Positions 1-64,000 of a stretch of DNA of 64,000 nucleotides are shown here, in pieces. Location of the stretch: positions 434,001-498,000 of the forward strand of contig NZ_MQVV01000012.1 of the NCBI RefSeq assembly GCF_002954355.1, given 5' to 3'. Position numbers and translations under genes: made by a program. Position 1 is the first letter of the stretch. The number at the start of each line of letters is the position of its first letter. The notes beneath the pieces are model-generated. The model did no database searches. It saw only the letters and a list, made by a program, of their open reading frames with translations, and had not been told where the DNA came from. This DNA is from Nonlabens tegetincola (GTDB lineage Bacteria > Bacteroidota > Bacteroidia > Flavobacteriales > Flavobacteriaceae).

Positions 1-107
1 ATTTGACTAGCGTTTACCTCACCACTTGTTATGGCAGTAAGTATTTCGTGAGCTCGCTTTCGCGAAAGCGTTCTATGTTCAAACAAGGCTGTTAAAACTT
101 CTTTCAT
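1..107 (-). CDS. trpD: Anthranilate phosphoribosyltransferase, N-terminal fragment (runs off left edge)
   Basis: TrpD joins anthranilate to PRPP in the second step of tryptophan synthesis. Only the first 35 codons are in the window. The readable start, MKEVLTALFEHRTLSRKR, followed by EILTAITSGEVNASQ, looks like the TrpD N-terminal helical domain, and its place directly after trpG fits. The ATG (105-107) touches the trpG stop codon with no spacer, so the two are probably translationally coupled. Codons 13-18 (TLSRKR) are made by a copy of the 16-bp palindrome. Identification rests on a short stretch plus operon context. Confidence 0.8.
   Translation of the reverse strand, partial: MKEVLTALFEHRTLSRKRAHEILTAITSGEVNASQ
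55..70. repeat. 16-bp palindrome CGCTTTCGCGAAAGCG, copy 1 (in trpD)
   Basis: Exact copy inside trpD, read in the frame that gives LSRKR. Confidence 0.95.
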
Positions 108-674
108 TTAAATGATATTTAGGAAGTTAGCTAGCATTTTTTTTCCATGTGGAGTCATGATACTTTCTGGATGAAACTGAACTCCATAAATTGGTAAGGT
201 TGAATGTCTGAGAGCCATTATTTGATCGTTTTCATCTGTAGCTGTTATTTGTAATTCATCTGGAAAAGCCTCTTTTTTTGCTACCCAGCTGTGATACCTA
301 CCTGCATCAAATTGAGATGGGATGTCCTTAAATAATTCATCGTTCTTATGAGTCATTTTTGTGGATAAACCATGATAAACCTTTTCTAGATTGATGATTT
401 CACCACCAAAAACTTCTGTAATAGCTTGGTGTCCTAGACAAATTCCTAAAAGTGGCTTTTTGTCTTTCAAATATTGAATGATTGGTAATAAATTTCCAGC
501 CTCGCTAGGAATTCCTGGTCCTGGTGATAGTACAACAGCATCATACTTTTCACAATCCTCTGGTGAAATTTCATCGTTGCGCACAACCGTTACGTCTGCA
601 TTCAGATCTTCTAGATAATGCACTAGATTGTAAGTGAAGCTGTCGTAGTTGTCTATTAAAATTATTTTCTTCAT
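108..674 (-). CDS. trpG: Anthranilate synthase component II (glutamine amidotransferase)
   Basis: This subunit splits glutamine and passes ammonia to TrpE, which makes anthranilate from chorismate. The 188 residues form one class I amidotransferase domain of normal length. The nucleophile is Cys79 in GICLGH, and the other triad residues are His168 and Glu170 in GVQFHPES. The oxyanion motif SPGPG is at 50-54. It lies one base after the upstream lipoprotein gene and directly before trpD, so it should be part of the transcript controlled by the trp attenuator. A role shared with folate synthesis (PabA) is possible in principle, but the setting argues for tryptophan. Confidence 0.95.
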   Translation of the reverse strand: MKKIILIDNYDSFTYNLVHYLEDLNADVTVVRNDEISPEDCEKYDAVVLSPGPGIPSEAGNLLPIIQYLKDKKPLLGICLGHQAITEVFGGEIINLEKVYHGLSTKMTHKNDELFKDIPSQFDAGRYHSWVAKKEAFPDELQITATDENDQIMALRHSTLPIYGVQFHPESIMTPHGKKMLANFLNII

Positions 675-675
675 G

Positions 676-1152
676 TTACTGTTGGATGAATTTACCGGAC
701 TCCTTGTCTATATAGTATTTGTCAACAAAACCATTACATTCTCTTTCAATGGATAAACTTTCTGTCAAAAAGCCATCACAATATTCTGTTCCTCCAGACT
801 CAGCAAGTTTAAAAGAGTCTAACACGAAGCCTTCATCATTAAATGTACGCATATGGATTTCCACAATATTGTTTTTATCCTTTCGATATTCTTTTTTAAG
901 GATTAAAACATCAAAATTTTCATTAGGATAAATGATATTATTGAATTTCGTATCCATAGCATAAGCTAGAGCGATTTCATCCTCCGTTAGCAATCGTAAT
1001 TCTTCACCTTCTGGAGTATAGAATTTATCGGCATTAGGTAACGCTAGACCATTTTGATCTTTTGAATAATCCACATAAAAAATTTTCTTGTTCCCATTCG
1101 TACAACTCACTATTGCTATAAATGCTAAAAATGTCAAAAACTTATTTTTCAT
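676..1152 (-). CDS. Unknown lipoprotein encoded within the trp operon
   Basis: I do not recognise this 158-residue protein. It begins MKNKFLTFLAFIAIVSC, a lipoprotein signal peptide with the lipid-bearing Cys at 17, so the mature part should sit in the periplasm or outer membrane. The rest is acidic and Tyr-rich, with two later cysteines (in TEYCDG and ERECNG) that could form a disulfide, and has no repeat or known motif. Its ATG lies 11 bases inside the end of trpE, and its stop is one base before trpG, so it is tightly built into the operon and should follow tryptophan control. It contains no Trp. Whether it has any role in tryptophan metabolism is open. Confidence 0.85.
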   Translation of the reverse strand: MKNKFLTFLAFIAIVSCTNGNKKIFYVDYSKDQNGLALPNADKFYTPEGEELRLLTEDEIALAYAMDTKFNNIIYPNENFDVLILKKEYRKDKNNIVEIHMRTFNDEGFVLDSFKLAESGGTEYCDGFLTESLSIERECNGFVDKYYIDKESGKFIQQ

Positions 1153-2548
1153 GATTTGCTAATTTTATTGCTTTTCTTAATGCGTTTGTTTTGTTATAAA
1201 CCTCTTGTGTCTCATCTTCGATGTTGCTTTCAATTACAACGCCTGCACCAGCTCTAAATTCCAATTGATTATTTCTTGATAAAATACTACGGATTATAAT
1301 GGCGTGATTAAAATTTCCATCAAAACCTAAATAGCCTATCGCACCACCATAAAATTCACGATTACTTATTTCGTATTTATCAATTAATTGCATGGCATTG
1401 TGTTTGGGAGCGCCGCTTAATGTTCCAGCTGGAAAGGTATCTCCCACAAGTTCTAATCGATCTTTTTCATCGAGAATTTTTCCTGTTACCTTACTTACCA
1501 TGTGAATTACGTGCGAGTAAAAGTGAATACTTTGATAGTCCTGTACTTGAACATTTCTTGCATGTCTGCTTAAATCATTACGAGCTAGGTCCACTAACAT
1601 AACATGTTCCGCAGTTTCCTTAGGATCGTTTTTAAGCTTTTGAGCAGCTTCATAGTCAGCTGTGTCATTGCCTGTTCTTTTGTAAGTACCTGCAATAGGT
1701 TGAATACTGGCATAATCGTTTTTTACGATTAATTGAGCCTCTGGTGACGAGCCAAATATTCTGAAATTACCGTAGTCAAAATAAAATAAATAAGGACTGG
1801 GATTTATAGCTCGTAATTGACGGTATACTTGAAAGTCGTCTCCTTTAAAGGATTGCTTGAATTTTCTAGAAAGTACGATCTGAAAAACATCACCACGTTT
1901 ACAATGGGCTTTTCCTTGTTTTACTAATTCTTTAAAGGATTGATCACTCATCTCAGAGCTTTCTTCTCCTATGTTATAATAATTGTAAGTGGCAATATCA
2001 CGATGGGAGATGATAGAACACACCTCTTCTAATCTACTTATATAATTTTCGTAGACGTGATCAAATACATATAATTGATTATGAAAATGATCAAACACAA
2101 TTACATTTTGAAAAACTTGATAGTAGGCGAGTGGTATGTTTTCGCTTTCGCGAAAGCGGAATTCAATATTTTCAAAATGTTGAACGGCGTCATAACTTAA
2201 ATAACCATATAGACCTTCAATGGGAAATGCGAATTCGTGATCTTGCTGCTCAAAATGATTTTTGAAATTCTCAAGACCAGAGGTTAGGCGATACTCCTTT
2301 TTTAGATCTACGACAGATTTTTTGCCATCAGGAAAAACCGAAATTTCTTCTTCATTTGTCAATTCAAATGATGCTATAGGGTTGCAGCAAATGAAAGAGT
2401 AGCTATTATTGCGCTGTCCGTATTCATTACTCTCCAGTAAGATGCTATTAGGATACTTGTCCCTTAATCTTAGATAAATACTTACAGGTGTAAGCGTATC
2501 TGCTAGGATTTCCCGGTGTGTTGTTTTTGCTTTAAATATTTTATTCAT
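1142..2548 (-). CDS. trpE: Anthranilate synthase component I
   Basis: The large subunit converts chorismate to anthranilate using ammonia from TrpG, the committed step of tryptophan synthesis. The 468 residues match the family length. The chorismate-binding half shows the usual signatures: PIAGTYKRTG, a DLARNDLSRH block, FPAGTLSGAPK, and the C-terminal RAGAGVVIESN. The N-terminal LLES element near residue 37 resembles the Trp feedback site of the family. The protein has no tryptophan residue. RFRES, around residue 130, comes from a palindrome copy. A trp attenuator lies directly upstream, and the last 11 bases overlap the lipoprotein gene. Confidence 0.96.
   Translation of the reverse strand: MNKIFKAKTTHREILADTLTPVSIYLRLRDKYPNSILLESNEYGQRNNSYSFICCNPIASFELTNEEEISVFPDGKKSVVDLKKEYRLTSGLENFKNHFEQQDHEFAFPIEGLYGYLSYDAVQHFENIEFRFRESENIPLAYYQVFQNVIVFDHFHNQLYVFDHVYENYISRLEEVCSIISHRDIATYNYYNIGEESSEMSDQSFKELVKQGKAHCKRGDVFQIVLSRKFKQSFKGDDFQVYRQLRAINPSPYLFYFDYGNFRIFGSSPEAQLIVKNDYASIQPIAGTYKRTGNDTADYEAAQKLKNDPKETAEHVMLVDLARNDLSRHARNVQVQDYQSIHFYSHVIHMVSKVTGKILDEKDRLELVGDTFPAGTLSGAPKHNAMQLIDKYEISNREFYGGAIGYLGFDGNFNHAIIIRSILSRNNQLEFRAGAGVVIESNIEDETQEVYNKTNALRKAIKLANHEK
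2143..2158. repeat. 16-bp palindrome, copy 2 (in trpE)
   Basis: Exact copy, read as RFRES in TrpE. Confidence 0.95.
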
Positions 2549-2556
2549 TTCATATC

Positions 2557-2590
2557 AAAAAAAAATGGTCTACCGTAAAGTAGACCATTT
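2557..2590 (-). terminator. trp attenuator: intrinsic terminator
   Basis: On the minus strand an 11-bp perfect stem (2580-2590 with 2563-2573) closes a 6-base loop and runs into nine Ts (2557-2565), ending about 10 bases before the trpE ATG. A rival pairing exists. Segment 2613-2621, just after the leader stop codon, is fully complementary to 2573-2581 (the loop plus the top of the stem), and 2609-2611 can also pair with 2584-2586 in the 5' arm. Only one of the two structures can form, as expected for an attenuator. Confidence 0.88.
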
Positions 2591-2612
2591 AAATTATTTA
2601 AACATACAGGTG

Positions 2613-2621
2613 ACTTTACGG
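2613..2621 (-). promoter_or_regulatory. trp antiterminator segment
   Basis: Reads CCGTAAAGT on the minus strand and pairs base for base with ACTTTACGG at 2573-2581. It begins one base after the leader peptide stop codon (2622-2624). A ribosome that finishes the leader would cover it and let the terminator form. A ribosome stalled on the Trp codons about 20 bases upstream would leave it free. The pairing is seen; the mechanism is inferred. Confidence 0.8.
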
Positions 2622-2672
2622 CTATTGAGCTGTATTATTCCACCACCAAGTATGAAGAGTTCTTGTAAACAT
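2622..2672 (-). CDS. trpL: trp operon leader peptide MFTRTLHTWWWNNTAQ
   Basis: A 16-residue reading frame with three Trp codons in a row (2640-2648), ending just before the antiterminator segment. Trp runs of this kind in a short frame before trpE are the hallmark of attenuation leader peptides. When charged tRNA-Trp is scarce, the ribosome should stop at these codons, the antiterminator forms, and trpE is transcribed. The ATG is only five bases after a promoter-like TAACTTTG, so the mRNA may begin almost at the start codon. No Shine-Dalgarno sequence is seen. Confidence 0.88.
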   Translation of the reverse strand: MFTRTLHTWWWNNTAQ

Positions 2673-2677
2673 GTGGT

Positions 2678-2708
2678 CAAAGTTACTACTGCATTTTGAA
2701 ACAAACAA
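2678..2708 (-). promoter_or_regulatory. Predicted trp operon promoter
   Basis: TAACTTTG (2678-2685) matches the Bacteroidota -7 consensus TAnnTTTG exactly, and a TTG (2706-2708) lies 20 bases upstream, within the usual spacing. A second TTTG at 2702-2705 is 16 bases away. Transcription should start around 2671-2675, next to the leader ATG at 2672. Confidence 0.7.
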
Positions 2709-2722
2709 GAGTTAGCAAAATT

Positions 2723-4383
2723 TTAATATCCATCATCATGAATTCCGCTAACTGCTCTTCCAGAAGGGTCATTCATATTTTTAAATGCTTCATCCCATTC
2801 AAGAGCTACAGGTGTGGAACATGCAACAGACTTTAAACTAGGTACACAACTGGCAGCAGCGTCACTAGGAAAATGTGTGCTGAAAATATTACGGTAGTAG
2901 TATTCTTCTTTGTTTTGTGGTGGATTAATTTTAAATTTATAAGGAGCTGCTTCCATCATTTCATCAGTAACTTCCTTTTCAACCATTTCTTTAAGAGTAT
3001 CTATCCAGCTATAGCCTACACCATCACTAAATTGCTCTTTTTGTCGCCATGCTACACTTTTAGGAAGATAGTCTTCAAAGGCTTCTCTTAAAATATGCTT
3101 CTCCATTTTTCCATTACTGCACATCTTATCTTCTGGATTTAGTCTCATTGCAACATCCATAAATTCTTTATCTAGAAAAGGAACTCTTCCTTCGATTCCC
3201 CAAGCTGCAAGTGATTTATTTGCTCTTAAGTTATCATAAAGGTGTAAGGTGTCTAGTTTGCGAACTGTTTCTTTATGAAATTCTTCCGCATTTGGTGCCT
3301 TATGAAAGTAAAGATAACCACCGAAAATCTCGTCACTTCCTTCACCTGATAAAACCATTTTTATACCCATAGACTTAATCACTCTAGCTAATAAATACAT
3401 TGGTGTTGATGCTCTTACAGTTGTAACATCATATGTTTCTAAATAATAAATGACGTCTTTAATCGCATCTAACCCTTCTTGAATAGTGAAGTTTACCTCG
3501 TGGTGCACGGTTCCTATATGGTCTGCTACTACCTGTGCGGCTGCTAGATCTGGGCTACCTTTAAGTCCTATTGCAAAACTGTGTAGTTGAGGCCACCACG
3601 CATCGGCATGATCTCCCGTCTCTACTCTTCTAGATGCAAATTTCTTTGCGACTGCACTTACTAGAGAGCTATCTAAACCACCTGATAATAAAACACCATA
3701 AGGTACATCACTCATAAGATGACGTTTTACTGATTCTTCCATGGCCTTACGTAAGTCTGCAACTGAGCTTACATTTGATTTAACTGCATCATATTCTTTC
3801 CAATCTCTATCATACCATTTTGTGAAATCTTTATCTTCACTGTAATAGTAATGTCCTGGTGGGAAAGGTGAAATTTCGTTGCATGTTCCTTCCAAGGCTT
3901 TTAATTCACTAGCAACATAGAATTGACCTAGTTCGTCAGTTCCATAATATAAGGGTATTATTCCCTGATGATCTCTTGCACAAAGAAAAACATCTTTTTC
4001 ACTGTCATATAGTGCAAATCCATACATGCCTGTTAAATCATCTAAAAAGTCTACACCTTTTTCTTGGTATAAGGCTAGTATAACTTCACAGTCTGATTTT
4101 GTTTGAAACTCATAGTCATGGTATTGCTTTCTGATTTCTTGGTGGTTGTATATTTCACCGTTAACTGCAAGTACAACTTTTCCATCTGGACTATACAAGG
4201 GTTGTCCTCCCGATTGTGGATCAACAATAGTTAGTCTTTCGTGAGCAAGTATAGCTTTTTCACCACAATATATTCCAGACCAATCTGGACCACGATGTCT
4301 TAATTTTTTGATAGTTCTAATACTGATTGACGTTGTTCTTTGCTGTCTTTTTTAAGTTCAAAGACTCCTACTATTCCGCACAT
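2723..4383 (-). CDS. asnB: Asparagine synthase B (glutamine-hydrolysing), apparent frameshift at codon 27
   Basis: AsnB makes asparagine from aspartate, ATP and glutamine. The true start is the ATG at 4381-4383, because MCGIVGVFELKK carries the catalytic N-terminal Cys2 of the amidotransferase domain. This frame ends after about 27 codons at an A6 run (4304-4309), and the conserved continuation LRHRGPDWSG is in another frame. One more A restores a 553-residue protein, the usual length. The synthetase half has the PP-loop LLSGGLDSSL and SGEGSDEIFGG. The cause could be a sequencing error, a real mutation, or -1 slippage on the A run. An Asn-rich attenuator precedes it. Only 14 bases separate its stop from the trp promoter's TTG, so it has no terminator of its own. 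Confidence 0.9.
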
Positions 4384-4417
4384 AATTGTTGGTTTTTTTG
4401 GTTTAAATTTATTCAAT

Positions 4418-4448
4418 AAAAAAAGGCCTACTATGAAGCAGGCCTTTT
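4418..4448 (-). terminator. asnB attenuator: intrinsic terminator
   Basis: A 9-bp perfect stem on the minus strand (4440-4448 with 4421-4429) closes a 10-base loop and runs into seven Ts (4418-4424), 34 bases before the asnB ATG. Segment 4471-4479 can pair with 4433-4441 (8 Watson-Crick pairs and one G-U), and after one mismatch 4467-4469 can pair with 4443-4445. This would open the 5' arm, the same geometry as in the trp attenuator. Confidence 0.82.
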
Positions 4449-4470
4449 GTAATATGTATAAATATCAAGT

Positions 4471-4479
4471 CTACTTCAT
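4471..4479 (-). promoter_or_regulatory. asnB antiterminator segment
   Basis: Reads ATGAAGTAG and pairs with CTGCTTCAT (4433-4441) in the loop and upper 5' arm of the terminator. It overlaps the leader stop codon (4476-4478), so a ribosome ending there would block it and favour termination. Confidence 0.72.
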
Positions 4480-4532
4480 CGCTTTCGCAATAAATTATTA
4501 TTAGAATTGATATTATTATTGTTTTTTAACAT
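4476..4532 (-). CDS. asnB leader peptide MLKNNNNINSNNNLLRKR
   Basis: An 18-residue frame with eight Asn codons placed between a consensus promoter and an intrinsic terminator, upstream of asparagine synthase. By analogy with amino-acid attenuators, low charged tRNA-Asn should stall the ribosome in the Asn runs, free the antiterminator and allow asnB to be read. The ATG follows TATCTTTG by only four bases, so the mRNA may be leaderless. The tail LLRKR is encoded by a part-copy of the 16-bp palindrome (TGCGAAAGCG). I know of no described Asn attenuator of this kind in this phylum, but I cannot search. Confidence 0.85.
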   Translation of the reverse strand: MLKNNNNINSNNNLLRKR

Positions 4533-4536
4533 GTGT

Positions 4537-4567
4537 CAAAGATAGAATAAAATTTTTAAAATCAAAA
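4537..4567 (-). promoter_or_regulatory. Predicted asnB promoter
   Basis: TATCTTTG (4537-4544) and TTTTG (4563-4567) are separated by 18 bases, a full match to the Bacteroidota consensus. The predicted start falls within a few bases of the leader ATG at 4532. Confidence 0.8.
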
Positions 4568-4584
4568 CTGAGTTTAAAAATCAA

Positions 4585-5229
4585 TTAATGTGAGCCACTT
4601 TTTTTAATTACCTCAGGCATCTTAGCAGCAAAACGATTGAATCTAGGAATAGAGATGTTTTGTATGTAACTATTGTTAGGATGTAATCGTGCGTAATCTT
4701 GATGATAATCTTCGGCTACCCAAAATTTTTGAAAAGCTTTTACTTCTGCTGCAACTTTGTAACCTTCTTTTGTTAAAGCTTCAATTTTATTTTGAATAAT
4801 CTGTTTTTGCTCGTCATTCTGATAAAAGATAATGCTACGATATGCTTTTCCAATATCAGGTCCTTGACCGTTAACTTGCTCAATATTCTGGGAAGCAAAA
4901 TAAACGTCAACTAGCGTTTTAAAACTAACTTTATTTGGGTCATAGATGATTTCATTTGCCTCTGCATGGTTGCCATGATTACGATAGGTTGGATTCTGCA
5001 TGGTACCGCCAGAATAACCAGAAATGGATTCACTAACACCTTGTACGTTTTCGTAGATTTCTTCTACACACCAAAAACATCCACTAGCAAAATAAGCTCT
5101 TTCCATCCCATCTTGTGCTGGGACTTCAACTGGAGTTGCATAGGTGATTTCTTGCTGTGTGATTTCTTTGGTTTCATTTCCACATGCTGTGTTTATTAAA
5201 ACCAAAAGTGTATACATTAAAAGTTTCAT
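4585..5229 (-). CDS. msrA: Peptide-methionine (S)-S-oxide reductase, lipoprotein form
   Basis: MsrA repairs oxidised methionine in proteins. The active-site motif GCFWC is at 50-54 with the catalytic Cys51, followed by the family block SISGYSGG and by EDYHQDY near the C-terminus. Residues 1-16, ending INTAC, form a lipoprotein signal with the lipidated Cys at 16, so this enzyme should act in the periplasm on a membrane anchor rather than in the cytoplasm. It stands alone between two terminator hairpins. A -7-like TAGTTTTG lies 14 bases upstream. Confidence 0.93.
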   Translation of the reverse strand: MKLLMYTLLVLINTACGNETKEITQQEITYATPVEVPAQDGMERAYFASGCFWCVEEIYENVQGVSESISGYSGGTMQNPTYRNHGNHAEANEIIYDPNKVSFKTLVDVYFASQNIEQVNGQGPDIGKAYRSIIFYQNDEQKQIIQNKIEALTKEGYKVAAEVKAFQKFWVAEDYHQDYARLHPNNSYIQNISIPRFNRFAAKMPEVIKKSGSH

Positions 5230-5242
5230 ATTATATTTTTTT

Positions 5243-5250
5243 CAAAACTA
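5243..5250 (-). promoter_or_regulatory. Predicted msrA -7 element
   Basis: TAGTTTTG fits TAnnTTTG and would give a short untranslated leader of about 8-10 bases. No clear upstream TTG at the right distance. Confidence 0.45.
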
Positions 5251-5322
5251 GATATTAGGTTAATCCAGCCATATTAAAGAGCCGTTAAAAGCTGTAACAG
5301 AACTATCACAAAAGGATATAAT

Positions 5323-5355
5323 AAAAAAAAACCTCAACGTATAGTTGAGGTTTTT
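5323..5355 (-). terminator. Intrinsic terminator after the zf-RING_7-like gene
   Basis: A 12-bp perfect stem (5344-5355 with 5327-5338) and a 5-base loop are followed on the minus strand by a run of eight Ts (5323-5330). It ends the two-gene nif3-like/coiled-coil transcript. Confidence 0.88.
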
Positions 5356-5378
5356 CAAGTAAGTTTTTTTAAGGATAA

Positions 5379-6161
5379 TTATTTGACCTTAGAAAAAGTT
5401 TTTTGCATTTCTTCAGCTTGTTCTTCTGCAAGGGCTGCATCTACCAATATACGTCCAGAGTGCTCGTCAGTAATTATTTTTTTACGACTAGCAATTTCCA
5501 CCTGTACTTGCGGTGGAATAGTAAAAAAGGAACCTTTTGAAGCGCCACGCTCTATAGGAACCACAGCTAGACCATTACGTACACTTTCTCTAATACGCTT
5601 GTATGCTTTAATTAAACGGTCTTCAATTTTAGTTGAGTAGTCGTTCGATAATTTAAGCAACGCATTTTCTTCCTTTTCAGTTTCCTTAAGGATCTCTTCA
5701 AGCTCAGATTTTTTATGCTTTAAGTGCTCTTCACGATCAGATAGTTTTTGTTTACTTTGGTCGATCACTTGTTTTTGCTGCTCGATTTGAGCTTTAAATT
5801 CCTTAATGTGCTTCTCAGCTAGTTGTATTTCTAGCTCTTGAAATTCTATTTCTTTAGAAAGCGAGTTAAACTCACGATTGTTTCTAACATTTTTTTGTTG
5901 TTCAGTGTATTTCGAGATCAAGGCTTTAGCCTCTTCAATCAAGTTTTTTCTATCACTGATGTTACCTTGCAATTCTTCTAAATGTACATTTAGTTTCCCT
6001 ATACGTGCATTTAAACCTGCTACTTCATCTTCTAGATCTTGAACCTCTAGAGGTAGTTCTCCTCGTACGTTACGTATCTCATCTATTCTAGAATCAATTA
6101 ATTGTAGGTTGTAAAGTTCTCTTAACTTCTGTTCTACAGTAGCTTCGTTCTTTTTTGCCAT
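5379..6161 (-). CDS. Coiled-coil protein of the zf-RING_7 (C4 zinc-ribbon) family, cysteines lost
   Basis: A 260-residue protein with a long heptad-rich coiled coil (about residues 20-180) and a C-terminal segment that matches the family's small ribbon domain: FFTIPPQVQVEIASRK, then SGRILVD. In usual members four Cys flank this part and bind zinc. Here there are none; Ser, Asp and His sit at those places, so zinc binding by the ribbon is not expected. It lies three bases after the Nif3-like gene, a common pairing in this phylum. Cellular role unknown; family members have been linked to RNA or ribosome-related functions, which I cannot test here. Confidence 0.85.
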   Translation of the reverse strand: MAKKNEATVEQKLRELYNLQLIDSRIDEIRNVRGELPLEVQDLEDEVAGLNARIGKLNVHLEELQGNISDRKNLIEEAKALISKYTEQQKNVRNNREFNSLSKEIEFQELEIQLAEKHIKEFKAQIEQQKQVIDQSKQKLSDREEHLKHKKSELEEILKETEKEENALLKLSNDYSTKIEDRLIKAYKRIRESVRNGLAVVPIERGASKGSFFTIPPQVQVEIASRKKIITDEHSGRILVDAALAEEQAEEMQKTFSKVK

Positions 6162-6164
6162 CGT

Positions 6165-7259
6165 CTAATAATAGTTTACTGGGTTTGTTTGCGCTTGTGC
6201 ACAAAGAATTGCAAAATTAGTAAATTTTTCAGTAAGATATTCAGTTAAAAGATTTTTTGTAAACTGCTCACTCTCATAATGTCCAATATCGCACAATAGA
6301 ATATCTTGACCTTGAAAAAAATCGTGGTATTTTAAATCTGCCGTTACGTAAGCATCTGCACCATAGCTTTTTGCATTTTGAATAGCAAAAGCCCCAGATC
6401 CTCCTAGCACTGCAACTTTTTTGATAGTACGCTTTCGCGAAAGCGAAGTTCTTATCGCATTACGGTTAAAAGTGGACTTAAGTGTTGAAATAAAATCTTC
6501 TATTTCTAACTCTTCAGGAAATTCTCCTACACAACCCATTCCAATTTTTTGGTATGAATTTTCCAATGTTACTATTTCATACGCAACTTCCTCATAGGGA
6601 TGTGATTCTTTGAGTGTTTTGAGAATTTTTGATTCGAGATGTGGTAAATAGGTTATATGTAATTGTTTTTCTTTTTCTGTAGATCGAATTCCTGACACTC
6701 CATATTGTGGATTGCTTAATTCATTACCCTTAAACGTGCCGTCACCATCAACACTGAAACCGCATTCCTTGTAATTACCTATGTGTCCAGCGCCGGATTG
6801 GAATAAAGTATTTTGTACTTGATCGAAATGCTCAATAGGTATGTAGGTGGTAAGTTTTTTAATGAGATTATTTTTAGGTGCAAGGGTTTTTAAATTTTGT
6901 AAACCTAGTTCTTGTGCCATTCTATAGCTTACACCACCGTGAGCAACGTCTAGTGCTGTGTGCGTCGCATAGATCGCAATGTCATTTTTGATAGCTTTAA
7001 TTATAACTCGTTTCACATAATCATCTGGTCTTAAATTTTTAATTCCTTTAAAGATTATAGGGTGAAATGCTACAATTAAATTACAGGATTTGTCAATTGC
7101 TTCATCTACCACATTCTCTAAGCAGTCTAAGGTTACTAAAACGCCAGTGATTGGTGTTTCGTAAGATCCCACTAAAAGACCTACGTTGTCAAAGTCCTCG
7201 GCATAACGTAACGGTGCTAATTTTTCTACGTAATTGGTGATGTCTTTAATAACTGTCAT
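6165..7259 (-). CDS. Nif3-like dinuclear metal-centre protein
   Basis: A conserved protein of the Nif3/YqfO/YbgI family, a hexameric ring protein with a two-metal site, sometimes annotated as GTP cyclohydrolase I type 2. At 364 residues it is the long form, with an inserted domain between the two halves. Metal ligands are likely in AFHPIIF (about 65) and ATHTALD (about 98), and in the C-terminal DIGHYESE. SLSRKR near residue 278 comes from a palindrome copy in a linker-like spot after RNAIRT. It is first in a two-gene minus-strand unit and is divergent from lpxK, with 43 bases between the ATGs. Confidence 0.92.
   Translation of the reverse strand: MTVIKDITNYVEKLAPLRYAEDFDNVGLLVGSYETPITGVLVTLDCLENVVDEAIDKSCNLIVAFHPIIFKGIKNLRPDDYVKRVIIKAIKNDIAIYATHTALDVAHGGVSYRMAQELGLQNLKTLAPKNNLIKKLTTYIPIEHFDQVQNTLFQSGAGHIGNYKECGFSVDGDGTFKGNELSNPQYGVSGIRSTEKEKQLHITYLPHLESKILKTLKESHPYEEVAYEIVTLENSYQKIGMGCVGEFPEELEIEDFISTLKSTFNRNAIRTSLSRKRTIKKVAVLGGSGAFAIQNAKSYGADAYVTADLKYHDFFQGQDILLCDIGHYESEQFTKNLLTEYLTEKFTNFAILCAQAQTNPVNYY
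6430..6445. repeat. 16-bp palindrome, copy 3 (in nif3-like gene)
   Basis: Exact copy, read as LSRKR. Confidence 0.95.
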
Positions 7260-7290
7260 AAACCAGATTTAATCTAATGTAAAATTAGTC

Positions 7291-7298
7291 TACTTTTG
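7291..7298 (+). promoter_or_regulatory. Predicted lpxK -7 element, leaderless type
   Basis: TACTTTTG followed by GGTT and the lpxK ATG. The four-base gap puts the expected transcript start at the start codon. No clear TTG element upstream. Confidence 0.55.
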
Positions 7299-7302
7299 GG
7301 TT

Positions 7303-8286
7303 ATGATAAAATGGCGGCTTATTTTATATCCATTTTCTGTCTTGTACGATGGTATTACAAGAGTCCGTAATTGGGCATTTGATAAAGGTTTACTCGTTTC
7401 CAAATCGTACGATATTCCAGTTATTGCTGTAGGTAATTTAAGTACTGGAGGAACGGGAAAAACACCCATGGTGGAATATCTGATTGATTTACTTGCGAAT
7501 AAACGTGTTGCAGTATTGAGCAGAGGTTATGGACGTAAAACAAGAGGTTTTAAATATGTCGGTACCGATTCACTTCCAAAGGAAGTTGGAGATGAACCTG
7601 CTCAAATCAAACAGAAATTTGGTAATTTTATTATAAGTGCTGTATGTGAAAGTAGAGTTGAAGGTATTGATAGAATAATTTCCGAAAATACTGTAGATGT
7701 AATTATCCTAGACGACGCTTATCAACATAGATATGTAAAGGCAAGTGACTATATTTTACTTACTAGTTATGATAAGCTTTATAGCGATGATTTTGTATTA
7801 CCTGCTGGTAATTTGAGAGAATCACGCAAAGGTGCTAGTAGGGCTACTTGTATCGTTGTTACAAAATGCCCAGTTAATCTAACCGATCAAAATAGACTGG
7901 AAATTAAAAAGAAACTACGAGTACTGCCTGAGCAAAAGTTATTTTTCAGCTATATTGATTATGAACAAAATGTAATTAGTGAAGGAGAATTATTTCCACT
8001 TAAATCACTAGACAATCAGACGATCGCTGCAGTAGCTGGAATAGCAAAACCTGCCTTTTTTTTTAAACATTTAGAGGAAAATCTAAATAGTGTAGTAACT
8101 TATACTTATCAAGACCATTTCGATTATAATCATTCAACGGTTCAAAATTGGTGCGAAGATGTTATTATCACTACAGAAAAGGATTATGTTAAGCTTAAAA
8201 AGTTTAAGCAGCTCAATCTTTTTTATTTACCAATAAAAAATAAGTTCTTAGAGAACAAACTTGAATTAAATGATTTGAATATTTGA
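7303..8286 (+). CDS. lpxK: Tetraacyldisaccharide 4'-kinase
   Basis: LpxK phosphorylates the 4' position of the lipid A precursor, at the inner membrane. The 327-residue protein has the family P-loop GNLSTGGTGKTP (44-55) and the following VLSRGYGRKTRG block, then DDAYQHR, a typical LpxK motif with the catalytic Asp/His pair. Length is normal. The gene stands alone on the plus strand, and its last 21 bases overlap the end of the convergent histidine kinase gene. It shows that the organism makes lipid A by the usual pathway. Confidence 0.95.
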   Translation: MIKWRLILYPFSVLYDGITRVRNWAFDKGLLVSKSYDIPVIAVGNLSTGGTGKTPMVEYLIDLLANKRVAVLSRGYGRKTRGFKYVGTDSLPKEVGDEPAQIKQKFGNFIISAVCESRVEGIDRIISENTVDVIILDDAYQHRYVKASDYILLTSYDKLYSDDFVLPAGNLRESRKGASRATCIVVTKCPVNLTDQNRLEIKKKLRVLPEQKLFFSYIDYEQNVISEGELFPLKSLDNQTIAAVAGIAKPAFFFKHLEENLNSVVTYTYQDHFDYNHSTVQNWCEDVIITTEKDYVKLKKFKQLNLFYLPIKNKFLENKLELNDLNI

Positions 8287-10494
8287 GAAAGCTCTTTGAA
8301 TCTTTCCAAAGAATTCATCCATTTTAAAAGGTTTTGGTATAATATCATCAAAACCTATTTCTATCAATTCATCTTGAGCATTTTCTAGTGTTACAGCGGT
8401 AAGTGCCAGTAGTGGAGTTTTAGAGTTGAATTTGCGTATTTCGACAGTCGCTCTTTTTCCATCCATGACTGGCATATGAATGTCCATAAGGATAAGGTCA
8501 TACTCGTTTGCTCTAGCCATAGCAACAGCTTCTTCACCATTATTTGCTACATCACATATAAATTCTTTTTGTTCAAGAATTTTCTTAGTAATCATTTGAT
8601 TGATTTTGTTGTCCTCAACTATGAGAACTTTTTTCCCTTTTAATATTTCAAATTCTGGAGTTTCAGTTTTTAAAATAGGAGCTGTTTTGGCAGGTGTAGG
8701 AACTTCATCATGAGATCCGTAAACTGCGATTGGAGTAGGTGTTGGTGCCTTAGTATTATTACTATCTATTTGATCAACAAAAGAATTACTATCTGGATTA
8801 TTAAAATCTATTGCAAAAGAAAAAACACTTCCTTTACCAACTTCGCTTTCAAGCTTTATTTCACTACCCATAAGTGTAACTAACTTCTTAACAATAGCAA
8901 GCCCTAAGCCTGTACCACCGTGTTCACGTGCAGTTTCTATATTTTCTTGGGTGAAATTTTCGAAAATTTGTTCTTGTCTATCCTTGGATATCCCTTTTCC
9001 AGTATCCTGAACCTCAAATAAAATCTTACTCTTTTCTTTAGATTTTTTAATCAGTTTAGTTTTTATAGTTATAGTACCATTACTTGTAAACTTGATACTA
9101 TTTCCTAAGAGATTAATTAAAATTTGAGAAATCTTTACTGGATCTCCAACTAAAGAACTAGCAATAGCTTCATCATGAATAATCACAATTTTATTGTTTT
9201 TATCCTTGACCTGTTTGTCTAGAGTTTTAACTATATCGGCAATTCGTTTTCTTAAATCAAATTTTATTTCTTCTAACTCTACTTTGTTGGCTTCTAATTT
9301 ATTAAAGTCAAGAATGTTGTCTATAAGAGATAAAAGATATTCACCTGAGGACTTTAATGTTTCTAAATGTTCTTGTTGATCATCTCTAGGAGATGAACTT
9401 AAAAGTAGGTGTGTAAGACCCGTAACGGCATACATAGGAGTTCGTAATTCGTGCGTAATGGTAGATAAAAAATCTGCTTTGATTTGTGCAGCATCTTGAG
9501 CTTTATTACGCTCATTTATAAGTGCCGATTTTTCATGAGCAAGTCGGCTGTTACGTTTTGCTTTGAGAATATTACGTCTAAACAATGCTAATGAAGTGAT
9601 TGTTAAAAGAGTAATAAACATACAAAGTATGATGTAATAGTTCTCCTTGTTTTCTAATTCCTTGTCCTTTTGGGCAATTATTCCTTTTAGAGACTCAATT
9701 TCACCATTTAAACTAGAAAGTTGTTTAGCATTTTCACCGCCAATAAATCCATTGTCTTCAATAGTTTGAACATGCTTTTCTAGATATACTAAGCTATTTT
9801 GATAATCTTGTAGATCTCTGTAATGCTGCGCAAACAACTTATAAAGCTTAATTTCGAGAAGAGGAAATTGATTTTCTTTAATAAGTATTTGAGCTAGGCT
9901 ATAATAAATATTCGCTTCTTCATAATTATTTTTAGAATGTGCAATTTCTCCTAAAGTAAGGTAAGCTTGAGTTTGTTCATATTCCAGACCTTTTTCTTCA
10001 AGTCTAGGGATAAGATCGTTAAGTACCGCAGTAGTAACCGTATAATTTTTTTCAAAAAAGTTAAGTTGAGCAGTATATAATTCCGATTTCAAAAATAATC
10101 TATGAGTGTCACCTAATTTTTTGGTAATCGAAAAGGTAGATGTAAATACGGAGTCAGCTTTAGAGAATTCTTTTTTCAAGAATGCTCTTCTACCTTTTAA
10201 ATACTCCAAATAAATGAAAGCATCTTGCGATAATTCCTCGTCTTTAAATTGCACAAAAGGTGATGTAGGATTTTCACCTGAAGAGGATTCTAACTCTAGT
10301 TCTATGAAATAAAGATCGAGTAAACGATCACCATAGTCATCATTGATTAATGTTCTAGAATCAATGATCAATGATTTAGCTTCATCAAAATCTCGTGAGT
10401 CAATAAGTCCTTCTACTCGTTCTAGTAGAACTCGAGATGCAGTATTCAACCCTTGATTTGTTTCACTATTGGAAACTTGTCCAAAAGCAAACAC
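8266..10494 (-). CDS. Hybrid sensor histidine kinase with periplasmic TPR-like sensor and C-terminal receiver
   Basis: Domains in order: helical TPR-like repeats (about 15-260), a membrane span around 290 (IILCMFITLLTITSLALF), a short coiled coil, HisKA with the phospho-His in STITHELRTP, HATPase with LINLLGNSIKF, DTGKGIS and GTGLGLAIV, a Pro/Thr-rich linker, then a receiver with LIVEDN and the phospho-Asp in LMDIHMP. No output domain follows, so signal passes to a separate partner. The start is unclear. The frame can begin at GTG 10494, but upstream codons without a stop encode a good signal peptide (LLRNIALLFAQLCC) that would need an ATT start at 10540-10542. The longer form is more likely, as the sensor needs export. 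No regulator gene is adjacent. Confidence 0.9.
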   Translation of the reverse strand: MFAFGQVSNSETNQGLNTASRVLLERVEGLIDSRDFDEAKSLIIDSRTLINDDYGDRLLDLYFIELELESSSGENPTSPFVQFKDEELSQDAFIYLEYLKGRRAFLKKEFSKADSVFTSTFSITKKLGDTHRLFLKSELYTAQLNFFEKNYTVTTAVLNDLIPRLEEKGLEYEQTQAYLTLGEIAHSKNNYEEANIYYSLAQILIKENQFPLLEIKLYKLFAQHYRDLQDYQNSLVYLEKHVQTIEDNGFIGGENAKQLSSLNGEIESLKGIIAQKDKELENKENYYIILCMFITLLTITSLALFRRNILKAKRNSRLAHEKSALINERNKAQDAAQIKADFLSTITHELRTPMYAVTGLTHLLLSSSPRDDQQEHLETLKSSGEYLLSLIDNILDFNKLEANKVELEEIKFDLRKRIADIVKTLDKQVKDKNNKIVIIHDEAIASSLVGDPVKISQILINLLGNSIKFTSNGTITIKTKLIKKSKEKSKILFEVQDTGKGISKDRQEQIFENFTQENIETAREHGGTGLGLAIVKKLVTLMGSEIKLESEVGKGSVFSFAIDFNNPDSNSFVDQIDSNNTKAPTPTPIAVYGSHDEVPTPAKTAPILKTETPEFEILKGKKVLIVEDNKINQMITKKILEQKEFICDVANNGEEAVAMARANEYDLILMDIHMPVMDGKRATVEIRKFNSKTPLLALTAVTLENAQDELIEIGFDDIIPKPFKMDEFFGKIQRAFSNIQII

Positions 10495-10561
10495 GCAACA
10501 TAATTGTGCGAATAGTAGCGCTATGTTTCGTAAAAGATTAATACTGTATTTTTTAGCCTAA

Positions 10562-10569
10562 CAAATATA
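10562..10569 (-). promoter_or_regulatory. Predicted -7 element of the hybrid kinase gene
   Basis: TATATTTG fits TAnnTTTG. A transcript starting about five bases later would include the possible ATT start (10540-10542), which supports the longer protein. Confidence 0.4.
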
Positions 10570-10635
10570 TCATTCTAATTTCTGAGTATATTAAATAATA
10601 TACGAATTACCTCTTTATAATGCAGTTCGTCGATA

Positions 10636-10654
10636 AAATACCCTTTAAAGGGTA
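10636..10654 (-). terminator. Hairpin across the gap stop codon
   Basis: The 16-bp palindrome TACCCTTTAAAGGGTA (10639-10654) spans the gap stop codon and is followed on the minus strand by TTTT. A modest intrinsic terminator is likely. Confidence 0.5.
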
Positions 10655-11631
10655 CTGATTTTTGCTGACAAATCTGCAAGGCGATTGGAATATCCTGTCT
10701 CATTATCGTACCACCCAATTAGTTTGACCATCTTTCCTATTACTGATGTCATACTGGAATCAAACACGCACGAATAAGGAGATCCGGCGATGTCCTTTGA
10801 AACGTAGGGCAGATCTGTGTACTCCATGATAGTATTGTTTTTAGCAGCATATTCATAGAAGGCTTTATTCACTTGTTCTATACTTACAACTTCTTCAACA
10901 TTAATTGTCATATCTGTTAAACTGCCGTTGGGAACTGGAACTCTTATGCCACAACCGCCTATAACATTACTCAAGTCTGGAAATACCTTGGTTAATGCTT
11001 TAGCAGCACCTGTGGTGGTAGGTATAATAGATTGCGCTGCTGCTCTTGCCCTTCGTAAATCTCGGTGAGGTTGATCATGCAAACTTTGGTCACTAGTATA
11101 GCTGTGAACTGTAGAAATGTAAGCATTTTCAATCCCGCACAAGTCCTTTACTACTTTAATTAAGGGAGCAGCATTGTTTGTTGTACAACTAGCATTGGAT
11201 ACAATCAAATCCGAAGTATCTAGAATTTCTTCATTAACACCTAGCACAATTGTCTTAATATCATCGTCAATAGGCGGTGCGCTTAAAATAACTTTACTGG
11301 CACCTGCATCTAAATGTTTAGAAAGTTGAGATTTATCTTTGAATTTACCAGTTGCTTCAATTACAATATCAACATTTCTCCAATTGAGATCGTCAAGACT
11401 GTATTGAGTGCTATAAGCTATTCTTGACCCGTTAATAATTAAATCTTGATTTTCAAAAGAAACCTCAGCATCAGTTCTACCATGAATACTATCATACTTA
11501 AACAAATGAGCCATCACCTCAATAGGGGCAATGTCATTTATGGCAACAACTTCAAGATCGTTACGAGACAATGTGGTTCTTAGAAAAGTACGACCTATAC
11601 GTCCAAAGCCGTTTATAGCAACTCTAACCAT
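10645..11631 (-). CDS. gap: Glyceraldehyde-3-phosphate dehydrogenase
   Basis: GAPDH oxidises and phosphorylates glyceraldehyde-3-phosphate in glycolysis, or the reverse in gluconeogenesis. The Rossmann start INGFGRIGR is at 7-15, and Asp33 in AINDI points to NAD rather than NADP. The active site SNASCTTN has Cys149, with His176 in STVHSYT. The C-terminal WYDNETGYS is standard. 328 residues, normal length. It follows lipA after 9 bases, so the two may share a transcript. A second GAPDH elsewhere with the opposite cofactor preference would be usual in this group, but cannot be seen here. Confidence 0.95.
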   Translation of the reverse strand: MVRVAINGFGRIGRTFLRTTLSRNDLEVVAINDIAPIEVMAHLFKYDSIHGRTDAEVSFENQDLIINGSRIAYSTQYSLDDLNWRNVDIVIEATGKFKDKSQLSKHLDAGASKVILSAPPIDDDIKTIVLGVNEEILDTSDLIVSNASCTTNNAAPLIKVVKDLCGIENAYISTVHSYTSDQSLHDQPHRDLRRARAAAQSIIPTTTGAAKALTKVFPDLSNVIGGCGIRVPVPNGSLTDMTINVEEVVSIEQVNKAFYEYAAKNNTIMEYTDLPYVSKDIAGSPYSCVFDSSMTSVIGKMVKLIGWYDNETGYSNRLADLSAKISTL

Positions 11632-11640
11632 AAATAGTAA

Positions 11641-12516
11641 TTATAAAATGTGTTTATGAGCCTTGTAGGAGCTACGCACTAGTGCGCCACTTTCTACATG
11701 ACGGAAACCCATTTCTAGACCAATGGTCTCATATTTTTTAAATTGCTCTGGCTTTATAAATTCTTTAACCGGTAAGTGTTTTTTACTAGGTTGTAAATAC
11801 TGACCTATAGTCACAACGTCAACATTGTGATCTCTTAAATCACGCATGGTTTGAATTACCTCATCTTCTTGCTCTCCTAGACCTAGCATGATACCAGATT
11901 TAGTTCGATTAATTCCTTGCTCTTTTAAGTATTTAAGAACACCCAAACTTTGGTCATATTTTGCTTGAATTCTTACCTCACGAGTAAGGCGACGTACGGT
12001 TTCCATATTATGTGAAACAACCTCGGGATTAGCCTCGACGATACGGTCTAGGTTTCTTCTATTTCCTTGAAAATCTGGTATAAGAGTTTCTAGAGTTGTT
12101 TCTGGGTTCATTCTTCTAATGGCTGCTACAGTTTCTTGCCAAATGATAGATCCCATATCTTTAAGGTCGTCACGGTCTACACTCGTGATTACAGCATGTT
12201 TAATTCCCATGAGCTTGATGGAACGTGCTACTTTCTCAGGTTCTGCCCAATCGACATCATCTGGTCTACCCGTTTTTACTCCACAAAATCCACAAGATCT
12301 TGTACACGTATTACCTAGAATCATGAATGTAGCAGTTCCTTCTGTCCAGCATTCTCCCATGTTTGGACAACTACCACTTGTACAAATAGTATGTAGTTTA
12401 TACTTATCTACAGTGCCACGCAGTTCTTTATACTTTTGACCTACAGGTAATTTTACCCTTAACCATTTTGGTTTACCTTTAGTTGGTGGTGCTACTGATT
12501 CTTGTACTGTATTCAT
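11641..12516 (-). CDS. lipA: Lipoyl synthase
   Basis: A radical SAM enzyme that inserts two sulfurs into octanoyl groups on lipoyl domains. Both iron-sulfur clusters are readable: the auxiliary cluster cysteines C45, C50 and C56 ([12 protein letters not shown]) and the radical SAM C71, C75 and C78 (CTRSCGFC). The family's C-terminal serine motif is present as VRSSY. 291 residues, usual length. It is preceded by TAAATTTG four bases before the ATG, so the mRNA may be leaderless. It is followed closely by gap. Confidence 0.96.
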
Positions 12517-12520
12517 ACTA

Positions 12521-12528
12521 CAAATTTA
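12521..12528 (-). promoter_or_regulatory. Predicted lipA -7 element, leaderless type
   Basis: TAAATTTG, then TAGT, then the lipA ATG: the four-base gap again. Confidence 0.6.
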
Positions 12529-12561
12529 GTGAATGAGTCGGTAATAAACCTTAAAACTGTC

Positions 12562-13671
12562 TTAGTTCCACTGTGTCGGTTTCTGGATAGTGTTATGCAT
12601 CCATAATCCTAGTTGTGAAAATATAAGTAGTAGTTCTAAAATCGGATAGATAATGATGATATCGCTTTCGCGAAAGCGAGATAAACTAGACCCAACAACT
12701 ATCCAAGAGGTGATGTATCTAGTAATAACAATTGCGGTAACAAATTCCCAGGGCGAAAAGGAAAATGCTAATGCCATAGTGATGAAGAATCCAAACTGCG
12801 AAAGATAAAAAAGCCCTAATAAGAACTTATGGCTTGATTTATAATATTTAGCTGTGTTTATATGTCTTCTTTTTTGACGCCACCAGGCTGCCCAGTTGTT
12901 TTTTGAATCGCTTGTTGTAAATGATTTAGGTGATGTGACTACACTGGTGTTTTTTTTGGTTGCTGCCTCGTTCACAAAAAGGTCATCATCACCACCCATA
13001 ATCTTCATGTGAGACATAAAGCCGCTAGTGTCGTAGAAAAGCTTACTTGTGTAACCTAAATTACGTCCTACTCCCATATACGGATTACCCCATAAGGCAT
13101 AACTAAAGTACTGCATTGCGGTTATAGCTGTCTCAAAGCGAACTAATGCATTGAGCAAATTACCTTTTATCTTACTATAACCACCGTAACCCAAAGCAAG
13201 TTGCTTATCCATGCCGTAGTGAGCACTCATTTCAGTAATCCAATATTCTGTCGCTGGTTTACAATCAGCATCAATAAATAATAATTTGTCGTGTCGTGCT
13301 TTTTTTATTCCCAAAGTAAGCGCGTACTTCTTGTTGCCCCAAAAGCTTTCATTGTTGACCACATTAACTAGGTGAACTTTTTCGTCTTGCTCCATAAATT
13401 GCTCTATGACATCAAGAGAGTCATCTATGGAAGCATCGTTTACAATAATGATCTCGTAATTCGGGTGAATTTGATCTAGCAAAAAGGGAATATTCTTCTT
13501 TAGATGTTGTGCTGCGTTTTTTGCACATACAATAACGGATACAGGATCATCGCTGGATTGTGCTTGTGTACTATTTTTTTGAAAAATAAATTTACTAAAG
13601 AATACATAGTAAATGATATTTATCAAGGCAATAATGCCGAATAGAAATAAAGGCCAGTCAGCAATGCTCAT
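12562..13671 (-). CDS. Membrane glycosyltransferase, GT2 family
   Basis: A 369-residue GT-A enzyme with an N-terminal membrane span (ALINIIYYVFFSKFIF) and at least two C-terminal spans. The catalytic part begins SVIVCAKNAA and has IIIVNDASIDDS, the metal-binding DADCKP (about 136-141), GGDDDLF and the QKRRH block (near 267), which corresponds to the Q/RxxRW motif of processive or transferring GT2 enzymes. Sugar donor and product cannot be told. RFRES near residue 336 comes from a palindrome copy in the loop between the last two spans. It follows the small Cys-rich membrane protein by 11 bases. Confidence 0.88.
   Translation of the reverse strand: MSIADWPLFLFGIIALINIIYYVFFSKFIFQKNSTQAQSSDDPVSVIVCAKNAAQHLKKNIPFLLDQIHPNYEIIIVNDASIDDSLDVIEQFMEQDEKVHLVNVVNNESFWGNKKYALTLGIKKARHDKLLFIDADCKPATEYWITEMSAHYGMDKQLALGYGGYSKIKGNLLNALVRFETAITAMQYFSYALWGNPYMGVGRNLGYTSKLFYDTSGFMSHMKIMGGDDDLFVNEAATKKNTSVVTSPKSFTTSDSKNNWAAWWRQKRRHINTAKYYKSSHKFLLGLFYLSQFGFFITMALAFSFSPWEFVTAIVITRYITSWIVVGSSLSRFRESDIIIIYPILELLLIFSQLGLWMHNTIQKPTQWN
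12663..12678. repeat. 16-bp palindrome, copy 4 (in glycosyltransferase gene)
   Basis: Exact copy, read as RFRES. Confidence 0.95.
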
Positions 13672-13682
13672 TAATGAAAAAT

Positions 13683-13886
13683 TTAAGCTTGTGCTGTGTC
13701 GTTTTTACAATCCTGCTCTTCTGGTAATTTACCACATAGTGAACAAGCTTCTCCATCCTTGTTTAGATAAGGGTTTTGACTTGCACATGTTCCTGCAAAT
13801 TTACCATCTTTTTTACCCCAAATTTTAATTGCGATACCAGCAACTGCAAGAGCTAATAGACCAAATGATATGAGAAATAATTTCAT
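13683..13886 (-). CDS. Small membrane protein with a conserved-looking Cys cluster
   Basis: A 67-residue protein starting MKLFLISFGLLALAVAG, a single membrane helix, with a basic stretch and then a Cys-bearing tail: GTCASQNPYL, GEACSLCGKL and EEQDC. The four cysteines could bind a metal or form disulfides. A longer frame begins five codons earlier, but the ATG at 13884-13886 is the better start because TATTTTTG lies exactly four bases upstream of it. Probably co-transcribed with the glycosyltransferase 11 bases downstream. Function not known. Confidence 0.8.
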   Translation of the reverse strand: MKLFLISFGLLALAVAGIAIKIWGKKDGKFAGTCASQNPYLNKDGEACSLCGKLPEEQDCKNDTAQA

Positions 13887-13890
13887 AATG

Positions 13891-13898
13891 CAAAAATA
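13891..13898 (-). promoter_or_regulatory. Predicted -7 element of the small membrane protein gene
   Basis: TATTTTTG, then CATT, then ATG. The four-base spacing selects the shorter start. Confidence 0.6.
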
Positions 13899-13971
13899 CA
13901 ATTTACAATCTACTTAGATTGAACATTGCACTAATTTTATCTTAATGATAAGATAAACAGTTTCAATGGTA

Positions 13972-15003
13972 TTACTGCTTAATTAAGTTTACTTCAGGAT
14001 GAATTTTTATTCCAAATTTTGAATAAACCTGGTTTTGTATAAATTGAGCTAAATTTATAATGTCAGATCCAGTAGCATTTCCATGATTAACCAGTACTAG
14101 TGCTTGTTTATCATGAACAGCCGCATCGCCATCCCTGTATCCTTTAAGTCCACATTTATCAATGAGCCATCCTGCAGGTACTTTAACCTGATCATCGTTC
14201 ACTGGATATGATGGGATGTCATCATTCGATTCTAGTAGTTTATGGTAAGCAGCCTTATTAATAATTGGATTTTTAAAGAAGCTACCACTGTTCCCTAATA
14301 GTTTAGGATCGGGTAATTTACTGCTTCTAATATTGATTACAGCCTGAGCTATTTGATCAATACTTTCTCCCTTATTTAGTTTATTAAGCTCTTCTTGGAT
14401 AGCTCCATAGCTTGTTTTTACTTGATACTTGTCAGTAAGGTTTAAGTCAGAAAGCTCTAGCGTAACAGAGGTAATTACGTACTTACCTTTAGCTTCATTT
14501 TTAAATATGGAATCTCTGTACCCAAATTTACAATCGTCAAGGAATAATGTTTTCTCCTCTTGGGTCTTTAAATCCAGAACCGTACATGAATAGAAAACAT
14601 CCTTTAATTCAACTCCATAAGCACCTATGTTTTGAATAGGAGAGGTCCCTATATTACCTGGGATAAGAGCTAGGTTTTCAACACCAGCATATCGTTTTGA
14701 AATGCAATACATAACAAACTCGTGCCAGTTTTCACCAGCCATTGCTTGTAGTCTAACGGTAGTGTTTTCTCTATAGACTTCCTTAATTCCTTTTATTAAA
14801 ACATGAATTACAGGGGTTTCAATATCCTGGGTAATCAACATATTACTACCGCCGCCAAGTAAAAAAATAGTTTCACGACGGTAGTAAGATAAAGTTTCCT
14901 TAAGTTGTTCAATAGAGTTTGTAGGTGAGTACGCTTTCGCGAAAGCGGAAATACCAAAAGTATTAAACTCCTTGAGAGAAAAATTGTGATTTACTTGAAT
15001 CAA
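13972..15003 (-). CDS. murB: UDP-N-acetylmuramate dehydrogenase
   Basis: MurB reduces UDP-GlcNAc-enolpyruvate to UDP-MurNAc for peptidoglycan, using FAD and NADPH. The FAD part is shown by FLLGGGSNML and LIPGNIGTSPIQNIGAYG. The catalytic Ser lies in NSGSFFKNP, and the C-terminal Glu in IHPEVNLI. At 343 residues with the extra loop it is the type I (E. coli-like) form. AFAKA near residue 21 comes from a palindrome copy. The start codon overlaps the stop of the upstream aminotransferase by four bases (ATGA), so translation is probably coupled. Confidence 0.96.
   Translation of the reverse strand: MIQVNHNFSLKEFNTFGISAFAKAYSPTNSIEQLKETLSYYRRETIFLLGGGSNMLITQDIETPVIHVLIKGIKEVYRENTTVRLQAMAGENWHEFVMYCISKRYAGVENLALIPGNIGTSPIQNIGAYGVELKDVFYSCTVLDLKTQEEKTLFLDDCKFGYRDSIFKNEAKGKYVITSVTLELSDLNLTDKYQVKTSYGAIQEELNKLNKGESIDQIAQAVINIRSSKLPDPKLLGNSGSFFKNPIINKAAYHKLLESNDDIPSYPVNDDQVKVPAGWLIDKCGLKGYRDGDAAVHDKQALVLVNHGNATGSDIINLAQFIQNQVYSKFGIKIHPEVNLIKQ
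14932..14947. repeat. 16-bp palindrome, copy 5 (in murB)
   Basis: Exact copy, read as AFAKA, close to the MurB N-terminus. Confidence 0.95.
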
Positions 15004-16190
15004 GAATTGTAGGCTTTAAGAGCTTGGTCTAATATATTAACTGCTTTTTTCAACGATTCTTTTTCAAGGACATAGGCAATTCGTATTTGATTTTTACCCA
15101 TTCCTGGTGTTGAGTAAAAGCCTGCCGCCGGTGCAACCATAATTGTTTCACCATCAACGTCAAAGTTTTCTAGGATCCATTGTGCAAAAACATCGGTATC
15201 TTCTACAGGTAATTGAGCTACACAATAGAAAGCTCCGCCAGGGTTTGCTACGGTCACTCCTGGGATTTCTTTGAGTCCGGCGATTAGAATATCTCTACGC
15301 TCTATATATTCATTTATTACTTGATCAAAATAGGTTTGTGGTGTGTCTAATGCAGCTTCGGCAGCTATTTGAGCAAATGTAGGTGGGCTCAATCTGGCTT
15401 GTGCAAATTTCATGGCAGTTGCCATTACCTCTTTATTTTTAGAAACCATGCAACCTATACGAGCACCGCACATACTGTAACGTTTTGAAACGGAATCAAT
15501 CATTATAGCGTGATTGTCTAATTCTTTCATGCTTAATACTGAGAAATGCTCGCGACCGTCATAAGCAAATTCTCTATACACCTCATCGGCAACTAGAAAT
15601 AAATCGTGTTTTATAACAAGATCAGCTAGTTGTTGCATTTCCTCTTTAGTATACAAGTAACCAGTTGGGTTTCCTGGATTACAAATAAGGATAGCTTTAG
15701 TTTTATCAGTAATTAACTTTTCAAATTCACTGATGGCTGGTAATGCAAAATTGTTCTCTATGCTAGTTTCAATAGGCTTTACAGTTACACCACTAGCAGT
15801 TGCAAATCCATTATAGTTTGCATAAAATGGTTCTGGAATAATGACCTCGTCACCATAGTCACAAATACTTCCCATAGTGAATAATAGCGCCTCGCTTCCT
15901 CCAGTAGAAACAATAATATTATCGTCTTCCAATCCAAATCCAAGTTTGTTATAATGGGCGATCAATTTATCTCTATAGGATTGATTACCTGCACTGTGGC
16001 TGTAAGATAGTACTTCAATATTAGCGCTTTGAACAGCATCAATAGCTTGTTCTGGTGTTTTAATGTCTGGTTGACCTATATTAAGTTGGTAGATATGCTT
16101 TCCTTCTTTCTTTGCTTGTTCTGCAAATGGTACCAGTTTTCTCACTGGTGATGAAGGCATTGCTGTACCTTTTTGGGAAATCTGTGGCAT
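15000..16190 (-). CDS. PLP-dependent aminotransferase, class I (aspartate aminotransferase-like)
   Basis: A 396-residue fold type I transaminase. The pyridoxal-binding Lys is in DSVSKRYSM. The substrate and cofactor residues appear in NPGNPTG, ADEVYREF and ARIGCM, and the C-terminal Arg in QIRIAY. The N-terminal LNIGQPDIKTP is typical of the aspartate/other amino acid subgroup, but the exact substrate cannot be fixed from sequence. It is first in a unit with murB (4-base overlap). A -7-like TACTTTTG lies 19 bases upstream. Confidence 0.9.
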   Translation of the reverse strand: MPQISQKGTAMPSSPVRKLVPFAEQAKKEGKHIYQLNIGQPDIKTPEQAIDAVQSANIEVLSYSHSAGNQSYRDKLIAHYNKLGFGLEDDNIIVSTGGSEALLFTMGSICDYGDEVIIPEPFYANYNGFATASGVTVKPIETSIENNFALPAISEFEKLITDKTKAILICNPGNPTGYLYTKEEMQQLADLVIKHDLFLVADEVYREFAYDGREHFSVLSMKELDNHAIMIDSVSKRYSMCGARIGCMVSKNKEVMATAMKFAQARLSPPTFAQIAAEAALDTPQTYFDQVINEYIERRDILIAGLKEIPGVTVANPGGAFYCVAQLPVEDTDVFAQWILENFDVDGETIMVAPAAGFYSTPGMGKNQIRIAYVLEKESLKKAVNILDQALKAYNS

Positions 16191-16209
16191 CTTTTTCTTT
16201 TTTGAGATA

Positions 16210-16217
16210 CAAAAGTA
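16210..16217 (-). promoter_or_regulatory. Predicted -7 element of the aminotransferase-murB unit
   Basis: TACTTTTG with an untranslated leader of about 15 bases. Confidence 0.45.
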
Positions 16218-16270
16218 AGGTTTACGGCTGTTATGTACTAAAACAATTCGATTGCTTATCTTTATAATAT

Positions 16271-17587
16271 ATGGTTAAGAAAATTTTGTTTTTTATAGTT
16301 TTCATCCAACCCTTGTTGATGATTGCTCAACAAGATTATTTTACTTTTAAAAACAACCAAAAGAAAATTTTTGTTGAATTTGATAATTCTGGTGGATTAA
16401 TCATAGTTCCCATAGAATTAAATGGCACCAAGCTCAACTTTATGTTAGATACTGGAGCCTCCAAAAATATTATTTATAATCTTAATGGTATTGATTCCCT
16501 TGAAATAAAGAAAGGAAAACAATTTAAACTTAAGGGTTATGGAAATAGGAATGGAGTGAATGCGTATGTAAGTGATAATAATGTTTTAAAATTAGGAGAT
16601 TATGTTAACGAGCAAGCAAGAATTTTTATACTAGCAGAAGAGCAATTATCCCTTTTCAATTTTATAGGAGTGGAAATTAATGGGGTAATAGGTGCTAGTT
16701 TTTTTAAAAATGCGGTAGTTAAAATAGATTACGAAAAAAACTATATAACATTAACTCAGGACATAAAGTATTTAAGAGGTTTAAGGCGTTATGATTCTAT
16801 TCCCATACAACTCTCAAGTGGTAAACCTTATATAAAGAGTGAAATAGTTGAAGCTGATAATTCCTATAATGCCGATGTTTTAATAGATACCGGAAGTAAC
16901 GACGCTTTATGGATTAATAAACGACCACAGCAATTTAAAATTCCAGAAAAGAATTTTTACGACTTTTTAGGTTTTGGTCTTAATGGGGAAATAAGTGGTT
17001 ACAGGACTAAGTTAGATCAACTAAATTTCGGGAGCTTCAATTTGCAAAGAATTACTTCATCATTTCCAGATATTAAAGAGTCAAAATTATTGAATTCTAA
17101 AAACTTGCTGTCTAGTATTGGCGCAGAGGTGCTTAAGAGGTTTTTCTTAATTTTAGATTACAGAAACAATACAATTTACCTACAGAACACTAGGAAATAT
17201 CGTGACGGATTCTATTACAATATGTCAGGTATTACAGCAAAATTAGGAAAACGTGAGATTTTCTATAGTTATGAAAGCAAGGCGGAAAATGGTTATGGTA
17301 ATGAGGTGGATGCGCAGTTAATTCAACTAGATAAACCCGAATATGACATTGTTCAAATACCAGGTATTTACATTGATCAAATCAGAGTAAATAGCGAAGC
17401 AGAAAAGGCAGGCTTGCAAGTAGGAGATCAAATTGTCAAAATAAATGGAAGATCTTTCCCCTATTTAACTTTGAATGAGGTAAATGACTTTTTTTACACT
17501 AATCCACATTCAACTATTAGGATTACAATAAAAAGAAATGGCAAACAAAAAAGGTATAAGTTTAAACTTATACCTTTAATAGATTAG
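16271..17587 (+). CDS. Secreted retropepsin-like aspartyl protease with C-terminal PDZ domain
   Basis: A 438-residue protein with a signal peptide (MVKKILFFIVFIQPLLMIAQ). It carries two aspartyl protease lobes: the first catalytic motif MLDTGAS (about 60) and a second LIDTGSN (about 205), so unlike retroviral enzymes it may be active as one chain. A PDZ domain follows (about 360-430) with IYIDQIRVNSEAEKAGLQVGD. Likely periplasmic. The family is common in Bacteroidota and its substrate is unknown. Its 3' end holds a 28-bp perfect palindrome that looks like the terminator of the convergent gene. Confidence 0.88.
   Translation: MVKKILFFIVFIQPLLMIAQQDYFTFKNNQKKIFVEFDNSGGLIIVPIELNGTKLNFMLDTGASKNIIYNLNGIDSLEIKKGKQFKLKGYGNRNGVNAYVSDNNVLKLGDYVNEQARIFILAEEQLSLFNFIGVEINGVIGASFFKNAVVKIDYEKNYITLTQDIKYLRGLRRYDSIPIQLSSGKPYIKSEIVEADNSYNADVLIDTGSNDALWINKRPQQFKIPEKNFYDFLGFGLNGEISGYRTKLDQLNFGSFNLQRITSSFPDIKESKLLNSKNLLSSIGAEVLKRFFLILDYRNNTIYLQNTRKYRDGFYYNMSGITAKLGKREIFYSYESKAENGYGNEVDAQLIQLDKPEYDIVQIPGIYIDQIRVNSEAEKAGLQVGDQIVKINGRSFPYLTLNEVNDFFYTNPHSTIRITIKRNGKQKRYKFKLIPLID
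17547..17577 (-). terminator. Terminator of the DUF1573 gene, inside the convergent protease CDS
   Basis: A 28-bp perfect palindrome (17550-17577) ends in six Ts on the minus strand (17547-17552). It lies wholly within the last codons of the plus-strand protease gene (RYKFKLIP). On the plus strand it has no T run. Confidence 0.7.
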
Positions 17588-17599
17588 TTGATAAGCTAA

Positions 17600-17992
17600 T
17601 TATTCAATCACGCGTCCCTTCAGTCGCAAAGCAACTTGTTTTTCTTTTATATTAGTAATTACGGTTAGCGTTTTTACGATAGGCCCAATTTTTTTGGTAT
17701 CATACTTGACTTTAATTACACCAGTTTCTCCAGGTGCAATTGGCTTTTCGGGCTGTTCCAAAATATCGCACCTACATGAGGAATAGATTTGATAAATTTT
17801 TAGAGGATGTTCGCCTGTGTTTTTAAACTTAAAAGTTCTCACACCATCACTATCTTTTTTAATCTCACCATAGTCAATTGTAGTAGTTTCAAACTCCACA
17901 GTTGTCATAGGGTCTAGGGTAGAAGGTTTTTGAGCAACACCCATTTGGGTAAAGCTTAAAAATGCTACCAGTAGTATAAGATTTTTCATCAT
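17600..17992 (-). CDS. DUF1573 domain protein, secreted
   Basis: A 130-residue exported protein (signal peptide MMKNLILLVAFLSFTQMGVAQ) made up of one DUF1573 immunoglobulin-like domain: FKFKNTGEHPLKIYQIYSSC near the middle and IAPGETGVIKVKYDT after it, the typical pattern of this family. The paired SSCRC cysteines are usual. Function unknown; such proteins are abundant in Bacteroidota. It converges with the protease gene, with 12 bases between the stops. Confidence 0.88.
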   Translation of the reverse strand: MMKNLILLVAFLSFTQMGVAQKPSTLDPMTTVEFETTTIDYGEIKKDSDGVRTFKFKNTGEHPLKIYQIYSSCRCDILEQPEKPIAPGETGVIKVKYDTKKIGPIVKTLTVITNIKEKQVALRLKGRVIE

Positions 17993-18068
17993 TTACTTTT
18001 TTAGATTTTAAAGGTAAACTAACTCATTTAAAATAGCAGTTAATGCCAGATATAATTTAAGTTAATAG

Positions 18069-18076
18069 TACTTTTG
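18069..18076 (+). promoter_or_regulatory. Predicted valS -7 element
   Basis: TACTTTTG with about 25 bases of untranslated leader to the valS ATG. Confidence 0.5.
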
Positions 18077-18105
18077 TCGAAGAAATTTCAAAAATCAAGC
18101 CAAAC

Positions 18106-20736
18106 ATGTCCCTTGCAACAAAATATGATTCTCAAAAAGCAGAGCAAAAGTGGTACGACTACTGGATGGAAAACGACTTCTTCAAATCTGTTCCAGATGA
18201 TAGAGAAAGTTATACCATAGTAATTCCGCCGCCTAATGTTACTGGAGTTCTACATATGGGGCACATGCTTAATAATACGATTCAGGATGTTCTTATTAGA
18301 AGAGCTAGGTTAAAAGGATATAATGCCTGCTGGGTTCCAGGAACTGATCATGCTAGTATTGCAACCGAGGCCAAGGTGGTGAAGAAGCTTAAAGAGCAAG
18401 GTATTGATAAAAATGACCTTACACGAGAGGAATTCCTTGAACATGCTTGGGATTGGACTCATGAATATGGTGGGATAATCCTTGAACAGCTTAAAAAATT
18501 AGGAGCTAGTTGCGATTGGTCTCGCACAAAATTTACCATGGATGACGACATGTCAGCTAGTGTGATAAAAGTATTTGTGGACCTTTTTAATAAAGGTAAA
18601 ATTTATCGTGGATATCGTATGGTAAATTGGGATCCGCAAGCTAAAACTACCTTAAGCGATGAAGAAGTTATTTATGAAGAAAGAAATGGACATCTCTATC
18701 ATCTAGCTTATAACCTAAAGGATAGTGATGATAAGGTGATCATCGCAACAACCAGACCCGAAACAATCCTGGGTGATACGGCAATATGTGTTCATCCTGA
18801 AGATGAAAGGTATCAAAATTTGATAGGTAAAACAGTTATAGTTCCTATTGTTAATCGAGAAATACCAATTATTGCTGATGAGTATGTAGATATGGAGTTT
18901 GGTACAGGATGTTTAAAAATAACTCCTGCACACGATGAAAATGACTATAAGTTAGGGGAAAAACACGATCTAGAAATCATTGATATTTTCAATGAAGATG
19001 GTAGCCTTAATAGTTATGGTTTGCACTATCAAGGTAAGGATAGATTTGAAGTGCGCAAGTTGATTGCAAAAGAATTAGAAGAGAAAAATTACCTTGTCAA
19101 AAAGGAAAACCATATTCATAAGGTAGGTACTAGTGAACGAACCAAAGCAGTTATAGAACCTAGATTGTCTGATCAATGGTTCTTAAAAATGGAAGAACTA
19201 GCTCAACCTGCAATTAAGGCTGTAAGAGAAGATATTGTAGAATTGTTACCAGCTAAGTTTAAGGCTACGTATTTCCACTGGATGGAGAACGTTAGAGATT
19301 GGAATATATCTCGTCAGTTGATGTGGGGACAACGTATTCCTGCTTATTACTATGGAGATGGAAAAGAGGATTTTGTAGTAGCTGAGAGTATAGAGGATGC
19401 TCTTACGCTTTCGCGAAAGCGAACTAATAATAACAATCTACAAGAACAGGATTTAAGACAGGATAATGATGTTCTTGATACTTGGTTTTCCAGTTGGCTG
19501 TGGCCTATATCCGTTTTTAACGGGATTCTAGAACCTGAAAATAAAGAGATCAACTATTATTATCCTACGCGAGATCTTGTGACAGGTCCAGATATTCTTT
19601 TCTTTTGGGTGGCACGTATGATTGTAGCTGGATATGAGTATAAGGATGAGAAACCGTTTGATAAGGTTTATTTAACTGGACTTGTAAGGGATAAGCAACG
19701 ACGTAAAATGTCTAAGTCATTAGGGAATTCACCTGATGCGCTTAAATTAATTGAAGAGTTTGGTGCTGATGGTGTAAGAGTAGGACTTTTATTAAGCAGT
19801 GCTGCAGGTAATGACCTTATGTTTGATGAAAGCTTATGCCAGCAAGGAAAAGGTTTCGTAAATAAAATGTGGAATGCATTTAGACTAATAAAAGGTTGGG
19901 AAATTGATACAAAAATAGAACAACCTTCTTATGCTAAACAAGGAATCCAGTGGTTCCAATCTAGGTTTGCGCAAGTATTAGATGAGGTTGAGGATCACTA
20001 TTCAAAATATAGAATTAGTGATGTTTTAATGAGCTCCTACAAATTAATTTGGGATGATTTTTGTGGATGGCTGTTGGAAATTATTAAACCAGAATACGGT
20101 CAACCTATTGACGCTTTAACCTATAAGCAGGTTATAGAGTTGTTTGAAAATAATTTGCGATTAATTCATCCATTTACTCCTTTTATAAGTGAGGAGATCT
20201 GGCAAAGTATTACTGAGCGCAAAGTTGAAGATGCATTATGTATTAACACATGGCCTACCACTGTAAAACCAGATGATAAATTACTTGTGGATTTTGAGAT
20301 GGTTAAAGACATCATATCTGGTATAAGAACGGTGCGTAAGGAAAAGCAAATTTCATTTAAAAATGAAATCTCTTTAAGTGTTATAAATAATGAAGGTTTA
20401 TCTGCAGATTATAATGATCTCATCATGAAAATGGGTAATGTTGATTCAATTATGCAGGTAACTGATCAATTATCTGGAGCAGCTAGTTATAGGGTTAAAT
20501 CAAATGAATACTTCATACCTTTATCAGGGAACATTGATACCGCTGCAGAGTTAGAGAAATTAGAGGCTGAATTAAAGCGTGCGCAGGGATTCTTATTAGG
20601 TGTTCAAAAGAAATTGTCTAATGAACGATTCATTGCCGGAGCTCCTGAAAAAGTAGTCGAGCTTGAACGTAAAAAAGAAGCAGATGCTCTTGCAAAAATT
20701 GATACTATTAATGCTAGTATTGTAGCTCTAAAATAA
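18106..20736 (+). CDS. valS: Valine--tRNA ligase
   Basis: Charges tRNA-Val. Class I signatures are HMGH in VTGVLHMGHML (about 46-50) and KMSKS in RRKMSKSLGNS (about 530). The editing domain, the ATTRPET motif and a C-terminal coiled coil (ELEKLEAELKRAQGF) are all present. 876 residues, full length. TLSRKR near 435 comes from a palindrome copy just before the conserved LRQDNDVLDTWFSS, a variable part of the protein. The stop codon overlaps the start of a tiny membrane protein (TAATG). I saw no Val-rich leader or T-box-like structure upstream. Confidence 0.97.
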   Translation: MSLATKYDSQKAEQKWYDYWMENDFFKSVPDDRESYTIVIPPPNVTGVLHMGHMLNNTIQDVLIRRARLKGYNACWVPGTDHASIATEAKVVKKLKEQGIDKNDLTREEFLEHAWDWTHEYGGIILEQLKKLGASCDWSRTKFTMDDDMSASVIKVFVDLFNKGKIYRGYRMVNWDPQAKTTLSDEEVIYEERNGHLYHLAYNLKDSDDKVIIATTRPETILGDTAICVHPEDERYQNLIGKTVIVPIVNREIPIIADEYVDMEFGTGCLKITPAHDENDYKLGEKHDLEIIDIFNEDGSLNSYGLHYQGKDRFEVRKLIAKELEEKNYLVKKENHIHKVGTSERTKAVIEPRLSDQWFLKMEELAQPAIKAVREDIVELLPAKFKATYFHWMENVRDWNISRQLMWGQRIPAYYYGDGKEDFVVAESIEDALTLSRKRTNNNNLQEQDLRQDNDVLDTWFSSWLWPISVFNGILEPENKEINYYYPTRDLVTGPDILFFWVARMIVAGYEYKDEKPFDKVYLTGLVRDKQRRKMSKSLGNSPDALKLIEEFGADGVRVGLLLSSAAGNDLMFDESLCQQGKGFVNKMWNAFRLIKGWEIDTKIEQPSYAKQGIQWFQSRFAQVLDEVEDHYSKYRISDVLMSSYKLIWDDFCGWLLEIIKPEYGQPIDALTYKQVIELFENNLRLIHPFTPFISEEIWQSITERKVEDALCINTWPTTVKPDDKLLVDFEMVKDIISGIRTVRKEKQISFKNEISLSVINNEGLSADYNDLIMKMGNVDSIMQVTDQLSGAASYRVKSNEYFIPLSGNIDTAAELEKLEAELKRAQGFLLGVQKKLSNERFIAGAPEKVVELERKKEADALAKIDTINASIVALK
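19406..19421. repeat. 16-bp palindrome, copy 6 (in valS)
   Basis: Exact copy, read as LSRKR. Confidence 0.95.
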
Positions 20737-20840
20737 TGAGTACGGGTAATATATTTTTAATATTACTAGGCAGCCTGATAGTGGTAGCTTTATGTGTGCT
20801 GCTAACTATCTGGTTGCTTAAAAAATTATTGAAACGATGA
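20736..20840 (+). CDS. Tiny single-span membrane protein (34 aa) coupled to valS
   Basis: The frame starts on the last base of the valS stop (TAATG) and encodes MSTGNIFLILL, then a helix rich in V, L and A, ending LLTIWLLKKLLKR. This is one membrane span with a basic tail, which predicts the C-terminus in the cytoplasm. Its stop overlaps the start of a second tiny protein by four bases (ATGA). The overlaps and clean composition speak for a real gene, but there is no known family to point to and no direct proof of translation. Confidence 0.6.
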   Translation: MSTGNIFLILLGSLIVVALCVLLTIWLLKKLLKR

Positions 20841-20926
20841 ATGTAATCTCTACCATTGCTATAATTTTTATCGCCATTGTAGTTTGTGTAGCTGCGCTGG
20901 CAATATATATTCTAAAGAAAAAATAG
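20837..20926 (+). CDS. Second tiny single-span membrane protein (29 aa)
   Basis: Starts inside the stop codon of the preceding tiny gene and encodes MNVISTIAIIFIAIVVC, then AALAIYILKKK. It has the same plan as its neighbour: a short polar start, one hydrophobic helix and a lysine tail. The two could act as a pair in the inner membrane. Function unknown. Confidence 0.58.
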   Translation: MNVISTIAIIFIAIVVCVAALAIYILKKK

Positions 20927-20935
20927 TAGTTATAT

Positions 20936-20960
20936 AGTGATTCTTTGGTGTTGAATCACT
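20936..20960. other. Hairpin between convergent gene ends
   Basis: An 8-bp stem (20936-20943 with 20953-20960) and a 9-base loop, between the tiny membrane protein genes and the convergent ACBP-like gene. There is no good T run on either strand, so it is at most a weak terminator. Confidence 0.35.
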
Positions 20961-20965
20961 TGTGT

Positions 20966-21271
20966 TTACCAAGGTTTAGGGTATAGATCTTCAACGATTT
21001 TTATATACCTTCTTTTAGCCTCGCTTTTAGATATATTTTGAACTTGAATTAAAGCATTCATTTTGAAGCCTTGTCGCAAATCATTTAATTCAAAGGATCG
21101 ATTACTTACATAAGGCTCATCTATAGCTCTTTTGTAGTATGCATAAAGATGTAATTGAGTAGCAAGAGGAACTTCGGACTGTTCCTCAGAACTCGCTTTG
21201 TGAAAAGCTGATTCAAAGTACTTATCCAATTCCTTACCTTTAAGAGAATTTAGCCAATGTGGTAATTCCAC
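20966..21271 (-). CDS. Acyl-CoA-binding protein-like
   Basis: A 101-residue all-helical protein matching the ACBP pattern: LHLYAYYKRA (the helix with Tyr and Lys that contact the CoA), then a linker and SKSEAKRRYIKIVEDLYP at the C-terminus, where ACBPs have the AYI..V motif. The usual central Trp region is replaced. ACBPs bind long-chain acyl-CoA in the cytoplasm. It follows the phospholipid genes psd and cdsA and overlaps the end of psd by 32 bases, which fits a lipid role. Confidence 0.75.
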   Translation of the reverse strand: MELPHWLNSLKGKELDKYFESAFHKASSEEQSEVPLATQLHLYAYYKRAIDEPYVSNRSFELNDLRQGFKMNALIQVQNISKSEAKRRYIKIVEDLYPKPW

Positions 21272-21893
21272 CTTTTACTTTTTGATTAAGTGATACTTTA
21301 ACTTCTGTGTCTATGGGTAGATATACGTCTACTCTAGAGCCAAATTTAATAAAACCGCTATCATCACCTTGAATAGCTTGTTCACCTTCTTTGGCGTAAT
21401 TAACAATGCGTTTTGCAAGTGCACCTGCTATTTGTCTATACATTACTTGCAATTTATTTTTATGATTGATAACAACAGTTGTGCGTTCATTTTCCTCACT
21501 AGCTTTTGGGTGCCATGCCACCAAGTATTTTCCTGGATGGTATTTGCTATAAGCAATGGAGCCTCCAATTGGATACCGAGTTACATGAACATTGATAGGA
21601 GACATAAAAACGCTTATCATTAAACGTTCTTCCTTAAAATATTCATTCTCCTGTACTTTCTCGATTACAACTACTTTACCATCAACAGGTGATATTATAT
21701 TGGTTTCGCTTATTGGTGTAGATCTCTTTGGGTTTCTAAAAAATTGCAGAATTAGAATTAAAAAAACAATCGATAATATCCCTACAGCTACTGTAATCCA
21801 ATGTGGAGGATTGAAATAGGAAACACCTAAATTTAAGGCTCCTGTTATTAAAACAGATATCAGAATAATTTTTGATCCCTCTTTATGAAACAT
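21240..21893 (-). CDS. psd: Phosphatidylserine decarboxylase proenzyme
   Basis: Makes phosphatidylethanolamine from phosphatidylserine at the inner membrane. The 217-residue form is the short bacterial class. It has two N-terminal spans, then the catalytic region with VFMSPINVHVTRYP and HPGKYLVAWHPKA. The self-cleavage site is the Gly-Ser in FIKFGSRVDVYLP, where Ser becomes the pyruvoyl group. It overlaps cdsA by 11 bases upstream and the ACBP-like gene downstream, forming a phospholipid unit. Confidence 0.93.
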   Translation of the reverse strand: MFHKEGSKIILISVLITGALNLGVSYFNPPHWITVAVGILSIVFLILILQFFRNPKRSTPISETNIISPVDGKVVVIEKVQENEYFKEERLMISVFMSPINVHVTRYPIGGSIAYSKYHPGKYLVAWHPKASEENERTTVVINHKNKLQVMYRQIAGALAKRIVNYAKEGEQAIQGDDSGFIKFGSRVDVYLPIDTEVKVSLNQKVKGGITTLAKFS

Positions 21894-22725
21894 AATTAAT
21901 AATTAAGAATGTAAGATAAGCAAATGGTGCTGCAAAGATAATACTATCCATGCGGTCAAAGATACCACCATGACCTGGCATGATACTACCACTGTCTTTT
22001 ATTTGTGCCTGTCTTTTAAATTTAGATTGAATTAAATCACCCAGTGTTCCAAAAAACGCAACTACAAAAGCTATAATTATCCAATGGTATATGGTGTAAT
22101 CTGTTATTCCTATATTTTGTAAATAAAAGAATAGACCAACACCTGTAAGCATTGCCATAACCAACCCACCTACAAATCCTTCCACGGTTTTTTTAGGTGA
22201 GATGCGTTGCATTAATTTATGCTTACCAAAGTTTTTACCAAATAAATAGGCAAAGCTGTCATTGGACCATATGATTGTAAATAGACCAATTATTAATTCT
22301 GGTTTGTAGCTTTCTAAAACATCTGGTATTAATGCTAAGAATAAACTTGATCCAATCAAATATAATAACGCAATAAAGTGTTTTTTTGAATTGAAAAGGG
22401 GAATACGATCTGTAAGTATTAAGTCTCTAATAAGGTATAGATTTACTGCTAGTGTTCCAGCTAATAATGCATATATCACATAAAGATAATAATCGTCCAA
22501 AGGATCGGGCCACACATTATACCTTACCAGTAAAAGGTAAGCGGCAGGTAGTACGGGATATATTAACCATTGCTTTAGCCTTATCATTGGCATAAGCTCT
22601 ATCAAGCAAAAAAAGGCAAACAAACAAAATAAACCTATAAACACATCTCGTGAATATAGGGCGCTTAATACCACTAGGGAAACGTATACAATTCCCGAAA
22701 TAGAACGAACTAATAATTCTCTCAT
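21883..22725 (-). CDS. cdsA: Phosphatidate cytidylyltransferase
   Basis: Makes CDP-diacylglycerol from phosphatidic acid and CTP. The 280-residue polytopic protein ends with the full family signature: SKFKRQAQIKDSGSIMPGHG followed by GIFDRMDS. Spans are seen throughout. The start shares one base with the stop of the LUD gene (TAATG), and the end overlaps psd by 11 bases, so LUD-cdsA-psd-ACBP are probably one transcript. Its product is the precursor for phosphatidylserine, which Psd then uses. Confidence 0.95.
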   Translation of the reverse strand: MRELLVRSISGIVYVSLVVLSALYSRDVFIGLFCLFAFFCLIELMPMIRLKQWLIYPVLPAAYLLLVRYNVWPDPLDDYYLYVIYALLAGTLAVNLYLIRDLILTDRIPLFNSKKHFIALLYLIGSSLFLALIPDVLESYKPELIIGLFTIIWSNDSFAYLFGKNFGKHKLMQRISPKKTVEGFVGGLVMAMLTGVGLFFYLQNIGITDYTIYHWIIIAFVVAFFGTLGDLIQSKFKRQAQIKDSGSIMPGHGGIFDRMDSIIFAAPFAYLTFLIINYVS

Positions 22726-23342
22726 TATAAATCTTCTAATAATAAAAGATAGAGTCTTTTATTAGGTGCTCCATAAGTTTCAATATCCTTACTCTCTTTG
22801 CCATCGCCATCTTTAAAGTTTTTAAGAGTAGTAATGTTAGTAGGGATGTATGTTTTACTACGGTGTTTAATGCCTCTCAAACCTTCACCTATATTTTCTA
22901 CGATCTGACTTGTGCTTGCTAGGACAACAAAGGTGTTAGGTAATTCAGGTAATTTACATTCCTTAATTTGATTTGAAGAAAATAATAAAGCTCCTTTGTC
23001 ACTTATTAGATATTCACAAGTGGTCAAAAAGAAACTACTGGAGCGATTACTACCCTCAAAATTCAAGTTGAAATTAGGAAATCTTTGTTGTAATTGCTTA
23101 TCGTGACAAAAAACATCCTTTTCAAAAAAATCATGTTCAACTAAAATATCTTCAAAGTTTGCTTGAATTTCTTCTTCACTTACCGAGTAGAGCAATCTTC
23201 CTCCTTGTTGGATAAAATGATGAAAAAATTGTTCGTCTAAAGGCAGTTTTTTTTCAGGCATGTATTTAGAGCGCTCATTATCAGTGCTCTTTGATTCATC
23301 GCTTTCTGTTGATTTTTTAAAAAACTTGCCGAATATGCCCAT
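22725..23342 (-). CDS. LUD domain protein (LutC/YkgG-like)
   Basis: A 205-residue protein with a charged N-terminus (about 1-35) and a LUD domain: GALLFSSNQ in the middle, PNTFVVLASTSQIVENIGEG, and the C-terminal YGAPNKRLYLLLLEDL. In LutC these domains take part in lactate oxidation, but no LutA or LutB lies nearby, so that role cannot be assumed. It sits between ftsH and cdsA in tight order, and its function here is unknown. Confidence 0.8.
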   Translation of the reverse strand: MGIFGKFFKKSTESDESKSTDNERSKYMPEKKLPLDEQFFHHFIQQGGRLLYSVSEEEIQANFEDILVEHDFFEKDVFCHDKQLQQRFPNFNLNFEGSNRSSSFFLTTCEYLISDKGALLFSSNQIKECKLPELPNTFVVLASTSQIVENIGEGLRGIKHRSKTYIPTNITTLKNFKDGDGKESKDIETYGAPNKRLYLLLLEDL

Positions 23343-23403
23343 TCTATAAGCAAAAGGATTTAGGGTTGATGTAAATATACTTTTTTAACTAAAAGCATAC
23401 AAA

Positions 23404-25437
23404 CTATTCTTCTTCATCCTTGCTTGTAGCAGCATCAGTTTGAGCACCGCTTATAGCTGACTTTAATGCAATCGGTTTTTCCTTAATAAAAGGTCTTTTA
23501 CCAAATATGCGTTCCAAGTCATCCTTGAAAATCACTTCTTTTTCTAAAAGTAATTCTGCCAGTTCAGTTAATTTATCTTGATTGTCTGTCAAGATTTGAA
23601 TAGCACGTTGATACTGCTCCTCAATAATTTTTGATATTTCTTTATCAATAATTACAGCTGTTTCCTCACTATAAGGTTTGGTCATAGAATATTCTTGTTG
23701 GCCACTGCTGTCATAATAGGTGATATTACCTATTTTATCATTAAGACCGTAAATAGTCACCATAGCCTTAGCTTGTTTAGTGACTTTTTCTAAATCACTT
23801 AAAGCTCCCGTTGAGATTTTATTGAAAATCACTTTTTCTGCTGCACGACCACCCATAGTTGCACACATCTCGTCAAGCATCTGTTCTGGTCTTACAATTT
23901 GTCTTTCTTCAGGTAAATACCATGCTGCTCCTAGAGATTGTCCACGAGGAACAATGGTAACCTTAACTAATGGCGCTGCATGCTCAGTCATCCAGCTTAC
24001 AGTTGCGTGACCAGCTTCATGATAAGCAATTGTCTTTTTCTCACTAGGTGTGATTAACTTATTCTTCTTTTCAAGTCCACCTACAATACGGTCTACCGCA
24101 TCTAAAAAGTCTTGTCTAGTTACTGCCTTTTTACCTTTTCTCGCAGCGATAAGTGCTGCCTCGTTACAAACATTGGCAATATCGGCTCCAGAGAATCCAG
24201 GTGTTTGTTTTGCAAGAAATGAAGTGTCTAGTTCTTCATCTACTTTCTTAAGCGGTCTTAAGTGAACTTCAAAAATTTGTTCACGTTCTCTTACATCTGG
24301 TAGGTCTACATAAATTTGACGATCAAATCTACCTGCTCTCATCAATGCTTTATCAAGTATGTCACCACGGTTGGTTGCAGCAAGCACAATTACATTTGTA
24401 TTGGTGCCAAAACCATCCATTTCTGTCAATAATTGATTAAGTGTATTTTCACGCTCGTCGTTTGATCCAGAAAAATTAGATTTACCTCTTGCACGACCGA
24501 TAGCATCAATCTCATCAATAAAAATAATAGATGGTGATTTTTCTTTAGCTTGTTTAAAGAGATCACGTACTCTACTTGCACCTACACCTACAAACATTTC
24601 TACAAAGTCTGATCCACTTAATGAGAAGAAAGGAACTTTTGCTTCACCAGCTACCGCTTTAGCAAGTAATGTTTTACCTGTACCAGGCGATCCTATCAAA
24701 AGGGCTCCTTTAGGAATTTTACCACCTAGGGAAGTATATTTTTCTGGATTTTTAAGAAAATCTACGATTTCTTGAACTTCTTCTTTAGCACCTTCTAATC
24801 CTGCAACATCTTTAAAAGTTGTTTTAATATCAGTTTTTTGGTCAAAAAGCTTTGCTTTTGATTTACCAATATTAAAAATTTGGCCACCAGCGCCACCACC
24901 AGCTCCAGCACTCATCCTACGCATGATAAAAATCCAAATCGCAAGAATTATAATAAAGGGTAGGAAAGTGCCTACGTAACTTAAAAACCCTTCCTCTTCT
25001 GGATCAAAAGTATATTCAGTATCCAGATTATTCTGTTCCTTTATCTCAGAAAACTTTTCTTCAAACTTTTCTTGTGAACCATAATTTGCAACATATTGTG
25101 GTATAGGAATATTTGATCCTACCTCACTACCTCGTTTAGCATCTTTATGCTGGTCTTCTTTTTTTGCTTCATCAGTAAGAAAAATGTTAGCTTTTCTTCT
25201 GTTACCTACAATAACAACCTTTTTTACATCACCGTCTTTTAGGTAAGTATAGAAGTCTTGTATAGATATTTCTTTTGGTGAGTATAATTGGTCAGTAAAT
25301 AGACTGTATCCAAAAAATAATAATCCCAAAGGAATAATAATCCACCAAATGCTGAATTTTGGTTTACCTGAATTCATTAAAGGTTTACGTGGATCTTTAT
25401 TAGGTGCTTTTTTATCAGACATGTTTTTCTTCTTCAA
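23404..25437 (-). CDS. ftsH: ATP-dependent zinc metalloprotease FtsH
   Basis: A membrane-bound AAA+ protease that removes damaged membrane and regulatory proteins. Two spans (about 30-47 and 157-172) flank a periplasmic part. A Gly-rich linker follows, then Walker A GSPGTGKT (249-256), Walker [10 protein letters not shown], the SRH region, and the zinc motif HEAGH (473-477). 677 residues, normal. Translation could also begin at Met6. It is two bases after rsfS. The C-terminal tail is acidic (KDEEE). Confidence 0.97.
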
Positions 25438-25439
25438 TT

Positions 25440-25811
25440 TTAGTAAGTACTTTCAATAACTGTGATTTTTGCATCACCCCATAATCCTTCTAGGTCGTAA
25501 TATTCTCTAATAGGTTTCTGAAAAACGTGAACAACTACATCAACATAGTCAATAAGTACCCATTCACCTTGATCTGTACCTTCTACATGCCAGGCTTTTT
25601 CTTGCAATTCTTTACTTACTTTCTTCTGAATAGAGTTAACGATAGCGTTAACTTGAGTATTGGAGTTACCGTTGCAAATAATGAAGTAACTAGTTACGGT
25701 ATTTTCTAAATCCCTTAGGTCCATTATAGTAATGTCATTTCCTTTGACATCTTCTATTCCGGCAATTATTTGGCTTATTAATGTATCTGTAGGTACTGCT
25801 GTTTTAGTCAT
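25440..25811 (-). CDS. rsfS: Ribosomal silencing factor RsfS (Iojap family)
   Basis: Binds uL14 on the large subunit and blocks subunit joining when nutrients are short. The 123-residue protein shows the family run: IMDLRDLENTVTSYFIICNG, WHVEGTDQGEWVLIDYVDVV, and VFQKPIREYYDLEGLWGD. It is first in a run with ftsH. A TAAATTTG element lies 20 bases upstream, giving a short leader. Confidence 0.94.
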   Translation of the reverse strand: MTKTAVPTDTLISQIIAGIEDVKGNDITIMDLRDLENTVTSYFIICNGNSNTQVNAIVNSIQKKVSKELQEKAWHVEGTDQGEWVLIDYVDVVVHVFQKPIREYYDLEGLWGDAKITVIESTY

Positions 25812-25831
25812 TAAAAACTTTTTGTTAAGTA

Positions 25832-25839
25832 CAAATTTA
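25832..25839 (-). promoter_or_regulatory. Predicted rsfS-ftsH -7 element
   Basis: TAAATTTG; untranslated leader about 15-18 bases. Confidence 0.5.
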
Positions 25840-25896
25840 TTTCTTTTTTGTTCTAGAATTGCACTTTATTCATTAAACTACAATTAAATTCTAGAT

Positions 25897-26607
25897 TTGA
25901 ACATTGTCAAATTATATGCCACTACCTCTACAAATGATGAATTGAGGTCTCGCTTTCGCGAAAGCGAACTCACTCACCTTACTACTGTTGTTGCTTACAA
26001 ACAGTCGGCAGGCAAAGGGCAGCATGGAGCAAAATGGCACTCTGAGCCTGGTAAAAACCTAACTTTCAGTTTTTTACTTGATAATTCAAAGGTGCGTCTT
26101 ACACCATTTCAAATTAATAAATGGATAACCGTAAGTTTAGTATCGTGGCTTAAAAACCATCTTGGCATAAAGGCAGATATTAAATGGCCGAACGACATTC
26201 TGGCAGTAAATCATAAACTAGCAGGAATTCTCATTGAAACCGTCTATTCTGGTAGTTCACTTAGCCATGCAATCGTTGGTATAGGTCTTAATGTTAACCA
26301 GGAGGAGTTTCCCGATTCCCTGAAAGCGATCTCACTTAAATTAATAACGGGTAAACAGTTCAACCTAGATGAGTTACTATTTAGCTTTGTTCAATATTTG
26401 AATGTTTCAAATTATGAAATTAAGGAGTTTATAAATGACTACAACAGTCACTTATATAAACTGGGTAGGACTCTCAATTTTGAATACCTTGATAGGCCTA
26501 TTACAGCAACCATTATCGGTGTAACTGAGAACGGTTTGTTGGAGTTAATGACTACTGATAGTCAATACCTCACAGCAGACTTAAAAGAACTTAAATGGTT
26601 TTGCTAG
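25897..26607 (+). CDS. birA: Biotin--[acetyl-CoA-carboxylase] ligase
   Basis: Attaches biotin to the carboxylase carrier protein. The 236-residue protein has only the ligase domain, without the DNA-binding domain of E. coli BirA, so it should not be a repressor. Key blocks: SAGKGQHGAKW (the biotinyl-AMP loop, variant of GRGRxGRxW), NLTFSFLL, KWPNDIL and GIGLNVN. The best start is TTG 25897, giving MNIVKLYATTSTND. That TTG is part of a TAGATTTG promoter-like element, so the exact start (TTG or the ATT two codons on) is open. RFRES near residue 21 comes from a palindrome copy. The last four bases overlap the convergent gene. Confidence 0.92.
   Translation: MNIVKLYATTSTNDELRSRFRESELTHLTTVVAYKQSAGKGQHGAKWHSEPGKNLTFSFLLDNSKVRLTPFQINKWITVSLVSWLKNHLGIKADIKWPNDILAVNHKLAGILIETVYSGSSLSHAIVGIGLNVNQEEFPDSLKAISLKLITGKQFNLDELLFSFVQYLNVSNYEIKEFINDYNSHLYKLGRTLNFEYLDRPITATIIGVTENGLLELMTTDSQYLTADLKELKWFC
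25951..25966. repeat. 16-bp palindrome, copy 7 (in birA)
   Basis: Exact copy, read as RFRES, near the BirA N-terminus. Confidence 0.95.
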
Positions 26608-26990
26608 AATTGTTCTAGTCCTTTGGCTAGTTGCTCCAAAAATTTCTTGATAGGGCCTTTAATCATCATAGCCATCATAGGATTAAAATCTCCTGTAAAA
26701 AATAATTGAGCCTCACTACCAGCTTCTTTATCTTCAATATCACAGATTAGACTAAAATCAAACTTATCACTTGCTGAGCCTAAAACAACTTTAGAATAAG
26801 GGGTTTGCTCTTTAAGTTGAAGCTTTATTTCTGGCATTCCTTTAAGTCCAAAGAGAAAACTATCATCACCTCTTAATTCAAACTTTGTATCATCGGGCAT
26901 GAGCTCCTTGAAATTAGCAACGTTTGTTAAAAACGTGTACAATTCTTCTGGATTCTTTTGAGTTGTTACTTTACGGCTTTCTAAATTCAT
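26604..26990 (-). CDS. SRPBCC/START-like domain protein
   Basis: A 128-residue protein with the helix-grip pattern of the SRPBCC superfamily: LYTFLTNVANFKELMPDD at the start, alternating strands in the middle, and a long amphipathic C-terminal helix, IKGPIKKFLEQLAKGLEQ. These proteins bind hydrophobic ligands, and the ligand here is unknown. It lies three bases after pyrE and is probably co-transcribed with it. Confidence 0.78.
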   Translation of the reverse strand: MNLESRKVTTQKNPEELYTFLTNVANFKELMPDDTKFELRGDDSFLFGLKGMPEIKLQLKEQTPYSKVVLGSASDKFDFSLICDIEDKEAGSEAQLFFTGDFNPMMAMMIKGPIKKFLEQLAKGLEQF

Positions 26991-26993
26991 AGC

Positions 26994-27635
26994 TTAATTA
27001 TTCCACTGGCTAGGGTTCTCTCTCCAGCTTTTTAGTAATTCTTTTTCTTCATCATTAAACAATCCAGCACTTACTGCCTTTTCAATTAAATGATTATAAT
27101 CACTTAAGGTGGTAAGTTCTAGATCCTGTTCTTTGAAATTTTCTACAGCAAAAGTAAAGCCATATGAAAAAAGTGCAAGCATTCCTTTGACATTTGCCCC
27201 AGATTCTTTTAAAGCTTTTACAGCATTTAAACTGCTTTTACCAGTACTTATAAGGTCTTCAATTACAACCACATTTTGACCAGCCTTTAAATGTCCTTCA
27301 ATTTGGTTTTTTCTACCATGTTTTTTAGGCTCTGGTCGTACGTAGATAAAAGGAACGTCTAGCGCGTGTGCCACTAACATACCGATACCTATGGCACCTG
27401 TAGCAACTCCGGCGATAACGTCTGGTGTACCATACATTTTCTTAACAAGATCTGATAATTGATCTTTTAAATAGTTTCTAACCTCTGGATATGAAAGAGT
27501 TATGCGGTTGTCGCAATAAATAGGTGATTTCCATCCACTGGCCCATGTAAAAGGTTCTTGTGGTTGCAATTTTATTGCTTTAATTTGCAATAATAATTCT
27601 GCTGTTTTTGCAGCAACATTTTTATCTCTGACCAT
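26994..27635 (-). CDS. pyrE: Orotate phosphoribosyltransferase
   Basis: Joins orotate to PRPP in pyrimidine synthesis. The PRPP loop is VVVIEDLISTGKSS, and ASGWKSPIYCDNR is the typical start. I place the start at Met 27635 (MVRDKNVAAK, 213 residues). An in-frame ATG 21 codons upstream lies inside the divergent NUDIX gene and adds a stretch unlike the family. The chosen ATG is exactly four bases after TACATTTG, which supports it and suggests a leaderless mRNA. Confidence 0.94.
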   Translation of the reverse strand: MVRDKNVAAKTAELLLQIKAIKLQPQEPFTWASGWKSPIYCDNRITLSYPEVRNYLKDQLSDLVKKMYGTPDVIAGVATGAIGIGMLVAHALDVPFIYVRPEPKKHGRKNQIEGHLKAGQNVVVIEDLISTGKSSLNAVKALKESGANVKGMLALFSYGFTFAVENFKEQDLELTTLSDYNHLIEKAVSAGLFNDEEKELLKSWRENPSQWNN

Positions 27636-27639
27636 GGAG

Positions 27640-27647
27640 CAAATGTA
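27640..27647 (-). promoter_or_regulatory. Predicted pyrE -7 element, overlapping the NUDIX start codon
   Basis: TACATTTG, then CTCC, then the pyrE ATG. On the other strand, the same bases contain the NUDIX ATG (27643-27645). No good TTG at the usual distance. Confidence 0.5.
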
Positions 27648-28254
27648 TAAAGTTTTTGTCAAAGAAGTGCCTATTTTAGTCACTTCAAACAAAGACAATT
27701 TTCCAGATTACACAGTCTTTAAATTAAGAACTGTAAATCTTAAAAAAATCATCAAGCGTATTGAAGCTGGTGAGCTTACTAAAGTGTTGTTGTATAGCAA
27801 GAATCCCAACAAAATTCTCAAAAGGCTGCATAAAAAACTTCCTGTGGTAGTTGCCGGTGGTGGACTTGTTCTCAATTCGCTTAATCAATATTTATTTATT
27901 TATCGTAATGACAAATGGGATCTTCCTAAAGGTAAAATTGATAAAGGAGAAACCATTGAAGATTGTGCTATTCGAGAGGTTCAAGAAGAAACTAAAGTGA
28001 AAAATTTGAAACTCAATGATTATCTAGGTCGTACTTATCACATTTATTCTTGGAAATCAAAAATAAAGCTTAAGCTTACTCACTGGTACCTTATGCAAAC
28101 AGACTCAGACAAGAAGCTTAAGCCTCAAAAAAAGGAAGGAATAGAAAAAGCGGTATGGTTAGACAAAGAAATGGCGCAAGTAGCTCTTATGAATTCCTAT
28201 GCTAATATAAGAGAGCTTTTTCCTGATAACATGTTAGTGACGAAGCGTCACTAA
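27643..28254 (+). CDS. NUDIX hydrolase
   Basis: A 203-residue protein with an N-terminal extension of about 65 residues (MYKVFVKEVPIL, then a helical part) and a NUDIX domain. The NUDIX box is intact: GKIDKGETIEDCAIREVQEE, followed by T and K. Substrate not known; the extension is often seen in flavobacterial members. An earlier ATG at 27634 would overlap the pyrE start codon; a -7-like TATCTCTG lies three bases before that one, so the start is not certain. The stop codon sits inside a terminator hairpin. Confidence 0.88.
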   Translation: MYKVFVKEVPILVTSNKDNFPDYTVFKLRTVNLKKIIKRIEAGELTKVLLYSKNPNKILKRLHKKLPVVVAGGGLVLNSLNQYLFIYRNDKWDLPKGKIDKGETIEDCAIREVQEETKVKNLKLNDYLGRTYHIYSWKSKIKLKLTHWYLMQTDSDKKLKPQKKEGIEKAVWLDKEMAQVALMNSYANIRELFPDNMLVTKRH

Positions 28255-28260
28255 CCTTTT
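28233..28260 (+). terminator. Terminator across the NUDIX stop codon
   Basis: A 10-bp perfect stem (28233-28242 with 28246-28255) and a 3-base loop, followed by CTTTT. It covers the NUDIX stop (28252-28254) and the end of the convergent lipoprotein gene. Confidence 0.7.
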
Positions 28261-29084
28261 ATTACCTTCTCAAAATCCATGTAATAGCTTAGTTGATCAA
28301 CAGGTATTGTAATTAATACCTGATTATTAAGTTCTTTAAAAGTATCTGGTAAGTCCACTTTAAAAGTAGTTTGTAAGAAAACATTTTTATCTTGATCAAC
28401 TTTGAATGCAACAGGTGCATTTTTAAGTTCTTCATCGGTAAAAGTAAAGGCCGTATTTCTAGCATAATCTCCATAGGTCGCCTGCATGTCCTTTGGTAAT
28501 CCTAAAATGAGATTTGCTGTTTCTTGTTGTAAATTAACTTGTAGAATAGTGCGCACATCAGGGAACTTTTTAGTGCTTACCATATCATTTAGTTTGATTT
28601 CTTTATAATTAGGTTTTGAAAAAGTGCGCAGTATTCTTCCAAATTCTCCTTCTCTCTTATAAACAATGCTGTAAGAAATAAAATCTGTATTTTCAGATAC
28701 ATGATCAATCTTTATCATACTTGTACCGCGATCTTTATTGAGACAAAGATTCATGCTGCGTTCATTGGCAAAAATGTCAAAAACCTCTTCCATTGTGGCA
28801 TCTTTTGGATAGGTAGTAGCACTCAAATCCTTGCCAATTAAATTGGAGATAGGTTGATATAATGATTTAGTTTGAGTTCCTGAAAATTTTGGAATTTCAA
28901 ATTTATAAACAGCTCCATCACAATCTACTTGATTACTCCATACGCCATCTGTGTTGTTTTCAATTACTTGACCTCGTTCAAAATCACTAGGTATTGGGTC
29001 TAGATTTTCTGAATTGTTTTTCTTGTCGGAGTTACAACTTAAGACAATCAAACTGATGGTTGCTAGTGCTATAATTTTTTTCAT
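28251..29084 (-). CDS. Lipoprotein with a DUF3298/RsiV-like C-terminal domain
   Basis: A 277-residue lipoprotein (MKKIIALATISLIVLSC, lipidated Cys17). The C-terminal part, with FTDEELKNAPVAFKVDQDKN and a final VPVDQ-like IPVDQLSYYM, resembles DUF3298 domains found in RsiV and other exported proteins. I infer this from pattern only. No sigma factor gene is near, so an anti-sigma role is unlikely. It overlaps the M14 peptidase gene by four bases, so the two are coupled. Confidence 0.72.
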   Translation of the reverse strand: MKKIIALATISLIVLSCNSDKKNNSENLDPIPSDFERGQVIENNTDGVWSNQVDCDGAVYKFEIPKFSGTQTKSLYQPISNLIGKDLSATTYPKDATMEEVFDIFANERSMNLCLNKDRGTSMIKIDHVSENTDFISYSIVYKREGEFGRILRTFSKPNYKEIKLNDMVSTKKFPDVRTILQVNLQQETANLILGLPKDMQATYGDYARNTAFTFTDEELKNAPVAFKVDQDKNVFLQTTFKVDLPDTFKELNNQVLITIPVDQLSYYMDFEKVIKG

Positions 29085-30814
29085 AGAATTCTGTAAATTG
29101 GATAGGTTAAATGAGCTTTTTCGTAATTAGGACTGCGTTTATGTAACCAAGACAGTTGTGCAGCTGCATTATTTTTAAAATTCGGATTGGCTTGTTTTAA
29201 ACTATCAAATTCAATCCTAATATATGGATTTTGTTCTAATAGTTTTTCTGCGCTGGCGTCAAAAACATAGCTAGAAAAACCTTCCTTTTGTTGGAGTATA
29301 GTGTCAAAGTAATTCCACTTAAAAAAGCTATCACTTGCTTGTGGTTCTAGAGTTTCAACAAGATATTTAATTCCTGGTTGATTAGTAGGTATGATGATAT
29401 CGCTTTCGCGAAAGCGTACTTCATATTCTTTACTACTAACAGATACATTGCTATGAGGATAATGTCCTTCATAGGCATTGCGCGCGGTATTGTAGTTTTC
29501 AATTCGATATTCTTGAGCAAGAATTGTTGAATCCTTTTTTAAAGTAAAGTAATCTATTTGGTTGTGATCTAATTTTTCTATGATATTCCAATAGCCCGAA
29601 GGGATTACATAATATGACGGGATTATGATACTGTCGGTTCCTTTATAAGTATTGTAATAAGGAACCATTTTTTTAAAAGGTTTGTTTCGGTTATAGGTGA
29701 GTTGTTCCAGTCCAGTGACTTTACTAGTTATGTATTCACCTTCATAGCCTAAAAACTCTATACTATCATTTTTAGTTCTATCTAGTTTGTAGGTGAGTGC
29801 GTATGAATCTCCTGTTTTTAAAGTAGCAAAAGCATCTTTTCTCAATTCTTTTACCTCAGTAGCTCTTGATTGTGCTATTTCTAGCACTTTTTCCATTAGT
29901 ATTTTGGTTCCTTCAACTCGGTCCTTATAAGGTTTGAGCATGTGAGTTTCTACCATAAGTCCTACCGTGTTCCATAATGAAGTGTATCCGGTAGAATATC
30001 TAGGTTCATCAAGGAATTGAGAAAAACCCTTATCAGGGGTAGTGCCCCAAACGCTCACGTAGGGTGTAATGGGCCAGTTTTCTTCATTTAATTTTTGCTC
30101 AAGCTCTGGCCTAAACGAGTTTTCAATATAGTTAGCAAGGTTTGAGGTTGATCTGTTGTGTTGTGTGATCAAATGAGTAAGAACGTATTGATAGTCTGCA
30201 CCATTACTCACATGATTATCAATGAAGAAATCAGGATTTACAGTATGATAGATTTCTTGAAATGTGACTGCATTTCTTGTATCGGTTTTAATAAAATCTC
30301 TGTTTAAATCATAATTACGAGCATTACCTCTAAATCCATAACTTTCTGGCCCATTTTGATTGGTTCTTGAACTCGTATTTCTATTTAAAGAACCACCTAC
30401 ATTATAAACTGCTATTACATGCAGTTCAATTGGGTATTCAATGGACAATTTTTCGTTAGCTAGATCTCTTAATAGCATCATACTGGCGTCAATTCCATCA
30501 CTTTCACCTGGATGAATACCATTATTTACTAGTATTTTTACTGGTTCCTCATTGGATTGAGTGTTCGACTTGAACGAGATAAGGTGTAAGGGTAAACCAC
30601 TATCTGTTTTACCATATTCCTTTATAGAAATAGAGGAGTAGTGGTTTGCTAATTTTTCGTAATATGAAATAACTTCATGATAGGTAGCAGTTTGATTCCC
30701 ATTACCTTTTTCAAATGGAGTTTCCCAATCTATTGGATTGTTGTTAGTGGTTTTTTTATTATCACATGATGTAACAACAAAGATGAAAGCAAAATAGATT
30801 AACAGGTTTCTCAT
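29081..30814 (-). CDS. M14-family zinc carboxypeptidase, lipoprotein
   Basis: A 577-residue exported protein (MRNLLIYFAFIFVVTSC, lipidated Cys17). The zinc site begins with HPGES (His and Glu, about 97-101), and NRDFIKTD and NHVSNGADY follow, giving the third ligand His. This is the long form common in Bacteroidota, probably for degrading peptides at the cell surface or in the periplasm. RFRES near 472 comes from a palindrome copy. It overlaps coaD and the lipoprotein gene by four bases on each side. Confidence 0.88.
   Translation of the reverse strand: MRNLLIYFAFIFVVTSCDNKKTTNNNPIDWETPFEKGNGNQTATYHEVISYYEKLANHYSSISIKEYGKTDSGLPLHLISFKSNTQSNEEPVKILVNNGIHPGESDGIDASMMLLRDLANEKLSIEYPIELHVIAVYNVGGSLNRNTSSRTNQNGPESYGFRGNARNYDLNRDFIKTDTRNAVTFQEIYHTVNPDFFIDNHVSNGADYQYVLTHLITQHNRSTSNLANYIENSFRPELEQKLNEENWPITPYVSVWGTTPDKGFSQFLDEPRYSTGYTSLWNTVGLMVETHMLKPYKDRVEGTKILMEKVLEIAQSRATEVKELRKDAFATLKTGDSYALTYKLDRTKNDSIEFLGYEGEYITSKVTGLEQLTYNRNKPFKKMVPYYNTYKGTDSIIIPSYYVIPSGYWNIIEKLDHNQIDYFTLKKDSTILAQEYRIENYNTARNAYEGHYPHSNVSVSSKEYEVRFRESDIIIPTNQPGIKYLVETLEPQASDSFFKWNYFDTILQQKEGFSSYVFDASAEKLLEQNPYIRIEFDSLKQANPNFKNNAAAQLSWLHKRSPNYEKAHLTYPIYRIL
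29401..29416. repeat. 16-bp palindrome, copy 8 (in M14 peptidase gene)
   Basis: Exact copy, read as RFRES. Confidence 0.95.
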
Positions 30815-31263
30815 ATTCTTACAGTTGTAGGGACTAGTCCTGTGTAGTCTCCATTATTACGAATTACGTCGCGTACTATTGATGATGAAATATAACTTTT
30901 ACCAGAAGAGGTAAGTAGGAATACGGTTTCTATTTCGGAAAGCTTGCGATTTGTATGGGCAATTGCTTTTTCAAATTCAAAGTCGGCTGGGTTACGTAAT
31001 CCTCTAAGAATGAATTGAGCTTGTTGTTGTTTACAAAATTCAATGGTTAGTCCAGAATACGTCATTACCTTTATTTGTGGTTGATCCTTAAAGGCTTCCT
31101 CTATAAACCTTTTACGTTCTTCTAAACTGAACATGTACTTTTTATCTGCATTAACACCAATTGCGATTATGATTTCATCAAAAAGGCCTAAACCTCTTTC
31201 AATTATATCATAGTGTCCTAGGGTTATTGGGTCAAAACTACCCGGAAAAACGGCTCTTCTCAT
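30811..31263 (-). CDS. coaD: Phosphopantetheine adenylyltransferase
   Basis: Second-to-last step of coenzyme A synthesis. The nucleotidyltransferase motif FPGSFDPITLGH is at 7-18, and SSSIVRD near the end contains the second conserved block. 150 residues, usual length. It follows ddl by four bases and overlaps the M14 gene (ATGA), in a ddl-coaD-M14-lipoprotein run. Confidence 0.96.
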   Translation of the reverse strand: MRRAVFPGSFDPITLGHYDIIERGLGLFDEIIIAIGVNADKKYMFSLEERKRFIEEAFKDQPQIKVMTYSGLTIEFCKQQQAQFILRGLRNPADFEFEKAIAHTNRKLSEIETVFLLTSSGKSYISSSIVRDVIRNNGDYTGLVPTTVRI

Positions 31264-31267
31264 AGGG

Positions 31268-32239
31268 CTAATTTAAGGTTTCCTCAATGATATCGGTTAA
31301 AAAATCAGTTAAGGATTGATTAGAAGCTTCTACTTGTTTAGGAACTATACTTTCCTCACTCATACCGGGATTGGTATTTATTTCAATGAAATGAGGTGTT
31401 CCTTGATGAAATATAAAGTCGGCACGTGCTATACCTTTACAATTAAGTAATTCATAGATTCTTTTACTTAATTCTTGAACAGCAACTGTCATACGTTCAC
31501 TAATTCTTGCAGGCGTAATTTCTTGGGATTTTCCTTGATATTTGGCTTCATAATCAAAAAAATCATTTTCACTTACAATTTCAGTAGGTGGTAAAGCGAT
31601 GATAGTACCATCTTTTTTATAAACACCTACAGAAACTTCAATGCCATCTAGAAAGGACTCAATAATAATCTCGTTATCTACCGCAAATGCTACATCAAGT
31701 GCAGCTGGTAACTGTTCGATTTGATAAACTTTTGAAACACCATAACTACTACCACTGCGATTTGCTTTAACAAAACAAGGCAATCCCACTCGATCAACTA
31801 TTAGATTTACATCGACCTCTTGAGACTGATTTAAATAAACACTTTGTGCAGTAGTTATTCCCCATGGTTTCAACACTGCAATGCAGTCCCTTTTATTAAA
31901 GGTAATTGCACTTTGGTAACTGTCACAAGAGGTTTGCGGCAAGCCTATTAATTCTAAGTAGGCTTGTAACAGTCCATTCTCACCAGGAGTACCGTGAATG
32001 GTATTGTAGCAACAATCAAATATTACTTTATTGTCATTAATGGTAATTGAAAAATCATTTTTATCAATCTCATGGACCTCACCATCTGCACTGGTGTAGC
32101 TCCATGACTGTTCTGATATTACAATTTCATAGACCTGGTAAAGATCTTTGTTTAAATATTTGGAAATTACCTTTCCACTCTTCATCGAGATGTCTTTCTC
32201 ACTGGAATAGCCACCCATGAGTACGGCAATGTTTTTCAT
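31268..32239 (-). CDS. ddl: D-alanine--D-alanine ligase
   Basis: Makes the D-Ala-D-Ala end of peptidoglycan precursors. ATP-grasp family: an N-terminal MGGYSSEKDISMKSG, the GSSYGVSKV loop, and the C-terminal INTNPGMS with metal-binding residues. 323 residues, normal. It is first in its run, with TAACTTTG 29 bases upstream. The divergent PASTA gene starts close by. Confidence 0.96.
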   Translation of the reverse strand: MKNIAVLMGGYSSEKDISMKSGKVISKYLNKDLYQVYEIVISEQSWSYTSADGEVHEIDKNDFSITINDNKVIFDCCYNTIHGTPGENGLLQAYLELIGLPQTSCDSYQSAITFNKRDCIAVLKPWGITTAQSVYLNQSQEVDVNLIVDRVGLPCFVKANRSGSSYGVSKVYQIEQLPAALDVAFAVDNEIIIESFLDGIEVSVGVYKKDGTIIALPPTEIVSENDFFDYEAKYQGKSQEITPARISERMTVAVQELSKRIYELLNCKGIARADFIFHQGTPHFIEINTNPGMSEESIVPKQVEASNQSLTDFLTDIIEETLN

Positions 32240-32268
32240 AGTTCTGTTTTCGCCCTGAGCGTAAACAA

Positions 32269-32276
32269 CAAAGTTA
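32269..32276 (-). promoter_or_regulatory. Predicted ddl -7 element
   Basis: TAACTTTG; untranslated leader of about 25 bases. Confidence 0.5.
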
Positions 32277-32311
32277 AAAAAGATGTCGTTTAAATAAGGG
32301 AATCGATTATG

Positions 32312-32319
32312 TATCTTTG
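32312..32319 (+). promoter_or_regulatory. Predicted -7 element of the PASTA-rluD unit
   Basis: TATCTTTG. It lies inside the longest frame of the PASTA gene, just after that frame's first ATG, which shows that the later ATG (32348) is the real start. Confidence 0.55.
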
Positions 32320-32347
32320 GTGCATAATACTACTTAATTTTTCAAGT

Positions 32348-32926
32348 ATGAATTTTTTCAGGTTTATGTTTACTAAAACCTTCTGGATACAAGTTGTTCT
32401 GGCAGTTGTTCTTGTTTTTGTTTTATGTCTAGGATATTTATATTGGCTAGATTGGTATACAAATCATGATCAACGTATTGAGGTGCCTAGCCTTGAAAAA
32501 CTAACCTTGAGTCAGGCAAATACAGAGTTAGAAGAATTGGATTTAAGAAGTAAGGTTATAGATAGCTCTGGTTTCAATCCAGAGTTTCCTCCTAGAACAA
32601 TCATTGAGCAAAATCCTAAAGCAGGAAAATTTGTTAAGGAAAATAGACAGATTTATCTCAAAGTGAATCCTAGTGGATACGGTATGGTTACCGTTCCTAA
32701 TGTAATTTACAAGACTAAAAGACAAGCTATACCTACCTTACAAAGTTTAGGATTTGAAATTGGTGAAATTACTTATAAACCTAACTATGCAGAGGACACT
32801 GTGCTTGAAATGAGGTATAAAGGTGAGGTCCTAGAATCTGGAACACAATTACGTAAAACAAGTGTTATTGATCTAGTGCTGGCTGATGGAAAACGACCAG
32901 TCACCACACCTGAAGATTCTAAATAA
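32348..32926 (+). CDS. Membrane-anchored PASTA domain protein
   Basis: A 192-residue protein starting MNFFRFMFTKTFW, with one span (about 12-35) and then two PASTA domains: IEVPSLEKLTLSQANTELEE to about 105, and VPNVIYKTKRQAIPTLQSLG to the end. PASTA domains bind peptidoglycan or beta-lactams in kinases and penicillin-binding proteins, but there is no kinase or transpeptidase part here. An earlier ATG (32309) is in frame but overlaps the promoter-like element. It is divergent from ddl and five bases before the pseudouridine synthase. Confidence 0.86.
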   Translation: MNFFRFMFTKTFWIQVVLAVVLVFVLCLGYLYWLDWYTNHDQRIEVPSLEKLTLSQANTELEELDLRSKVIDSSGFNPEFPPRTIIEQNPKAGKFVKENRQIYLKVNPSGYGMVTVPNVIYKTKRQAIPTLQSLGFEIGEITYKPNYAEDTVLEMRYKGEVLESGTQLRKTSVIDLVLADGKRPVTTPEDSK

Positions 32927-32931
32927 GTACT

Positions 32932-33954
32932 ATGACACAGGAATCTTCCCAAAATCTACATGAACATCATTCATTTACCGCAAGCCCAGGGCAAGAACCC
33001 TTGCGAGTAGATAAATTCTTAATTAATCGTATTGAAAACGCTACTCGTAGTAAAATTCAACAATACATTAAAGAAGGTGGCGTATTTGTAAATGATCAAG
33101 TAGTAAAAGCTAACTATAAGGTAAAATCAGGTGATACTGTACGTGTGTTAATGCAGCATCCTACCTATGAACAATTACTGGTTGCTGAAGATATCGATCT
33201 CGATATAATTCATGAAGACGATGATGTCGTAGTGGTGAATAAACCAGCAGGAATGGTTGTACATCCAGGACATGGTAATTACTCTGGTACCTTGATAAAT
33301 GCTTTGATTTATCATTTTGAAAACTTACCTAACAATTCTAGTGATCGTCCTGGCCTGGTTCATAGAATAGATAAGGATACTAGCGGATTGCTAGTAATTG
33401 CCAAAACGGAACATGCCATGGCACATCTATCTGCTCAATTTGCAAATAAAACGAGTGAACGAGAATACATTGCAATTACATGGGGCAGTTTTGAAGAAAC
33501 AAGTGGAACAGTTGAAGGTAATATAGGTAGACATCCCAAGAATAGATTGCAGAATACAGTTTGGTCTGGAGAAGAATCCTATAAAGGTAAACCTGCCGTT
33601 ACCCATTATAAAGTGATTGAGGATTTAGGATATGTAAGCGTTATAAGTTGCCGGTTAGAAACGGGACGTACCCATCAAATTCGCGTGCACATGAAACATA
33701 TAGGGCACACCTTATTCAATGATGAACGCTACGGTGGTGATAAAATACTCAAGGGTACAAGTTTTACAAAATACAAACAGTTTGTAGATAATTGCTTTAA
33801 GGTCCTGCCTAGACAGGCCTTACATGCGCGCACTTTAGGATTTGAGCACCCAACAACTGGTCAGTGGCTTAGTTTTTCATGTCCGGTACCAGACGATATG
33901 CAAGCTTGTATTGAAAAATGGCGAGTATATGCTACACATGCTAGTAATGATTGA
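32932..33954 (+). CDS. rluD: RluA-family pseudouridine synthase (RluD-like)
   Basis: Converts uridines to pseudouridine in 23S rRNA. It has an N-terminal S4 RNA-binding domain (about 22-80, VDKFLINRIENATRSKIQQY) and the catalytic domain with the active Asp in GLVHRIDKDTSGLL. ETGRTHQIRVHM is the conserved late motif. 340 residues. The S4 domain and length favour RluD over RluA or RluC, but the exact sites modified cannot be fixed. Confidence 0.9.
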   Translation: MTQESSQNLHEHHSFTASPGQEPLRVDKFLINRIENATRSKIQQYIKEGGVFVNDQVVKANYKVKSGDTVRVLMQHPTYEQLLVAEDIDLDIIHEDDDVVVVNKPAGMVVHPGHGNYSGTLINALIYHFENLPNNSSDRPGLVHRIDKDTSGLLVIAKTEHAMAHLSAQFANKTSEREYIAITWGSFEETSGTVEGNIGRHPKNRLQNTVWSGEESYKGKPAVTHYKVIEDLGYVSVISCRLETGRTHQIRVHMKHIGHTLFNDERYGGDKILKGTSFTKYKQFVDNCFKVLPRQALHARTLGFEHPTTGQWLSFSCPVPDDMQACIEKWRVYATHASND

Positions 33955-33971
33955 TTAGTAGGTTTAAGTTT

Positions 33972-33987
33972 CGCTTTCGCGAAAGCG
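33972..33987. repeat. 16-bp palindrome, copy 9 (intergenic, rluD-yaaA)
   Basis: Exact copy, 18 bases after the rluD stop. Flanks are not symmetrical, and no T run follows. Confidence 0.95.
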
Positions 33988-34086
33988 TAGTTACAAAATA
34001 CTATCTGGTTATTCAGTATCAAAATTTCTTATTAAATCATCGATAGATTTAGGCATCGGTATCCTATAATTGAGAAGAAGGATATT

Positions 34087-34094
34087 TATTTTTG
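34087..34094 (+). promoter_or_regulatory. Predicted yaaA -7 element
   Basis: TATTTTTG; untranslated leader about 13-15 bases. Confidence 0.5.
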
Positions 34095-34112
34095 AATCAT
34101 TAAAATATTGAT

Positions 34113-34874
34113 ATGAAAATTCTATTGTCTCCTGCAAAGTCTCTAAATTATGAAACAAAACCAGTTGTAACTGAGTTTACTACACCCTTGTTTAAAGATC
34201 AGGCTGTACAATTGAATAAAGGTTTAAAAAAACTATCAAGGAAAAAGCTGAGTGAGTTGATGAGTATTTCTGATAAACTTGCCGATTTGAACTACGATCG
34301 CAATCAAGAGTTTACAATAGATTTTAATCAAGAAAACTCAAAGCAGGCTATATATGCTTTTGATGGAGATGTTTATACCGGCCTAGATGCCTACACGCTA
34401 TCAGAAAGTCAAATAAAAAAAGCCCAAAAATCGATTAGAATTTTATCTGGACTGTATGGTTACCTAAGACCTCTAGATCTTATGCAGCCTTATCGATTAG
34501 AAATGGGCACCAAATGGTCAATAGGTGGTAACGACAATCTTTATCAATATTGGAAAGATGTTGTAACCCCAGCGCTTAATGAGGAAATGACCGAGGATGA
34601 ATTAGTAGTAAACCTCGCAAGTAATGAGTATTTCAAGGTTATTAATAAAAAAGCCCTTACTGGTAAATTGATCTCACCTGTATTCAAGGATTATAAAAAT
34701 GGTAAGCTTAAAGTAATCTCCTTTTTTGCAAAAAAAGCTCGAGGTGCTATGGCTAGACATTTAATTACTACTGAAAATAGGGGCAAAGAGGCTATTCTTT
34801 CCTTTGCCACAGATGGTTATTCATTTTCGGCAGAAGAAACAAAAAAAGAAAATGAACCTGTATTTGTAAGGTAA
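34113..34874 (+). CDS. yaaA: Peroxide stress protein YaaA (UPF0246)
   Basis: A 253-residue member of the YaaA/DUF328 family. In E. coli YaaA lowers free iron during peroxide stress and binds DNA. The family start MKILLSPAKSLNYE is exact, with LSGLYGYLRPLDLMQPYRLE in the middle and FFAKKARGAMARHLI, then FATDGYSF, at the end. It lies 15 bases before radC and may share its transcript. Confidence 0.94.
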   Translation: MKILLSPAKSLNYETKPVVTEFTTPLFKDQAVQLNKGLKKLSRKKLSELMSISDKLADLNYDRNQEFTIDFNQENSKQAIYAFDGDVYTGLDAYTLSESQIKKAQKSIRILSGLYGYLRPLDLMQPYRLEMGTKWSIGGNDNLYQYWKDVVTPALNEEMTEDELVVNLASNEYFKVINKKALTGKLISPVFKDYKNGKLKVISFFAKKARGAMARHLITTENRGKEAILSFATDGYSFSAEETKKENEPVFVR

Positions 34875-34889
34875 TTTTTATATTGCTGC

Positions 34890-35588
34890 ATGCAAGATGA
34901 AAAAGAGCATTTTTCAATTAAGGATTGGTCACTAGACGATCGTCCTCGTGAGAAACTTCTTAAAAGCGGCAGTTCATCACTTTCAATAGCAGAATTAATT
35001 GCCATTTTGATAGGTAGTGGTACTCGTAAAATGAGCGCTGTGGAATTAAGCCGTATCATGGTGAATGATTCGGGTAATTCGCTAGATACCTTAGGAAAGA
35101 AATCAATCAAAGAATTAATTAAGTATAAGGGTATAGGAGAAGCCAAAGCGATAACCATTGCTGCGGCAATGGAATTAGGAAGACGTCGTGCCATGGAAAT
35201 GCCAGTTACTAAACCAAAAATAACCTCTAGTCTAGATGCTTTTAAAATTTTACAACCTAGATTGGGTGAGTTGCCTCATGAAGAATTTTGGGTATTGTAT
35301 CTTAATAATAGTAATCAAGTGATTGAATCTTCTCAAATAAGTGTAGGTGGTATAACTGGGACGATGGTTGATACTAGGATTGTTTATAAAAAAGCTATAG
35401 AAAGTGGTTGTGTGGCTATGATTTTGGCGCACAATCACCCTAGCGGTAAACTACAGCCTAGCCACCAGGACAAAAACATAACGACCAAACTTATTGAAGC
35501 TGGTAAAGTTTTAGATATTAAGGTTTTTGATCATTTAATTATTACTCAAAGCGCTTATTATAGCTTTGCAGATGAAGGGATTCTATGA
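34890..35588 (+). CDS. radC: RadC family JAB/MPN domain protein
   Basis: A 232-residue protein with a helix-hairpin-helix part (about 20-85, IKELIKYKGIGEAKAITIAA) and a C-terminal JAMM metalloprotease-like domain with the metal motif AHNHPSGKLQPSHQD. The name is historical and a DNA repair role is not proven. A near-consensus TATATTG lies four bases before the ATG. The end overlaps the next gene by four bases. Confidence 0.93.
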   Translation: MQDEKEHFSIKDWSLDDRPREKLLKSGSSSLSIAELIAILIGSGTRKMSAVELSRIMVNDSGNSLDTLGKKSIKELIKYKGIGEAKAITIAAAMELGRRRAMEMPVTKPKITSSLDAFKILQPRLGELPHEEFWVLYLNNSNQVIESSQISVGGITGTMVDTRIVYKKAIESGCVAMILAHNHPSGKLQPSHQDKNITTKLIEAGKVLDIKVFDHLIITQSAYYSFADEGIL

Positions 35589-36873
35589 TCTTGATTTATT
35601 GTTCAAATATTACAAGTAGGAAAGAATACGTTTTTCGCCACGTGTTTAAAAGAATTCTAGAGGTAGAATATAAATTCACCACAGAACTTAATGAATTTGT
35701 AGGGTATTCTGGACCTAAATTTAGCTACACTCAAAAGACCATAGGTCAGGAAATGAGTATCTATGCCGAAGGCTTGTTAGATGAAGTAGGTATTGATCTG
35801 CATGAGGTTGAAATAAGTTATTGGGATGAGTTACCAGTTTTTTTCAATCGCTAGATTATGAGTCGATAGTACCCTTTGATTTATTTAGTGCAGTATTCTA
35901 TTTACTTTCTCGTTATGAAGAATATCTACCACAGATGAAGGATGAGTTGGGTAGATTTAAAGCACAAGACTCTGTTGCTTATCAAAACGATTTTTTAAAA
36001 CTACCTATAATTGAATTATGGGTATTTAAATTTAAAACTGTTCTCGAAGAAAAATTTGATTTTACTATTGATTTGGCTAATGAATATAAGCAAGTAACAG
36101 TAATTGATACTCCTATTTATTTTAAATACCGCAGTCGTAGTTGGATTACAAAATGGGAGATGTTTATTTCATATGTTAAAAAGTTCAGTATCTACAAGCT
36201 CATATGGTTCTTTTCAGTGCTACTTAGATTTAAAAAGGATCCCTTTGATAATCTAGATGATTTATTAAAAATTTTTACATCGACTAATCAAACTGAAAGT
36301 AAATCGTTGTTTTTATTCAACCTAGGTAATATTACTCGTGATAATCCTGGAGTATCTTATAGAAACCATACTTATAAAATAGCGATAAAACATGCTGCAG
36401 ATTATTCTGATATAGGTGTTCTCGGGAGAATTAATTCAAGCGAAGAACAGGCAATTTTACAAGCTACGAGGTTTGAAAAAAACACCCATCGTATCTTAAA
36501 ATTCGTAAGAGTAAACAAGAGTAAATTGGAAGTGCCTCATTTTTATAGAAATATTTCGGGCTTAGGTAAGGTAAATGATTATAGTATGTGCTTTGAAAAC
36601 GTTGTAGGTTTTAGAGCAGGTACATCATTACCCTTTTATTTTTATGATCTGGATTATGAAATTCAAACACCAGTCCTTGTACATCCAGTTGCTATTCATT
36701 ATTCGTCATTGGTAGATAAAATGCTAGCTAGTCAACGAATAGCGCTCAAACAAATAGTTCATCAAATTAAAGCTGTAAATGGTCACTTAAATGTTGTTAT
36801 GAATTATGATCATTTCGACAGAGAATTAGGCAATCACAGTTATACATTTTTAAAAGATATCAATGGTATTTAA
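35585..36873 (+). CDS. Polysaccharide deacetylase-like protein, apparent frameshift
   Basis: Two frames, 35585-35854 (MILIYCSNITSRKEYVFRHV) and 35935-36873, join into one 429-residue protein if one T is added to the T7 run at 35838-35844. The joined text then runs DELPVFF-QSLDYESIVPFD-LFSAVFYLLSRYEEYLP without a break. The order and late motif HVGFRAGT-like NVVGFRAGTSLPFYFYDLDY match a Bacteroidota family annotated as polysaccharide deacetylase, with an N-terminal extra domain. Substrate unknown, perhaps an exopolysaccharide or cell wall sugar. It overlaps radC by four bases and the HAD gene by 11. The break may be a sequencing error. Confidence 0.75.
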
Positions 36874-37558
36874 AGGTAAAAAGCACATTTTCTTTGATTT
36901 AGATCACACCTTATGGGATTTTGATTTGAATAGCAAACTAGCCTATCAACAAATATTTCAAGAAGAGAAAATTTCATTAGATCTTGATGTATTCATAAAG
37001 GTTTATGAACCGTTGAATCTTGAGTTTTGGCGAAAATTCAGAGAAAACCTAATTACTAAGGAAGAACTCAGATTTCAACGTCTTAAAACCGCTTTTGATG
37101 CTTGTAATTACCCGACGACTACAGAACAAATCAACAAATTTGCTGATATGTACATCGCTTATTTACCTAATAACAATCATTTGTTTCCTGGATGTATTCA
37201 GTTATTAGATCAGTTGAAACCAAAGTTTAAATTACATTTAATTACTAATGGATTTTTTGACGTACAGCATAATAAGATCAATAAATCAGGTTTGTCTAAA
37301 TACTTTGATGTAATCTTAACAGCCGATGAAGCAGGCGTTAAAAAACCTGATCCCAAAATATTTGAAATAGCTCTTCAAAAATCAGGTGCTCGCGTTGAAG
37401 AAAGTGTAATGATAGGGGACAGCTTACTTGCCGATATAGAAGGAGCTCAAAATATAGGGATGGATAGTATTTGGTTTAAAACTACAAATGAGCAAACTGC
37501 GCACGATCAACCTTATGTAGAGAGTTTATTAGATATATTCACTTATTTATCGGAATAA
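36863..37558 (+). CDS. HAD-family nucleotidase, YjjG type
   Basis: A 231-residue haloacid dehalogenase-fold phosphatase. Motif I is FFDLDHTLWDFD (10-21), motif II LITNG, motif III the Lys in GVKKPDPKIF, and motif IV IGDSLLADIEG. The DHTLWDF form and helical cap are typical of YjjG noncanonical pyrimidine nucleotidases, which clean up damaged nucleotides. It overlaps the deacetylase gene by 11 bases, and its 3' end overlaps the convergent rarA by 16. Confidence 0.88.
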   Translation: MVFKGKKHIFFDLDHTLWDFDLNSKLAYQQIFQEEKISLDLDVFIKVYEPLNLEFWRKFRENLITKEELRFQRLKTAFDACNYPTTTEQINKFADMYIAYLPNNNHLFPGCIQLLDQLKPKFKLHLITNGFFDVQHNKINKSGLSKYFDVILTADEAGVKKPDPKIFEIALQKSGARVEESVMIGDSLLADIEGAQNIGMDSIWFKTTNEQTAHDQPYVESLLDIFTYLSE

Positions 37559-38835
37559 GGATAGTGATCCTTCCATCTTCTTTTTAAAAAGTCTCTCTGA
37601 GCTTGCTCTCTTGAATTGTTACCGGGTTCATAAAGTTTGGTAGCGCTTATTTCTTTAGGTAAAAAATCGTAAAATGCAAAATTACCAGGATAATCATGGG
37701 CATACTTATAATCGTCTCCATACCCTAAATCTTTCATTAAAGTTGTTGGAGCGTTACGTAATCCTAAGGGTACAGGTAAATCACCAGTCTCTCGTACCAA
37801 TTTTTGTGCATTACCTATTGCCAGGTAACTAGCATTACTTTTTAACGAGGTGGCGAGATAGATCGCACATTGACTTAGTATAATTCTGGACTCTGGCATT
37901 CCTACAGTACTTACCGCTTGAAAAGTATTATTAGCCATGATTAAGGCAGTAGGATTTGCATTTCCTATATCTTCACTAGCAAGTATGATAAGTCGTCTAG
38001 CAATAAACTTAACGTCTTCTCCGCCTTCTATCATTCTGGCTAGCCAGTAGACTGCTGCATTAGGATCTGATCCTCTTATCGATTTTATAAACGCACTTAT
38101 AATATCATAATGTTGCTCACCTGTTTTATCGTAACGTGCCGGATTTGACTTAACCTGCTCAAGAACCATTTCATTGGTAACCCTAATTACACCTTCGGGT
38201 TGGGATAAGACAACTAATTCAAATGTGTTTAATAATTTTCTTGCATCACCACCGCTTATCCTCAACAGTGCGTCACTTTCTATCAATTCAATGGATAAGT
38301 TTTTTAAAATATCATCTTTTTGTATAGCGTGATGGAGTAGTTGGTGTAATTCCGCTTTCGCGAAAGCGTTCAAAACGTAAACCTGACATCTAGATAACAA
38401 GGCAGGTATAACCTCAAAGCTTGGATTTTCGGTCGTCGCACCTATAAGGGTTACCCATCCCTTTTCCACTGCACCGAGAAGTGAATCTTGTTGTGATTTA
38501 CTGAAGCGATGAATTTCATCAATGAACAAAATTGGATTCTTTTGTGTAAACAGTCCTCCTGATGTTTTCGCTTTATTAATTACTTCTCTTATATCTTTTA
38601 CACCACTATTTATCGCACTTAAAGTGAAAAAAGGTCGCTTGCTTTCTTGAGCAATAATTTGAGCAAGTGTGGTTTTACCTGTTCCAGGTGGACCCCAAAA
38701 AATCAACGATGGTACTGTTCCGTTTTTAATATGACGGGTAAGACTTCCATGCTCGCCTACAAGATGATTTTGACTTATGTAATCATCCAGATTTTGCGGT
38801 CTTAGGCGTTCAGCTAGTGGCGTATTTATTGACAT
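37543..38835 (-). CDS. rarA: Replication-associated recombination protein A
   Basis: An AAA+ ATPase related to clamp loaders that acts at stalled replication forks (RarA/MgsA). Walker [13 protein letters not shown] (about 48-59), Walker B FIDEIHRF, sensor ATTENPSF, then the C-terminal tetramer domain with [21 protein letters not shown]. 430 residues. AFAKA near residue 156 comes from a palindrome copy and takes the place of a conserved PFxKxx stretch without changing the length. It is divergent from the rhomboid gene. Confidence 0.95.
38353..38368. repeat. 16-bp palindrome, copy 10 (in rarA)
   Basis: Exact copy, read as AFAKA. Confidence 0.95.
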
Positions 38836-38889
38836 AAGTTATATTGACATGACAGCCCTTTGTGGCTTAAACATTGATATTTTGTAAGT

Positions 38890-39570
38890 ATGCAAGATAA
38901 GGAGTATTTTAAGTTTGATGGTATCACCTTCCTTCCTGCCGTACTTTTTGTTCTATTGATATGGTTAGTTTATTATGTAGAAGTAACTTTTCATATCCGA
39001 TTTAACAAAATGGGTATATATCCCAAAAGTATAGCTGGTTTAAAGGGGATCTTTACAAGTCCTTTCATTCACGGTAGTTTACAACATTTGTGGAGTAATA
39101 CAGTGCCTTCCTTCATACTTCTTGTTTTACTCAATTATTTCTATAGGAAACAGTTTTGGTTTGTTTTTATTATAGGCTTGTTAAGTACAGGAATATTAAC
39201 CTGGTTAATTGCAAGCAATGGTTATCATATTGGTGCAAGTGGTATTATTTATCTGCTAGTAAGTTTTCTGTTTTTTAAAGGGCTATTAGTTAAACACTAT
39301 CGATTGGTTTCCTTAAGTTTTTTAATTGCCTTTTTTTATGGGAGTTTAATATGGTATATGCTACCTATTAAGGAAGGAATGTCATGGGAAGGACATCTTA
39401 GTGGTTTCATAACCGGACTAGTCATTGCTTTGTTTACAAAAAACAAGATGCCGGAAAAAAGAAAGTTCCAATGGGAACTTAGAAATTATGATAGTTCAAA
39501 GGATCCTTTTATGCAGCAGTTTGATGATGAAGGTAATTTTTTTGAAATTCCTTCTGAGGAAGAGGAGTGA
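38890..39570 (+). CDS. Rhomboid-family intramembrane serine protease
   Basis: A 226-residue polytopic protein. The catalytic Ser is in HIGASGIIY (about 117) and the His in SWEGHLSGF (about 169). About six spans, with the family's HGSLQHLWSN motif early on. It cuts membrane proteins within the bilayer; substrates unknown. The cytoplasmic tail is acidic (final EEEE). It converges with rlmB, with three bases between the stops. A near-consensus TATTTTG lies five bases before the ATG. Confidence 0.9.
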   Translation: MQDKEYFKFDGITFLPAVLFVLLIWLVYYVEVTFHIRFNKMGIYPKSIAGLKGIFTSPFIHGSLQHLWSNTVPSFILLVLLNYFYRKQFWFVFIIGLLSTGILTWLIASNGYHIGASGIIYLLVSFLFFKGLLVKHYRLVSLSFLIAFFYGSLIWYMLPIKEGMSWEGHLSGFITGLVIALFTKNKMPEKRKFQWELRNYDSSKDPFMQQFDDEGNFFEIPSEEEE

Positions 39571-39573
39571 CGA

Positions 39574-40308
39574 CTACGACATTTTTTGCCTAGTTATTTC
39601 ATAAAGTATAGCACCACAAGCTACTGATACATTAAGGGATGCGATATCTCCTAACATCGGTAATTTTAATTTGTAGTCTAGCATTTTTATGACCGATGGT
39701 TGTATGCCTCGCTCTTCACTTCCCATAACTACCGCAATTGGTAGATTGAGATTTTCATTGTAGAGTACTTGATCAACTTTTTCTGTAGCTCCTGCCAGTT
39801 GAATACCGTAGGATTGGAACATAAACAACGCATCTTTCACGTGATTTACTTTACAGATAGGAATATTAAATAAGGCACCTGCGCTTGTCTTAATTGCGTC
39901 GGCATTAATACTCGCACTACCTTTTGTAGGTATAATTATAGCCGCAATCCCTGTACATTCTGCAGTACGAGCAATAGCGCCGAAGTTACGTACATCTGTA
40001 ATCCCATCTAAAACCAAGAAAGTTGGATTTGTATCTAAGTCAATTTTTTCTAATATTTCTTCTAAGTTGGAATAGGAGATAGCTGCTATTCTGGCAACTG
40101 CTCCCTGATGATTTCCTTTTGCAAGGTGGTCCAATTTCTCAATGGGCACATAGCTAGTTGAAATATTTTTAGTCCCAGCAACCTTTTTGAGCTGTTGAGC
40201 TAGAACGCCATCACCACCTTTTAAAAGGTATATTTTATCAATTTCTTTTCCTGATTCAATGGCTTCAATGATAGCTCGAATACCATATATAAAAGATGTC
40301 TTACTCAT
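39574..40308 (-). CDS. rlmB: 23S rRNA (guanosine-2'-O)-methyltransferase RlmB
   Basis: A SPOUT (TrmH-family) methyltransferase for 23S rRNA. N-terminal substrate-binding domain FIYGIRAIIEAIESG. Catalytic part with LDGITDVRNFGAIART, VMGSEERGI, and the knot motif LPMLGDIASLNVSVACG. 244 residues, normal. It stands alone. The ATG is four bases after TATTTTTG, so it is a leaderless candidate. Confidence 0.93.
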   Translation of the reverse strand: MSKTSFIYGIRAIIEAIESGKEIDKIYLLKGGDGVLAQQLKKVAGTKNISTSYVPIEKLDHLAKGNHQGAVARIAAISYSNLEEILEKIDLDTNPTFLVLDGITDVRNFGAIARTAECTGIAAIIIPTKGSASINADAIKTSAGALFNIPICKVNHVKDALFMFQSYGIQLAGATEKVDQVLYNENLNLPIAVVMGSEERGIQPSVIKMLDYKLKLPMLGDIASLNVSVACGAILYEITRQKMS

Positions 40309-40312
40309 GCTG

Positions 40313-40320
40313 CAAAAATA
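40313..40320 (-). promoter_or_regulatory. Predicted rlmB -7 element, leaderless type
   Basis: TATTTTTG, then CAGC, then the rlmB ATG. Confidence 0.6.
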
Positions 40321-40345
40321 GTTTTAATATTAAGATTTGACTAAT

Positions 40346-40377
40346 AAAAAAATCCCGTCCTTAAGGACGGGATTTTT
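40346..40377 (-). terminator. Terminator of the susC-susD operon
   Basis: A 30-bp perfect palindrome (40348-40377) with G/C-rich arms (TCCCGTCC) and seven Ts on the minus strand (40346-40352). It lies 20 bases after the stop of the last gene in the operon. Confidence 0.9.
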
Positions 40378-40397
40378 ATAGGTTTAGTTATATATCC

Positions 40398-41213
40398 TTA
40401 TGGGTTTTTAACCAATATAAATGATCCACCGAAAGTTCCGAATCCACCAGCTTGATTATCGTATTGAACTACAAATAAGCTATCATCATTTACATCGTAT
40501 GATGTATTTCCGCTTGTTGAAGTTGTAATGATAATTGGACCTTGTGGTGTACCAGCTACAAATCCAGTGTCATTAGTACTCGCATATATTAATTCATTAC
40601 AAACTAAGTTTAGAACTACAGATATATTATTACCTGACCATGTTGTATTAAAAGTACGTTGTGTTGCACTTGATCCTACCGTAATGTTAACATCTGCTGT
40701 GTCAAAATTCGATCCACTGAATACTGGTTGTAAATCCGATATTTCGTACGATCCAACCATATAGGTAGAAGGTATTGGACAAACTTGATAAACACTTATA
40801 ATAGCATCTCCTCCGGATGCAAAATCAGCGCCTTCTTCTAATTGAATGATTAATGTTTCAGCATTTGTGTCAACACCCATAACATCAGTTCCTGAAATAG
40901 TTAAAATACCCTCGTATTCATTTGCAGGAATAGTTACAGAAGTCGGAACTGAATAACTACCAGTGATTGCAGTTGTTCCATCATTTACAACACTTACATT
41001 AAAAGTTCTATCAGTTGAAGCTAACGTTGATGATTGTACAGGAATATTTAATTCTCCTGTCGCATCAATTTCAATTTCTAAGTTATAAGTGGATCTTGAA
41101 AACTGAACTAAGGTTAAGTCTCCATTACCATCAAATATTTTAGGCTCATATTCACAACCAATTATTAAAAAAAGCGTCGCGATTGCTATAAAGCTATATT
41201 TTAAGTTTTTCAT
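40398..41213 (-). CDS. Lipoprotein of the susCD operon, DUF1735-like
   Basis: A 271-residue lipoprotein (MKNLKYSFIAIATLFLIIGC, lipidated Cys20). Residues 30-140 form a beta-sandwich of the kind seen in DUF1735 or Calx-beta proteins (SVTIPANEYEGILTISG; LIIQLEEG). The rest is Ser/Thr-rich and beta-like. As the third gene after susC and susD, it takes the place of the surface glycan-binding lipoproteins (SusE/F type). The ligand is unknown, and no sugar-active enzyme is encoded next to it. Confidence 0.78.
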   Translation of the reverse strand: MKNLKYSFIAIATLFLIIGCEYEPKIFDGNGDLTLVQFSRSTYNLEIEIDATGELNIPVQSSTLASTDRTFNVSVVNDGTTAITGSYSVPTSVTIPANEYEGILTISGTDVMGVDTNAETLIIQLEEGADFASGGDAIISVYQVCPIPSTYMVGSYEISDLQPVFSGSNFDTADVNITVGSSATQRTFNTTWSGNNISVVLNLVCNELIYASTNDTGFVAGTPQGPIIITTSTSGNTSYDVNDDSLFVVQYDNQAGGFGTFGGSFILVKNP

Positions 41214-41231
41214 CTTACTAAATTTATTTTA

Positions 41232-42737
41232 TTAATAACCGTCGTTTTGAGTAATTGTAGGATTACCTCTTACTTCTACAGCAGGAACCGGTAATGCTCT
41301 GGCTCTAAAGTCATTGAAGCTTATGTCACATTCAGGTGCAGGGTAAAGTGAACAGTCCGTGTCATTTCTATCATAACCTTGGTTTGCAAGTGCTCCTAAT
41401 CTTTTAACATCAATGTAACGGTGCCCTTCAAAAGCTAACTCAATATAGCGTTCCGCCATGATATCTGCCCATGCTTCAGTAGCGCTAGAATAAGTCGGTG
41501 CGGCCTGTGGGCTAGTGTATCTAGCATCACGTACAATTTTCAATTGTGCTGCAGCACCAGGTAAATCTCCATTTTCAACAGCTGCTTCAGCAAGAATAAA
41601 ATGCATTTCAGCTGTTCTAAACACTTTCTGATCATTAGTATATCCACCAACCAGACCTGGTAAAGAAGGGTCTCCTGGATATTTATCCACAACCAGAATG
41701 TCGTCTTCTCGAGGGTTTGTTGCATTAGGGTAATCAGGAGAAATTAATGAAGATGGATCAACCCATACTTGTCTTCTGATATCACCGAAATTTGAACTAT
41801 TACTTTCTAATTCATTAAAAAGTCTTCTTCCAACCTCATATAATGGTGAACCTGTTACGTCACTTGAATTAGTATTCCATATTTGTCCCATACTGCTCCC
41901 AACAGCAAGAGTATTATTAAATTTAAAAATAACCTCTTGTGAAGTAGCGGTACCATTTATGTCTTGCCAAACCTCTGTAAATTGAGCAGCGTTAGCGGTA
42001 GTAGGTAAAGTAAAATTACCTAACACTGCTTGTGCAAAATTGGATGCTCTTGGGTAGTCACCAACATATGCAGCAACACGAGCTCTCAATGCATTTACAA
42101 AATCAAGTGAAATAAAGTCTACGGTGTATGCAGTTCCAGCTTGTGTTAATAAATTATCAGCTGCATCTAAGTCATCATTAATAAATTGAACAACTTCTGC
42201 CACCGTATTACGTGGTAATCTGTCTTCTACACCAGGTACAAAATCATATACTGGTACAGCCAAACTAGAAGGATCAGATAAATCTTGAGCAAAGTAAGCA
42301 AGCAATTGAGAGTAGGCATATGCTCTTAAAGCATGTGCTTCACCCAAAGCTTCATCATATGTAGCTTGTTCTGCAGCATCAGCTGGAGTAACTAGAGCTG
42401 CTCCTTCAAAGAAAATATTTGCATTTCTTATGGCACTATTGTAGCCAGTCCATATACCTGATGCTTGCGCATTGTTTACATTAAGCTGAAGTCTGTGTGA
42501 TTCGTTACCGTTGTTTCCAGCTTCACCTAATCCACATTCATCAGTGAAATATGATGTAAATGCGATACCCGTAGTTCTATTTGCATTTCCGTAGATTCCA
42601 AAAACAGCTGTTTTTACATCGTCCGCATTTTGGAACGCAGTATCAAATCCGAATTCACTCGGCTGAATTATTTCAGTTGCGTCTTCACAGCTAAACAAGG
42701 CAGCTGCGAGTCCTAAAGTTAAAAATATTTTTCTCAT
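41232..42737 (-). CDS. RagB/SusD family outer-membrane lipoprotein
   Basis: Partner lid of the SusC transporter at the cell surface. The 501 residues start with a lipobox (LGLAAALFSC, Cys17). It has the TPR-like SusD core (LGEAHALRAYAYSQLLAYFA), then FRTAEMHFILAEAA and MAERYIELAFEGHRYIDVKR, the best conserved SusD blocks, and a C-terminal RALPVPAVEV. The substrate could be a glycan or a peptide. It lies 11 bases after susC. Confidence 0.94.
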   Translation of the reverse strand: MRKIFLTLGLAAALFSCEDATEIIQPSEFGFDTAFQNADDVKTAVFGIYGNANRTTGIAFTSYFTDECGLGEAGNNGNESHRLQLNVNNAQASGIWTGYNSAIRNANIFFEGAALVTPADAAEQATYDEALGEAHALRAYAYSQLLAYFAQDLSDPSSLAVPVYDFVPGVEDRLPRNTVAEVVQFINDDLDAADNLLTQAGTAYTVDFISLDFVNALRARVAAYVGDYPRASNFAQAVLGNFTLPTTANAAQFTEVWQDINGTATSQEVIFKFNNTLAVGSSMGQIWNTNSSDVTGSPLYEVGRRLFNELESNSSNFGDIRRQVWVDPSSLISPDYPNATNPREDDILVVDKYPGDPSLPGLVGGYTNDQKVFRTAEMHFILAEAAVENGDLPGAAAQLKIVRDARYTSPQAAPTYSSATEAWADIMAERYIELAFEGHRYIDVKRLGALANQGYDRNDTDCSLYPAPECDISFNDFRARALPVPAVEVRGNPTITQNDGY

Positions 42738-42748
42738 TGCTTTTAAAA

Positions 42749-45700
42749 TTAAAATTGTAAATCAATACCTACACTAAAAATACGTGGTGTTGGGTATCTG
42801 TTGTATTCTGATAAACGTGTACTTTCTGGATCAGATCCTAACCACTTAGTCCAAGTAACTAAGTTTTCAGCATTTACATATATTCTAGCACTGTCAAGGA
42901 AAATTTTATCTAATGCTGTCTCATCAAAGTTGTAACCCAATTGCATGAAACGAACTCTTAAAAAGTCTGAGTCTATTAAGAATCTATCTGATAATGGTCC
43001 AGTAGCTATATTAGTAGCTGCTAAAGATGGCATATCTGTAACTCTATTTGTTGGCGTCCACGATCTTGTAAGGTCGCTAGATAATTGAGTTTGACCTAAA
43101 TTATTGATGTCATAATAGTCACGTTGATTAAAGTCAAATCTTTGTAATCCAGTCATGAAACTAAATTGAGTTTCAAAAAAGAAGTTGTTGTAGTTCATTT
43201 CAAAACCAAATCCACCTTGGAAATCTGGCACAGTATCAGTTCCAGTTAATCTTCTATCATCTAGTGTTGGAGCTTCCGTTGGATTTCCATTAGCATCTAA
43301 GAATAACAAGTTACCGTTTGCTGGATTTACTCCTAGATAAGGCACTACAAAGTATTCATTTAATTGAGCTCCTTCTTGGATTACTGATGAACCATTATCG
43401 ATGATTCCATCTGGAGCATCAATTGAAGTTACCTCATTTTCATTGTAACTTACGTTAGCAAATATGTCTAAATCAAATCCTTTATTTGATTTTGGAATGA
43501 TTAAATCAAATCTAGCTCCTAATTCAATACCACGATTCACCAAGTCTCCAATGTTAGCTTGCTGTGTACCACTAGCAATTACTAAAGTAGAAACAGATCT
43601 CGGAGAAAATAAATCAGTAGTTTTTCTGTTATAGATATCTAATGTACCTCTTAATCTTCGGTTAAATAATTCATAATCAATACCAAGGTTTGCCGTGTTT
43701 ACCGACTCCCATCTCAAGTCTGCATTTCCTAATTGAGATCTTACGAAGGTTTGATTATCAGCATATGATAATCCTGTAGTAAATAAAGTTCTTGTATTGT
43801 TAAGAGCTCCGTAATAAGTTGAAGCAATTCGGTCATTACCTACGCTACCATATGATGCTCTTAGTTTTAATGAATTAACCCAGTTTACATCTTTCATAAA
43901 TGCTTCTTCCGAAATATTCCATCTACCTGCAACAGACCAAAAAGTACCCCATTTGTTGTCTCCGCTAAATCTTGATGAAGCATCTCTACGAATTGTTGCA
44001 CCAAAACCATATTTGTCAGCATAATCATAATCAAATTCTGCAAAATATGAGAATAGACCAGTACTACCTTTTCCAGAGTTAACCGTTGGAACAAATTCGT
44101 CATTATCTTCATTGTCACCAATGAATGCCCCACCGTCATTTCCAGGACTAAATGTTCTTGGGTCTAAACCTGTCTGAGAAAAGCCGAAACTTTTAAAGTG
44201 AGCCTTTACATATTCTACATATCCGTTTGCTAATATTGTGTGACCATTACTTCCGTCTTCATTCGCACCAAAAGTTTTCTTATAACCTATGCTTGCAGTC
44301 GAATTAAATCTAAAGTCATTGAAAAATGATTCAGTTTGAAATCCTTCTACTTCTCCAGGTCCAATGAAACTTGCTCTTACTCTTGCTAGAGCAGAATTAG
44401 GATCGGCGTATCTTAAAAATGTTTGTTGACGATAATCCACACCAATGTTGTATCTCGCTGTCCAATTATCACTAATTTTATAAGATGAATTTGCACCAGC
44501 AATGATTTTCATTTCATCTTCTCTATTACCATTGAATAAAATGTTGTCTAAGGTAACATATGGAGACAAACGTGCCTGTAAACTACCAACCCATTCCTCT
44601 ATTCTTGTATCATAATTGTTTGGATCAAAATAAGGTAAACCAAAATTAGAATTATAGATAGAATTAAAGTAAATAGCATTATTTCTTGTCTCAGGCTCTG
44701 ACTGAGAATTGTTTTTAGAATATCCTACTTGAAGAGAGGTTGCCAAATTAAAGCGATCATTATCTGACTTTACATTTAAATTGTTTCTAACCGTAAATCT
44801 CTGTAAGTCTGATGCTTGTAAAGAACCTTCTTCGTATGTGTAGTTAACAGATGTGAATTGGTTCAAGTTTTTACCACCAGATCTTAGAGATAAATTGTGT
44901 AATTGACTAAACCCAGTTCTATAGAAAGTATCACTCCAGTCGGTGTTAACCGCATATGCATTTATTTCAGCGTCTGTTAAAGTTGCACCTAGACCGATTC
45001 CTCGTTCGTTTTCTAGCCTTAAGTAGTCACGTGAGTTGAACAGGTCATACTCTGTGTCTATTAATTCCGTAATTCTAGTCTGTCCCGTATAACTAACTTG
45101 AAGCTCTTGATTATAAGCACCACCTTTAGTTTTGATGATAATCACACCATTTGCACCTCTATTACCATAGATTGCAGTTGCTGCCGCATCTTTAAGTACA
45201 GTCTGACTTTCAATATCCAATGGATTTATTGTTCTGAAGGCATCTTCATCAACAGGAATACCATCTATAATGATAAGTGGCTCTGTGTTACCATTAATAG
45301 AACTCACACCTCTTAATTGAATTGTAGAGTTTGCGCCTGGTTGACCAGAAGCCGTTTGAATAATAAGTCCAGGTACCTGACCTTGTAACCTTTGAATAGC
45401 ACTTGCGTTAGGTCTGTCTTGGATTTGTTTAGCGGTAATAACATTTGCAGCAATGTTACTCCTTTTGGTAGATGAAGTACGATATGCCTGAACTACTACC
45501 TCTTCAAGAGCAGAACTAAGTGTTACATCGATAACTGTTCTATTACCAACGGTCTCTTCTTTAGCATCATATCCTACATAACTAAAGACAAGCACGTCTT
45601 CAGGGTTAGCTTGAATACTATATTCACCATCAAAATTAGTTGATGCGAAGGTATTCGAACCTTTAATAGACACTGTTGCACCTCCAACAGGTCCATCTGC

Positions 45701-45796
45701 ATCTGATACCGTACCGGTAACAGTCTGCTGCGCAAAAGCTACTTGCGCAACTAACGCTAGTAATAGCGTCAAAATTCCTTTAAATTTTGTTTTCAT
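42749..45796 (-). CDS. SusC/RagA family TonB-dependent outer-membrane transporter
   Basis: A 1015-residue porin-like transporter. Signal peptide to about 22 (ending VAFAQ), a carboxypeptidase-like regulatory domain (TVTGTVSDADGPVGGATVSI, 24-100), a TonB-box-like region, the plug (AIQRLQGQVPGLIIQTASG and LIIIDGIPVDE), then the beta-barrel ending in ISVGIDLQF-like FSVGIDLQF with a terminal Phe. With the SusD protein it takes up an unknown large nutrient. No regulator or degrading enzyme is seen beside it. Confidence 0.94.
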   Translation of the reverse strand: MKTKFKGILTLLLALVAQVAFAQQTVTGTVSDADGPVGGATVSIKGSNTFASTNFDGEYSIQANPEDVLVFSYVGYDAKEETVGNRTVIDVTLSSALEEVVVQAYRTSSTKRSNIAANVITAKQIQDRPNASAIQRLQGQVPGLIIQTASGQPGANSTIQLRGVSSINGNTEPLIIIDGIPVDEDAFRTINPLDIESQTVLKDAAATAIYGNRGANGVIIIKTKGGAYNQELQVSYTGQTRITELIDTEYDLFNSRDYLRLENERGIGLGATLTDAEINAYAVNTDWSDTFYRTGFSQLHNLSLRSGGKNLNQFTSVNYTYEEGSLQASDLQRFTVRNNLNVKSDNDRFNLATSLQVGYSKNNSQSEPETRNNAIYFNSIYNSNFGLPYFDPNNYDTRIEEWVGSLQARLSPYVTLDNILFNGNREDEMKIIAGANSSYKISDNWTARYNIGVDYRQQTFLRYADPNSALARVRASFIGPGEVEGFQTESFFNDFRFNSTASIGYKKTFGANEDGSNGHTILANGYVEYVKAHFKSFGFSQTGLDPRTFSPGNDGGAFIGDNEDNDEFVPTVNSGKGSTGLFSYFAEFDYDYADKYGFGATIRRDASSRFSGDNKWGTFWSVAGRWNISEEAFMKDVNWVNSLKLRASYGSVGNDRIASTYYGALNNTRTLFTTGLSYADNQTFVRSQLGNADLRWESVNTANLGIDYELFNRRLRGTLDIYNRKTTDLFSPRSVSTLVIASGTQQANIGDLVNRGIELGARFDLIIPKSNKGFDLDIFANVSYNENEVTSIDAPDGIIDNGSSVIQEGAQLNEYFVVPYLGVNPANGNLLFLDANGNPTEAPTLDDRRLTGTDTVPDFQGGFGFEMNYNNFFFETQFSFMTGLQRFDFNQRDYYDINNLGQTQLSSDLTRSWTPTNRVTDMPSLAATNIATGPLSDRFLIDSDFLRVRFMQLGYNFDETALDKIFLDSARIYVNAENLVTWTKWLGSDPESTRLSEYNRYPTPRIFSVGIDLQF

Positions 45797-45914
45797 GTTT
45801 AGATTTATTTGAATTAGCCAGCTGTAAAAATCAAAAAAAAGACTTAATAAAACAACTTTTAACTATTTATTTTATTAGGAAATTTAATATTGGCTTAACA
45901 TTTGTATAACCTTT

Positions 45915-47569
45915 TTAGAACAAAACCTTATACTCTATATGGCCTATAAGGTTGGTTAGATTAAAGTTAGCGTCTCCAAAATTTCCTGATGCGATATTTA
46001 AACTTAGTATTCCTGAATTTGTTAAAATTCCTACACCTACTCCAAATCCTGTTAAATATTCTGCTTTATCGTCAATAAAGCTTCGGAAAATACCAGCATC
46101 TGTAATACTGTTTATGTATAAAGTTGGAGATAAATTGTATCTATATTCTAAAAGTAGGGTTGCATATTGCGAGCTATCAATGCTATTTTGATTAAAACCT
46201 CTTATGCTGTTGTTCCCACCTAATTGATACAACTCATTAAATTGAATTTTATCTGTTTTTAAAATTTGGCTTTTCAAAGAACTTAGAATCTTACTTCTAT
46301 TTGATAGATGCCAAAGTTTTGTAATGGTTGCGTCAATATTCAAATAATTTTCTTTTTCCTCTGGTAATTCTCTTGTTCCTGTGCCTATCTTAAGTTGGAA
46401 GATTAGATTTTGACGGTGCAATAAATCTGTTGACCATTTTTCTAATCTATAACCAATGTTCAATCCAGAACGATCGGTTTCAAGATTATTTAAGGAGAGT
46501 ATCATCCCGCTGTCCGTGGTATTTTGACTTTCGTAATTTAATGTGATAGTATTATTCCAATCTATTTTATAAGACGTTCCTATTTCAAAGTTGTTTCTTT
46601 GGTATGTGCTATCTCTTCGTACAATCTCCAAAGATGCGCCCAAACCAAAATTAGATTGTGCTACGTATGGAATTGTAAATGCTGAGTGTACCCTAGTTTG
46701 ATCATCTTGATCATTCCGATAAGTAAGTTGAAATCTTTCAGCAGCGTCAAAGTTGTTTTCTAAATACAGATCTAGATAACCATTTAATTCTAGTTTGCCA
46801 TTGTTATTATTAAAACCTAACAAACCTTCAGCGGTGTTTATGTTTTTCTTTTTTAGATATAGATAGAGAGTAGTGGAGTTTTCTTGAAACAACAATTCCG
46901 AATTTCTTGTGGACTCGATGAATGGGATACTATTTATTTTTTTACTAATTGCCGTCGATAATTTAGGGGTAAAGCTCTTGTCAATAATTTGTGACTTGAT
47001 GATTTTCTTTGGAAATTTTTTATAACCTTTAACTTCTATGTTGTCTATCCGCCTTTTTTTTGAAGTAGATGATGTAAGACGGGAGAAAAGTGTGTCCTGT
47101 GTTTCTTTTAAAAAGAGCAATTTGGTTTCAGTAAATACGAACCCTTGTTCGGAAAAAGAGTTGGTGATCAGCTTTAGTAAACTGTCTTTATGTTTAAAAG
47201 GTATTTTTATATCTCGCTTTCGCGAAAGCGTACTTTTTAAAAACTCATAATTTGAATAATAATCTTTTGGTATACCAACGTTTATTCCCTTTATAGGTTG
47301 ATTCAAGAATATCGACCGGCTATAGTGATAGGTTTTATTTTGGTTGATTGTGGTGTGCTGTAAGCGTATGTAACCAATATTTTGATAGTGTTTAATGATA
47401 CTGTCTGATTTTCTTTTTGACTCTTCGAATGAGCTACTAGATACAGCTATAGTATCTGTGATTTTTTGACTATTTGAATAGATGTAATTAAATATATCAA
47501 ATTGTTGGCTATATAATAAGGACAAAGTAAAAAGGGTAAAAAGTACTCCTAGTATGTAATTTTTCTCAT
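45915..47569 (-). CDS. Omp85/BamA-family outer-membrane protein, apparent frameshift in signal peptide
   Basis: A protein of about 551 residues with POTRA-like repeats (about 60-220; IDNIEVKGYKKFPKKII) and an Omp85 beta-barrel with YQLGGNNSIRGF and a terminal Phe (YKVLF). The long frame has only a TTG start at 47525, but codons before it encode the second half of a signal peptide. Adding one A to the A5 run at 47560-47564 gives an ATG start (47569) and MRKNYILGVLFTLFTLSLLY. LSRKR in the first POTRA comes from a palindrome copy. Role probably in outer-membrane protein insertion or secretion; closer to TamA or orphan types than to BamA by length. Confidence 0.85.
47215..47230. repeat. 16-bp palindrome, copy 11 (in Omp85 gene)
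   Basis: Exact copy, read as LSRKR. Confidence 0.95.
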
Positions 47570-47663
47570 TAAATAAAACATAGTTTTTGTATGTGTGCTT
47601 AACTTTTTTGATAGGGTAAAAACGTTTTTAAATAAACTTTATTGTAAATATTTGAAAGTGAGG

Positions 47664-47694
47664 TTTGAATAACAAAATAATATTTATACCTTTG
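47664..47694 (+). promoter_or_regulatory. Predicted promoter of the rpsL-rpsG-fusA (str) operon
   Basis: TTTG (47664-47667), 19 bases, then TACCTTTG (47687-47694): a full match to the Bacteroidota consensus, as expected for a highly expressed operon. The start is about 47699, giving a leader of about 40 bases. Confidence 0.85.
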
Positions 47695-47698
47695 CCGA

Positions 47699-47712
47699 CC
47701 CTAAAAATAGGG
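47699..47712 (+). promoter_or_regulatory. Hairpin at the 5' end of the str operon mRNA
   Basis: CCCTA, AAAA, TAGGG: a small stable hairpin right at the expected mRNA start. It could protect the transcript or serve in control. Confidence 0.5.
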
Positions 47713-47738
47713 ATTTAACATATTTAGCGTAAAATAAT

Positions 47739-48113
47739 ATGCCAACAATTTCACAATTAGTACGAAAAGGAAGAGCCAAAATAACTAAGAAGAGTAAATC
47801 GGCTGCCTTAGATTCTTGTCCGCAACGTCGTGGAGTATGTACGCGTGTTTACACTACTACGCCTAAAAAGCCTAACTCGGCAATGAGAAAAGTTGCTCGT
47901 GTAAGACTTACAAACGGTAAGGAGGTAAACGCATACATTCCAGGAGAAGGACACAATCTACAAGAGCACTCGATAGTATTAGTTAGAGGTGGAAGGGTAA
48001 AAGATTTACCAGGAGTTAGATATCACATTGTACGTGGTGCTTTGGACACAGCAGGTGTTGCAGACCGCACGCAACGTAGATCTAAGTATGGTGCAAAACG
48101 CCCTAAGAAGTAA
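47739..48113 (+). CDS. rpsL: 30S ribosomal protein S12
   Basis: uS12, at the decoding centre. 124 residues with [18 protein letters not shown] (Lys of the streptomycin site) and the loop [17 protein letters not shown]. It lacks the extra C-terminal tail seen in some phyla. First gene after the str promoter. Confidence 0.98.
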
Positions 48114-48140
48114 TTCAATTAACAATCTGAAACAACAGAA

Positions 48141-48617
48141 ATGAGAAAAAGACAGGCAAAAAAACGTCCTATCCTTCCGGATCCACGTTTTAACGACCAG
48201 CTAGTGACTCGCTTTGTAAACATGATGATGTTGCATGGAAAGAAGTCGATAGCATTTAAACTTTTTTACGATGCAATGGATATCGTAGAAGAGAAAAATC
48301 AAGATGAAGAAAAAACGGCTTTGGAGCTTTGGAAAGATGCCTTATCTAATGTAATGCCTCACGTAGAGGTGCGCAGTAGACGTGTAGGTGGTGCTACTTT
48401 TCAAATCCCAATGCAGATTAGACCAGATCGCAAAATTTCTACAGCAATGAAATGGTTAATTGGATATGCTCGTAAGCGTAACGAAAAATCATTTTCTCAA
48501 AAATTAGCTGCTGAAATACTTGCTGCTGCAAAAGAAGAAGGTGCTGCTGTTAAAAAACGTGTGGATACGCACAAAATGGCAGAGGCTAATAAAGCATTCT
48601 CACACTTTAGATTCTAA
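48141..48617 (+). CDS. rpsG: 30S ribosomal protein S7
   Basis: uS7, which nucleates the 30S head. 158 residues starting [17 protein letters not shown], with [20 protein letters not shown] and RMAE-type end [15 protein letters not shown]. Three bases before fusA. Confidence 0.98.
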
Positions 48618-48620
48618 GAC

Positions 48621-50747
48621 ATGGCTAGAGATTTAAAATACACAAGAAATATTGGTATTGCCGCTCACATTGATGCTGGTAAAACAACAACTACTGAGCG
48701 TATACTTTATTATACAGGAGTTTCACATAAAATTGGTGAGGTGCATGATGGTGCTGCAACAATGGACTGGATGGAGCAGGAGCAGGAGCGTGGTATTACA
48801 ATTACTTCTGCTGCAACAACTTGTACATGGCAGTTTCCTATGGAAAATGCTCAAAGATTACCTGAAACTAAGGATTATCACTTTAATATTATCGATACTC
48901 CTGGTCACGTAGATTTTACTGTTGAAGTAAATAGATCTTTACGTGTACTTGATGGATTGGTATTCTTATTTAGTGCAGTTGATGGTGTTGAGCCTCAGTC
49001 AGAAACTAACTGGAGATTAGCAGATAATTATAAAGTCCCACGTATGGGATTTGTTAATAAAATGGACCGTCAAGGTTCTAATTTCCTTGCGGTTTGTAAT
49101 CAGGTTAAGGAAATGTTAGGTTCTAATGCGGTGCCTATCGTTTTACCTATCGGTGATGAAGCTGACTTTAAAGGAATAGTTGATCTTGTTAAGAACCGAG
49201 CTATTGTATGGCACGATAATACACAAGGAGCTACATTTGACGTAATTGATATTCCAGAAGAATTAAAAGCAGAAGCTAGAGAATACAGAGCACTTTTAAT
49301 AGAAGAAGTTGCTGCTTATGATGAAAGCTTGCTTGAAAAATTCATGGAAGATGAGGATTCTATTACTGAGGATGAAATTCACGCGGCATTACGTGCAGCT
49401 GTAATGGATATGTCTATCATTCCAATGGTTTGTGGTAGTGCATTTAAGAATAAAGGAGTTCAATTCCTACTTGATGCTGTTTGTCGTTATTTACCTTCTC
49501 CGGTAGATAAGGATGCGATTGTAGGAACAAATCCAGATACAGGAGAAGAAATTACACGTAAGCCTTCTGTAGATGAGCCTTTCGCGGCATTAGCATTTAA
49601 GATTGCTACAGATCCTTTCGTAGGTCGTCTAGCGTTCTTTAGAGCTTATTCAGGACGTTTAGATGCAGGTTCGTATATCTTAAACAATAGATCTGGTAAA
49701 AAAGAGCGTATTTCACGTATTTACCAAATGCATTCTAATAAACAAAATGCTATTGAATTCATCGAGGCTGGTGATATTGGAGCTGCAGTTGGTTTTAAAG
49801 ATATTAAAACAGGTGATACCATGTCTGATGAAAAGAACCCAATTGTTCTTGAATCAATGGAATTCCCTGATCCAGTAATTGGTATTGCTGTAGAGCCTAA
49901 AACAAAGGCTGATGTAGATAAGTTAGGTATGGCTCTTGCTAAATTAGCAGAAGAAGATCCAACTTTTACAGCTCGTACTGATGAAGCTTCAGGACAAACT
50001 ATTATATCTGGAATGGGTGAGCTTCACTTAGATATTATTGTAGACCGTCTTAAGCGTGAGTTTAAAGTAGAAGTAAATCAGGGACAGCCACAGGTTGAGT
50101 ACAAAGAAGCTGTTACAGCACGTGCTGAACACAGAGAAGTTTACAAGAAACAATCTGGTGGTCGTGGTAAATTTGCTGATATCGTATTTGTAATGGAGCC
50201 TGCGGAAGAAGGTAAAGATGGTTTAACATTTGTATCTGAAATTAAGGGTGGTAACGTACCAAAGGAATTTATTCCTTCTGTTGAAAAAGGATTTAAAGAA
50301 GCTATGAAAAACGGACCTCTTGCAGGTTACGAAGTTGATAGTCTTAAAGTTACTTTAACTGATGGTTCTTATCACGATGTTGACTCGGATCAGTTATCAT
50401 TCGAGCTTGCTGCAAAACTTGGTTTTAAAAATGCTGCCAAGGCTGCAAAGGCGGTTATTATGGAGCCTATCATGAAGTTAGAGGTACTTACTCCAGAAGA
50501 AAACATGGGTGATATCGTTGGTGACTTGAACCGTCGTAGAGGTCAGGTGAATGATATGGGTGACCGTTCAGGTTCTAAAGTGGTAAAGGCTAATGTTCCA
50601 TTATCAGAGATGTTTGGTTATGTTACCTCATTGAGAACATTGTCTTCAGGTCGTGCTACGTCAACAATGGAATTTTCACACTATGCAGAAACTCCTTCTA
50701 ATATAAGTGAAGAAGTGATTGCTGCAGCAAATGGTTCAAATAATTAA
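48621..50747 (+). CDS. fusA: Elongation factor G
   Basis: The translocase GTPase. 708 residues. G1 [14 protein letters not shown] (about 14-27), switch [12 protein letters not shown]4 NKMDRQG, then domains II-V with [18 protein letters not shown] and the C-terminal [20 protein letters not shown]. The gene lies in the usual place between rpsG and rpsJ. No tuf gene follows, as in many Bacteroidota. A second EF-G elsewhere cannot be excluded. Confidence 0.98.
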
Positions 50748-50759
50748 TTTTTTCAAAAG

Positions 50760-51065
50760 ATGAGTCAAAAAATCAGAATCAAGCTTAAATCTTACGATTA
50801 CAATTTGGTAGATAAATCTGCTGAAAAAATTGTAAAGACAGTAAAGAGTACTGGTGCTGTAGTAACGGGTCCAATCCCACTTCCTACACACAAGAAGATT
50901 TTCACAGTGTTGAGATCTCCTCACGTTAATAAAAAGTCTCGTGAGCAATTTCAATTAAGCTCTTATAAGCGTCTGTTAGATATTTATAGTTCTTCTTCTA
51001 AAACTATTGATGCCCTAATGAAATTAGAGCTTCCTAGTGGTGTTGAAGTAGAGATTAAGGTCTAA
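50760..51065 (+). CDS. rpsJ: 30S ribosomal protein S10
   Basis: uS10, also the transcription antitermination factor NusE. 101 residues with [20 protein letters not shown] and the loop [20 protein letters not shown]. It is separated from rplC by 89 bases that hold a terminator-like hairpin, so it may belong to the str transcript rather than to the following genes. Confidence 0.98.
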
Positions 51066-51088
51066 TTAGATTTAATAATCAAATATTT

Positions 51089-51122
51089 GAGTTACGCTTT
51101 CGCGAAAGCGTAACTCTTTTTT
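51089..51122 (+). terminator. Terminator-like hairpin within the S10 operon, built on palindrome copy 12
   Basis: A 28-bp perfect palindrome (51089-51116) followed at once by six Ts (51117-51122). The central 16 bp are the genome-wide palindrome, and the flanks GAGTTA/TAACTC extend it. It sits in the only large gap of the ribosomal cluster. It could end the fusA-rpsJ transcript or reduce downstream expression. Confidence 0.75.
51095..51110. repeat. 16-bp palindrome, copy 12 (intergenic, rpsJ-rplC)
   Basis: Exact copy, and the only one with symmetrical flanks and a T run. Confidence 0.95.
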
Positions 51123-51154
51123 AAATAAGTAAAATCATTTTATAATAAATAAAT

Positions 51155-51772
51155 ATGTCTGGGTTAATAGGAAAAAAAATCGGAATGACCAGCATTTATG
51201 ATGAGAACGGGAAAAATATCCCTTGTACGATCATACAAGCCGGTCCTTGTGTTGTTACCCAAGTCAGAACCGAAGAAACAGATGGGTATGAGGCCCTTCA
51301 ATTAGGTTTCGATGACAAATCAGACAAGAATGCTTCTAAAGCTGCTATCGGGCACTTTAAAAAAGCAGGTACTGGTGTCAAAAGAAAAGTAGTTGAATTC
51401 CAAGGTTTTGATGCGGAGTACAAATTAGGTGATTCAATCACTGTTGAAATGTTTAATGAAGGTGACTTTATTGATGTTTCTGGAACTAGTAAAGGAAAAG
51501 GATTCCAAGGTGTTGTAAAACGTCATGGTTTCGGCGGTGTTGGACAACAAACTCATGGACAGCATAACAGATTAAGAGCTCCTGGTTCTATCGGTGCAGC
51601 ATCTTATCCTGCTCGTGTATTTAAAGGTATGCGTATGGCTGGTCAAATGGGGAATGAAAAAGTAAAAGTTCAAAATTTAAGAGTGCTTAAAGTGGTAGCA
51701 GATAAAAATCTTTTAGTAGTTAAAGGTTGTGTTCCTGGTCACAAAAACTCTTATGTAATAGTTGAGAAGTAA
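51155..51772 (+). CDS. rplC: 50S ribosomal protein L3
   Basis: uL3, near the peptidyl transferase centre. 205 residues with [17 protein letters not shown] and the long loop [14 protein letters not shown], which contains the Gln that is methylated in some bacteria. The stop shares one base with the rplD start (TAATG). Confidence 0.98.
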
Positions 51773-52401
51773 TGAAAGTAGCAGTTATAGACATTAAGGG
51801 TAAAGACACAGGTCGTCAAGTTGAGTTGGCTGATAATGTCTTTGGAATAGAGCCTAGTGAGCATGCTATATACTTAGATGTTAAGCAGTATTTAGCTGCA
51901 CAACGTCAAGGTACTCATAAAGCTAAGCAACGAGCAGAAATTGCTGGAAGTACAAGAAAGATTAAGAAGCAAAAAGGAACAGGAACTGCTCGTGCAGGTT
52001 CTATTAAGTCACCAGTTTTTAGAGGTGGTGGTAGAATTTTTGGTCCTGTACCACGTGACTATTCTTTTAAACTGAATAAGAATCAAAAAAGATTAGCTCG
52101 TAAAAGTGCATTAAGTTTGAAAGCTTCTGAAGGTACTTTACATGTAGTTCAAGATTTCAATTTTGATGCTCCTAAAACAAAGAATTTTTTAGAAGTTTTA
52201 GAAGGTTTAGGTCTCTCTGATAAAAAATCTCTATTTGTATTGGGTGAATCAAATAATAATGTATATTTGTCATCGCGAAATTTGAAAGCAGCTAACGTTG
52301 TAACTACCTCAGGATTAAACACTTACAGTGTAATGAATGCTGATAGTGTAGTGATTTTAGAGAGCTCTTTAGAGAAAATCGAAGAATTTTTAACTAAGTA
52401 A
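51772..52401 (+). CDS. rplD: 50S ribosomal protein L4
   Basis: uL4, lining the exit tunnel. 209 residues with [20 protein letters not shown] and [20 protein letters not shown]. In enterobacteria L4 represses the S10 operon by binding its leader; I see no matching leader structure here. Confidence 0.98.
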
Positions 52402-52403
52402 CT

Positions 52404-52694
52404 ATGAGTATTTTATTAAAACCGATCATAACAGAGAAGGCAACTAACGATAGTGAGTTGTTAAATCGCTATGGTTTTGTAGTGTCTCCTAGTGCAAACA
52501 AAGTTGAGATAAAAAAAGCTGTGGAAGCTGAATATGGTGTTACAGTTCTTAAGGTAAGAACTATGAATACTAGAATTGAGCGAAACGTGAAATATACAAA
52601 GTCAGGTATTCAAGTTGGTAAAACTGGTGCTATTAAAAAAGCATTTGTACAACTTAAAGATGGTGATACCATCGACCTTTATAGTAATTTATAA
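52404..52694 (+). CDS. rplW: 50S ribosomal protein L23
   Basis: uL23, docking site for trigger factor and SRP at the tunnel exit. 96 residues starting MSILLKPIITEKAT, with VLKVRTMNTRIERNVKYTKS. Two bases after rplD. Confidence 0.98.
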   Translation: MSILLKPIITEKATNDSELLNRYGFVVSPSANKVEIKKAVEAEYGVTVLKVRTMNTRIERNVKYTKSGIQVGKTGAIKKAFVQLKDGDTIDLYSNL

Positions 52695-52706
52695 TAATTA
52701 ACTGAG

Positions 52707-53531
52707 ATGTCAGTAAGAAAATTAAAACCTGTAACTCCTGGACAGCGATTTAGAGTTGTTAATGGCTACGACGCTATTACAACTGATAAGCCGGAGAAGA
52801 GTTTACTTGCTCCGAAAAAACGTTCAGGTGGTCGTAACGCTAGTGGTCGTATGACTATGCGTTATAAAGGTGGCGGTCATAAGAAGCGCTACCGTATAAT
52901 CGATTTCAAAAGAGATCGTCATGGAATACCTGCAACGGTATCAACTATTGAGTATGATCCAAATAGATCAGCTTTTATCGCTCTTGTTAGCTATCAAGAT
53001 GGTGAAAAAAGATATGTTATTGCTCAAAATGGTCTTAAGGTAGGACAAAACATCGTTAGCGGTGAGTCTGTTGCTCCTGAGGTTGGTAATGCTATGAAAT
53101 TAGCTAATATTCCTCTGGGTACTGTTATTAGTTGTATTGAGTTGCATCCTGGTCAGGGAGCTGTTTTGGCTCGTAGTGCAGGTGCGTTTGCGCAATTAAT
53201 GGCGAGAGACGGTAAGTATGCTACTGTGAAGTTACCTTCTGGTGAGACTAGAATGATTTTACAGCAATGTATGGCGACTGTTGGTGCTGTATCAAACAGT
53301 GATCATCAGTTAATCGTCGGTGGTAAGGCCGGTCGTAGTCGTTGGTTAGGAAGAAGGCCAAGAACTCGTCCTGTTGCCATGAATCCAGTTGATCACCCAA
53401 TGGGTGGTGGTGAAGGTCGTGCTTCAGGAGGTCATCCTAGATCTCGTAACGGTATACCTGCAAAAGGTTATCGTACTCGCGACAAGAATAAAGCTAGTAG
53501 TCAATTTATAATAGAACGCAGAAAGAAATAA
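52707..53531 (+). CDS. rplB: 50S ribosomal protein L2
   Basis: uL2, needed for subunit joining and peptidyl transfer. 274 residues. The conserved His lies in [16 protein letters not shown], followed by [28 protein letters not shown] is also typical. Confidence 0.98.
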
Positions 53532-53534
53532 GTT

Positions 53535-53813
53535 ATGGCACGTTCATTAAAAAAAGGACCTTACGTTTTTCATAAATTAGAAAAGAAGGTTGCTCAAAAT
53601 ATTGAGTCAGGTAAGAAAGCTGTAGTAAAGACTTGGTCGCGTTCATCTATGATTACGCCAGACTTTGTAGGTCAAACAATTGCAGTTCATAATGGTCGTC
53701 AGTTTGTTCCTGTTTACGTAACAGAGAATATGGTAGGGCATAAGTTAGGTGAATTTTCACCAACTCGTTCATTCCGTGGACATGCTGGTGCTAAAAATAA
53801 AGGAAAAAAGTAA
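53535..53813 (+). CDS. rpsS: 30S ribosomal protein S19
   Basis: uS19 of the 30S head. 92 residues: [33 protein letters not shown] and [15 protein letters not shown]. Tight spacing on both sides. Confidence 0.98.
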
Positions 53814-53821
53814 TCTAGGTC

Positions 53822-54232
53822 ATGGGAAGTCGTAAAAGAGAAATGGCTGCTAAGCTCAAGGAGCAAAAAAGCCAGATTGCTATAGCAAAATTAAATAATT
53901 GTCCTACATCTCCTCGTAAAATGAGATTAGTTGCTGATATCATTAGAGGTAAAAAGGTGGAGGATGCGTTAAATATACTTAAGTTTTCATCTAAGGAGGC
54001 TGCACGACGTTTGGATAAGTTGGTCTTGTCTGCTATCGCAAATTGGCAGTCTAAGAATGAGGATTCTGATGTTGCTGATGCAGGTTTGTTTATTAAGGAG
54101 ATTCGTGTAGATGGTGGTACAATGTTAAAAAGACTAAGGCCAGCACCTCAAGGTAGAGCGCATAGAATAAGAAAGAGATCGAACCACGTAACTGTTGTGT
54201 TAGGTCAAAAAAATAATGAAGAGGTTAACTAA
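53822..54232 (+). CDS. rplV: 50S ribosomal protein L22
   Basis: uL22, with a loop in the exit tunnel. 136 residues, slightly longer than usual because of a charged N-terminal extension ([16 protein letters not shown]). Core motifs [17 protein letters not shown] and [19 protein letters not shown]. Confidence 0.97.
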
Positions 54233-54240
54233 TTTAGGAT

Positions 54241-54957
54241 ATGGGACAAAAAACTAATCCAATAGGAAATCGTTTAGGTATCATCAGAGGTTGGGAATCT
54301 AACTGGTATGGTGGAAACGATTATGGTGATAAACTAGCTGAGGATGATAAAATACGTAAGTATATTCATGCTCGTCTTTCAAAGGCTAGTGTATCTAGAG
54401 TTATTATTGAACGTACTCTTAAGTTAGTAACTATAACTATCACTACTGCTAGACCTGGAATTATTATTGGTAAAGGTGGTCAAGAGGTGGATAGGCTTAA
54501 AGAAGAGTTGAAGAAGATTACTGGTAAGGATGTTCAAATTAACATTCATGAAATAAAAAGACCAGAATTAGATGCTCATTTAGTTGGAGCTAGTATTGCT
54601 CGTCAGATTGAGAATCGTATTTCGTATAGACGTGCAATAAAGATGGCTATTGCTGCTGCCATGAGGATGAATGCTGAAGGAATTAAAATTCAAATTTCAG
54701 GTCGACTTAATGGAGCGGAAATGGCTCGATCAGAATCTTACAAGGATGGGCGTATTCCTTTGTCCACTTTTAGAGCAGATATCGACTATGCATTAGTTGA
54801 AGCTCATACTACCTACGGAAGATTAGGTATTAAGGTATGGATTATGAAAGGAGAGGTTTATGGTAAACGTGAGTTGTCTCCATTGGTAGGCTTATCTAAG
54901 AAGAGTGGTAAAGGTGGTGGATCTGGAAACAGAGGAAATCGTCGTCGTAGAAAATAA
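54241..54957 (+). CDS. rpsC: 30S ribosomal protein S3
   Basis: uS3 at the mRNA entry site. 238 residues with a KH domain ([19 protein letters not shown]) and the C-terminal domain with [12 protein letters not shown] and [14 protein letters not shown]. Basic Gly/Arg-rich tail. Confidence 0.98.
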
Positions 54958-54969
54958 AAGTAGATAGAG

Positions 54970-55389
54970 ATGTTACAACCTAGAAAGACAAAATTTAGAA
55001 AGCAACAGAAGGGCCGTATGAAGGGTAACTCTGGTCGAGGAAACCAGCTAGCCTACGGTACATTTGGTATTAAATCTCTTGATTCTAATTTTATTAATTC
55101 AAGACAGATTGAAGCGGCTCGTATTGCTGCCACTAGATATATGAAGAGAGAAGGTTCTCTTTGGATTAAAATATTTCCGGATAAACCCATCACTAAAAAG
55201 CCTCTAGAGGTTCGTATGGGTAAAGGAAAGGGTAATGTTGAATATTGGGCTGCTGTTGTGAAACCAGGTCGTGTGCTTTTTGAGGTTGCAGGAGTTCCTC
55301 AAGCTATTGCTCAGGAGGCTTTAAGGTTAGCTGCTCAAAAATTGCCAGTTAAAACTAAATTCATCGTAGCAAGAGACTACCAAGAATAG
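54970..55389 (+). CDS. rplP: 50S ribosomal protein L16
   Basis: uL16, organises the A site. 139 residues with [20 protein letters not shown] and [19 protein letters not shown]. Confidence 0.98.
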
Positions 55390-55395
55390 AATATT

Positions 55396-55578
55396 ATGAA
55401 AAACGCAGATATAGCAAAACTGTCAGAAACAGAATTACAAGCAAAACTTGCTGAGTTTAATTCTTCTTACTCAGAGTTGAGAAGAATGCATAGTATGTCT
55501 CCTTTAGATAATCCTTCAGAGATTACTAAAGCTAGGAAAACGATTGCTAGATTAAAAACAGCTTTAAATAGCAAATAG
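55396..55578 (+). CDS. rpmC: 50S ribosomal protein L29
   Basis: uL29, at the tunnel exit. 60 residues, two helices. The usual LR.. block appears as [18 protein letters not shown], somewhat diverged as in other Bacteroidota. Its place between rplP and rpsQ confirms it. Confidence 0.96.
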
Positions 55579-55583
55579 TTCAC

Positions 55584-55841
55584 ATGGAAACAAGAAATTT
55601 AAGAAAAGAACGTATCGGTGTAGTTACATCGAATAAGATGGACAAAAGCATCGTTGTTTCAGAGGTGAAACGTCAGAAGCATCCAATGTATGGAAAGTTC
55701 GTACTTAAGACTAAAAAGTATGTTGCTCACGATGAAACGAATGACTGTAACGAAGGTGATACAGTTCGTATAATGGAAACTAGACCTCTTAGTAAATCTA
55801 AAAACTGGAGATTAGTTGAAATAATTGAAAGAGCTAAATAA
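55584..55841 (+). CDS. rpsQ: 30S ribosomal protein S17
   Basis: uS17. 85 residues with [16 protein letters not shown] and [19 protein letters not shown]. Shares one base with rplN (TAATG). Confidence 0.98.
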
Positions 55842-56209
55842 TGGTACAACAAGAATCAAGATTAAAAGTAGCAGACAATACTGGAGCTAAAGAAGTTCTT
55901 TGTATTCGTGTATTAGGTGGGACTAAAAGGAGATATGCTTCTGTTGGTGATAAAATTGTTGTTTCTGTTAAAGAATCTACACCTAATGGTAATATTAAAA
56001 AAGGTGCTGTTTCAACTGCAGTAGTTGTGAGAACAAAGAAAGAGGTTAGAAGACCAGACGGATCGTATATTCGTTTTGATGATAACGCTTGTGTTCTTCT
56101 TAATCCTAATTCGGAAATGCGAGGAACTCGTGTTTTTGGGCCGGTTGCTCGTGAGCTTAGGGACAAGCAGTTTATGAAAATTGTTTCATTAGCACCTGAG
56201 GTGTTATAA
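55841..56209 (+). CDS. rplN: 50S ribosomal protein L14
   Basis: uL14, the binding site of RsfS, whose gene is also in this window. 122 residues with [29 protein letters not shown] and [15 protein letters not shown]. Confidence 0.98.
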
Positions 56210-56218
56210 TAAGGAATT

Positions 56219-56530
56219 ATGAGTAAGGTAAAAATTAAAACTGGAGATAAGGTTAGGGTTACCACAGGTGAACACAAAGGTTCTGAAGGTGTTGTAACTA
56301 AAATACTTAAAGATAAAAACCGCGTAATTGTGGAAGGTGTTAACATGGTTTCAAAGCATGAAAAACCAAGCGCTACAAATCCTCAAGGTGGTATAAAGGA
56401 ATTGGAAGCTCCTCTTCACATCTCTAATGTGTCTTTAATCGACTCAGATGGTAAAGCAACTAAGGTTGGTTACAAGTCTGAAGATGGTAAAAAGGTTCGC
56501 TTCGCTAAAACTAATAATCAAGCTATATAG
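56219..56530 (+). CDS. rplX: 50S ribosomal protein L24
   Basis: uL24, an assembly initiator. 103 residues with a KOW motif ([20 protein letters not shown]) and [14 protein letters not shown]. Confidence 0.98.
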
Positions 56531-56532
56531 TC

Positions 56533-57084
56533 ATGTCATACGTACCAAGACTTAAAGAAGAATACAACGAAAGGGTGTCTAAATCTCTTCAGGAAGAATT
56601 CGGTTACAAAAATGTAATGGAAATTCCTAAATTACAAAAGATAGTTTTAAGTAGAGGAGTAGGTGCTGCGGTAGCAGATAAGAAGCTTATTGATTATGCT
56701 GTGGAGGAGTTAACTACTATTACTGGTCAAAAAGCTGTTGCTACTTTATCTAAAAAGGATGTTGCTTCCTTTAAGTTAAGAAAAGGAATGCCTATTGGTG
56801 CCAAAGTTACGCTTAGAGGTGAGAGAATGTATGAATTTCTTGATCGTTTAATTACTGTAGCGTTGCCTAGAGTTAGAGATTTTCAAGGAATTAAAGCAAA
56901 TGGTTTTGATGGTAGAGGAAATTATAACTTGGGTATCACTGAGCAGATCATTTTCCCAGAGATAAATATCGATAAAGTAAACAAAATTTCTGGTATGGAT
57001 ATTACATTCGTTACCAGTGCAAATACTGATAAGGAGGCTAAGTCTCTTTTAGGAGAACTAGGTTTACCTTTCAAAAAGAATTAA
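56533..57084 (+). CDS. rplE: 50S ribosomal protein L5
   Basis: uL5, binds 5S rRNA. 183 residues with [31 protein letters not shown] and [13 protein letters not shown]. Confidence 0.98.
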
Positions 57085-57085
57085 G

Positions 57086-57355
57086 ATGGCAAAAGAATCA
57101 ATGAAAGCGCGTGAGCGCAAGCGTCAAGCTCTAGTAGATAAGTATGCTGAAAAGCGTCAGGCTTTGAAGGAAGCTGGTGATTATGAAGCTCTTCAAAAAT
57201 TACCTAAGAATGCATCACCTGTTAGGTTACACAATAGATGTAAGTTAACCGGAAGGCCAAAAGGTTATATGCGTCAGTTTGGTATTTCAAGAGTCCTTTT
57301 TAGAGAAATGGCAAACAAAGGTTTGATTCCTGGTGTCAAAAAAGCAAGTTGGTAA
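57086..57355 (+). CDS. rpsN: 30S ribosomal protein S14 (long, zinc-free form)
   Basis: uS14. 89 residues with only one Cys ([19 protein letters not shown]), so it is the long form without the zinc CxxC pairs. Ends [11 protein letters not shown]. Confidence 0.97.
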
Positions 57356-57375
57356 AATAAAGATTTTTTGTAGTT

Positions 57376-57774
57376 ATGAATACAGATCCAATAGCAGATT
57401 ATCTTACACGTATTAGAAACGCGGTAAGAGCTAACCATAGAGTTGTTGAAATACCAGCTTCTAATGTTAAAAAAGAAATTACTAAAATTCTTTTCGATCA
57501 AGGTTATATTTTAAGTTATAAAATAATTGAGGCTCCTGCCCAGGATGTGATCAAGATAGCTTTGAAATATGACAAGTCAACTAATGAACCAGTTATAAAG
57601 GATTTACAAAGACTTAGTAAGCCAGGTCTTCGTAAGTATGCTGGTGCAAAAGAGTTGCCAAGAATTTTGAACGGTTTAGGCGTGGCTATCGTTTCAACAT
57701 CTAAAGGTGTGATGACTGATAAGCAGGCTCGTTCAGAGAATGTCGGTGGGGAAGTGCTTTGTTACGTTTATTAA
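57376..57774 (+). CDS. rpsH: 30S ribosomal protein S8
   Basis: uS8. 132 residues with [18 protein letters not shown] and the end EVLCYVY. In E. coli S8 represses the spc operon; no obvious S8-site mimic was found near rplE here. Confidence 0.98.
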
Positions 57775-57783
57775 TATATTAAT

Positions 57784-58326
57784 ATGTCAAGAATAGGAAA
57801 AAGTCCTGTAGCGATTCCTGCAGGTGTTACCGTAAGGGTTGAGGACGACTTCATTCATGTGGAAGGTAAATTGGGATCTTTATCTCAAAAATTTTCAGAT
57901 GTTGAAGTTAAAATTGAAGAAAATCAAGTTTTGATTTCTCGTCCTTCTGATTCAAAGGATCACAGAGCTAAGCATGGTTTATATCGTGCTTTGGTTCAAA
58001 ACATGGTTCAAGGAGTTAATGAGGGTTGGACTAAACAGCTAGAACTAGTAGGTGTTGGTTATAGAGCGAGTAATCAGGGACAAAAGCTAGATTTAGCTTT
58101 AGGTTTTTCTCATAATATTGTATTGGACATTGCTCCGGAAGTGAAAGTGGAAACAATTTCTGAAAAGGGTAAAAACCCAATAGTTAAACTTACTTCGCAC
58201 GATAAGCAATTAGTTGGTCAGGTAGCAGCTAAAATCCGATCATTTAGAAAGCCTGAACCGTATAAAGGTAAGGGTGTTAAGTTTGTTGGTGAGATTTTAA
58301 GAAGAAAAGCTGGTAAATCAGCATAA
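57784..58326 (+). CDS. rplF: 50S ribosomal protein L6
   Basis: uL6. 180 residues with MSRIGKSPVAIPAGVTV, GVGYRASNQGQKLDLALGFS and the end EPYKGKGVKFVGE. Confidence 0.98.
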   Translation: MSRIGKSPVAIPAGVTVRVEDDFIHVEGKLGSLSQKFSDVEVKIEENQVLISRPSDSKDHRAKHGLYRALVQNMVQGVNEGWTKQLELVGVGYRASNQGQKLDLALGFSHNIVLDIAPEVKVETISEKGKNPIVKLTSHDKQLVGQVAAKIRSFRKPEPYKGKGVKFVGEILRRKAGKSA

Positions 58327-58338
58327 TAAACAGATATA

Positions 58339-58686
58339 ATGGCATTTTCAAAAGAACAACGTAGATTAAAAATACGTAAGAGAATAAGAAGAACAGTTTC
58401 TGGTACTGCCGAAAGACCTAGATTATCTGTTTATAGAAGTAATAAAGAAATTTATGCTCAAGTTATTAATGATGTAGATGGTATAACTATAGCTTCCGCT
58501 TCATCTAGAGAACTTGATGCAAAAGCTCCAAAAATGGACCTAGCGAAACAAGTTGGTGTTAAGCTTGCTGAGAAAGCAAAAGCTGCTGGTGTAAGTAAGG
58601 TTTCTTTTGATCGTGGAGGTTATTTATATCATGGTAGAGTACTTTCATTAGCAGAAGGAGCTAGAGAAGGAGGACTACAATTTTAA
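58339..58686 (+). CDS. rplR: 50S ribosomal protein L18
   Basis: uL18, binds 5S rRNA. 115 residues with RIRRTVSGTAERPRLSVYRS and FDRGGYLYHGRVLSLAEGAR. Confidence 0.98.
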   Translation: MAFSKEQRRLKIRKRIRRTVSGTAERPRLSVYRSNKEIYAQVINDVDGITIASASSRELDAKAPKMDLAKQVGVKLAEKAKAAGVSKVSFDRGGYLYHGRVLSLAEGAREGGLQF

Positions 58687-58705
58687 TCACATATTACATT
58701 AAATT

Positions 58706-59230
58706 ATGTATCAAAAATATAAAAACGTAGAAACTGTGAAACCAGGTGGACTTGAATTAAAGGATCGTTTGGTAGGTGTTCAACGTGTAACTAAAGTGAC
58801 TAAAGGTGGTCGTGCATTTGGATTTTCTGCTATCGTTGTGGTAGGTGATGAAAATGGTGTAGTCGGTCATGGGTTAGGTAAGTCTAAAGAGGTTTCTGAA
58901 GCGATATCCAAAGCTGTTGAGGATGCTAAAAAGAATTTGGTAAGAATTCCTCTGCAAAATGGTACTATTCCACATGAGCAAAAGGGTAAATTTGGTGGAG
59001 CGAGAGTTTTACTTATGCCTGCATCTACTGGTACTGGGGTGATTGCTGGTGGAGCTATTCGTGCAGTCCTTGAGTCAGTTGGAGTTCACGATGTTTTAAG
59101 TAAGAATCAGGGATCTTCTAATCCACATAATGTGGTAAAGGCAACTTTTGACGCTTTACTTCAATTGAGAAGTGCTGCAACAATTGCTAAGCAAAGAGGA
59201 GTTTCTTTAGATAAAGTGTTTAACGGATAA
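58706..59230 (+). CDS. rpsE: 30S ribosomal protein S5
   Basis: uS5, a fidelity protein. 174 residues with [30 protein letters not shown], and [19 protein letters not shown]. Confidence 0.98.
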
Positions 59231-59241
59231 TAGATTTAGTG

Positions 59242-59421
59242 ATGGCAAAGTTGAGAATTAAAAAGGTAAAAAGTGCGATTAATCGTACAGCGAACCAGAA
59301 AAAGACTTTAGAAGCACTTGGTTTAAGAAAGATGAATCAGGTTGTTGAACACGATGATAATTCGGTTATCCAAGGAATGATAAGAACTGTTTCTCATTTG
59401 ATTACAGTCGAGAACATTTAA
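59242..59421 (+). CDS. rpmD: 50S ribosomal protein L30
   Basis: uL30. 59 residues, MAKLRIKKVKSAINRTANQK, then LEALGLRKMNQ. I chose ATG 59242; a GTG one codon earlier is in frame but unlikely. Confidence 0.97.
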   Translation: MAKLRIKKVKSAINRTANQKKTLEALGLRKMNQVVEHDDNSVIQGMIRTVSHLITVENI

Positions 59422-59431
59422 AAAAATTAGG

Positions 59432-59884
59432 ATGAAATTACATAATATCAAACCTGCTGAAGGTGCAGCTAAAAAGGCTGGTAAAATTATAGGTCGTGGT
59501 CAGGGTACTGGTAAAGGTGGTACTTCTACTAGAGGTCATAAAGGAGCTAAATCACGTTCAGGTTATTCTAAGAAAATTGGTTTTGAAGGAGGACAAATGC
59601 CTTTACAACGCCGTGTTCCTAAATTTGGTTTTACTAACATAAATCGTAAGGAATATGTTGGAATTAATCTTGATACCATCCAAAATTATATTGATGCTAA
59701 TCGTTTTGGTTCGGATATTTCTTTAGAGGATTTCGTAAGCCAAGGTCTAGCAGGAAAGAATGACTTAATTAAGGTATTGGGTAGAGGAGAGCTTTCTGCT
59801 AAAGTTAAAGTTACCGCTCATAAGTTCACTGCGTCGGCTCAAGAAGCTATTACTAAAGCTGGTGGTGAAGCAGTAACAATTTAA
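59432..59884 (+). CDS. rplO: 50S ribosomal protein L15
   Basis: uL15. 150 residues with the Gly-rich N-terminal RGQGTGKGGTSTRGHKGAKS and GGQMPLQRRVPKFGF. Directly before secY as usual. Confidence 0.98.
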   Translation: MKLHNIKPAEGAAKKAGKIIGRGQGTGKGGTSTRGHKGAKSRSGYSKKIGFEGGQMPLQRRVPKFGFTNINRKEYVGINLDTIQNYIDANRFGSDISLEDFVSQGLAGKNDLIKVLGRGELSAKVKVTAHKFTASAQEAITKAGGEAVTI

Positions 59885-59893
59885 TCTATCCAC

Positions 59894-61225
59894 ATGAAGT
59901 TTATAGATACTCTTAAAAATATTTGGAAAATAGAAGAGCTTAAAGATCGTATTCTTATGACTTTAAGCCTTCTTCTTGTTTATCGTTTTGGAGCTCAAGT
60001 AGTGCTTCCAGGTATTGATTCTACGAAACTTGGTGGTTTTGCTGATAATTTTGATACTGGAATAGGTGGTATTTTAAATGCCTTCACAGGAGGAGCATTT
60101 GCTAATGCCTCAGTTTTTGCCTTGGGGATTATGCCGTACATCTCAGCTAGCATTGTCGTTCAGCTTATGGGATTAGCTATTCCGTATCTTCAAAAATTAC
60201 AGAAGGAAGGTGAGTCTGGGCGTAGAAAAATTAATCAGATAACACGATGGTTAACCATAGGTATTTGCGTAATTCAAGCTCCTACATACTTGTTGACCTT
60301 AGAAACTTTGGGTGTTCCTCAAGATGCATTTATAGATGGTAGAGGTGCTGGTTTCATTACCATTAGTACAATTATCCTAGTTACTGGATGTATTTTTGCT
60401 ATGTGGTTAGGTGAGAAAATAACTGATAAAGGTATAGGTAACGGTATATCGTTACTTATAATGGTTGGAATTATTGCTACATTACCACAGGCATTTATCC
60501 AGGAAATTACCTCAAGATATAATGGTACTGGTGGATTGTTTGTTATTATTATTGAAGTGGTGATTTGGTTGTTGGTAATTCTAGCATGTATTATGTTAGT
60601 GATGGCAGTAAGAAAAATACCGGTGCAATATGCAAGAAGATCCGCAACTGGTAGTTATGAAAAGGTAGTTGGTGGTGCAAGGGAATACATTCCGCTTAAG
60701 CTTAATGCTTCAGGTGTTATGCCTATTATTTTTGCTCAAGCTATTATGTTTGTTCCTGCAGCTATCGGTAATCTTGAAGCTGGTTGGGCAAAGGAAGTAG
60801 GTAATGCTTTTGGCGATATATTTGGTTTCTGGTATAATTTGGTCTTTGCATTGTTAATCATTATTTTCACTTATTTCTATACAGCAATTACGGTTAAAAC
60901 CAATGAGATGGCGGATAATTTGAAAAGAAGTAATGGTTTTATTCCTGGAATTCGTCCTGGTACAGAAACAGCTGATTATTTAGATGAAATAATGTCTTTG
61001 ATAACTCTTCCAGGTTCCGTATTTTTGGCGGCTGTTGCAATATTCCCTGCCATCGTTTCACTTTTTGGTGTTACTCAGGCATGGGCACTGTTTTATGGTG
61101 GAACGTCATTATTGATTATGGTCGGTGTAGCTATAGATACAATGCAGCAGATTAATGCTTATTTGTTGAATAAACATTATGATAGTTTAATTAAAACTGG
61201 TAAAAATAGAAAAGCAGTAGCATAA
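59894..61225 (+). CDS. secY: Protein translocase subunit SecY
   Basis: Central channel of the Sec translocon. 443 residues and ten spans. Plug and lateral-gate regions are normal; [14 protein letters not shown] and [20 protein letters not shown], with GFIPGIRPG, are family signatures. It shares one base with infA (TAATG), a common arrangement in this phylum. Confidence 0.98.
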
Positions 61226-61440
61226 TGGCTAAACAAGCAGCAATTGAACAAGATGGTACTATTATTGAAGCTTTATCGAATGCAATGTTTCGTGTTGAGC
61301 TAGAAAATGGTCATGTTGTTACAGCGCATATTTCAGGTAAAATGCGCATGCACTATATTAAATTATTACCTGGAGATAAAGTAAAACTTGAAATGAGTCC
61401 TTACGATTTAACGAAAGCAAGGATCACTTATAGATACTAA
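61225..61440 (+). CDS. infA: Translation initiation factor IF-1
   Basis: 71-residue OB-fold protein that blocks the A site during initiation. [39 protein letters not shown] and ARITYRY are typical. Overlaps secY by one base. Confidence 0.98.
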
Positions 61441-61442
61441 TT

Positions 61443-61559
61443 ATGAAAGTAAGAGCGTCACTTAAGAAAAGAAGTGCTGACTGCAAAATTGTACGTCGTA
61501 AAGGTCGTTTGTATGTCATCAACAAAAAAAATCCAAAATTTAAACAAAGACAAGGTTAA
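61443..61559 (+). CDS. rpmJ: 50S ribosomal protein L36 (zinc-free form)
   Basis: bL36, 38 residues: [20 protein letters not shown], then [18 protein letters not shown]. It has a single Cys, so the zinc ligands of the usual form are missing. Together with zinc-free S14 this points to little zinc in these ribosomal proteins. Two bases after infA. Confidence 0.97.
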
Positions 61560-61562
61560 GCT

Positions 61563-61937
61563 ATGGCTAGAATTGCAGGGGTAGATATACCTAAAAATAA
61601 ACGTGGTGAAGTAGCATTAACTTACATATATGGTGTAGGTAGAAGTCGTGCTAAAGAAATTCTTATCTCAACAGGTGTTGGTTTAGATAAGAAAGTTAAC
61701 GATTGGAATGATGATGAAATCAGTAAAATTCGTGCCGCTGTTGGAGAATTCACTATAGAAGGTGAACTTCGTTCCGAAACTCAGCTTAACATTAAGCGTC
61801 TAATGGATATTGGGTGTTATCGCGGTATTCGTCATCGTAGTGGTTTACCACTAAGAGGTCAGAGAACTAAGAATAACTCGAGAACTCGTAAAGGTAAGCG
61901 TAAGACCGTTGCAAATAAAAAGAAAGCAACTAAATAA
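61563..61937 (+). CDS. rpsM: 30S ribosomal protein S13
   Basis: uS13, contacts P-site tRNA. 124 residues with [20 protein letters not shown] and [20 protein letters not shown]. Starts the alpha operon part. Confidence 0.98.
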
Positions 61938-61949
61938 TAATTAAGTCAA

Positions 61950-62339
61950 ATGGCAAAGTCTAAAACTGTAACAAAGAAACGTAAGGTAATTGTTGATAGT
62001 CACGGAGAAGCTCACATTTCTTCATCTTTCAATAATATTCTTATCTCTTTAACAAATAAAAAGGGTGAAGTTATTTCTTGGTCATCTGCTGGAAAAATGG
62101 GTTTCCGTGGATCAAAGAAAAACACTCCATATGCAGCGCAGTTAGCCGCTGAGGATGCGTCTAAAGTTGCTCACGAAGCTGGTTTACGTAAGGTAAAAGC
62201 TTATGTTAAAGGTCCTGGAAATGGGAGAGAAAGTGCAATTCGTAGTATCCATAATGCCGGTATTGAAGTAACTGAAATTATTGATGTTACTCCATTACCA
62301 CACAATGGTTGTCGTCCACCAAAACGTAGAAGAGTATAA
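61950..62339 (+). CDS. rpsK: 30S ribosomal protein S11
   Basis: uS11. 129 residues with [39 protein letters not shown] and the end [16 protein letters not shown]. Confidence 0.98.
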
Positions 62340-62342
62340 CAA

Positions 62343-62392
62343 GGGAATTATTAACGCTATCGAAGGATATTGACCTGAATTCATAGCATCCC
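62343..62392 (+). promoter_or_regulatory. Possible structured leader of rpsD
   Basis: The 71 bases between rpsK and rpsD can fold into a two-part hairpin: GGGA (62343-62346) with TCCC (62389-62392), and GCTAT (62356-62360) with ATAGC (62383-62387). S4 represses its own mRNA in other bacteria, so an S4 site is plausible. No T run follows. Confidence 0.4.
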
Positions 62393-62410
62393 ACATTAAA
62401 TTTATATTAA

Positions 62411-63016
62411 ATGGCAAGATATAGAGGTCCTAAGGCAAAAATTGCTAGAAGATTTAGAGAACCAATTTTTGGCCCTAGTAAAGCCCTGGAAAAGAAAAAT
62501 TATCCTCCAGGAATGCACGGTAATAATAGACGCCGTGGAAAAGAATCAGAGTATGCAGTTCAATTAAAGGAAAAGCAAAAAGCTAAATACACCTATGGGG
62601 TACTTGAAAAGCAGTTCCGTTTAATGTTTGAAAAGGCTGTAAGAAGTACTGGTATTACAGGTGAAGTTTTACTTCAACTTTGTGAATCTCGTTTAGATAA
62701 CGTGGTTTATCGTATGGGTCTTGCAAGATCTAGACGAGGAGCTCGTCAGTTAGTTTCGCATAGACACATTACAGTTAACGGTAAGTTAGTTAATATACCA
62801 TCTTATCAGTTAAAAGCTGGTGACGAAGTTGCTGTTCGTGAAAAGTCTAAATCATTACAATCTATTGATGATGCTCTTTCTTCTAATGAGCATGTATATG
62901 ATTTCGTTACATTCAATAAAGCAACTATGTCTGGTTCTTTTGTTTCGGTTCCTGAGCGTATCCAGATTCCGGAAAACATAAAAGAACAATTAATCGTAGA
63001 GCTTTACTCTAAATAA
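62411..63016 (+). CDS. rpsD: 30S ribosomal protein S4
   Basis: uS4, a 30S assembly initiator. 201 residues. [20 protein letters not shown], then an S4 domain with [20 protein letters not shown]. No zinc cysteines at the N-terminus. Probably autoregulated, as judged from the structured leader. Confidence 0.98.
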
Positions 63017-63038
63017 TAACCAACAATTCCTAACGACT

Positions 63039-64000
63039 ATGGCAATTTTAAATTTTCAGAAGCCTGATAAAGTAATCATGATCGACTCTACTGATTTCGA
63101 GGGTAAATTCGAGTTCAGACCGTTGGAGCCAGGTTATGGATTGACTGTTGGTAATGCCTTGCGTAGAGTTTTGTTGTCTTCTTTAGAAGGTTTCGCAATT
63201 ACTTCTATACGCATAGAAGGTGTAGATCATGAATTTTCTACTATAGAAGGTGTAGTTGAGGATGTTACCGAAATGGTGCTTAATTTCAAACAAGCCCGTT
63301 TTAGAAGACAAATCGACGAAGTAGATAGTGAGGTAGTAAATATTTCATTTGGTGGTAAGGAGCAATTTACTGCTGGTGATATGCAAAAGTACATCTCTGG
63401 TTTTCAAGTTTTAAATCCTGAATTGGTTATTTGTAACACAGACCCTTCAGTGAATTTAAATCTAGAAATCACTATTGAAAAAGGTAGAGGTTATGTTCCG
63501 GCTGAGGAGAATAAAAATCCTTCTGCACCTATAGGTACAATCGCAATTGATTCTATATTTACTCCTATCAAGAACGTTAAGTATAGTATTGAAAATTACC
63601 GTGTTGAACAAAAAACGGATTATGAAAAATTAGTTTTTGAAATTCAAACAGATGGTAGTATTCATCCTAAATTAGCCCTTACTGAGGCCGCTAAGACTTT
63701 AATCCATCACTTCATGTTATTCAGCGATGAAAGAATTACACTAGAAGCAGATGAAATAGCGCAAACAGAAACTTATGATGAAGAAAGTCTTCACATGAGA
63801 CAACTTCTTAAAACTAAACTAGTTGATATGGAGTTATCTGTACGTGCATTAAATTGTCTTAAAGCTGCAGAAGTAGAAACTTTAGGTGATTTAGTTTCAT
63901 ATAACAAAAACGATTTAATGAAGTTTAGAAACTTTGGTAAAAAGTCTTTAACTGAATTAGAAGAGTTAGTTAATACTAAAGGTTTGAACTTTGGTATGGA
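63039..64000 (+). CDS. rpoA: DNA-directed RNA polymerase subunit alpha (cut by right edge)
   Basis: The first 320 codons are present. N-terminal domain: [20 protein letters not shown] (dimer interface) and the beta-contact region. C-terminal domain: [20 protein letters not shown] and [14 protein letters not shown], the helix-hairpin-helix that touches DNA and regulators. Only about 10 residues should be missing. Starts [12 protein letters not shown], 22 bases after rpsD. Confidence 0.97.

Follow-up and report, generated by a model that had tools for sequence, protein, structure and literature searches.

An asparagine-codon leader peptide and predicted transcription attenuator in front of Nonlabens asnB, with Asn leaders also at asnA and gat loci of Flavobacteriaceae

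The window, the whole 64 kb stretch of DNA analysed here, carries asnB, encoding a glutamine-hydrolysing asparagine synthase, between msrA (match over the cut-off, stop at 4585) and a trpE-like gene, which in NCBIfam matches anthranilate synthase component I best (417 bits, below the curated cut-off of 517.7). The asnB product of a relative (L010) matches asparagine synthase B (NF006949) with 930 bits. The features of the locus are listed below with the evidence for each. A1 is the alignment of 21 Nonlabens leader regions, and in the swap tests the arms of a helix were exchanged between genomes.

4563-4567, minus strand: -33 promoter element TTTTG (sequence)
4537-4544, minus strand: -7 promoter box TATCTTTG (sequence and the TAnnTTTG consensus in the part of PMC9723704 consulted)
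4532, minus strand: predicted transcription start, the A of the leader ATG (from box position)
4476-4532, minus strand: leader frame MLKNNNNINSNNNLLRKR plus stop codon, 8 Asn in 18 codons (sequence)
4507-4514, minus strand: stem A 5' arm AATATCAA, within the leader frame (fold, pair counts on A1, swap test)
4475-4494, minus strand: hairpin B (protector), TTTATTGC-GAAA-GCGATGAA (fold, pair counts on A1, swap test)
4471-4479, minus strand: antiterminator strand ATGAAGTAG, at the stop codon (sequence, pair counts, fold model)
4461-4468, minus strand: stem A 3' arm TTGATATT, 3' of the stop codon (fold, pair counts on A1, swap test)
4433-4441, minus strand: antiterminator partner CTGCTTCAT, spanning the loop of the terminator and the adjoining end of its 5' arm (sequence, fold model)
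4418-4448, minus strand: intrinsic terminator, 12-bp stem and U tract (sequence, fold, RNAalifold, pair counts)
2723-4383, minus strand: asnB, for a glutamine-hydrolysing asparagine synthase (in this assembly the frame breaks off after codon 27)
2557-2672, minus strand: second attenuator, in the gap between asnB and the trpE-like gene, with leader MFTRTLHTWWWNNTAQ plus stop codon (2672-2622) and a terminator

The asnB frame of the window breaks near 4300 (codon 28), beside an A run, and none of the 21 matches from other Nonlabens genomes contains an internal stop. The break is either an assembly error or a real change.

A full TTTTG-N18-TATCTTTG promoter had been claimed for this gap by the original prediction, and direct reading of the sequence locates it at 4567-4537 on the minus strand, with a spacer of 18 bases. 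For Flavobacterium psychrophilum, the passages of PMC9723704 drawn on here place the TAnnTTTG box at -12 to -5 relative to the transcription start and report leaderless mRNAs as 5.5% of those for 890 genes. Applied to the TATCTTTG box, this position puts +1 at the A of the leader ATG, and the asnB leader mRNA is thus probably leaderless, with a start predicted from the box. Across Nonlabens, a TAnnTTT(G/A) box lies 4-8 nt 5' of the leader ATG (20 of 21 loci by script; the distance at L016 was measured by eye, from its second ATG), from which an untranslated part of 0-4 nt is predicted.

The leader frame extends from an ATG at 4532-4530 to a TGA at 4478-4476 and holds the eight Asn codons in 18 that had been described, seven of them AAT and one AAC. 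Among ATG frames of 8-30 codons on both strands of the window, it alone reaches 8 Asn codons and an Asn share of 40%. A comparable frame arose in none of 20,000 dinucleotide shuffles of the 201-base msrA-asnB gap, and a weaker one (at least 6 Asn, 35%) in 4 of 20,000. The Asn-rich leader frame is beyond chance.

From the leader to the start of asnB the RNA is more stably structured than shuffled sequence: the region 4531-4381 folds with a stability z of -5.67, and 0 of 200 shuffles were equally stable. The terminator, AAAAGGCCTGCT-TCAT-AGTAGGCCTTTT, occupies 4448-4421, with a U tract reaching 4418. The predicted pairing of a stop-codon segment with the loop and arm of this terminator is borne out by ATGAAGTAG, which is complementary to CTGCTTCAT over 9 bp, including one G-U, and as read from the sequence the antiterminator and terminator are mutually exclusive by base pairing. 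Hairpin B includes the stop codon and masks part of the antiterminator strand. Stem A, hairpin B, the probable leaderless start and the gat and asnA leaders described below were all absent from the original prediction.

Among 23 Nonlabens genomes, asnB was found in 22 (E <= 1e-100), and an Asn leader with a terminator lies 5' of it in 21 of these 22 loci, as expected if the Asn codons are conserved in near relatives. The leaders have 15-18 codons, 6-8 of them Asn. The sole exception, L023 (G018), lacks both leader and terminator; its upstream gene differs (a 472-aa frame on the opposite strand) and its downstream trp leader is retained.

We counted pairs on A1 for a named structure consisting of stem A, hairpin B and the terminator. 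In total, 92.0% of its cells pair, with two-sided changes in 7 pairs (shuffled mean, 2.5; slid structures, 0-5), counts that are lowered by the one-codon offset of L020 and L024 in the alignment and that favour structures drawn from the same sequences, stem A and hairpin B having been named by eye and then counted. The terminator stem is paired in 98.8% of cells, and the 21 aligned loci have a 12-bp stem and U tract. RNAalifold on A1 recovered the terminator alone, and neither stem A nor hairpin B. The swap tests, a more independent check than the pair counts, were clear for stem A (own arms, -8.11 kcal/mol; swapped arms, -6.52) and for hairpin B (-5.83 and -4.54 kcal/mol), with 0 of 5000 permutations as good in either case. 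In the aligned sequences, stem A and hairpin B covary in Nonlabens. The antiterminator pairs in 99.2% of cells, but none of its pairs changes on both sides in the 21-sequence alignment, and exchanging its arms between genomes had no effect beyond chance (2140 of 5000 permutations). The proposed check for covarying stems in relatives was therefore positive for stem A and hairpin B but not, within the genus, for the antiterminator.

The switch was modelled at the decision point by folding RNA that ended before the terminator 3' arm, with the ribosome footprint masked. For the window, a ribosome placed on any of the Asn codons gave an antiterminator probability of at least 0.85, reaching 0.97 for the last three; placed anywhere between codon 17 and the stop it gave 0.00, and RNA free of ribosomes gave 0.40. 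Means over the 21 Nonlabens loci were 0.89 on Asn codons, 0.16 without a ribosome (L015, at 0.82, departs from this) and 0.00 at the stop codon, a zero that is partly geometric because the antiterminator strand sits under the footprint there. The value on Asn codons exceeded that at the stop in 21 of 21 loci, and across four footprint sizes it stayed at 0.83-0.91 in the genus, against 0.00 at the stop. When the full-length RNA is folded at equilibrium, the terminator prevails in every case (0.96-0.97), so the switch has to be kinetic, decided while transcription is under way.

We infer the transcription start, the stalling, the termination efficiency and the dependence on Asn-tRNA from these features, and the events would run as follows. 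RNA polymerase would start at or beside the leader ATG, with a ribosome trailing it through the Asn-rich frame. With ample Asn-tRNA, the ribosome would reach the stop codon and cover the antiterminator strand, the terminator would form, and the transcript would end near 4418. With scarce Asn-tRNA, the ribosome would stall on the Asn codons and block stem A and hairpin B, and the free strand at the stop codon could pair with the terminator 5' arm and loop, letting the polymerase continue into asnB. If the leader were not translated, stem A and hairpin B would mostly mask the antiterminator strand and the terminator would form. Conservation, the covariation of stem A and hairpin B and the modelled switch support the reading of the original prediction, in which a stall in the Asn runs forms the antiterminator and allows asnB transcription. 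The locus very probably controls asnB by ribosome-mediated leader-peptide transcription attenuation in response to charged tRNA-Asn, and it probably restricts asparagine synthesis to times of low Asn-charged tRNA.

To place the Nonlabens leaders in the family, we used a sample of 159 Flavobacteriaceae genomes, of which 114 carry asnB (E <= 1e-150). Two of these are Nonlabens, both with the leader. In 17 of the remaining 112 loci, an Asn leader and a terminator precede asnB in a second RNA architecture (class 2); members include Luteirhabdus pelagi (L122), Thermobacterium salinum (L117) and a Flavobacteriaceae MAG (L096). No Asn leader with terminator was found in the other 95 upstream regions examined. 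The 112 regions were scored for Asn frames only (28), for Asn frames and terminators (80) or for Asn frames (4); by locus, L028-L135 were scored for Asn frames only, six of them being read fully, and L136-L215 for frames and terminators. The class 2 count includes L186 (G060), despite only 3 Asn, and L160 and L215, whose terminators were missed by the crude scan and read by eye. Asn-rich frames at L034 (G155), L073 and L208 (G136) were not counted, as no terminator was found there.

In class 2, a CARAAACTTGT-like strand after the stop codon can pair with CARGTTTY in a terminator of the CCCGTCAAG..CTTGACGGG type. This antiterminator pairs in 99.3% of the cells of the class 2 alignment (A3, 19 sequences), and one of its pairs changes on both sides (A-U 9, G-C 7, G-U 2), the 3' side falling in the loop of the RNAalifold terminator. 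The two-sided change amounts to 7 cells (shuffled mean, 2.3; 7 cells reached in 3 of 500 shuffles), and it may partly reflect two related groups. The antiterminator swap test was positive (1 of 5000 permutations), and class 2 is the only class with both a two-sided antiterminator change and a positive swap test. A pairing between the 5'UTR and the post-stop region, ACAAGT-ACTTGT, is weakly supported (own, -4.97; swapped, -4.65; 141 of 5000 permutations). The modelled antiterminator means were 0.89 on Asn codons, 0.00 at the stop and 0.73 without a ribosome.

A model of the asnB leader (R1) also matched Asn-rich leaders (e.g., MTINNNNNNFNNPNF) before a small gene and gatA. R1 matches occurred in 64 of 299 genomes, and nine of the ten loci read are Asn leaders (three asnB, six gat); the tenth, L225, is not, and many matches beyond the loci read may be ordinary terminators. 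In the family sample, gatA occurs in 29 of the 159 genomes and gatB in the same 29. No genome has both asnB (E <= 1e-150) and gat, against 20.8 expected if the two were independent, a figure that ignores kinship. The operon order is gatC-gatA-gatB::aspS. The assignment of gatC relies on a weak match (TIGR00135, 22 bits; cut-off 47.1), and gatA, truncated where the locus ends, reaches 391.5 bits (cut-off 481.1). In gat genomes gatB occupies a frame of 1115-1123 aa, which at L258 (2127-5201) runs into AspRS, with matches to GatB_N, tRNA-synt_2 and GAD and 543 bits for aspS_bact. All 29 gat genomes have an AspRS match inside the long gatB frame and a separate second AspRS; the four asnB genomes tested have one AspRS each.

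The GatB-AspRS fusion is possibly a one-chain transamidosome, forming Asn on tRNA-Asn. A narrow search of the literature gave no mention of such a fusion. According to the part of PMC4206432 consulted, Deinococcus and Thermus form Asn on tRNA-Asn by a second-AspRS route, and second AspRSs occur in 5 of 18 genera surveyed, all Deinococcus-Thermus; the gat genomes resemble these in having a second AspRS. AsnRS was found in 158 of the 159 genomes (all but G174), 157 of them over the cut-off. The U1-A72 pair of tRNA-Asn is present in 17 of 18 genomes read (the G134 prediction is offset); it is shared by asnB, asnA and gat genomes and therefore does not set the last of these apart.

An Asn leader and terminator precede gatC in 18 of the 29 gat genomes, and none was seen in the other 11 by frame scan and reading of the last 220 upstream bases. 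Three further gat Asn leaders lie outside the 159-genome sample (L221, L223 and L262). On the alignment of 20 gat leaders (A2), 96.3% of the named-structure cells and 92.9% of the antiterminator cells pair. In the named structure, 3 pairs change on both sides (shuffles, 1.9; 41 of 500); two-sided pairs of the antiterminator were no better than shuffles (455 of 500 reach the count), and both swap tests were null (2411 and 853 of 5000), so that covariation in the aligned gat sequences lends modest support. Modelled antiterminator means were 1.00 on Asn codons, 0.00 at the stop and 0.99 without a ribosome; compared with the no-ribosome value of 0.16 in Nonlabens, those of the gat class and class 2 lead us to predict a protector only for Nonlabens. 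With the smallest footprint, the stop-codon value rose to 0.36 (gat) and 0.27 (class 2), and the gap between Asn codons and stop exceeded 0.3 in 17 of 20 gat and 17 of 19 class 2 loci.

The third route to asparagine, asnA, is present in 9 of the 159 genomes, six of which are without asnB and gat. All nine asnA upstream regions were scored for Asn frames, and the three positive ones were read fully: L289 (G069), L290 (G051) and L288 (G028) have an Asn leader and terminator before asnA. At L290 two full leader-terminator units follow one another; at L288 a single full unit is accompanied by another Asn-bearing frame, which has a terminator and lacks an early stop. The upstream Asn-frame scan found no Asn leader at the other six loci. 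Ten of the 159 genomes are without asnB (E <= 1e-150), gatA or asnA at the thresholds used.

The place of the Nonlabens region, AT-rich and lying between msrA (stop at 4585) and asnB, would also suit a mere msrA terminator accompanied by an Asn-rich frame that AT-rich DNA produced by chance. Yet a promoter box stands between msrA and the leader and keeps its 4-8 nt from the leader ATG in relatives, the shuffles gave no such frame (0 of 20,000), and the leader is kept in 21 of 22 loci. The codons also argue against this origin: between the first and last Asn codon, the 60 leaders of A1-A3 contain 453 AAN codons, of which 370 are AAT and 83 AAC; AAA and AAG are absent. As the leaders are related, the 453 codons do not count as independent events, but the pattern nonetheless speaks for selection for Asn decoding over A-rich RNA. 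A chance frame beside an msrA terminator is therefore extremely improbable. If instead the peptide itself acted, as a nascent-peptide arrest sequence or a small protein, codon-specific stalling would not be needed, and a conserved frame that ends at the antiterminator strand would be in keeping with this. The peptide, however, varies in sequence and length outside its Asn codons (12-18 codons), in contrast to known arrest peptides, and we consider such a function exceedingly unlikely.

A structured leader and terminator before an amino-acid gene would fit a riboswitch or T-box as well, with Asn or tRNA-Asn sensed directly and the frame incidental, and in a few species the gene for Asn-tRNA ligase has a T-box, according to the part of PMC2494555 consulted. 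The Rfam screens speak against this: Rfam 15 at the gathering threshold gave 0 matches in the window, T-box, riboswitch and leader families included, and scanning four loci permissively yielded eight matches, all of them below threshold and none a T-box. Among these, the gat locus L220 matched Phe_leader (38.8 bits) and Thr_leader (23 bits; cut-offs 55), and the asnB leader of L004 matched only STnc370, an unrelated sRNA family (30.8 bits; cut-off 54, E 0.49). With nothing at threshold, a T-box, riboswitch or known Rfam leader was rejected for the Asn attenuator. Moreover, the RNA around the frame differs among the two asnB classes and the gat class, and the Asn codons stay. Direct sensing by the RNA is thus very improbable.

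A possible source of the Nonlabens attenuator lies next door. A WWW frame precedes the trpE-like gene in all 21 loci long enough to include this region (L004-L024; at L025 the contig stops inside asnB). The trp attenuator has the same layout as the Asn one, the same short box-ATG distance and a similar GGTCTAC..GTAGACC terminator, but Trp codons replace the Asn runs. R1 scores the trp-leader region at 49-50 bits in G000 (49), G017 and G022, the exact place having been read for G000. The Nonlabens Asn attenuator may have derived from this neighbour by codon change.

Judging from the sequences, the codons of the leaders correspond to what three unrelated enzyme systems (asnB, gat and asnA) make, and several RNA architectures sharing one codon logic suggest repeated origin or fast turnover. 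It is likely that the Asn attenuation system of Flavobacteriaceae tracks whichever Asn route is present, be it asnB, asnA or gatC-gatA-gatB::aspS with its GatB fused to a second AspRS as a probable one-chain transamidosome, with repeated origin or fast turnover suggested and the Nonlabens form coming, maybe, from a trp attenuator. If so, this is a natural experiment in which one signal, charged tRNA-Asn, stands before three unrelated enzyme systems. In the gat case, the attenuator would read Asn-tRNA-Asn, the direct product of the enzymes it controls, tying attenuation to tRNA-dependent amino-acid synthesis.

Leader-peptide attenuators are known for the trp, his, leu, thr and phe operons. The Asn system shares with these a frame of end-product codons, a stop-codon strand used by the antiterminator and, in Nonlabens, by a predicted protector, and a terminator before the gene; it differs in its Asn specificity, probable leaderless start and Flavobacteriaceae host. 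A two-codon T-box is known on a transamidation operon. T-box control of Asn genes likewise senses tRNA-Asn charging and governs Asn-tRNA or Asn-making genes, but there the RNA binds the tRNA directly, with no leader peptide. A 2010 survey, as far as its main text goes, describes leader-peptide systems as known only in Proteobacteria and Actinobacteria, adds Firmicutes, and mentions neither asparagine nor Bacteroidetes (PMC2965389). Strong clues for leader-peptide attenuation before amino-acid operons are reported for F. psychrophilum, of the same family, but the main text of that study has 0 occurrences of asparagine or asnB (PMC9723704).

The original prediction knew of no described Asn leader in Bacteroidota, and the searchable literature (abstracts and passages) likewise yielded no Asn leader peptide. 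The mechanism is known; Asn specificity, a probable leaderless leader and a spread over three routes were not found in that literature. If the reading is true, asparagine joins the amino acids with leader-peptide attenuation, and attenuation is at work in Bacteroidota, the ribosome probably beginning on leaderless RNA.

Order-level searches with models R2 and R3 covered 296 genomes each, with strict filters and an unstated share of Flavobacteriaceae. R2 matched five genomes, two of them with gat leaders (G156, already known, and L262/G561); its matches at L263, L264 and L265 have no gat leader. R3 matched G060 only. The gatC-like protein (L220, 1626-1892, and relatives) carries an Asn-rich stretch of its own (TNNNSFNNKGNN and similar), which may add sensitivity to Asn supply.
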